The notes under the pieces were generated by a model that did no database searches, was not told the DNA's origin, and was given only the letters and a program-made list of their open reading frames with translations. From positions 1-25,886 of the IMG/VR virus record IMGVR_UViG_3300030012_000972: a stretch of 25,886 nt of DNA; one strand, written 5' to 3'. Position numbers and translations under genes: made by a program. Source of the stretch: a virus. Shown in pieces: positions 1 to 25,886 of this stretch (positions are counted from its first letter, which is position 1; the number at the start of each line of letters is the position of its first letter).

Positions 1-66
1 CTGTGTAAAATAGGGGTTGACACAAGTCATTGTTTTTGTTACACTATTTGTATACGTTGATAAATA
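1..66 (+). repeat. Repeat A copy 1, promoter-bearing direct repeat
   Basis: These 66 bases recur without a mismatch at 24505-24570. The repeat begins at the first base of the window and sequence identity stops sharply at base 67. It contains a sigma70-type promoter and ends in GATAAATA, which resembles the core of a T4-type late promoter. GTGTAA near the start and TTACAC at the -10 form an inverted pair around the promoter and could be an operator, though nothing else supports that. Confidence 0.95.
17..45 (+). promoter_or_regulatory. sigma70-type promoter of module 1
   Basis: TTGACA at 17-22 is a perfect -35 box. It is followed by a 17-base spacer and TACACT at 40-45 as the -10 box. Transcription would start near base 52 and read through a structured leader into the small gene at 166. 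The promoter lies inside repeat A, so an identical copy drives the gene at 24670. Confidence 0.8.
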
Positions 67-151
67 ACAGTGTAGTGATAAAATAATAGACTTGATCATC
101 TATTAGGCTTTTATCCTTTCCAGCCCGCTACTACACTGTTTTGGAAAGGAT
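66..151 (+). promoter_or_regulatory. Structured 5' leader, predicted H-type pseudoknot (module 1)
   Basis: Stem 1 pairs AACAGTGTAGT (66-76) with ACTACACTGTT (130-140), 11 bp. Stem 2 pairs ATCCTTTCC (113-121), inside the loop of stem 1, with GGAAAGGAT (143-151), downstream of stem 1, 9 bp. Crossing pairs of this kind define an H-type pseudoknot. A third hairpin, TAATAGA (84-90) with TCTATTA (99-105), lies in the first loop. The 3' arm of stem 2 holds the Shine-Dalgarno-like GGAAAGG, ahead of a four-codon ORF at 152-166 whose TAA overlaps the ATG of the main gene (TAATG). The module 2 leader has the same topology with different sequence. Translational control is an inference. Confidence 0.7.
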
Positions 152-165
152 ATGAAAGGCACATA

Positions 166-402
166 ATGATACAAACAAACAAACGCATTTTAGATCTAGC
201 TGTAAAATATTACGGCACAACAGATCTCACAAGGCTACAACCATACCAACTGGATAAGATAACTACTTGGGCTACACGTATGAACCCTGATCAAGGCAAA
301 AATCAACAACGCAAAGCACAGAATAAACTACGCAAAGGCAAATGGTATAAAAACAGCAATGACAAAACCAAGGCTATACTAGAAAACAAACACAGGCACT
401 AA
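166..402 (+). CDS. Small basic protein, module 1 first gene, function unknown
   Basis: This 78-residue protein is very basic and soluble. Its C-terminal half is rich in Lys, Arg, Asn and Gln, and no membrane segment or known domain can be seen. The composition would suit nucleic-acid binding, but no motif proves it. The start is set by GAAAGG at 154-159, six bases upstream of the ATG. It is the first gene behind repeat A and its pseudoknot leader. The gene at the same place in module 2 (24670) is unrelated in sequence although its start codon lies at exactly the same distance from repeat A. An early, promoter-proximal accessory gene is likely. Confidence 0.7.
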   Translation: MIQTNKRILDLAVKYYGTTDLTRLQPYQLDKITTWATRMNPDQGKNQQRKAQNKLRKGKWYKNSNDKTKAILENKHRH

Positions 403-739
403 CAAACAGCTCATAAGGCTTGTCCGCCAGATATATGGACCGTGGAAAAACTAGTTAGAGAGATCCTTGACTAGACACGAGAAGCAGTAATGCCAGTGAT
501 TATGCTGTTATCACACAACACAATGTTCTCAAGCAAGTGTAACAACTGAGGAACGAGGTTACACCTAGAGTCGCAACAGGTAGGGGAAAGTGCAGAGCCC
601 CAGAGAGCGTGTATAAACATAAAAACACCTGTTTCCAAGTCTTGACTGGTGATACTCACATAATGTCAAGTTAGATGGAACCTGTAGTTAGGTTCCGTCT
701 GACCAGATCAATCTACATAATATCTCAAGTATGTTTCTT
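403..739 (+). other. Non-coding structured region of module 1
   Basis: No convincing gene lies here on either strand, but inverted pairs are dense. CTAGT (451-455) pairs with ACTAG (470-474). TGTAAC near 538 pairs with GTTACA near 558. AACAG near 574 pairs with CTGTT near 630, enclosing GGGG/CCCC and GTGT/ACAC helices like a three-way junction. CTTGAC (641-646) pairs with GTCAAG (665-670). AGATGGAACCT (673-683) pairs with AGGTTCCGTCT (690-700), 11 bp with one wobble. A string of such helices between a promoter-driven gene and repeat B suggests a structured RNA. It matches no family I recognise. Confidence 0.45.
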
Positions 740-856
740 AAAACGGAGTGGACACAACACCATCTTGTGCTTGAGCGAGTGCAACGAGTGATAAGACAAG
801 TGGGTTGTATGCTGGTGGCGTAGCAACTGGCATTTAACATTGACACACACAACCAC
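740..856 (+). repeat. Repeat B copy 1
   Basis: About 117 bases match 25349-25465 with three substitutions that I can count (746, 753 and 851). The repeat ends in the -35 box and spacer of the promoter for the second gene of the module. The DNA upstream of the promoter is as conserved as the promoter itself and includes two spaced copies of CGAGTG. It must therefore do something else, either as an operator or activator region or as the end of a structured RNA. Confidence 0.93.
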
Positions 857-868
857 GTGTAGTATAAT
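840..868 (+). promoter_or_regulatory. Consensus sigma70 promoter for the gene at 897
   Basis: TTGACA (840-845), 17 bases, then TATAAT (863-868) is a perfect sigma70 consensus at optimal spacing. It is followed by AGGAGA at 885-890 and an ATG at 897. A promoter this strong suggests early, high-level expression by host RNA polymerase. Confidence 0.88.
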
Positions 869-896
869 ATAATAGTAAGAATACAGGAGAAATAAA

Positions 897-1400
897 ATGG
901 CAGAAATATCTAAACAATGTGAAAAAAGATTGTGGGAAATATATCGTTATGGTAGAAAACTTAAACTACATCAGTTTGGATCTTTTTTTACATTTTATGA
1001 GTATCATAGAAATATATATAGACAAAAAAAAGGTACATCTAAAAAACAAGGTAAAGATTTTACTTTGACATTACAGGATTGGTTTGAACTGTGGGATATA
1101 GATTTATTACATAATCAAAACTCAAAATATAAAAAACGTATGATTTGTCGTATTATTGAACCAGGTCCTTATAGTAGAGATAATGTTTATATAGGCGATG
1201 CTCAAACAAATGCAGATGATTGTAAACGAAATGGCAATCAAAAAACAAGAAAACGCAAGTGCTGGTTTGACGGAGTTGAATATGCAAGCACAACAGAAGC
1301 AATAAAGGCTAGTGGTTTAAGTGCTCACAAATTTTATAAACATCCTTCTTATAAAGCAGGCGAAATTTACATCAGCACTCAGACTACTTACAACACATAA
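897..1400 (+). CDS. HNH-homing-endonuclease-like protein with a NUMOD-like C-terminal domain
   Basis: This 167-residue protein has the skeleton of phage HNH-type homing proteins. A segment DFTLTLQDWFELW (about residues 54-66) is followed by CRIIEPGPYSRDNVYIG (about 82-98), which fits the usual LDRID...GYS..NVRWV region. The catalytic His residues are not apparent. Residues about 121-150 (FDGVEYASTTEAIKASGLS) resemble the NUMOD DNA-binding domain often attached to such nucleases. The protein at 22832-23161 shares the same core. The gene is visibly more AT-rich than the structural genes, which suggests separate acquisition. It may be a DNA-binding regulator derived from a homing endonuclease. 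AGGAGA seven bases upstream supports the start. Confidence 0.65.
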   Translation: MAEISKQCEKRLWEIYRYGRKLKLHQFGSFFTFYEYHRNIYRQKKGTSKKQGKDFTLTLQDWFELWDIDLLHNQNSKYKKRMICRIIEPGPYSRDNVYIGDAQTNADDCKRNGNQKTRKRKCWFDGVEYASTTEAIKASGLSAHKFYKHPSYKAGEIYISTQTTYNT

Positions 1401-1494
1401 AGATTAAAAAATAACAGGGGTGTAAGATGTAGTGGTTTTATGCCTTTTTTAGTGGCAAATTCTACACTATGTTGTGGTTATTTTTGTATCTGTA

Positions 1495-1568
1495 ATTTAA
1501 CGTCATTTAAATGTAAAAAGGATCCACTGTTTTGCAAAATGGCTTAAGCAACACAGTGAATCCACCCA
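1495..1568. repeat. Repeat C copy 1
   Basis: These 74 bases are identical to 25813-25886, which are the last 74 bases of the window. Identity stops at 1569. The repeat holds the leftward terminator hairpin and sits between the end of the rightward module 1 and the end of the leftward structural block. Confidence 0.95.
1515..1563 (-). terminator. Leftward rho-independent terminator of the structural block
   Basis: On the minus strand a 16-base stem (arms 1548-1563 and 1520-1535, 14 of 16 paired, 12-base loop) is followed directly by TTTTTAC, the usual form of an intrinsic terminator. It lies about 80 bases beyond the last leftward gene, so it would end the late structural transcript. The plus strand has no U-run after the stem. 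Confidence 0.75.
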
Positions 1569-1596
1569 GTCTTGTCAGAAAACTACTTGAGGTAGT

Positions 1597-1643
1597 CATC
1601 GCACGGTTTGTATTGTAATAGGAGAAAAACTCTCTAAACCGTA
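1597..1643. other. Inverted repeat downstream of the last structural gene
   Basis: ACGGTTT and AAACCGT form a 7-bp perfect inverted pair with a smaller GAG/CTC helix in the loop. A further hairpin, ACTAC/GTAGT, lies just before it near 1582. Because they lie between the stop at 1647 and the terminator in repeat C, they probably form 3' mRNA structure. There is no U-run. Confidence 0.4.
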
Positions 1644-1646
1644 CAA

Positions 1647-1949
1647 TTATTTATCTTTGGTTGGATCCGCCCCACGAGATCTTATGATCCTGTTGAGTTC
1701 TTCTACTGAGTACCATGTTTGAGTACCCACTTCTCTAACACGTCTACACACACCGCAATGTTCACGCCAATGACGTGTGTTTGAGCCTCCACATTGTTTT
1801 ATCCATGTGTGTTTTTTACTTTCAAGTTCGCAACCACAATCACAGGCTTCAAGTGGTTGTATATCACTCACAATGAGATTGTGTTCATCATGTCTGCCAC
1901 GTTTACGAAATGTTAGTCTACTTAAAATTTCTTCAGGTATAGTGGTCAT
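1647..1949 (-). CDS. Small Cys/His-rich putative zinc-binding protein
   Basis: The protein has 100 residues. Clustered cysteines, CDCGC at about residues 36-40 and CGVC at about 65-68 with His and Cys residues between them, suggest one zinc ribbon or knuckle. The C-terminus (WYSVEELNRIIRSRGADPTKD) is helical and charged. It is the last gene of the leftward block, 10 bases after the holin-like gene. There is no Shine-Dalgarno sequence, and the bases before the ATG (TATATACTGT) resemble the -10/late-promoter stretch found directly before two other genes, so it may be read from a leaderless message. The function is unknown; a regulatory or nucleic-acid-binding role is a guess. Confidence 0.6.
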   Translation of the reverse strand: MTTIPEEILSRLTFRKRGRHDEHNLIVSDIQPLEACDCGCELESKKHTWIKQCGGSNTRHWREHCGVCRRVREVGTQTWYSVEELNRIIRSRGADPTKDK

Positions 1950-1959
1950 ACAGTATATA

Positions 1960-2166
1960 CTAGCTGAGACTGGTCATTACACCAAATGCGGATATAATCA
2001 CACTGGCAAAAACTGCCATTGTTACATAAATGGTTTTGATTAGACCTTTTTGTCCTTCGTGCATACGTTCACTCATATGATCTAATTTTGTTTCCACTGA
2101 TTCCATACGGCGATCAAGTTGCTCATACTTTTCTTCTATCAATGCCATTCTTGTCTCCATATCCAT
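1960..2166 (-). CDS. XhlA/holin-like protein, coiled coil plus one membrane segment
   Basis: The 68-residue protein starts with a heptad-patterned amphipathic helix (about residues 3-45) and ends in one hydrophobic segment (about 45-66, IYVTMAVFASVIISAFGV). This layout matches haemolysin XhlA-type accessory holins, which anchor by a C-terminal helix and help to permeabilise the inner membrane at lysis. The position at the end of the late block fits a lysis gene. No endolysin lies beside it, and an unrelated small membrane protein with this layout cannot be excluded. The ATG at 2166 overlaps the end of the adaptor gene closely. A second in-frame ATG two codons later is equally possible. Confidence 0.6.
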   Translation of the reverse strand: MDMETRMALIEEKYEQLDRRMESVETKLDHMSERMHEGQKGLIKTIYVTMAVFASVIISAFGVMTSLS

Positions 2167-2167
2167 A

Positions 2168-2506
2168 TCATGCTTGCCTGTTTACACAATTGATCCTAAA
2201 TGCTCGTCTGTCTGTTAGTCCATCATCTGTGGTTATGGTACAGGTTATGATGTAGGTTTTGTTGGCTTGTCCGCCTGACAGTTCTACATATGATTTTCTG
2301 TTTGAATCTGTTAAACCTGAGGATACCACTGTGATTGGTGTAGGATCATTACGTCTTGCCGCTGATGCAAAACTTGCTGTAGCAAGTTGATCACCTGTTT
2401 CCAACCATGTGGTCCAATCCAATGTGTATGTGAGTTGTGCTGAAGGGTCCTTGTCTATGGTGACCCCTGCGTTTGTGGCTTGAAAGCCTGTTCTGTTTAT
2501 AGCCAT
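2168..2506 (-). CDS. Fibre-tail adaptor-like protein
   Basis: The 112 residues follow the layout of small phage fibre-tail adaptor proteins. An early KDPSAQLTYTLDWTTWL (about residues 19-35) corresponds to the K.P.a.ldY.iDWs.WL pattern. A mid-protein LSGGQANKTYIITCTITTDDG and a C-terminal RRAFRINCV strand follow, giving an immunoglobulin-like beta sandwich. Such proteins join fibres to the tail or to another fibre protein. The position directly after the large fibre gene (four bases between them) agrees with that. The function comes from the family pattern only. Confidence 0.65.
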   Translation of the reverse strand: MAINRTGFQATNAGVTIDKDPSAQLTYTLDWTTWLETGDQLATASFASAARRNDPTPITVVSSGLTDSNRKSYVELSGGQANKTYIITCTITTDDGLTDRRAFRINCVNRQA

Positions 2507-2510
2507 TGTT

Positions 2511-4757
2511 TTATCCTTCTAATGTATAAGTTCTGTTTTCCTGCGAGATGCTATGAGTCCTAGTTTCTGCAGGTATAGTGTATGTTCTAGTTTCGCTTGG
2601 GATCACATACACAAATTGATCAACGTGCAATACTTTGTTTACTGTGACGGTGGCAACAAATCCTGGTAATGTTGCTGAACCTTGGAATATTGCACCACCT
2701 AGTGCTGTTACAGTGTGTTCAGTGGTTAAGTCGCTGGTTGCTGAACGTGTTACCACAGGTGTTGTGCTCATACTTGTGGTACACGCCTGTGTAATTACTA
2801 TTGGTGTTATTCGTAAACCAGTACACGCCATGCTTGTAACACCCGCTTGGGTACTGACTACACCTCTTAATCTATTGGGAGTGGTGCTCATACTTGTGGT
2901 TGCGTCTAGTTGTGTTTCACCAACTTTGGTTGCCACCGCAGAGCAAGTAAATCCTGCATTTGTGTCCAGTACAGCACTGGTGTTTCTGTTTGCTACACCT
3001 GTACTGGTTAGACTTGCAGTTGTGTTTTGTGTACTAACACCTAGTCTAATTCTATCACCAGAGCAAGTGGTGCTGAATACAGTGCTCACGGTGCTAGAAC
3101 CTAGTTTGTTGGTACTACCAGTTGCACTCAACCCAAAGTTTGCTTCAAGTTCAGCATCAGCTTTTCTTGTCAAGTTTGCAGTTACAGCAAAACCACCAGT
3201 ACCAGAGAGAGTTGCATCAGCTAATCTGATTCTCAGTGCATCTATGGCTATGCCAAATACACTTGTTTGTGTTGAGTCAGCAAATCTGACCCTATCTCCT
3301 GAACAGGTGGTGCTGGCTACAACATCAAGTTGGGTTTCTCCTACCTTGGTTGCTACAGCAGTGATTGTAAATCCTGCATTTGTATCCAGTGTTGCACTAG
3401 CTTGTACAATACCTGATATTGTGCTACTTGCACTGGTTACTACACCTAGACTAGGTGAATCTTCAAGTAGTGTAGCTGTATCATCTGTAAAATTGTTGTC
3501 AAAGTGTTGTAGTAGTTTGGTGTCTAAACTGCCGTATGAATAACCTGCACTGTTTGTAGTGTTTGAGCCTATTTGAAAATGCAATTCATCAAAGAAGAAA
3601 TCACTGTACACACTGCCTGCTGGGTTGGCACTTTGTTGTGGAAGGTGTAGATAAAGTGCAGTGTTAGTGCTCCAATAGATGTCAAAATCTCCACTGAGTG
3701 TTGCAACTGTGTTTGTACCACGTTTCAATGAGAGTGTGCTGGCACTTTGATCATATATCACCTGTATATGATACCAAGTGTTTGAGGATATATCATAACT
3801 GGTACTGCTGGTTCCTAGTTGGAATGTACCTGAATTGTTTTTTGCCCTTAGAAATAATCTACCTGAATCGTGATATACTACAAAATGAAAATCGCTGGTA
3901 ACAGAACTAGGATCTTCCTGATATCCTGGTAATGGATTGTTTCCTGCATTACTGCTGGCACTTATGATTGCATTGTTATCTGCGTCTATATAATCAGTTT
4001 GAAACCAAAAATCCACAGCCCAATCTTTGCCTCTATCACTAGTAGGTAAACCCAGTGTTTCTGTTTTTGCACTTCTATGTGTGAATCCTGTGTGTTCTTC
4101 TAATTTTAAACTGTGTGTGCCGTATTTTTTAACTGAACTATCAAAAGAGAAATTTGTATCAGATTCCCATACTTCACTGCTGGAGTTCCAACGTACTACA
4201 CTCATTGACACTGGTCGTGTGGTACCTAACCATTTACTGCGAAATTCTATGGGTGTTGCGGTTAAACTTGTGGTTGAATTTTGTGTTGAACTGCCAAATT
4301 TTACTATAAGTGCTGATGCGGCAAGTGTATGGCTACTGCTTAGGGTACTAGAACCAGTAAATTCTACTGAAGGTTCTACATTTGGTTGGAAGCCCCCGTC
4401 GTCGTGCCCCATAGCAAATTCACTAGACAAGGAACCTGTTGAATTTCTTCTACGATCTGCTTGTGCATTGAGATTTAGAATATTGTTCAGCGTGATATCG
4501 CCAAAACGCACTCTTGTGGCTGTGGCCTCAAAACTTGTAGTGCAATTCAGTGTGGCTGTTCCAAATTCTATTGCAGGTGTAAGAGTTGCACTCAGTGTGA
4601 ATGCACTGCCACCTGTTCTAAAATAGCCTGCCTCTATATAGCCTTCTTCAACATATGTAGTGGTTGTGTCAGCTTGACCTTGTGCAATGCCTCCAACATA
4701 GTCAGCATCTACAAAATAACCAGTTTCTACATATTCTTCTGTGGCTAGTAGTGTCAT
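2511..4757 (-). CDS. Large fibre/adhesin with LamG domain and repeats
   Basis: The 748-residue, Ser/Thr-rich protein is mostly beta. A LamG/concanavalin-like domain occupies roughly residues 190-400 (it includes DWAVDFWFQTD and FFFDELHFQIGS). Degenerate repeats of about 18-20 residues flank it, with a near-exact internal duplication around TNAGF...AVATKVGETQLD. The C-terminus carries a PSETRTYTIPAETRTHSI repeat. It is most likely a receptor- or glycan-binding fibre at the tail tip or on the virion surface. The same short repeats recur in the protein at 8466. The ATGA overlap with the 48-residue gene upstream fixes the start. A 302-codon antisense open frame is only a shadow of the repetitive composition. 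Confidence 0.8.
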   Translation of the reverse strand: MTLLATEEYVETGYFVDADYVGGIAQGQADTTTTYVEEGYIEAGYFRTGGSAFTLSATLTPAIEFGTATLNCTTSFEATATRVRFGDITLNNILNLNAQADRRRNSTGSLSSEFAMGHDDGGFQPNVEPSVEFTGSSTLSSSHTLAASALIVKFGSSTQNSTTSLTATPIEFRSKWLGTTRPVSMSVVRWNSSSEVWESDTNFSFDSSVKKYGTHSLKLEEHTGFTHRSAKTETLGLPTSDRGKDWAVDFWFQTDYIDADNNAIISASSNAGNNPLPGYQEDPSSVTSDFHFVVYHDSGRLFLRAKNNSGTFQLGTSSTSYDISSNTWYHIQVIYDQSASTLSLKRGTNTVATLSGDFDIYWSTNTALYLHLPQQSANPAGSVYSDFFFDELHFQIGSNTTNSAGYSYGSLDTKLLQHFDNNFTDDTATLLEDSPSLGVVTSASSTISGIVQASATLDTNAGFTITAVATKVGETQLDVVASTTCSGDRVRFADSTQTSVFGIAIDALRIRLADATLSGTGGFAVTANLTRKADAELEANFGLSATGSTNKLGSSTVSTVFSTTCSGDRIRLGVSTQNTTASLTSTGVANRNTSAVLDTNAGFTCSAVATKVGETQLDATTSMSTTPNRLRGVVSTQAGVTSMACTGLRITPIVITQACTTSMSTTPVVTRSATSDLTTEHTVTALGGAIFQGSATLPGFVATVTVNKVLHVDQFVYVIPSETRTYTIPAETRTHSISQENRTYTLEG

Positions 4758-4900
4758 TGTCTTATATAATCAACTATTTGATCTGGTGAATAACTCAGCA
4801 TTTGATCTACAGTTTCTTGCAGTGTTGGTTCGTGGTCAAAAGTGTAATCAACACTGATTTCTTCTGAGTCTTTGATATATTTAAATGTATATGTTACCAT
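4754..4900 (-). CDS. Small acidic protein, 48 aa, function unknown
   Basis: This gene lies between two structural genes and is joined to both. Its ATG overlaps the upstream stop (TAATG at 4898-4902) and its TGA overlaps the next start (ATGA at 4754-4757). The product begins MVTYTFKYIKDSEE and contains DHEPTLQETVDQML and a C-terminal amphipathic helix. Double overlap in a tightly packed late operon is good evidence that it is translated, probably by coupling. A role in fibre assembly or as a chaperone is inferred from position only. Confidence 0.7.
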   Translation of the reverse strand: MVTYTFKYIKDSEEISVDYTFDHEPTLQETVDQMLSYSPDQIVDYIRQ

Positions 4901-5646
4901 TAGAAACTCTCCACTATACTGCTTGGCAAGGTAAAGTTTGCACTGCCTGTTCCAGTACCAGTATAACCTCTATTACTGCCTATTGTTACACGGAGATCCT
5001 GCAGGTGTCCATTGAAGTCATTTCCATCTCCTGAATTGAATTGTCCTACATTTAATGTGCTGAATCCAGTGTTACTAGTAACCCAAGCACCTCTATACAC
5101 ACCATCTTTGTATGCTCTTTTGGTACCACCATCACATACTATTGCAACGTGATGCCAATTAGTATCTCCTAGTCCTAACCAATTTTCGTTTGCAAATTGA
5201 TCTGAACTACCTGTGTTAAAAGCAAACAACCATCTACCACCTGAATCAGCACTGCTAAAACACCAATTTGAATTGGTACCTGCACTTGATGCTTTTACCC
5301 AACTTTCTAGTACATAAGTTCCTGATGCACTGTTAGGAAAGGCAGTACTCAGTGCATATGTCATTGCTGATCCTGCACCACTGGCATTCTCCAAACTTTT
5401 TACATAATCTGGTGAACTGGTCCAATATCTTGTGGTGTTGGTAATGCTACTAGCTGGACCTTGTGTGTCTGTTGCTTGGCTACTGGTTGAATTTGTAATG
5501 TTATGGCTAACATCATCAAATTCATGTTCTGTATCAAATGGCACTGCTAATTTTACACTGCTTGCATAAGTGTCACTTCTTAAAACAACACCTCCAGCAA
5601 CTGCACCTTTAGCTAATGAATTTAATCTAAATGCTCCTAATGGCAT
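4900..5646 (-). CDS. LamG-domain structural protein
   Basis: The 248-residue protein has an N-terminal stretch of about 80 residues (MPLGAFRLNSLAKG...) common in virion surface proteins. A LamG/concanavalin A-like jelly roll covers about residues 85-245, seen in YVLESWVKASS, WHHVAIVCDG and a late LQDLRVTIG strand. Such domains bind host glycans or decorate capsids and tails. It sits between two fibre genes, so a tail-fibre or receptor-binding role is most likely. GGAG-type bases in GAAGGAGAAACT fix the start. Confidence 0.75.
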   Translation of the reverse strand: MPLGAFRLNSLAKGAVAGGVVLRSDTYASSVKLAVPFDTEHEFDDVSHNITNSTSSQATDTQGPASSITNTTRYWTSSPDYVKSLENASGAGSAMTYALSTAFPNSASGTYVLESWVKASSAGTNSNWCFSSADSGGRWLFAFNTGSSDQFANENWLGLGDTNWHHVAIVCDGGTKRAYKDGVYRGAWVTSNTGFSTLNVGQFNSGDGNDFNGHLQDLRVTIGSNRGYTGTGTGSANFTLPSSIVESF

Positions 5647-5655
5647 AGTTTCTCC

Positions 5656-6504
5656 TTAACTAAAGTTTGTGCTTAGGCTTGCGAAATATGTGGTTCCGTC
5701 ATAAAAAACTGAAATTATATCAAAAGTATCAGTGGTACTTAAAGTTTTTGTACCGCCAGAAAATTTCATAGTACTGGTTAGTGTTCTACCTGTACCATTT
5801 GTATCCACAATCAGTGTCATTGATTGACCTGCTTCTGCGTTGGCAAAAGCGGAAAATGTCAAGTTACCGTCTAATTCAATTGTTTGTACATTGCCGTTTG
5901 CAACATCTGGTGTGATTGTACCTGAAGTTGTACCTAGATCATGTACAGTTTCTTTGTAATCTTTTATTTGCAAATTGCTTACATTTGTACCATTGAATGT
6001 GGTTGTGCTGGTTGCACCTGCTGTCATACTGATTCCGCCACCATTACTCAGTGCTATTTGTGGATCAGTTGCTCCACCTGCTCCTAAATTTGTTCTTAAA
6101 GCAAGACCTGTGCTGGTGTGTCCTGATAAAATACCAAAACCTGAACTGCCATAATCATTTATTATTTCCAAACCATTGTTGATAAAAACCACACCAGTAC
6201 CATTTGGTGCTAGTGAAATATTACCATTTGTGGTTGTAGTTGAAATAGGTGATGCTTTTATATCTAACCCACCAACTGAGGCATTTACAATAACACTACC
6301 ATTGCCATCTGGCGCTAGTGTAATTGAACCATTGCTTGTGCTTACAATGCTGTTTGAATTAACATCCAAATCTCCACCAAGTTGAGGAGTAGTGTCCTCA
6401 ACAGTATTCTCTAACTTGTCTGAATTCAAGTTGGTAAGGTTTGCATCCATCTCTGCGGTGGTAAGAGCGGAACCTTTACCTGATCTTGTTACTATTGTTG
6501 CCAT
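5656..6504 (-). CDS. Tail-fibre protein, beta-repeat type
   Basis: The 282-residue protein opens with TRSGKGSALTTAEMDANL, a leader seen on many marine phage fibre proteins. Serial beta repeats follow, with units such as SNGSITLAPDGNGSVIV and TNGNISLAPNGTGVVFI (about residues 50-115). A C-terminal domain (about 180-282) has TFSAFANAEAGQSMTLIVD and ends YFASLSTNFS. Repeats of this kind form trimeric beta-solenoid shafts. It lies in a run of fibre genes and is preceded by GAGGAG nine bases before the ATG. Confidence 0.75.
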   Translation of the reverse strand: MATIVTRSGKGSALTTAEMDANLTNLNSDKLENTVEDTTPQLGGDLDVNSNSIVSTSNGSITLAPDGNGSVIVNASVGGLDIKASPISTTTTNGNISLAPNGTGVVFINNGLEIINDYGSSGFGILSGHTSTGLALRTNLGAGGATDPQIALSNGGGISMTAGATSTTTFNGTNVSNLQIKDYKETVHDLGTTSGTITPDVANGNVQTIELDGNLTFSAFANAEAGQSMTLIVDTNGTGRTLTSTMKFSGGTKTLSTTDTFDIISVFYDGTTYFASLSTNFS

Positions 6505-6525
6505 AACTACTCCTCGCTATTTGGT

Positions 6526-6912
6526 TTATGCTAATGTAATAGTCAAGTTGCCTGAAGATATCTGAAATGTATCTCCTGTTTCAATGGTTTTGCTTGATGT
6601 TACTGCTCCGTGGAATAGTAGGTTTCCTGATGAACTTGCATCATGTACACTCACGTGTGTGATAGTACCCCAGTTGCCTGTTGCGGCTGGAAAAGTTATA
6701 GTTGCGTCTGTTGAACAGCTACCACCTGAAGCGGCGGCAAAACTTGCTGATTGACGTGCGTAACCACCGCCTGAACATTCTGTTCCTGAATCGTCATCTG
6801 CTGGCGAACTTGTGTAAAGTCCCACGTAAAGGTTTGATGGTTGTGAAAACGCTGTGTTTTTTAATGTGTGATCTAAGAGTTTGTTCTCTAGATAGTCTGA
6901 TGCGGCTGACAT
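6526..6912 (-). CDS. Tail-fibre-associated structural protein
   Basis: The 128-residue protein has the YVGLYTSSP segment (about residues 29-37), a Gly/Ser/Cys-rich middle (about 43-66) and the beta strands LLFHGAV and FQISSGNLTITLA at the end. This is the pattern of a small structural protein found beside fibre genes in many marine phages. It is the first gene of the fibre sub-operon: a late-promoter-like box lies at 6973-6981 and an 11-bp inverted repeat ends next to its AAGGAG ribosome site. The family is recognised by pattern and the exact role is unknown. Confidence 0.7.
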   Translation of the reverse strand: MSAASDYLENKLLDHTLKNTAFSQPSNLYVGLYTSSPADDDSGTECSGGGYARQSASFAAASGGSCSTDATITFPAATGNWGTITHVSVHDASSSGNLLFHGAVTSSKTIETGDTFQISSGNLTITLA

Positions 6913-6924
6913 ATTAATCTCCTT

Positions 6925-6961
6925 ATTTTGTCTGCTATATTTTTACAAATGCAGACAAAAT
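6925..6961 (-). promoter_or_regulatory. 11-bp perfect inverted repeat beside a ribosome binding site
   Basis: ATTTTGTCTGC (6925-6935) and GCAGACAAAAT (6951-6961) can form an 11-bp hairpin with a 15-base loop. It is in the leader between the late-promoter-like box and the gene at 6912, and it ends directly against AAGGAG. It could shield the 5' end of the mRNA or modulate translation; as DNA it could be an operator. Confidence 0.55.
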
Positions 6962-6972
6962 GCCTGCTGTTT

Positions 6973-6981
6973 GTATTTATG
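6973..6981 (-). promoter_or_regulatory. Late-promoter-like box, fibre operon
   Basis: The minus strand reads CATAAATAC, one mismatch from the TATAAATAC box found before other structural genes. It lies about 60 bases upstream of the start at 6912 in a true intergenic gap, behind a T-rich stretch that may end the previous transcript. Confidence 0.55.
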
Positions 6982-6997
6982 CCAAACGTAAAAAATC

Positions 6998-7036
6998 ACT
7001 AAAAAAAGGTAAAAAAAGTTTAGTTTTTCTTTACTG
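6998..7036 (-). terminator. Weak AT-rich terminator candidate
   Basis: Just at the end of the 53-residue gene the minus strand has GTAAAGAAAA, a short loop and CTTTTTTTAC, then another T-run (CTTTTTTTAG). The stem is almost all A-T pairs, so it is weak. Its position between a gene end and a new promoter-like box is right for a terminator. Confidence 0.35.
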
Positions 7037-7181
7037 GCTGTTGTGTTGACAGATCAACACGATAATCTCCGTAATTAAATGATTTTTCACGCTGAATATA
7101 CGGATCTGTTGTGAATGCATAAGGCTTTTTTGTCCTCATTGTAAATTCACCTGTTGTAGAATTATAATAATAGTACCACAT
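7020..7181 (-). CDS. Small Tyr-rich basic protein, 53 aa, function unknown
   Basis: The start is supported by GGAG five bases before the ATG, and the gene begins two bases after the stop of the tail-tip gene. The product opens MWYYYYNSTTGEFTM, is rich in Tyr, Lys and Arg, and ends QQPVKKN. A short region of aromatic residues followed by TGEF looks like a small structural or adaptor protein of the tail tip. No family is recognised. It fills what would otherwise be a 270-base gap. Confidence 0.65.
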   Translation of the reverse strand: MWYYYYNSTTGEFTMRTKKPYAFTTDPYIQREKSFNYGDYRVDLSTQQPVKKN

Positions 7182-7183
7182 AA

Positions 7184-8455
7184 TTACTCCAAACTTACAA
7201 AACTTATGGTGCTGGCATCACCTGATGTATCAAGTGTTTGAACAGCAACACTGGTTACATCTACAACTGCTTTATTTGTGGTAACACTGCTAGGAACATC
7301 TTGATCTAATGTTAGTGTGTCTACCAATGCCGCTGTGACTTTGTAATAACCTGCGGCGGCATCTGTTATGTTGAATATATGATTGTTGTTGGTAAATTCT
7401 TTGAACACACTTCTCTGTGTTGTATATGTCACATTGTCTGTGCTGTATTGCAACACCAAGGTAAGAGGCACTGAACCTACATAACTTCTGCTTTCCAACA
7501 CTTCATCTACATATATATCATAATTTACAGTTCCATAAGGTCCTTCAAATATAATCTGTAGATTTTTAAAACTTGCACCTGATGTGTTAAACACTGCACC
7601 ATAAAATGAAGCACCATTTAAATTGGTGTCAACTGTGCTGACTGTGAATCCAACATCTTGTGAATCATACACAGGTATACCACCTCCTGTGATTGCAGTT
7701 TTACCTGTGTCTGTTGCAACTGCTCTACCAACCTGTGTACCCAATGTTTCATCACTTTTGGTTTGCACAGTAGTATTGTTTTTGATAGCTGGCACACCCG
7801 TGTCAACTGTTCTAGTTAATTTTGCTAGATTGTTGTAGTTGTAGGTGTCATCTGAATACTCTACTGCTACTATATCAATATAAATTTCACCTGCTTCTGT
7901 GTCAGTTTGTGTTATTTCAATTATCCTAAATTCTTTCTTATCAAAATCAAAGTATGTATTGGTAACATCAATAACATCACCTGGTGCTAGATCTAACTGT
8001 TGAAAGTCAGTGGTAAAACTTATGGTCTTTGTCAATCTACTTTGTTTTAATTCTGTTAGTGCTATAACATCTGCTTGTATAGGGTTGTTTACAAAATCAA
8101 ACTCTATTGTAAGTTTGTTGTCTGGTTCATAATCAAATCTATCTGTAACAGGTTCATCAAAACGTATGTAATCTATCCTATCTCGTATATCGCTGTTTGG
8201 AAACTTGACTTCACAACTGTTGTAAAATTCTTCAAATGGTATTTCACTGATTGTTATTGAACCAATAATGTTGTCATCATCAAAACTTCTTGTGCTGGCA
8301 GTGGGTTTGTTGATAACCACACCATATTGAAAAGTATAAGGATCCCAAGTTAAAAAAGCGGCACTTGCACTGGCTAATTTTTCAGCGTTTTGCCAAACTG
8401 TTTTTCCTGTGTCTACCAATCCGTTGATTGTAAATGCTTGTTGTTGTGAACTCAT
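7184..8455 (-). CDS. Tail-tip attachment (J-like) protein, C-terminal half
   Basis: The 423-residue protein begins where the middle of lambda-J/host-specificity proteins would continue. FTINGLVDTGKTVWQNAEKL is followed by FDDDNIIGSITISEIPFEE..NSCEVKFPN (about residues 57-90), SRLTKTISFTTDFQQLDLAPGDVIDVTN (about 137-165) and FRIIEITQTD...VAVEYSDDTYNY. These are the hallmarks of the J central domains that form the tail-tip ring. Its N-terminal partner is the gene at 10790, separated from it by the 775-residue gene at 8466. Residues about 210-423 are variable beta domains. GGAG eight bases before the ATG fixes the start. Confidence 0.8.
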   Translation of the reverse strand: MSSQQQAFTINGLVDTGKTVWQNAEKLASASAAFLTWDPYTFQYGVVINKPTASTRSFDDDNIIGSITISEIPFEEFYNSCEVKFPNSDIRDRIDYIRFDEPVTDRFDYEPDNKLTIEFDFVNNPIQADVIALTELKQSRLTKTISFTTDFQQLDLAPGDVIDVTNTYFDFDKKEFRIIEITQTDTEAGEIYIDIVAVEYSDDTYNYNNLAKLTRTVDTGVPAIKNNTTVQTKSDETLGTQVGRAVATDTGKTAITGGGIPVYDSQDVGFTVSTVDTNLNGASFYGAVFNTSGASFKNLQIIFEGPYGTVNYDIYVDEVLESRSYVGSVPLTLVLQYSTDNVTYTTQRSVFKEFTNNNHIFNITDAAAGYYKVTAALVDTLTLDQDVPSSVTTNKAVVDVTSVAVQTLDTSGDASTISFVSLE

Positions 8456-8465
8456 TTATATCTCC

Positions 8466-10793
8466 TTAACACGCTACGCCCCAATCAGGTTTTTCTGCTG
8501 TAGTCCAACTAGTGAGTGTGTTTGTGTCAAAATCTGTAGGTTTGCTAGATATCAATTCAACACACCAACCTGAAATGTCTTGGTCAAATGCACCAGCACT
8601 GAAGAACATACGTCCCATTGCAGTAACTGATGCAGTGTTCCAACTACCAATGTCTTGATTAAATGCATCTGCATCTTCAAACATACTACCCATTGATGTT
8701 ACACTACCAGTGTTCCAACTACCAATGTTTTGATTAAACACTGTAGCATCGTTAAACATAAAATCCATATTTGTCACGCTACCAGTGTTCCATCCTGTTA
8801 TGTCACCATTGAAATTGCCTGCATTTTGAAACATTTCTCTCATAGTTGTTACATTGCTGACGTTCCAACTGTTACAAGTTTGATTAAAATTAGTTGCACT
8901 ATCAAACATACTGTGCATATCTGTAACACTGCTAACATCCCAACCATTTATATTTTGATTAAATGCACTAGCATTGTTAAAGAAATTAAATGTGCTTGTA
9001 AGATTGCTTACATCCCAACTTGAAATGTCTTGATTGAATGCATTAGCACCTTCAAACATACCTATACCACCTAACACAGTGCTGAGATCACACATACTGG
9101 TTACTGAACTAGTGTTCCAACTGCCAATGTCTTGATTAAATGCGGCACATAGATTAAACATTCCTGTCATATCTGTGACATATTGAGTATCCCAAGTGGT
9201 TACGCCACTTGCATTAAACAATGTGCCTCCTTGAAAACACTTGTTGAGATTGGTGTAATGGCTAGGCAAATTGCTTGGCACATATCCTGTACCATTCATT
9301 GCTAATTGCAATCTTGTAGGTACTGTACTATCACCCCAACGATCCAATGTTGTCAAACCAAATATTCTATGTTGTGTTAATCCTGCAGGAATACTTGCTG
9401 TTACATAGCCTGAGTAACCGCCTGTGTATGTCATACTTGCGGCGTTTGTGTATGTGATTGTGTCAATAGTACCATCACCTCTTACCCAATCAATATCTAT
9501 GCTGGTTACACCTGTGTCAAATGCACTTAGTATTGCTGGTGTTGTGCCATAGGTTGCAGTGTCAAATGTTGCAATCAAGTTACCTTGATGTTCAAAACCA
9601 AATGCACTTGTGGTTGTGGTCATATTCATAGTTGAATCTATTTGCATAATTTTCAACGGTGTCATTGTTGTACTTGTTGTTGATGCCATAGTAGAACCAG
9701 TTTGGAATATTCTCAATCCTGTTGCAGTTGTGCCTGCTACCATTGGTAAAGTGCCTGCGCCTTGTTTTAGTAAACCACCTACACAACTTGCGCCAAATGT
9801 AGAAGTTAGAGTTGTTGGATTTGGTCTTCTTGTAACAGTAGGTTCAGTATCTGCTTGTGTTGCTATTGCATTTTGTGTGCTAAAAAAACCTTTGATTACC
9901 GTTGGTGTTGCTGAAGTAGTTGTGGTCACAGTTTGATCACTGATCCAATCTCTGCTTTCAACAACTTGTACAGCAATGTCATTTGTGCTGGTAAGATTGT
10001 TTGTTAAATTAAAAAACAGTATACAGTCTGCATCACTCCTTGCAAAATATACATCTATGCTGTTCAGTGCGTCATTCACTGATGCTGTATCACCTATGAT
10101 TGTAACAACACCTGTTGTAGCATCAATTGAAAATTCTGCTGGACTTGCATCTGATGTAAATCCAGTTATTGTTCCTGCGGTAGCTGAAATAGTCAATGTC
10201 CAGTCAGGATCAAAACTGCCTGCACCTGCGTTTGTTATGTTTACAATGCTCATATTGGTTTTTACTTCATTGCTTACATAAGTCAAACTTGGTGGTGTAG
10301 TAAAATACTGCACAGGATTTACAGTTAAATCTACTGTCCATTGTACTTGATCTCTACTGCTGTCTTGGTTGTCTGAATAATAACTGATTGTGCCTGTAAA
10401 TTGTATGGTACCGTCAAATCCAAACTGAGGTTGTACTGTGGCTTGTCTTGCCAACAGCCAATCAGCTTGACTGCGTATGTCATCTACTACCCAAACATTG
10501 GTTGTGCCTACTCTAGCCGCTGTCATATGACTTGGAAAAGCGGGCCAACTCACTGATACTGGTGCGGTAAAATTGCTGAGATCAATAGTGTATTGCACTT
10601 CAGCAACATCATATTGTGTTACATCATTTATGTTGATACCCCAAGGAAAAACAAAGGTATTGTTTTCATTTATTGTCAATGTTTGATTGACAACTGCACC
10701 TCTGTCAAAAATAACCTGTGCTGTCCTTACATCCGTATAGGTAATTGGTGTAAGTGCATATGTGTTGAGATCTTGTAAACTGCTGATTGTCAT
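8466..10793 (-). CDS. BspA-type leucine-rich-repeat tail protein
   Basis: With the ATG that overlaps the previous stop (ATGA, 10790-10793) the product has 775 residues. The N-terminal half consists of Ig- or cadherin-like beta domains (for example [24 protein letters not shown]). Around residues 300-400 come short Thr-rich repeats like those of the fibre at 2511. The C-terminal quarter has about nine units of roughly 24 residues with the core [16 protein letters not shown], typical of BspA/DUF285 surface leucine-rich repeats. Such repeats mediate protein or glycan binding, so a receptor-binding role is likely. The gene is inserted between the two halves of the tail-tip protein. Confidence 0.8.
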
Positions 10794-11593
10794 GCTGATG
10801 TCACCTTTATATTTGCTTGATCTAATCCACAACCATAAACCGTGTTTGTCATATAATCAAACAACACATCACCTGGTTGTGTAAGACTGTTGCCTACATC
10901 AACTTTGATTGTTGGTACTTTGTTTAATTCTAAATCAGGATCCCAAGCAATTCTCACAATGCAAAATATCAAACCTGTCATAGCGTGGCTTGGTGTCCAA
11001 GTTTCAAACACATTCCTTGCATCAACCTCAGCACCTGATGTTTCAAAACCCACTGGCAGTATGTGATTTGCACTGCCATTTGCATAAAGATACACACCTA
11101 CTTTGTTTGCATAGGCAGTGTTTGTGTTGCCTTCTGTGTCTGTTAGACTGGCCGCAATCTGCCCATTGCTTTGAAAGTTTACTTTTTGGTTGTCCAAGTA
11201 AACATTGAAAAATTCATATGTGCTTACTGTGCCATCTATTTGTGTGCCTGTTGCCATAGCCAATGTGGTGCAAAATTGCAATTCATTGTTGCTACTGGTC
11301 AAACACACATCTGTGATTGTACCTGAAAATGTGGCTCTACCATACAACACAGGTATTTTGTATTCTGTGCTAGGATTAACCTGTATGCGTGTTGCTTCAA
11401 CAGTTTTCTTTTCCGTGACCTGTGTGACATCATCGCTTTGTTTTATGATGTTTGCAGTGGTTACACTAGTTGCTTGATAGTTTTTTATGCTCATAATGTC
11501 TTCAGTGTTTTTAACACCTAGTACATCTTGTATGAGATTAAAAATTTCTTTGAATTTTGCAACTGTGGTTTGTATGTTGTCAATGAAACTCAT
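10790..11593 (-). CDS. Tail-tip attachment (J-like) protein, N-terminal half
   Basis: The start at 11593 is chosen because GGAGGT precedes this ATG and the ATG overlaps the upstream stop (ATGA); the product has 267 residues. It begins [20 protein letters not shown]. It has a [19 protein letters not shown] segment (about 73-91) and ends [20 protein letters not shown] plus eight residues. That ending is the J-family signature (usually ..DilyDyLtn..yGaGl..) that lies in mid-protein in intact homologues, so this is a truncated N-terminal half. The continuation is the gene at 7184. Confidence 0.75.
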
Positions 11594-12219
11594 TTGGTAC
11601 CTCCAAAGAACCATTCTGCTTCTTCTAGTGCTGGTACATTGTCAAATGATACATCTGCATCACTGGTTAAATGTCTTAGATCTACTGGATTTGTTCTTAA
11701 ACCTTTTACCACTCTTGTGAGCAAGTTTGTTAAAGGCACACAATCCATTAGAACACTCACTGTGCCTATGCCTGTTTCAGGATCTACTACATCTTCCAGG
11801 GTGTATGTGCTTACATATCCTGCAAATCTACCTGTTATACCACCTGTTGCTAATGGAAAGTCCAAATCACTGATTATGGTGTTTGTGCCTGCTTGAAAAA
11901 ATGCTCTTTGTATTTGTATGGTTGAACCTTTTATACTACTGTACAGTATTGCCCTAGCATCCGTCATAGGAATACCACTTATTGTAACACTAATGGTTGC
12001 AGTGTTACTGCGTAGAGCTGTTTTACTTGAACTCAACTTCAACAATGGACCTAATCCTGTGAAAGTGCCTTCTGTGGTGGTTACATCATAGATTGAATCA
12101 TTGTATCTTAGTGTTGTGAGGCTTGGAAATGCTGTAGCAGTGGTACGATATTCTTGTATGGTTTGTCTTATCAACAGTGTGCTACGAAATGCATTTAGAC
12201 TTTGTAGGCTGGTTGTCAC
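11590..12219 (-). CDS. Distal tail/baseplate protein, function unspecified
   Basis: A GTG at 12219 is the preferred start. It overlaps the upstream stop (GTGA) and has AGAGGT at the right distance, giving 209 residues. The protein is beta-rich, with NDSIYDVTTTEGTFTGL near the start, ISGIPMTDARAILYSSIKGS in the middle and a DLDFPLATGGITGRFAGYVS strand pair (about 120-145). It ends [15 protein letters not shown]. Position between the distal tail protein and the J-like tip suggests a hub or minor tail component such as the lambda L or DUF2163-type proteins. The family assignment is uncertain. Confidence 0.65.
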   Translation of the reverse strand: MTTSLQSLNAFRSTLLIRQTIQEYRTTATAFPSLTTLRYNDSIYDVTTTEGTFTGLGPLLKLSSSKTALRSNTATISVTISGIPMTDARAILYSSIKGSTIQIQRAFFQAGTNTIISDLDFPLATGGITGRFAGYVSTYTLEDVVDPETGIGTVSVLMDCVPLTNLLTRVVKGLRTNPVDLRHLTSDADVSFDNVPALEEAEWFFGGTK

Positions 12220-12827
12220 GACATCACCTCTTGGAATACAAATGCTCCATCCCAAGCTACCTGATTGCGTTCTACATAATACCAATTAGGCAAACTTGTG
12301 CAAATCACAGTGTGTTGACAATCTCCTCCTACACGTAGATCATATGTGCCAGCAGTTTCATCAACTGGTGGTCTGTGTGTGGGTATAACAGTGTCGTTCC
12401 AAGCAACATTTTGTGTTACCATATACACTCTACCGCCCACAGGTTGTATTAGATCTCCTGCCAAGAACACATTGCCTGATGTTATTGTTACACCTGTGGC
12501 AAATGTAAATTGATTGCTGAGTACATTTATTCTCACGTTTGCAATGTTGGTTTCATCACCTCTATAAGGAAACATCCAACTAAAACCTGTGTTTGCAAAG
12601 TTCACAGTGTCTGAATTCAATCTATCTTTTATGGTATAGCCTGCTATTACAGTTCTATATTCTTCTACCCAAGGCACACCTTGTGGCATTGTTACTGTGT
12701 ACCTCCAAAATGCGTTGCCTCTGTCTACACTACGCACCAAACCTGAACGTGTTTGTGTTTGTGCAACCTGTGGTCTATATTCTACCTGTAGGTTTGCACA
12801 GTTGTCAAATATTGGTTGCCAACTCAT
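12216..12827 (-). CDS. Distal tail protein (DIT-like candidate)
   Basis: The 203-residue protein follows the tape measure directly (ATGA overlap). It begins MSWQPIFDNCANLQVEYRPQ and has alternating beta strands, including FWRYTVTMPQGVPWVEEYR (about 40-58) and LAGDLIQPVGGRVYMVTQNV (about 123-142). Size, beta content and place in the order tape measure, DIT, hub, tip fit a distal tail protein capping the tube. No decisive motif is seen, so the function rests mainly on gene order. Confidence 0.65.
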   Translation of the reverse strand: MSWQPIFDNCANLQVEYRPQVAQTQTRSGLVRSVDRGNAFWRYTVTMPQGVPWVEEYRTVIAGYTIKDRLNSDTVNFANTGFSWMFPYRGDETNIANVRINVLSNQFTFATGVTITSGNVFLAGDLIQPVGGRVYMVTQNVAWNDTVIPTHRPPVDETAGTYDLRVGGDCQHTVICTSLPNWYYVERNQVAWDGAFVFQEVMS

Positions 12828-14560
12828 CGTCTACCTCCTATGCTTTGTCCTCTTTGTACAACTGCGTGAACAAAACTAGGATCTCTTGCTAACAAGCTTC
12901 TAAAACTTGCCGCATCTACTGCGTTTATGTTGTATGTTACTGCTTGTGTTGTTCCTGACATTGGTGTTACTTGTGCAGGTCCACTTACTAGTTCTGGTCC
13001 TCTTTCACCTACTACACCAAACTGTCCTCTTGGTATCATACCACCGTTTGCAAAGAAACCTGCAAATGGATTTGTGAATTGGAAGCCTTCAAATGCACCG
13101 CCTACTGTGCCTTTGATCCTTGAAAATGTTGAACTTACACTGTCAAACAGTCTTGACATTCTACCACGCACATCCGTGGCTAGATTACTAACTGAGTTGA
13201 ATATTGTACTGCTCATACTAGCAACCTGTGATCGTACATTGCTTAAACTTATGCCTGTTATTTCTTCAAATTTATTTGCTACTGTTGATGCAACATTTTG
13301 GAATGCTGGCAATACTTCTTGTACTGCACCTGTGATACTGTCAATCATACCTGAAGCCATACCGCCAAAACTTGATAGTACACCTTTTGCCATATCAGGT
13401 ACTATTGAATTACCTACAATATCATCTTTCATTTTGGTAAACCAACCAGTGACTCCACTCCAAGCTTCTTTGGCACGATCCTTTACACCTTCAGTCATAC
13501 TTGAAAATGCTTCTTTGACTGCGGCACCCATTTCTCTAGCTTTTTCAATTGTTTTTCCAAAAAATTCTATTGCTGATTGTATTTTTTCTATAACGTAAGT
13601 AACTGCTTGTGCAATTAAATTGAATCCTGCTTCTAATGCTGGCAATGCCGCATCTACCAATGGTGCAATAGCCTCTGCAACCAAGCCTAACACTTCAAAT
13701 ACTTTTTGCAGTATTGGAAACACTAGATCTGTTAACACTGTGCCAATCAATGAGAACACAGGTTGTAGATTTTGAAATGCATTCTGCACACCTTCTATGA
13801 TAGCTGGCATATTTGCCAATACTTTTTCTGAAAGTTCTGTAAGATGTGGTAATAGTGCGGAAACCAATTGTGTGCCAACACTTTGGATTTGTCTTCCCAT
13901 TGCGGCCATATTGTCATTGAAAGCTTCTGCATTGTTCAGTGTGTCTTGTCCAACAAAGTCTGTGCTTTCTGCGGCTTTGTTCATTGCTTCAGCCATGTTT
14001 TCTGCACTAGAACCTACATCACCTAGTGCTCTGTTTACAATAGGTCCTAGTCTAACACCAACAATGGCTTGAAATTCTTCTGCTGATATTTTGCCTTCAT
14101 TGAAAGCAACATTCAATGCCTGTAACAGTTCAGGTCCTGATTTTAATTCACCTTCTGCTGTTTTAAGTGCTGGACCAATTTTGCTCAACACTGACTCTGC
14201 TTGTTTGCCACCTTTGCTCAGTCTGTCTATACTTCTTCTACTGGCTTCTACATATTGTTCTTGTGATATACCTGCGTCTGCTAACACTGTGCCAAATGTT
14301 TGAAACACTGTCTGTGCGGCATCGCCTTCTACTTTTAAATTCCTTGCTTGTTTGGCAAGTGCATCCATTGAGTCAATTGAACTTTGTATACCTGATATTG
14401 CGGCAAATCCTCCAAATGCCGCGGCACCTGCCGCCGCTAATGGACCAAGTCTACCTAGACTGCTGAGTAGTCCTCCAACTGCACCTTTGGTTTTTCCTAC
14501 ACTTCTGCTTGCCTGTTCTGTTTCTATCTCAAGTATATACTTGTCTCTAGTTGTAGGCAT
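12824..14560 (-). CDS. Tail tape measure protein
   Basis: The 578-residue protein has the classical form: a coiled-coil N-terminus, a small hydrophobic Gly/Ala segment (about 43-60), long amphipathic helices and two hydrophobic stretches (about 270-330). The C-terminal motif FANGGMIPRGQFGVVGERGP (from about residue 503) is typical of lambda-like tape measures. It sets tail length and is ejected ahead of the DNA. At about 0.15 nm per residue the tail would be roughly 85 nm, a rule-of-thumb estimate. It shares one base with the upstream stop. Confidence 0.93.
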   Translation of the reverse strand: MPTTRDKYILEIETEQASRSVGKTKGAVGGLLSSLGRLGPLAAAGAAAFGGFAAISGIQSSIDSMDALAKQARNLKVEGDAAQTVFQTFGTVLADAGISQEQYVEASRRSIDRLSKGGKQAESVLSKIGPALKTAEGELKSGPELLQALNVAFNEGKISAEEFQAIVGVRLGPIVNRALGDVGSSAENMAEAMNKAAESTDFVGQDTLNNAEAFNDNMAAMGRQIQSVGTQLVSALLPHLTELSEKVLANMPAIIEGVQNAFQNLQPVFSLIGTVLTDLVFPILQKVFEVLGLVAEAIAPLVDAALPALEAGFNLIAQAVTYVIEKIQSAIEFFGKTIEKAREMGAAVKEAFSSMTEGVKDRAKEAWSGVTGWFTKMKDDIVGNSIVPDMAKGVLSSFGGMASGMIDSITGAVQEVLPAFQNVASTVANKFEEITGISLSNVRSQVASMSSTIFNSVSNLATDVRGRMSRLFDSVSSTFSRIKGTVGGAFEGFQFTNPFAGFFANGGMIPRGQFGVVGERGPELVSGPAQVTPMSGTTQAVTYNINAVDAASFRSLLARDPSFVHAVVQRGQSIGGRR

Positions 14561-14829
14561 TAAATTCTCCTCACAAATGCTTGTATTGCTTCAACAGTTG
14601 GTTTGGTCATACCATCTGGAGCCTGTTTTGAATGACCCTTGTTCAAGCGATTGGCATAATTGTAACCAGCTTCAACACCTGCTTGTGTTCTGCGTGTGTT
14701 ACGTCTTGCATTGCCTGTCCTAACAGGTGTAATACTACGAAATTCTGTGTGTGCAAAATCTTTTACTTTGTCAATTTCACGCTGTACACGATCCATTCTA
14801 GTTTTTATTTTGCTTCTACCCACTATCAT
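14560..14829 (-). CDS. HK97-gp10-like tail completion protein
   Basis: The 89-residue basic protein contains TPVRTGNARRNTR (about 35-47) and YANRLNKGHSKQAPDGM (about 58-74). These match the core of the HK97 gp10 family (TP..TG.L..., Y...LE.GhS.QAP.Gm), which completes the upper tail or neck. It lies between the tail chaperone and the tape measure, downstream of its usual position near the connector. The start overlaps the chaperone fusion by 14 bases. Confidence 0.75.
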   Translation of the reverse strand: MIVGRSKIKTRMDRVQREIDKVKDFAHTEFRSITPVRTGNARRNTRRTQAGVEAGYNYANRLNKGHSKQAPDGMTKPTVEAIQAFVRRI

Positions 14830-15372
14830 TTTGTGCCCTCACTGCGTCTATTCTTTCTTGTAGATATTCTTGACTGTGATGTGTTGGTGTATGTCCTTTG
14901 TTGATCTTGCGATCTCTCCAAGTTTCATATTCCATTGCAGTCAATGCAATCTTTAAATCCAATGTATCGCCAGACTCTAGAATCTCACTTGGTAGTTTTG
15001 AGTATCTTTTTGACATCAAGTCCAACCACAACAACATTTCTGTGTTGCGATCTATGCTACTGAAGTCTGGCGTGTTAAGTTTCCCAATTGTTCTACCACT
15101 GCATTCATCATATCAACCATAACTGGTGGTGGTAATTGATCATCAGGTGCTAACATTTCTTTGCCTTTTTGATCTAATACCAATTCACGTATCATATCCA
15201 ACATTTCTACTGTGTTGGTTTGATCCACTGAACTCAATCTAATATATGTGGGCATATCATAACGATCGTACATATAGAAATCCAGGGATTCACCATATGT
15301 TGCTACCACGTGATCTGAGTCTAATGTGATTTTTTGTAGTTTTGGTTTTTTTGCTACTGCTTTGAGATCCAT
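14816..15372 (-). CDS. Tail assembly chaperone GT-type fusion (by -1 frameshift)
   Basis: A -1 slip on GGGAAAC (minus strand, 15085 to 15079) joins the 106-residue G frame to an overlapping frame. The fused frame stays open through MLLWLDLMSKRYSKLPSEIL to the stop at 14816, giving about 185 residues. GGGAAAC is a textbook slippery heptamer, close to the lambda G/GT site, and the zero-frame codons are GGA AAC as required. In lambda-like phages the GT form binds the tape measure through the T part and recruits tube subunits. The gene order tube, G/GT, tape measure is as expected. I see no strong downstream stem-loop. Confidence 0.85.
15052..15372 (-). CDS. Tail assembly chaperone, G-type (short form)
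   Basis: The unshifted product has 106 residues, starts MDLKAVAKKPKLQKITLD and ends at the TAG about 30 bases after the slippery site. It contains VVATYGESLDFYMYDRYDMP and an acidic helix (about 58-78). Size and position between tail tube and tape measure match lambda gpG, which coats the tape measure during tail assembly and is absent from the virion. The ATG overlaps the upstream stop (TAATG). Confidence 0.8.
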   Translation of the reverse strand: MDLKAVAKKPKLQKITLDSDHVVATYGESLDFYMYDRYDMPTYIRLSSVDQTNTVEMLDMIRELVLDQKGKEMLAPDDQLPPPVMVDMMNAVVEQLGNLTRQTSVA

Positions 15373-15554
15373 TAATCTGTCCTATCCTTTAATCTGTTTG
15401 CCAATAACACACAGAACTTGATCCTGCGTTTGGCTTTGCTTATATCTGCCTCAGCACTTGCGATTTCATTGCTGGCTTTGGCACATTCTCTTATGACTGT
15501 CTCCACCATTTGTTCTGTGGTGAGGTCATCTAATATTGTTGTCTTTTGATCCAT
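15372..15554 (-). CDS. Small helical protein ahead of the tail chaperone
   Basis: The 60-residue protein (MDQKTTILDDLTTEQMVETV...) is predicted to be two amphipathic helices with a basic C-terminus. It overlaps the G-type chaperone by TAATG and starts the operon after the terminator at 15572-15600. There is no clear Shine-Dalgarno sequence. GGTAAATACAT lies directly before the ATG, so its message may be nearly leaderless. The function is unknown; an assembly factor or part of the chaperone system is possible from position. Confidence 0.6.
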   Translation of the reverse strand: MDQKTTILDDLTTEQMVETVIRECAKASNEIASAEADISKAKRRIKFCVLLANRLKDRTD

Positions 15555-15556
15555 AT

Positions 15557-15565
15557 GTATTTACC
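15557..15565 (-). promoter_or_regulatory. Weak late-promoter-like box before the tail operon
   Basis: The minus strand reads GGTAAATAC and then AT and the start ATG. It shares TAAATAC with the better boxes but lacks the leading TA. It sits between a strong terminator and the next gene, which is where a promoter is needed. Confidence 0.4.
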
Positions 15566-15571
15566 TGTGGT

Positions 15572-15600
15572 AAAAAATACCCCCCCGTTAAGGGGGATAT
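15572..15600 (-). terminator. Strong rho-independent terminator after the tail tube gene
   Basis: The minus strand has ATATCCCCC, the loop TTAAC, GGGGGGGTAT and then TTTTTTA, a GC-rich stem followed by a U-run. It lies just after the stop of the tail tube gene. It would separate transcription of the highly expressed capsid/tube genes from the tail genes that are needed in small amounts. Confidence 0.9.
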
Positions 15601-15611
15601 TGGTTTGTTGT

Positions 15612-16106
15612 TTAGAAGCTACCTGATGTTGCTATCGTGTAGTCACCTGTGATTGTGATTGTAACTGGTGAAACCCATACAGGTTCATCAGCACTCACAG
15701 TAGGAGCAAGTCCAGTAATATACCCATCACCTTCAATGTATTTGCCCGCTGAGCCGTCTGACTCGTCGCCCATATACAAACTGAAGGTCATCAGTGTTTT
15801 GTCTGTGCTTGCACCAAAGATGCCTAATGCCGCCGCTGTTGCTCCGCCTGAACCTGAAGTTCCAAAGAACGTGGTTTGGTTCAACACTAAATTGGTGTTC
15901 ATTGAGTTGGTTGCTGTAGTAGCAATCTGTTTCTTTGAACCTTCATCTAGTTGTGTCCAGGTAAAAACATCATTGGCCGCGTTGATAGTAATATCCTGCA
16001 GACTTGGTATTGTCAGACCAGTGTCACTGCCGTTTGACTGTACTTTTAATTTAAGTACAGCTTCAACATTGCTGACTCCTGGTGCTGGATAAATGTAATT
16101 TGCCAT
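15612..16106 (-). CDS. Major tail tube protein
   Basis: The 164-residue protein begins MANYIYPAPGVSNVEAVLKL. Its central ITINAANDVFTWTQLDEGSKKQIATTATN and the C-terminal PVWVSPVTITITGDYTIAT strands suit the beta-sandwich tube fold. A Gly/Ala-rich middle segment may be the loop between tube subunits. No sheath gene accompanies it, so the tail is non-contractile. AAGGAAA precedes the start, and a strong terminator follows, as expected for an abundant protein. Confidence 0.75.
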   Translation of the reverse strand: MANYIYPAPGVSNVEAVLKLKVQSNGSDTGLTIPSLQDITINAANDVFTWTQLDEGSKKQIATTATNSMNTNLVLNQTTFFGTSGSGGATAAALGIFGASTDKTLMTFSLYMGDESDGSAGKYIEGDGYITGLAPTVSADEPVWVSPVTITITGDYTIATSGSF

Positions 16107-16116
16107 ATCTGTTTCC

Positions 16117-16503
16117 TTATGCTATCTTGGTAAATGTTAGTTCTACAGTGGTTACTTGTAAATCATCTACTATTTCAGTTGAGATTGTGCTGTCAGTGCT
16201 GTTAAAGCCTTTCTCCACATCCTTTGCCGCTAGTAGATAAGTTATCAGTGCACCATAGTTGTTTGGTGTGTTTTTGGCATCATTAGCGAATATGATGTCC
16301 AATCTTGTTTCTTTAATATCAATGTTGTTTCCGTCTAAACTGCGAAACAAGCTAGATACATTCAAGTCCTCTTCGTCAACAAAGATTGTCAAAGGTCTTT
16401 TAAGATGCAGTGGAGTACCGTTCTCAATGTACGGTAACTCCCTGGAAAAGTTATAGCGTTGTAGTGGCGCCGCCACTATGTAATCCATAACTTTATCTCT
16501 CAT
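16117..16503 (-). CDS. Tail terminator/neck protein candidate
   Basis: The 128-residue protein (MRDKVMDYIVAAPLQRYNFS...) has alternating helices and strands (LTIFVDEEDLNV, TRLDIIFAND, TTVELTFTKIA). This is like the small alpha/beta tail terminators that close the tail tube near the head. It overlaps the connector gene by ATGA and lies next to the tube gene, where terminators usually are. The assignment rests on position, size and fold guess. Confidence 0.55.
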   Translation of the reverse strand: MRDKVMDYIVAAPLQRYNFSRELPYIENGTPLHLKRPLTIFVDEEDLNVSSLFRSLDGNNIDIKETRLDIIFANDAKNTPNNYGALITYLLAAKDVEKGFNSTDSTISTEIVDDLQVTTVELTFTKIA

Positions 16504-17000
16504 CTTATTCTCCGCAATCTGTAATTGCCGCTTGCTTTTTCATCCGTTTCAATGGTGCTGTCACCATCAAAGTCATACCAATCACCTGAATTGATCAGCT
16601 CTTGAAACAATCTGTCTGCACGATTCCTATAGTATCCCATTTTTTTGCGTTCGTTTGAATCATCGTCGCCAAAATCTGCGATGCCTGGTAAGATGTAATC
16701 GCTGAGAGCCCAGTAGACACACAGGTCTGTGAAATCTTCTGTTCTATCTTTGATGTTGTCTGGATCAGGCTTAGGAATATCTTTCCTGCTGACAGAACCA
16801 TTATGTGTAACATAAAGGCTCTGCCACCAATCTGTGTTTTTGATATTGTCCAGTATACGTGTGGTTGCACGAATACAAGCTGTCTCAACGGTGTCATCAG
16901 TAAGGCTATCGTGTGAATCAAACAAACGAGGATCAGTTTCAGATACATCGCTGTATTCTGCAAATGAAATAGTGTTTGAACTTTCAACAATGAATGCCAT
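16500..17000 (-). CDS. Head-tail connector/adaptor protein
   Basis: The 166-residue, acidic, mainly helical protein has DSLTDDTVETACIRATTRILD (about 31-51), typical of gp6-like head completion adaptors that dock on the portal ring, then CVYWALSDYILPGI and a basic tail (YRLRRIR). It lies directly after the major capsid protein and before the neck protein. AAGGAG nine bases before the ATG fixes the start. Confidence 0.7.
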   Translation of the reverse strand: MAFIVESSNTISFAEYSDVSETDPRLFDSHDSLTDDTVETACIRATTRILDNIKNTDWWQSLYVTHNGSVSRKDIPKPDPDNIKDRTEDFTDLCVYWALSDYILPGIADFGDDDSNERKKMGYYRNRADRLFQELINSGDWYDFDGDSTIETDEKASGNYRLRRIR

Positions 17001-17012
17001 ACTTCACACTCC

Positions 17013-17846
17013 TTAAGATGCGTCTTTGATTAGAACACCGCGTCCTGCATCAATCAACGCCGCCTTAGCGTGAAGGCTAGCAACAACATCATTACCTACA
17101 GCTTCTGCTCTTCTAGCAATCTCTAGGTCAATGTTTTTCTGCATAGCAATTCTCATTGCGTCTTTACCAAAAATAGCCATTTTTGAACCTGTAACACCTG
17201 TGTTGGTATCGTTCAAATAGGAGCTAACAAATACTTGGACACCCATTAGTGTGCCAAAGAAACCTGAACGTAGTGCTTGACCTTGGAAAAGATCTCCACC
17301 TGCAAAAGCTGTTCCGCCAATGTCGTTCATTAATGCGGCATATGAGCTTGCGCCTACTATACCCATAAGTGGTCCTGTTTCGCCTGCGGCACGGATTGTG
17401 CCTACAGCTGATGCTACTTCAGCCATATCTAAATCACCTGATGTGATTTCTTGGCCTGTAAGTGAGCCCATAACACCTGCTACATCAGCGTCAAATGCCG
17501 CTGATACTGCGTTACCCAAGCTTCTACCAATCTCTTGTGGATCAATAGCACCTAGGTCACGTACAACTGAGCGTGCCGCATAGATTTCACAGCTGATTGT
17601 GTTCTTAGTGTCTGCTGGTAACACAGTTTCTAAGTCAACACCTGGAGCGGCTTCTGTTGTTAGGTTTGTTGCTGTGACAGCGGCTAATTCTGGAACCTGT
17701 ACAACACCGTTTGGTGCTTGTACAACTGGAATCATTTCTCCGCCAATGAATAACGAACTTTCATGTGCCGCATAAACTGTAGCGGCTTTTACTGGTACAA
17801 ACAGGGCGTCCGTGTTAAACCCTGATGCATATGCTGAATTTGCCAT
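17013..17846 (-). CDS. Major capsid protein (HK97 fold)
   Basis: The 277-residue protein has the arrangement of phage coat proteins with a separate scaffold. It starts MANSAYASGFNTDALFVPVK. It has IPVVQAPNGVVQVPELAAVTA (about 39-59), then ISCEIYAARSVVRDLGAIDP with a spine-helix region SLGNAVSAAFDADVAG, and TLMGVQVFVSSYLNDT late in the sequence. The position after the scaffold gene and the GGAGATTT ribosome site support it. No protease is fused to it. Confidence 0.88.
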   Translation of the reverse strand: MANSAYASGFNTDALFVPVKAATVYAAHESSLFIGGEMIPVVQAPNGVVQVPELAAVTATNLTTEAAPGVDLETVLPADTKNTISCEIYAARSVVRDLGAIDPQEIGRSLGNAVSAAFDADVAGVMGSLTGQEITSGDLDMAEVASAVGTIRAAGETGPLMGIVGASSYAALMNDIGGTAFAGGDLFQGQALRSGFFGTLMGVQVFVSSYLNDTNTGVTGSKMAIFGKDAMRIAMQKNIDLEIARRAEAVGNDVVASLHAKAALIDAGRGVLIKDAS

Positions 17847-17873
17847 AATAAATCTCCTTGATTTGGCTTGGTT

Positions 17874-18551
17874 TTACAGTAGACCTTTTGAACGGGCCTC
17901 TGCATATATTTTTCTATCGCTTGCTTTGGTTAAGTCAAGTTTTTCCAAATCAAAGTTATCCACTGTAGCGCCTGTGACACTACTGTTTGTGTTTGTAGTG
18001 CTTGGAGCGGCTGTAACAAAATGTGGATTAGTCTGCAGGAATTCTTGAACCAAATCATCAACGCCTATTGGAGCACCAGAATCTGAATATCTTTGAACAC
18101 CAGCATCATCTACCACTTCTGCCTGTCCATTCTCGCCAAGTCTAACTTGGTTACGAATCAACTGAACCACTTGTTGTGGGTTGACCGCTTTGTATTGTGC
18201 GGCCGCATTAAGTAGAGGTGTATTCACAGTGTATTCCTCAATAATCCTATTCTTTTCTGCTATTTCAGCGTCTTTTTTCTGTGCCATTTCTTTCAGTATT
18301 GTTTCAAACTCACCACGTTTGATAGCTTCTTCTTGTTTCTGCTTTTCAGCTGTGGCTCTGATTGATTTCAATTCATCAAGATCACCTAACTCGCTTAGTT
18401 GCTTTTCAAATTTAGAACTCAATGATTTCTTAAGTCCTGCCATATGATTATCAAATTCTGCTTGTGTATAGGTTTTGACAGATTCCTGCGTTTCAGTATT
18501 TTGTACTGTGGCCTCAGTTGCCACTTGTGTATCCAACGATTCTTCGCTCAT
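17874..18551 (-). CDS. Capsid scaffolding protein
   Basis: The 225-residue, highly charged protein is largely coiled coil from about residue 30 to 105 (FDNHMAGLKKSLSSKFEKQLSEL, AEKQKQEEAIKRGEFETILK), followed by a helical YTVNTPLLNAAAQYKAV segment and a low-complexity Ser/Thr linker. It ends with a basic helix. This is the composition of GP20-like scaffolds that assemble the procapsid and then leave. It lies directly before the major capsid protein. AAAAGGAGGT precedes the start, behind a late-promoter-like box. Confidence 0.85.
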   Translation of the reverse strand: MSEESLDTQVATEATVQNTETQESVKTYTQAEFDNHMAGLKKSLSSKFEKQLSELGDLDELKSIRATAEKQKQEEAIKRGEFETILKEMAQKKDAEIAEKNRIIEEYTVNTPLLNAAAQYKAVNPQQVVQLIRNQVRLGENGQAEVVDDAGVQRYSDSGAPIGVDDLVQEFLQTNPHFVTAAPSTTNTNSSVTGATVDNFDLEKLDLTKASDRKIYAEARSKGLL

Positions 18552-18596
18552 TGTGGGCGTACCTCCTTTTAAGTTTGAGTAAACATTAATGTAATA

Positions 18597-18605
18597 CTAT
18601 TTATG
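18597..18605 (-). promoter_or_regulatory. Late-promoter-like box, scaffold/capsid operon
   Basis: The minus strand reads CATAAATAG followed by TATTAC, one base off the T4-type late TATAAATA. It lies about 45 bases before the scaffold start, overlapping the end of the previous gene, and would give a leader that includes AAAAGGAGGT. Confidence 0.5.
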
Positions 18606-19052
18606 TCTTTGAATTAAATGTGCCTGTTTTTTGCCTTATTTTGTTTAATCTCTCAGGATCCTGTTGTATTAGTATGCTAACAGGTGAGCTATATTCACCT
18701 TGTGCAGGATCACTGTAGAACCATTCATCGTCTCTGGTCTCATTGAGATATTCTGAATATGCTCTTAGGTCGTGTGAGTGTATGTCTACCTCATATATCC
18801 TAGCTGAGTAGTTGCCCAAGTCTTGTGGTACTGAGGTTTCAACTATGTCTATTTTACCCGCATGGAAATCCACATACGCCCAGGGACAAACTGACCGTAT
18901 GTGGTTGAAGTAGTCTTGCCATTCTTGATGTGCTCTACCCTCTGCGTCCACCTTTTTTCTTCTTTGCCATCTTAAAGTTTCCCTTCTTTTAAATGCACAT
19001 CCCAATAAGGATGCAGGTTATGATGATGATCATAAAACTGTGTATGATCCAT
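18601..19052 (-). CDS. Head protein of unknown function, candidate -1 frameshift
   Basis: A 26-residue ORF starting at 19052 (MDHTQFYDHHHNLHPYWDVH...), one base after the minor-head stop, overlaps a 134-codon frame ending at 18601. That longer frame lacks a good start: only a TTG without a ribosome site. TTTAAAA (minus strand, 18993 to 18987) is in the correct phase in the first ORF (T TTA AAA), and a -1 slip leads exactly into the long frame. The result is a 150-residue product running ...DVHLKRRETLRWQRRKK. The body has WAYVDFHAGKIDIVE and YEVDIHSHDLRAYSEY. The alternative is a one-base sequence error or a real TTG start. The function is unknown; position suggests a head-associated protein. 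Confidence 0.6.
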
Positions 19053-19053
19053 A

Positions 19054-19911
19054 TCATTCTTCTATGGGTATCCAATAATGGCGGCAGTTGTAGCCACCTC
19101 TGTCTGTCCAAGGATTATCTCCTGACTTGCCTACCCAGTCTTGACTCCATAGGTCAAGTATTTCTTCTTCTGTTAACACTGAACCATCTAGGTCTGCACA
19201 CCACGGTCTTGTTTTTGCTATGGTACCGCCTGCATATTCATATCGCTTTATGTTGTAGCGTTTTGCTCTGTTCACTGTGAACGCACCATCAAACTTCATA
19301 ACCACTGCTTCAGCGGCTGAGACCAATTGATCTGCTAGACTGCCTCCTACGGCTTGTACTGGCAATCTACCTTTGATTTGATTAACTAGATCTTTGAGTT
19401 CATCTGCAGTCACTGAAGGATCAGTCTTGCTTCTACGCAATTGATTCTGTAGTCTAGTGGTAACAGGATCATCAGTCTGCATAAACACACCTGATATGGC
19501 CGCACGAGTTTGATTTTTAACCGTCTCAACAGCAACACCTGTTATGGCCGCTCCTACAACTATGGTGCTAACAGTTTCTGCGTGTGATCTCACTGTTTCT
19601 GTGAGTGTGCCTGTTGCATCTGCCAACAATGTTGACTCTACAACTGCATCCTGTGTATCCACACCACTGCCTATGCCTGCTTGTGTCTGATTTTCTACAG
19701 TGTTGGCGGCAATGTCTCGCAGTGGTGTGGTTGTGCCTCTCACGCTCTCTGCATATGTTTCGTATGCTTGTACAATACTCTGTCTGGCTGATTCCGTATT
19801 ACCAGCCTCCACTATGCTCACCAGTTGTGTTTCTAGTGCGGCAGTGGTGTCTAATAAATCTGTGCCTATGGTGTTGATTGTGCGATCAATCACCTCAGTG
19901 TGTTCAGCCAT
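19054..19911 (-). CDS. Minor head protein (Mu-F/SPP1 gp7-like)
   Basis: Starting at the ATG that overlaps the portal stop, the protein has 285 residues. The first 190 residues are mostly helical, with one Ala/Val-rich hydrophobic helix (about 117-135). The C-terminal third carries the family signature RPWCADLDGSVLTEEEI...DNPWTDRGGYNCRHYW, with its conserved Cys, Trp and His residues. Proteins of this family bind portal and DNA in the head and influence capsid assembly or DNA ejection. A TTG four codons earlier is a possible alternative start. Confidence 0.8.
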   Translation of the reverse strand: MAEHTEVIDRTINTIGTDLLDTTAALETQLVSIVEAGNTESARQSIVQAYETYAESVRGTTTPLRDIAANTVENQTQAGIGSGVDTQDAVVESTLLADATGTLTETVRSHAETVSTIVVGAAITGVAVETVKNQTRAAISGVFMQTDDPVTTRLQNQLRRSKTDPSVTADELKDLVNQIKGRLPVQAVGGSLADQLVSAAEAVVMKFDGAFTVNRAKRYNIKRYEYAGGTIAKTRPWCADLDGSVLTEEEILDLWSQDWVGKSGDNPWTDRGGYNCRHYWIPIEE

Positions 19912-21370
19912 CAGTGTGTACAAATCCTCTAGCAGTTAATTCTAGATGTTGTGCTTGAGCAGTAACAGTTATGATTTCACCTGTTTGAGGATTCATCATT
20001 TCATGTGGTACAAATTCAGGTTCATCCATTGCTTGATATATTTCATTTAGTTTTTGCGGATCTTCTACCACAAGTTCTACAATACGCTTGTTGATTTCTT
20101 TGTTGAACCCTTCATTTTGTATACCAGCAACCTTGGCTTTCATGTAAAACTCTAGGTCTGCATTGTTGTCACGTATGTTGTACTGATGTGGATAATCAAT
20201 GTTGGCTTCATAAGGATAACCCATGTATTCTGAGATCAATCTCCATATGTGTTCTTCTGTTAGTTCTAATGAATCTGCTTTCTCTGATAGTTTGCTGGCC
20301 AATTGTACAAATTCAGTTTGCATAGCAACACCTGACATGGTCTTTGATTCTACTGCACGAACAGCACCTGTGTTGGCCATTTTGTCAATGCTTTCCACAC
20401 ACATATCAATTGTTGCAAGAATATTTGTAATGTTTGCACCTGATGATTGTAGTATGTAAGGTTTCAATCCTGGATCCAAATCATCTGGCATCTGTATAAC
20501 TGAACCTGCACCTGCTGATAGTATGGTGTTTTCTGTTACAGCCAAACTAGGATGTGAATCCAATCTAATTGTTTGTTCTATTTCTGATATGAGATTGTAA
20601 ATGTATCTTTGTGTATCTGCAATGTCTGCTATATCGCTAGTACCTATGCCACGTATAACACCACGCTTGTTGTATGAACACACTGCTGGTATTTTGCCTA
20701 GGCCGTTTTCTGTGGCTTCTGCACGAACAATCTTGCCATCATCCACAGTCACAGTGCGGATGGTTTCTTTGGTCCATTCTCTAATGGTTTTTGATTTAGC
20801 CAACGCTTCTTCAATGTACTTGATATAAACCAATTCATATGCACCTGAATCCTGTCTTTCCCAACGCCAATCCAACATCATCATTGGTGTGATTAGATTG
20901 AGATATGGTCTTGTTTGACTAGCAATTTCATCTGCCTGTGTTATAGCACCTGTGTTGGGCTTTGCTACTATGATCCACGAATGCCCAAACACTGAATTAA
21001 AAGTTGCAACGTCCTTCATAAAGCTGTTGAAACTTCTACCATCTTGGTCTGCATCTTGTAGGATTGAATTTGTTCTAGGATCATCTGCTAGTCTGCCTAG
21101 ATCTCTAGTTGGTGGTGTTTTAAAAATAAAACTGGTGTATACATCTATGATTGATGCACAATGATTCTGTAGTGGTGTGCTTCGTAGCCTAGCACCATAT
21201 TCACTTGCAGTTTCTAGTTGGTAACGCATCAAGTGATTTGCGTTTTCGTATTCTTTTGAACCAATAAATGATTCCAGCATATATTGCCAATGTTTAGAAT
21301 ATTCGTTGTACAGTGAATTTCCTGCTACATACTGTTCAACTGAATTTTCAATAATTTCTATTGCATCCAT
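19904..21370 (-). CDS. Portal protein
   Basis: The 488-residue protein fits phage portals. The N-terminal region holds KTPPTRDLG and GHSWIIVAKPN (about 120-135), then IRGIGTSDIADIADTQRYIYNLISEIEQTIRL, the wing-to-stem region with the long helix typical of portals. A C-terminal MPDDLDPGLKPYIL...VESIDKMANTGAV and AMQTEFVQLASKLSEKADSLE complete the helical crown side. It forms the twelve-fold DNA gate and terminase docking site. The order TerL, portal, minor head protein is canonical. The ATG has AAGGAAA upstream, and a late-promoter-like box lies about 40 bases upstream. Confidence 0.85.
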   Translation of the reverse strand: MDAIEIIENSVEQYVAGNSLYNEYSKHWQYMLESFIGSKEYENANHLMRYQLETASEYGARLRSTPLQNHCASIIDVYTSFIFKTPPTRDLGRLADDPRTNSILQDADQDGRSFNSFMKDVATFNSVFGHSWIIVAKPNTGAITQADEIASQTRPYLNLITPMMMLDWRWERQDSGAYELVYIKYIEEALAKSKTIREWTKETIRTVTVDDGKIVRAEATENGLGKIPAVCSYNKRGVIRGIGTSDIADIADTQRYIYNLISEIEQTIRLDSHPSLAVTENTILSAGAGSVIQMPDDLDPGLKPYILQSSGANITNILATIDMCVESIDKMANTGAVRAVESKTMSGVAMQTEFVQLASKLSEKADSLELTEEHIWRLISEYMGYPYEANIDYPHQYNIRDNNADLEFYMKAKVAGIQNEGFNKEINKRIVELVVEDPQKLNEIYQAMDEPEFVPHEMMNPQTGEIITVTAQAQHLELTARGFVHTDG

Positions 21371-21403
21371 AGGGTTTCCTTAAGGTTTTCTTGTGTTAAC
21401 ACA

Positions 21404-21412
21404 GTATTTATA
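21404..21412 (-). promoter_or_regulatory. Late-promoter-like TATAAATAC box before the portal gene
   Basis: The minus strand reads TATAAATAC and then TGTG, in a 61-base gap between the terminase stop and the portal start. A 10-bp palindrome, GTGTTAACAC, follows at once (21393-21402). A transcript starting there would carry AAGGAAA before the ATG. Confidence 0.7.
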
Positions 21413-21431
21413 TGAATACAAAAATTCACCT

Positions 21432-22664
21432 TTATAATTGTACTCTATGACGCCAGGTTTGTGCTTTTTGTACTGGTGTGGGCCTTTTCACAGGGAATAG
21501 ATAAGCCACTGCGTATGTGACTGCATCGTAAAGGTGATCATATCCTGAATCTTTATCAGGTTGGTTGGTTCCTATCTTGAAGCTGTGCTTCTCAAGGCAT
21601 TCAATTGTTCTCTTGCACTTGGGATCTACCAAGAAGTGTATGTTGCCATCTGCTGTCTTGCACCTGTTGTTGAATGCATTCATCCTGTCTTTCACAGGGT
21701 CGTGTTTGCGTGGTGCTTTTACCAAGAATCCTGCATTTGCCAGTATCACGTGATCTGATTTACCACTTGAACTGGTTTGTGATCTTGAACCTGACGGATC
21801 AGGAAACACCCAAATCTTCTGTGTAGGATATCTGTGTTTCAACTCTTTTGCCATTTCATCTGTGTTGCTGGAATATATTTCTATCTCATCTATACAGTGC
21901 AGGAGATCTCCTGATCTTGCCATTATACTACAACTCATAGGATTGATATTAAAATCCAATCCACAAATGATCTCTTTGGGTACTGCACCCCCATATGCTT
22001 GTACATTTTGTTCTCTACTAAAGTTATAAGCAACTCTTGAACCTAGGTCTTCAAATGAAGCTTCAAACTCCTGTCTAAACTGTGACGCACTCATATCCTG
22101 TTTGGCGGCTTGAATCTCTTCAGGTGCAACCATACCAGATTGCAGTGTGGTTAGTCGCCAACTCTGCCAATCTACATTTTCACCAGCCGCAATGAATAGA
22201 TCATAGAAATAGTTTGATTTACCTGCTGGTGTAGATATAAACATTGCATCACCACGTTGATCCGCTAGTGCAGGACGGATTACTTCTGGAAATAAATCTG
22301 GATCAACATAGCTGGCTTCATCTATAACACAGTAATCCAATCTTATGCCACGTAAACTGTGTATGTGTTCAGAACCTTTGAGACTTATGGTGCTACCGTT
22401 CACCAGTTCTATGCTGAGTTCAGATTCATTTATTTTACTAGCCCATCTTAGGTCTTGTAGTCTTTCTCTCAACTGTTTCCAAACTATCATCTTCGCGGCA
22501 CGGTATGATGAAGTAATATACATCACATTCTTTCTAGGTGGTACTGCATATCTGCACAGTTCGTGTATGGCTAGATATGTCTTGCCTGATCTTCTACCTG
22601 CTGTTACTACTTTGAATCTATGTGGGTCCGCACTTACCACCTGTTGCCATTCACTTAACTGCAT
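21432..22664 (-). CDS. terL: Terminase large subunit
   Basis: The 410-residue protein contains Walker A GRRSGKT (23-29), Walker B YCVIDE (D115, E116), a coupling-motif-like STPAGK (144-149), and the C-terminal nuclease acids D237 in GLDFNINP, E260 in DEIE, and the late YDHLYDAVTYAVAYL. It is the ATPase and nuclease of headful packaging. It is shorter than some TerL proteins but has both domains. The start overlaps the upstream coiled-coil gene by 14 bases. Confidence 0.96.
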   Translation of the reverse strand: MQLSEWQQVVSADPHRFKVVTAGRRSGKTYLAIHELCRYAVPPRKNVMYITSSYRAAKMIVWKQLRERLQDLRWASKINESELSIELVNGSTISLKGSEHIHSLRGIRLDYCVIDEASYVDPDLFPEVIRPALADQRGDAMFISTPAGKSNYFYDLFIAAGENVDWQSWRLTTLQSGMVAPEEIQAAKQDMSASQFRQEFEASFEDLGSRVAYNFSREQNVQAYGGAVPKEIICGLDFNINPMSCSIMARSGDLLHCIDEIEIYSSNTDEMAKELKHRYPTQKIWVFPDPSGSRSQTSSSGKSDHVILANAGFLVKAPRKHDPVKDRMNAFNNRCKTADGNIHFLVDPKCKRTIECLEKHSFKIGTNQPDKDSGYDHLYDAVTYAVAYLFPVKRPTPVQKAQTWRHRVQL

Positions 22665-22845
22665 CTTTTTGTTCTAACATGGTTAATCTAGTGTTCAAAT
22701 GCTGAATATCATCTCTTGCACGTTTGGCGTTGTGTATGAGTTTTTCTATTGTTTCAGCTTGTCCATTTAGTGCTTTGGCCAATTCAAAATTGTTTTGAAG
22801 TAAATCTTGTAGTTGCTGATAAGGATCCCAATCATGGTTTAGCAT
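22651..22845 (-). CDS. Small coiled-coil protein before TerL
   Basis: The 64-residue protein (MLNHDWDPYQQLQDLLQNN...) is almost wholly one heptad-patterned helix with several Leu/Asn positions, overlapping its neighbours at both ends. It is a likely packaging or head-assembly accessory. A TTG at 22866 would give 71 residues. The ATG is preferred because it also overlaps the upstream gene, but no strong ribosome site decides between them. Confidence 0.6.
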   Translation of the reverse strand: MLNHDWDPYQQLQDLLQNNFELAKALNGQAETIEKLIHNAKRARDDIQHLNTRLTMLEQKDAVK

Positions 22846-23161
22846 AAAATTTTTGCCTGATTTCAAAATGTTCTCTTCTTGACATTACACAAACATTTGT
22901 ACTATGCCATCCTATATCCCAATCTAATCTGCCCAGTACCTGTGCATGAGCGCCTCTGCCTCGCTGTGCCCAGGCTTCTTCACACCATATCTCATGCCAA
23001 TCATCCCAAGTTAATGTATAGTCTTCTCTTCTATGTCGTGCTTGGGCACGATGCTTGAGATATGCATAATATTTGTTGCGTAGGTAATCAGTAGGTTGAC
23101 ACAAGTGTTCAACTGCCCAGGATTTTTTGTTTTTTGTTTTGGGTAGATATTTTGTTTCCAT
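22832..23161 (-). CDS. HNH-homing-type protein lacking obvious catalytic residues
   Basis: The 109-residue protein shares a core with the gene at 897: DYTLTWDDWHEIW (about 48-60) corresponds to DFTLTLQDWFELW, and a GRLDWDIGWHSTNVCV segment (about 78-93) to the LDRID..G....NV part of HNH homing proteins. The N-terminus (PKTKNKKSWAVEHLC) and middle (KHRAQARHRR) are basic, so it is probably DNA-binding. An HNH protein beside terminase genes often aids cos cleavage, but the catalytic pattern is not clear here. There is no ribosome site; the late box ends three bases before the ATG. Confidence 0.55.
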   Translation of the reverse strand: METKYLPKTKNKKSWAVEHLCQPTDYLRNKYYAYLKHRAQARHRREDYTLTWDDWHEIWCEEAWAQRGRGAHAQVLGRLDWDIGWHSTNVCVMSRREHFEIRQKFYAKP

Positions 23162-23173
23162 ATAGTATTTATA
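23162..23173 (-). promoter_or_regulatory. Late-promoter-like box directly abutting a start codon
   Basis: The minus strand reads TATAAATACTAT and then the ATG of the HNH-like gene. This matches the T4 late consensus TATAAATACTAT in full. Transcription would start at or next to the A of ATG, so the mRNA would be leaderless. Confidence 0.75.
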
Positions 23174-23180
23174 TGAAAGC

Positions 23181-23210
23181 GGACACCCCGTAAAATTTAA
23201 TGGGGTGTCC
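23181..23210. other. GC-rich 9-bp hairpin between two genes
   Basis: GGACACCCC (23181-23189) and GGGGTGTCC (23202-23210) pair perfectly across a 12-base loop. The hairpin lies just upstream of a late-promoter-like box and downstream of the 39-residue membrane-protein gene. It could end or insulate the previous leftward transcript, but neither strand has a U-run after it. A 9-bp inverted pair, TAGAGATCC (23214-23222) and GGATCTCTA (23249-23257), follows and overlaps the stop of the 39-residue gene. Confidence 0.6.
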
Positions 23211-23254
23211 TAATAGAGATCCTAGTTTTATGACTGTATCTAAGGAGCGGATCT

Positions 23255-23374
23255 CTAAACTGAGAATGTGATAATCCAGTCAATGCCTTGACCTATTGCC
23301 CAAAAAGCAATGATCACATAGGCTAGATCTAGTAATTTTTTTACGGAATGTAGTATGGGTTTTAGTTGTTCCAC
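23255..23374 (-). CDS. Small single-pass membrane protein, 39 aa
   Basis: The start is a GTG preceded by AAGGAG at five bases and it overlaps the upstream gene by 13 bases, which supports translation. The product starts (V/M)EQLKPILHSVKKLL and continues in a hydrophobic helix DLAYVIIAFWAIGQGIDWII, giving a positive N-terminus and one membrane segment. Function unknown; a small holin, antiholin or other membrane-acting protein is possible. The length and early position in the late block do not decide. Confidence 0.6.
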   Translation of the reverse strand: MEQLKPILHSVKKLLDLAYVIIAFWAIGQGIDWIITFSV

Positions 23375-23541
23375 GTGGGCTCCTTCTTCAGTGTAACACG
23401 ATGTGTGGTGTTTATGGTTTCTGCTGAAAATCTTTTGTATTGTGCATCCGTCATTTCTACTGAACCATCCTCTTCAAGTTCAGTGCCAATTGAGACAAAA
23501 TTGTAGTCATATAATTCGTCGTGTTGATAATAAAATTTCAT
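23362..23541 (-). CDS. Small acidic protein, 59 aa, function unknown
   Basis: AGGAGGT four bases before the ATG is a very strong ribosome site. The product begins MKFYYQHDELYDYNFVSIGT, is acidic in the middle (ELEEDGSVEM) and ends HRVTLKKEPTWNN. It overlaps the start of the next gene upstream (23538) and of the membrane protein downstream, so it is part of a coupled operon. No family is recognised. Confidence 0.7.
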   Translation of the reverse strand: MKFYYQHDELYDYNFVSIGTELEEDGSVEMTDAQYKRFSAETINTTHRVTLKKEPTWNN

Positions 23542-24035
23542 CGTACCTCCTCAAACAGTTGTTCATAAGGCTCAGGATTCAATATACCTATGCTTGAATC
23601 GTCATTGGGACAGTGTATGTTGTTCTTTGAATTGTACACATCTCTTACCAAAAACAGCCAACACCATAGTTTGCCTTTTGCACTGTGACTCTTAGGGCGA
23701 CCCTCTTTTTTAACCTGTCCTTCATAAGGTGTCATACACCAAGGTGCATATGCATTAGCATACTTGAGAAGATGTGTTCTCAATTCTGCTGTTTTCCAAT
23801 GCACACTACGGTAGTCATCTGAACCTAGCACACTTTCAAATATGCCTCGCCATATTTCATCATCACAAGCGTGTAGTATGTGCCATATGGTTGAATTGTT
23901 GTGTTTTATACGGCCAGTCTTGTTTATTTCTGAATTGTACACTTCACAGATGCCTTCTACAATATCTATGCCTGTGGGTGTGTGTGGTTCTCGTAGATAA
24001 GGTGTCAGTTTCACACTCGTATTATGTATCGCCAT
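23538..24035 (-). CDS. Protein of unknown function between TerS and small genes
   Basis: Using the ATG with AGGAGA upstream, the protein has 165 residues and overlaps the end of TerS by 14 bases. It contains IVEGICEVYNSEINKTGRI, HILHACDDEIWRGIFESVLG and a basic Lys/Arg segment with WCWLFLVRDVYNS. It appears soluble and globular. Close coupling to TerS suggests a packaging role or a moron; no signature is recognised. Confidence 0.6.
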   Translation of the reverse strand: MAIHNTSVKLTPYLREPHTPTGIDIVEGICEVYNSEINKTGRIKHNNSTIWHILHACDDEIWRGIFESVLGSDDYRSVHWKTAELRTHLLKYANAYAPWCMTPYEGQVKKEGRPKSHSAKGKLWCWLFLVRDVYNSKNNIHCPNDDSSIGILNPEPYEQLFEEVR

Positions 24036-24477
24036 TTTCTTCTCCTTGTACTTCATTAGTATAACTGTTAACCGTTTGTTTGTCAAGGGTTTTTTCTGGG
24101 TTCCAAGGCAATGGTTGAAGATCTTGTGCTGTGGTTTCCGTCATACCCAATATGGCTTTGGCTAGAAATATCTGCACACTTGCATTCATATGTTCACAGG
24201 CATTTTTCATCATTGCACGTCTCAGTTTGATTTTTGTCATTTCCCTGCCTTTTTGCAGTTCTGCGGCAAAGTTTCTGGCTATGGTAGCATCACTGACTCC
24301 ATAGAAACGACCTATCTCTTTGTTGTTCAATCCCAGCACTGCGAGATCATACACTTGGTCTGGTGGTACAATGGTCTTGTCCCATCCACACTGAATACCC
24401 GCAATCTCGCCTGTTGTTATTTCTTTTGGAGCTGGGCCTCTGGTGCCCCAACCCTTGGGTCTCATTGTATCGTTCAT
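24022..24477 (-). CDS. terS: Terminase small subunit
   Basis: The 151-residue protein has a helix-turn-helix at about residues 42-70 (LAVLGLNNKEIGRFYGVSDATIARNF) followed by ELQKGREMTKIKLRRAMM and QIFLAKAILGM, the usual layout of phage small terminase subunits that bind the packaging site and feed TerL. The start at 24477 is chosen because a late box lies directly before it. A longer frame from 24534 would run into repeat A and has no ribosome site. It is the first gene of the leftward block. Confidence 0.8.
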   Translation of the reverse strand: MNDTMRPKGWGTRGPAPKEITTGEIAGIQCGWDKTIVPPDQVYDLAVLGLNNKEIGRFYGVSDATIARNFAAELQKGREMTKIKLRRAMMKNACEHMNASVQIFLAKAILGMTETTAQDLQPLPWNPEKTLDKQTVNSYTNEVQGEENGDT

Positions 24478-24489
24478 ATTGTATTTATA
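24478..24489 (-). promoter_or_regulatory. Late-promoter-like box directly abutting the TerS start
   Basis: The minus strand reads TATAAATACAAT and then ATG, the same spacing as at 23162-23173. It faces away from repeat A copy 2, so this gap holds divergent promoters: sigma70-type rightward and late-type leftward. Confidence 0.75.
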
Positions 24490-24504
24490 CGAATCATAAA
24501 AAAA

Positions 24505-24570
24505 CTGTGTAAAATAGGGGTTGACACAAGTCATTGTTTTTGTTACACTATTTGTATACGTTGATAAATA
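24505..24570 (+). repeat. Repeat A copy 2
   Basis: All 66 bases match 1-66. The bases before it (AAAA) belong to the gap upstream of TerS, and after it (CTATT) the sequence diverges from copy 1 at once. Here GATAAATA continues as CTATT, so GATAAATACTATT is one mismatch from the T4 late consensus. Confidence 0.95.
24521..24549 (+). promoter_or_regulatory. sigma70-type promoter of module 2
   Basis: TTGACA (24521-24526), 17 bases, TACACT (24544-24549), identical to the promoter at 17-45. It drives the gene at 24670 through a pseudoknot leader. Confidence 0.8.
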
Positions 24571-24574
24571 CTAT

Positions 24575-24654
24575 TGAAGGGTTAAAATAGCTTTGGTTGC
24601 TCTTAGTTAGGTTAATCAGTTCCTGGACCACCCTTCAGATATCACAAGGAACTG
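24575..24654 (+). promoter_or_regulatory. Structured 5' leader, predicted H-type pseudoknot (module 2)
   Basis: Stem 1 pairs TGAAGGGT (24575-24582) with ACCCTTCA (24630-24637). Stem 2 pairs CAGTTCCT (24617-24624) with AGGAACTG (24647-24654). The order of arms is the same as in module 1, crossing as a pseudoknot. Stem 2 arms begin 112 and 142 bases after the start of repeat A in both modules, and the gene starts 165 bases after it in both. The sequences of the arms share nothing. The 3' arm again contains a Shine-Dalgarno-like AAGGA. A second ribosome site, AGGA at 24660, stays free. Confidence 0.7.
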
Positions 24655-24669
24655 TACACAGGAATTGAA

Positions 24670-25029
24670 ATGAAAAAATTAATACATAAACAAATCATAG
24701 AAAATCAAAGAATTGAACGCCAGAACCTTGAGCAAGAACAACTTGTTGGTTACTGGGCAAAAAAGTTTTCTCGTATCAGCAGAAAAGATCTTACAGAACA
24801 TCCTCAAATAGATGATGTAATTTTTCTGTTGAAAATTAGAGATCAATTAGGCAAATATTTCAACAATATAGAAACAGGTATGTGGGGTTTCTGTTGGAGT
24901 TACACATATCACAAAAAATGCAGGCTCAAAAAGAAACATATACGCAAATTAGAACGACTAACTACAGGCATACTTAACAGATTACAAAAACAGGCAACTC
25001 AAAGACAACGCATACAGGCACATAGATAG
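24670..25029 (+). CDS. Small basic protein, module 2 first gene, function unknown
   Basis: The 119-residue protein is helical and basic, with an N-terminal amphipathic helix (IIENQRIERQNLEQEQLVGYW), a middle VIFLLKIRDQLGKYF and a strongly basic C-terminus. It is unrelated in sequence to the 78-residue protein in the same slot of module 1, though both are basic and small. CAGGA six bases before the ATG supports the start. Nucleic-acid binding is plausible; no domain is recognised. Confidence 0.7.
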   Translation: MKKLIHKQIIENQRIERQNLEQEQLVGYWAKKFSRISRKDLTEHPQIDDVIFLLKIRDQLGKYFNNIETGMWGFCWSYTYHKKCRLKKKHIRKLERLTTGILNRLQKQATQRQRIQAHR

Positions 25030-25348
25030 AATCCTTGAAAAACCTTTCCAATTATTGGGGTAATAAAGGAAAGGACCCTAAAATAGCAGATGTAAGTATT
25101 CTTAGATAAACTGCTTAGGGTGTGCCCGCAGATTCCACAGTGTGGTTGAGAGTTACACATAGTCAAACTTCTCTCGTAATTTTTGTTTAAGGAACCGTTC
25201 CCGTAAGGGGCTATTACATTTAGAGATGTGTGTAGTTACGGTGGTGGTCAAATGTCTAAGGTAATTTTTTTTAGATTATCTTAGCATTTGCCCCCGCGTG
25301 GCTACAACATATCTCATCTCTAAATGTAATAGTCACTTGTGTCTTTCT
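25030..25348 (+). other. Non-coding structured region of module 2
   Basis: No convincing gene is present. Just after the stop of the small gene, CCTTTCC and GGAAAGG form a hairpin near 25044-25074 with a TTATT/AATAA helix inside. ACCCTA and TAGGGT, with AGCAG/CTGCT inside, follow to about 25122. GAGAG and CTCTC pair near 25150-25175. Then comes the 122-base nested hairpin at 25211-25332. The region occupies the same slot as 403-739, of similar length, but has no sequence similarity to it. Confidence 0.45.
25211..25332 (+). ncRNA. 122-nt nested inverted repeat, candidate structured RNA
   Basis: The outer arms CTATTACATTTAGAGATG (25211-25228) and CATCTCTAAATGTAATAG (25315-25332) are perfect over 18 bp. 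Inside, TGTAG (25231-25235) pairs with CTACA (25302-25306), CAAATG (25249-25254) with CATTTG (25285-25290), and CTAAGGTAAT (25256-25265) with ATTATCTTAG (25275-25284, one wobble) around a T-rich loop. The whole would be a long rod ending 16 bases before repeat B. It is not a normal terminator. I do not recognise a known RNA family. Confidence 0.55.
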
Positions 25349-25465
25349 AAAACGAAGTGGAAACAACACCATCTTGTGCTTGAGCGAGTGCAACGAGTGA
25401 TAAGACAAGTGGGTTGTATGCTGGTGGCGTAGCAACTGGCATTTAACATTGACACACACGACCAC
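25349..25465 (+). repeat. Repeat B copy 2
   Basis: It matches 740-856 with three substitutions seen over about 117 bases. Just upstream, copy 1 has one extra T and similarity fades. The repeat ends in the spacer of the promoter for the gene at 25507. The leader and ribosome site after it (TAGGAGAAATAAAA) are also nearly the same as in copy 1. Confidence 0.93.
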
Positions 25466-25477
25466 TTGCTGTATACT
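25449..25477 (+). promoter_or_regulatory. sigma70 promoter for the gene at 25507
   Basis: TTGACA (25449-25454), 17 bases, TATACT (25472-25477), followed by AGGAGA and the ATG at 25507. One base off the perfect -10 seen in copy 1. Confidence 0.85.
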
Positions 25478-25506
25478 GTATAAGTCATAACATAGGAGAA
25501 ATAAAA

Positions 25507-25728
25507 ATGGGTAAACCAACACACGACTATAATAATCCCTTAGATCAAATAAAGGCAATATCTTATAATCTAAAAAGAGTTGCTGATGCTCTTGAAGAGA
25601 TTGCAGGCACAATCACAGAGCAAGATGAATCAACATCTATGAGTGATACATTCCAAGTGAAACCAAAAACTCAAAGCAAAAATCAAAGTATGCGGCAGTT
25701 TTTAGAATCACTAGGCCAGACTACTTGA
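25507..25728 (+). CDS. Small protein with N-terminal helix, module 2 second gene
   Basis: The 73-residue protein has an amphipathic helix at about residues 10-34 (NPLDQIKAISYNLKRVADAL), then a polar linker and a basic, Gln/Ser-rich C-terminus (MRQFLESLGQ). AGGAGA upstream fixes the start. The gene in this slot of module 1 encodes a different protein, the HNH-like protein. No family recognised. The helix might support dimerisation, as in small regulatory proteins. Confidence 0.7.
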   Translation: MGKPTHDYNNPLDQIKAISYNLKRVADALEEIAGTITEQDESTSMSDTFQVKPKTQSKNQSMRQFLESLGQTT

Positions 25729-25761
25729 CCTCATATAGACAGCAATTTTAAGCTAACCGCG

Positions 25762-25790
25762 TCGTTTGATATCAAACGAAGCTTCGTTTG
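25762..25790. other. Two overlapping perfect 18-bp palindromes
   Basis: TCGTTTGATATCAAACGA (25762-25779) and CAAACGAAGCTTCGTTTG (25773-25790) are each perfect palindromes and share seven bases. The result is three alternating six-base half sites CGTTTG, CAAACG, CGTTTG. Only one of the two arrangements can form at a time. A binding site for a dimeric protein or a switchable hairpin would explain it. Confidence 0.75.
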
Positions 25791-25812
25791 GCACTGTATG
25801 ACCAGGTTGCGG

Positions 25813-25886
25813 ATTTAACGTCATTTAAATGTAAAAAGGATCCACTGTTTTGCAAAATGGCTTAAGCAACACAGTGAATCCACCCA
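25813..25886. repeat. Repeat C copy 2, at the end of the window
   Basis: All 74 bases equal 1495-1568, and the window stops exactly where the identity stops in copy 1. The terminator hairpin (arms 25838-25853 and 25866-25881) points leftward and is followed on the minus strand by TTTTTAC. It would serve a leftward transcript arriving from outside the window. Confidence 0.93.
25833..25881 (-). terminator. Leftward terminator in repeat C copy 2
   Basis: It is identical to the terminator at 1515-1563: a 14-of-16 paired stem and a minus-strand U-run. No leftward gene feeding it is within the window, which implies one to the right. Confidence 0.65.

Follow-up and report, generated by a model that had tools for sequence, protein, structure and literature searches.

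Crossing stems of constant geometry in the leaders of two ORF1 genes of a virus record: putative 5′-terminal pseudoknots

The two ORF1 leaders of the virus record analyzed here, together with that of a related phage, contain crossing helices in statistical excess over shuffled sequence, and these are held to a constant geometry while the pairs of the second stem are exchanged. Judged from the sequences, the leader is most likely a 5′-terminal pseudoknot by which ribosome access to ORF1 is set and the 5′-end perhaps also protected. The record is complete (25,886 bases, the whole of which is referred to as the window) and possesses two units in the same orientation, one at each end, each of which runs from promoter repeat A through a leader of 99 nt and a small ORF1 to a noncoding stretch, and then to repeat B, ORF2, and repeat C (Table 1). 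The copies of repeat A (1–66 and 24505–24570) are identical at 66 of 66 bases, and, as stated in a preliminary description of this DNA, exactly 99 nt separate the end of repeat A from the start codon in each leader (ATG 166 and ATG 24670).

The internal perfect repeats of 66 and 74 bases (1–66, 1495–1568, 24505–24570, and 25813–25886) end where the contig ends, so a break of the record at repeats is probable; on a circular map the two units may be adjacent, or further units may lie outside the record. Repeat B (739–897 versus 25348–25506; 91% identity over 159 bases) contains hairpins in which GAGCGAGTGCAACGAGTGATAAGAC occurs, together with a strong sigma-70 promoter ahead of ORF2; in relatives, related hairpins (GAGY..CGAA) come after the RNA. 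ORF2 of unit 1 (897–1400) exhibits weak matches to HNH endonucleases (phrog_3118, E 6e-4; phrog_16521, E 3e-11). Elsewhere in the window, positions 8466–10832 encode a predicted virion protein with seven 75-base repeats, which by eye resembles BspA-like surface proteins.

Table 1. Positions of the leader elements, genes, noncoding RNAs, and repeats of the two units
Feature	Position	Strand	Remarks
Repeat A, copy 1	1..66	+	Promoter region: sigma-70-like TTGACA 17–22 / TACACT 40–45; late-type GATAAATA 59–66; start inferred at G72
Leader 1 stem 1, 5′ arm	72..77	+	GTAGTG; at inferred +1; upstream extension to 67 possible
Leader 1 hairpin within loop 1	84..105	+	Arms 84–90/99–105
Leader 1 stem 2, 5′ arm	112..122	+	TATCCTTTCCA; anti-Shine–Dalgarno-like
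Leader 1 stem 1, 3′ arm	126..131	+	CGCTAC; other register 129–139
Leader 1 stem 2, 3′ arm	142..152	+	TGGAAAGGATA; purine run
Probable ribosome site of ORF1a	154..159	+	GAAAGG; spaced from ATG 166; sequence, accessibility
ORF1a	166..402	+	78 aa, basic (18 K/R, 6 D/E), no family match
Type 1 noncoding RNA	403..728	+	Directly after ORF1a; nhmmer
Repeat B, copy 1	739..897	+	Hairpins and sigma-70 promoter (840–868), ahead of ORF2
Repeat A, copy 2	24505..24570	+	Promoters as in copy 1; GATAAATA 24563–24570; start inferred at G24576
Leader 2 stem 1, 5′ arm	24576..24582	+	GAAGGGT; at inferred +1
Leader 2 stem 2, 5′ arm	24617..24624	+	CAGTTCCT; alternative partner: ribosome site 24659–24668
Leader 2 stem 1, 3′ arm	24630..24636	+	ACCCTTC
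Leader 2 stem 2, 3′ arm	24647..24654	+	AGGAACTG; near-copy of ribosome site
Ribosome site region of ORF1b	24659..24668	+	CAGGAATTGA
ORF1b	24670..25029	+	119 aa, basic, helical model pLDDT 89.8
Type 2 noncoding RNA	25030..25340	+	Directly after ORF1b; nhmmer, strong fold

In leader 1, stem 2 consists of 11 Watson–Crick pairs (112–122 with 142–152) and crosses a stem 1 formed by 67–77 and 129–139. The second copy, previously placed at 24575–24654, is present, with stem 1 at 24575–24582/24630–24637 and stem 2 at 24617–24624/24647–24654. Counted from the start of repeat A, the arms of stem 2 were said to lie at 112 and 142 in both leaders; this is so for leader 1, and leader 2 comes within 1 nt of it (113 and 143). 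Crossing stems at least as long appeared in none of 1000 dinucleotide shuffles of either leader. Since crossings of 8+8 pairs arise by chance about once per 16 kb (1.9 Mb of related contigs), leader 2 on its own is suggestive only, while leader 1 is exceptional. The 67–77/129–139 pairing given earlier for stem 1 of leader 1 does exist; the register that fits the other leaders, however, is one in which 72–77 pairs with 126–131, which matches leader 2 and the third leader described below and yields a loop 3 of 10 nt rather than 1 nt. From reasoning on pseudoknot geometry, a loop 3 of 1 nt spanning an 11-bp helix is sterically doubtful.

Eighty terminase relatives were collected, and a second search, with an ORF1b alignment as the query, yielded 21 loci, among them L229, a record of 25,168 bases with 43% identity in the terminase and 39% in the ORF1 homologue. 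Its 98-nt leader carries the pseudoknot of leaders 1 and 2: TATAAATA at 2853 is followed by ATATT and then by GTAGGGTTAAAACA, stem 1 (GTAGGGT/ACCCTAC) crosses stem 2 (TGCCTTA/TAAGGCA), and the ATG is found at 2959. Type 2 RNA motifs (GTTACACATAGTCAAACTTC) occur 3′ of its ORF1b. Because this record was reached via the ORF1 protein and not via the RNA, it constitutes an independent test of the leader fold; having the same geometry with other letters in stem 2, it supports the earlier proposal of a conserved cis-acting RNA before the first gene. The set of pseudoknot leaders thereby comprises three leaders from two phages.

With the sixth base after [TG]ATAAATA taken as base 0, the geometry is given in the order leader 1, leader 2, and L229. 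Stem 1 starts at base 0 in all three (6, 7, and 7 pairs), loop 1 measures 34, 34, and 33 nt, stem 2 has 11, 8, and 7 pairs, loop 2 has 3, 5, and 4 nt, loop 3 is 10 nt in each case, and the ATG lies at 94, 94, and 93 from the inferred +1. All seven stem 2 pairs common to the three leaders vary and none is broken, three being a number of sequences that leaves R-scape significance out of reach. In the same order, these pairs are T-A/C-G/T-A, A-T/A-T/G-C, T-A/G-C/C-G, C-G/T-A/C-G, C-G/T-A/T-A, T-A/C-G/T-A, and T-A/C-G/A-T. Pairing has therefore been kept while sequence changed, as first claimed for leaders 1 and 2; covariation from two sequences alone is weak, and it is the third leader that makes it solid. 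In stem 1, conservation is higher (GNAGNG) and two of six pairs are exchanged; outside the stems the only notable conserved letters are TAAAAYA at the start of loop 1. As a MAFFT alignment of the three leaders loses the register of stem 1, the pairs were listed straight from the sequences.

Dinucleotide shuffles reproduced this geometry 0, 7, and 2 times per 40,000 (leader 1, leader 2, and L229), and it was found at 21 of 341,107 random positions; none of 538 late-type promoter sites shows the geometry besides the three leaders. These counts are descriptive, because the ranges of the geometry test were set after the three leaders had been seen, and the independent part is L229, found through its protein. 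A relaxed scan of 540 such sites, with a start-anchored stem 1, a crossing stem 2, and an ATG, revealed seven cases where 2.4 were expected. The extras (L040, L243, L009, and L010) differ from the leaders in spacing and resemble pairing that is due to chance or to a terminator.

The pseudoknot leader is rare, and not general for the ORF1 gene. The closest homologue of unit 2, L205, has an ORF1b that is 70% identical and the same RNA behind it; here, only 26 nt lie between the promoter element and the ATG, and the leader contains no pseudoknot. Most ORF1b homologues (e.g., L205, L206, L008, L230, and L235) have leaders of 21–30 nt of this kind, and most units of the terminase relatives have short leaders, often with a separate terminator-bearing small RNA upstream. 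These are homologues without the leader altogether, which is not strictly the case named beforehand as refuting, namely homologous leaders with stems that fail to form. Among 90 full records, the sole leader to match a leader-start pattern was that of L229, three other matches being within or before unrelated coding sequence. Pattern searches of IMG/VR with exact repeat B and with TGATAAATA..TAAAATA..TTAGG returned nothing or unrelated coding sequence, and in isolate phages neither RNA nor ORF1 proteins were found at the sensitivities used.

In L016, L039, L040, L042, L056, L064, L070, L011, L053, and others, the ORF1 unit is preceded by a separate small RNA that has a late-type promoter and a terminator of its own. 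It exhibits a 10-nt hairpin loop, UAYUGCCAUU or close to it, on closing stems of differing sequence, and this loop complements AAUGGCA, that is, the start codon followed by GCA. No such loop was found in leaders 1 and 2.

The element [TG]ATAAATA recurs in this phage group, and in 42 sites T occupies position +5 after GATAAATA in 98% and A or G position +6 in 98%. This pattern is in keeping with initiation on the first base of stem 1, and transcription probably begins 6 nt after [TG]ATAAATA, which would place stem 1 at +1 in all three leaders. T4-like phage late promoters have the sequence TATAAATA, which the late-type element resembles. The pattern [TG]ATAAATA-N4-T-purine, often with a sigma-70 promoter just upstream, is seen in L003–L082 and in this record; the phages that carry it are ~26 kb in size and their terminase is not T4-like. 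A promoter scan also revealed the sigma-70-like site in repeat A (Table 1). A start from it would give a longer transcript with the pseudoknot still inside, and stem 1 of leader 1 would then be extendable to 11 pairs. A second sigma-70-like site (TTGATA, 57–62; TAAAAT, 79–84), with its start behind stem 1, is a less favoured candidate, since it is not preserved in L229, which has TAAAAC.

The ribosome site was previously assigned to the 3′ arm of stem 2. The purine run there is real, but a second run lies nearer the ATG (154–158 in leader 1 and 24660–24663 in leader 2), and the ribosome site is probably this run 3′ of stem 2 rather than that of stem 2 itself. The distance from the end of stem 2 to the ATG is 13–18 nt in the three leaders. 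The 5′ arms of stem 2 are pyrimidine-rich (CCUUUCC, GUUCCU, and GCCUUA) and the 3′ arms purine-rich. The runs come in pairs: GAAAGG occurs twice in leader 1, AGGAACTG and AGGAATTG are found in leader 2, and in L229 TATAAGGCA is present exactly at both the decoy and the ribosome site. Because these runs are similar, the 5′ arm of stem 2 can pair with either, the decoy or the true ribosome site.

In leader 2, the alternative pairing of this arm with the ribosome site comprises 10 pairs (−15.1 kcal/mol), is matched by 0.35% of the shuffles that keep the Shine–Dalgarno sequence, and beats 23 of 23 other sites in the window. It is significant only in this leader; the corresponding value is 0.55 for leader 1, which is at chance level, and 0.10 for L229, where the pairing is weak. 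In the best nested folds of leaders 1 and 2, the ribosome site is covered. With the arms of the pseudoknot occupied, the accessibility of the site increases in leader 1 (0.38 to 0.68) and in leader 2 (0.17 to 0.89), and is unchanged in L229 (0.55 to 0.56).

From this we surmise that the acting form would be RNA, and that the leader would be a conserved cis-acting element, an H-type pseudoknot at the extreme 5′-end of the ORF1 transcript, in which an anti-Shine–Dalgarno-like arm within the loop of stem 1 would pair with a purine run ~15 nt before the start codon to give stem 2. This arm would be kept on the decoy run by the pseudoknot in leaders 1 and 2, and the true ribosome site would stay open. 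Translation of ORF1 would be open as long as the pseudoknot is held, and closed once the arm has slipped onto the ribosome site; this on/off assignment is putative, as is any ligand or protein involved. The 5′-terminal helix would also slow 5′-end-dependent decay. That ORF1 translation is set or timed by the leader, the pseudoknot being its open state, we regard as somewhat more probable than not. Against this reading, ORF1a stands behind leader 1 and ORF1b behind leader 2 and the leader of L229, and most ORF1 homologues do without the leader.

ORF1a and ORF1b are unrelated proteins, each small and basic, and neither has a match in Pfam. Judging by its comparison with L205, in which the differences at the three codon positions (33, 18, and 44) indicate purifying selection, ORF1b is a real protein gene. 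Its fold is predicted with confidence to be a helical bundle (pLDDT 89.8). The fold relatives in BFVD are four uncharacterised phage proteins, and VIA-align revealed nothing beyond helical-bundle noise. The model of ORF1a is of low confidence.

A large RNA comes immediately after each ORF1. That behind ORF1a, of type 1, is ~320–430 nt in length, and lies behind ORF1 or, in larger phages, behind a GIY-YIG-like gene. Relatives are found in >110 IMG/VR contigs (examples include L037, 3913–4234, L157, L140, L159, and others), and the 3′ signature GGTTCCGTCTGAC..TCTACA in at least 120 IMG/VR stretches; seven MAG contigs match the signature pattern. An alignment of 39 sequences reveals compensatory changes in 27 of 44 predicted pairs, and Rfam 15 contains no match. 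The type 2 RNA, consisting of a long hairpin and the motif GAGTTAYACATARTCAAACTTCTC, is also found behind ORF1b homologues (L205, 3310–3632; L008, 2662–3005; L236, 3363–3622; L046, 5511–5757; and others), and has no meaningful Rfam match.

Stem 1 stands exactly at the inferred +1 in three of three leaders, and stems of at least seven pairs at +1 are enriched at late-type promoters (58 seen versus 31.5 expected at 444 sites), including those of the separate small RNAs upstream in relatives. This would suit a pseudoknot that mainly protects the long transcript of ORF1 and the large RNA from 5′-end-dependent decay, with translation control incidental, an explanation which we consider unlikely: a plain hairpin would suffice for protection, with no need for stem 2, for its fixed position close to the ATG, or for the 10-nt loop 3, and relatives with the same RNA have no pseudoknot leader.

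Leader pseudoknots are a known type of operator and both ORF1 products are small and basic, so that an RNA-binding protein of the phage or the host might, in the manner of T4 gene 32, repress or activate ORF1 translation from the pseudoknot. We judge this quite improbable. ORF1a and ORF1b being unrelated, self-binding would require two proteins with one target, and the occurrence of unrelated products behind a shared leader makes simple self-control less likely; no candidate protein was identified, and, as the letters of stem 2 are not conserved, mainly the shape and the A-rich TAAAAYA would be left for recognition.

SAM-II, SAM-V, and preQ1-II are small H-type pseudoknots adjoining the ribosome site, and the leaders are similar to them in size and topology. 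Conserved TAAAAYA and stem 1 letters, along with a loop 3 fixed at 10 nt, would also be in keeping with a small-molecule riboswitch of this compact kind, which is nevertheless very unlikely. In contrast to those classes, leader 1, leader 2, and L229 have no match in Rfam 15, and none to its riboswitch models even with E up to 10 or 1, and stem 2 and loop 3 contain hardly any conserved letters from which a pocket could be built. Least credible of all is a feature at the DNA level (inverted repeats as protein sites) or a coincidence, for although 8+8 crossings do arise at the rate given above, one geometry recurs in three ORF1 leaders and in very few of their shuffles, and arms that are 28–63 nt apart and interleaved are unlike operator palindromes.

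Control of ribosome access to ORF1 by the pseudoknot is the reading we prefer, 5′-end protection and a protein operator being the chief alternatives. With geometry held to the nucleotide and most letters of stem 2 replaced across two paralogous copies and a second phage, the leaders provide a clean test case for selection on shape. They front an unusual unit, a small basic protein directly before a large structured RNA, one family of which is absent from Rfam, and to understand the leader would be to gain a handle on the timing of the large RNAs and their partner proteins. Tentatively, and as a possibility rather than an expectation, we suggest a novel class of phage cis-regulatory RNA: a 5′-terminal, shape-conserved pseudoknot, with an anti-Shine–Dalgarno arm choosing between decoy and true ribosome site, that governs units in which a small basic protein is combined with a large structured RNA not described before.

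The RNA behind ORF1 resembles GOLLD and ROOL in being a large structured phage RNA to which no function is assigned, and the conserved 3′ half of type 1 may be compared with GOLLD (PMC12286853). Identity with either was rejected for want of an Rfam covariance-model match, and the core of type 1 differs from them in its size and in its location behind ORF1 or a GIY-YIG-like gene, and not in a tRNA island. Type III toxin–antitoxin systems (ToxIN-like) likewise have a pseudoknot RNA directly ahead of a small gene on phage-borne DNA. This candidate was also dismissed: the leaders have neither tandem pseudoknot repeats nor a terminator-like site before ORF1, there is no ToxN/AbiQ/CptN-type match (Pfam, PADLOC), and the model of ORF1b is all helical.

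Translational control by a leader pseudoknot is well known from riboswitches and from ribosomal proteins and is very rare in phages, gene 32 of T4-like phages being the standard case (PMC3014915). According to a review, the leader of gene 32 in T4-like phages is possibly the sole viral pseudoknot in translational autoregulation; in T4, ~67 nt separate it from the start codon downstream, and this interval is unstructured and rich in A+U (PMC3014915). A gene 32-type operator was rejected here: neither ORF1a nor ORF1b has a Pfam match and the ORF1b model is all helical, with no single-strand-binding protein, and there is no A+U-rich tract, the gap between stem 2 and the ATG holding the ribosome site. 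The operators of T4, T2, and RB69 are nonetheless the nearest known case, alike in being H-type pseudoknots in a phage mRNA leader, in which letters drift while the shape is kept, and in being absent from some relatives (PMC3014915). By comparison with T4 gene 32, stem 2 of the leaders described here ends 13–18 nt before the ATG, stem 1 is placed at the inferred +1, and stem 2 itself contains a decoy copy of the ribosome site.
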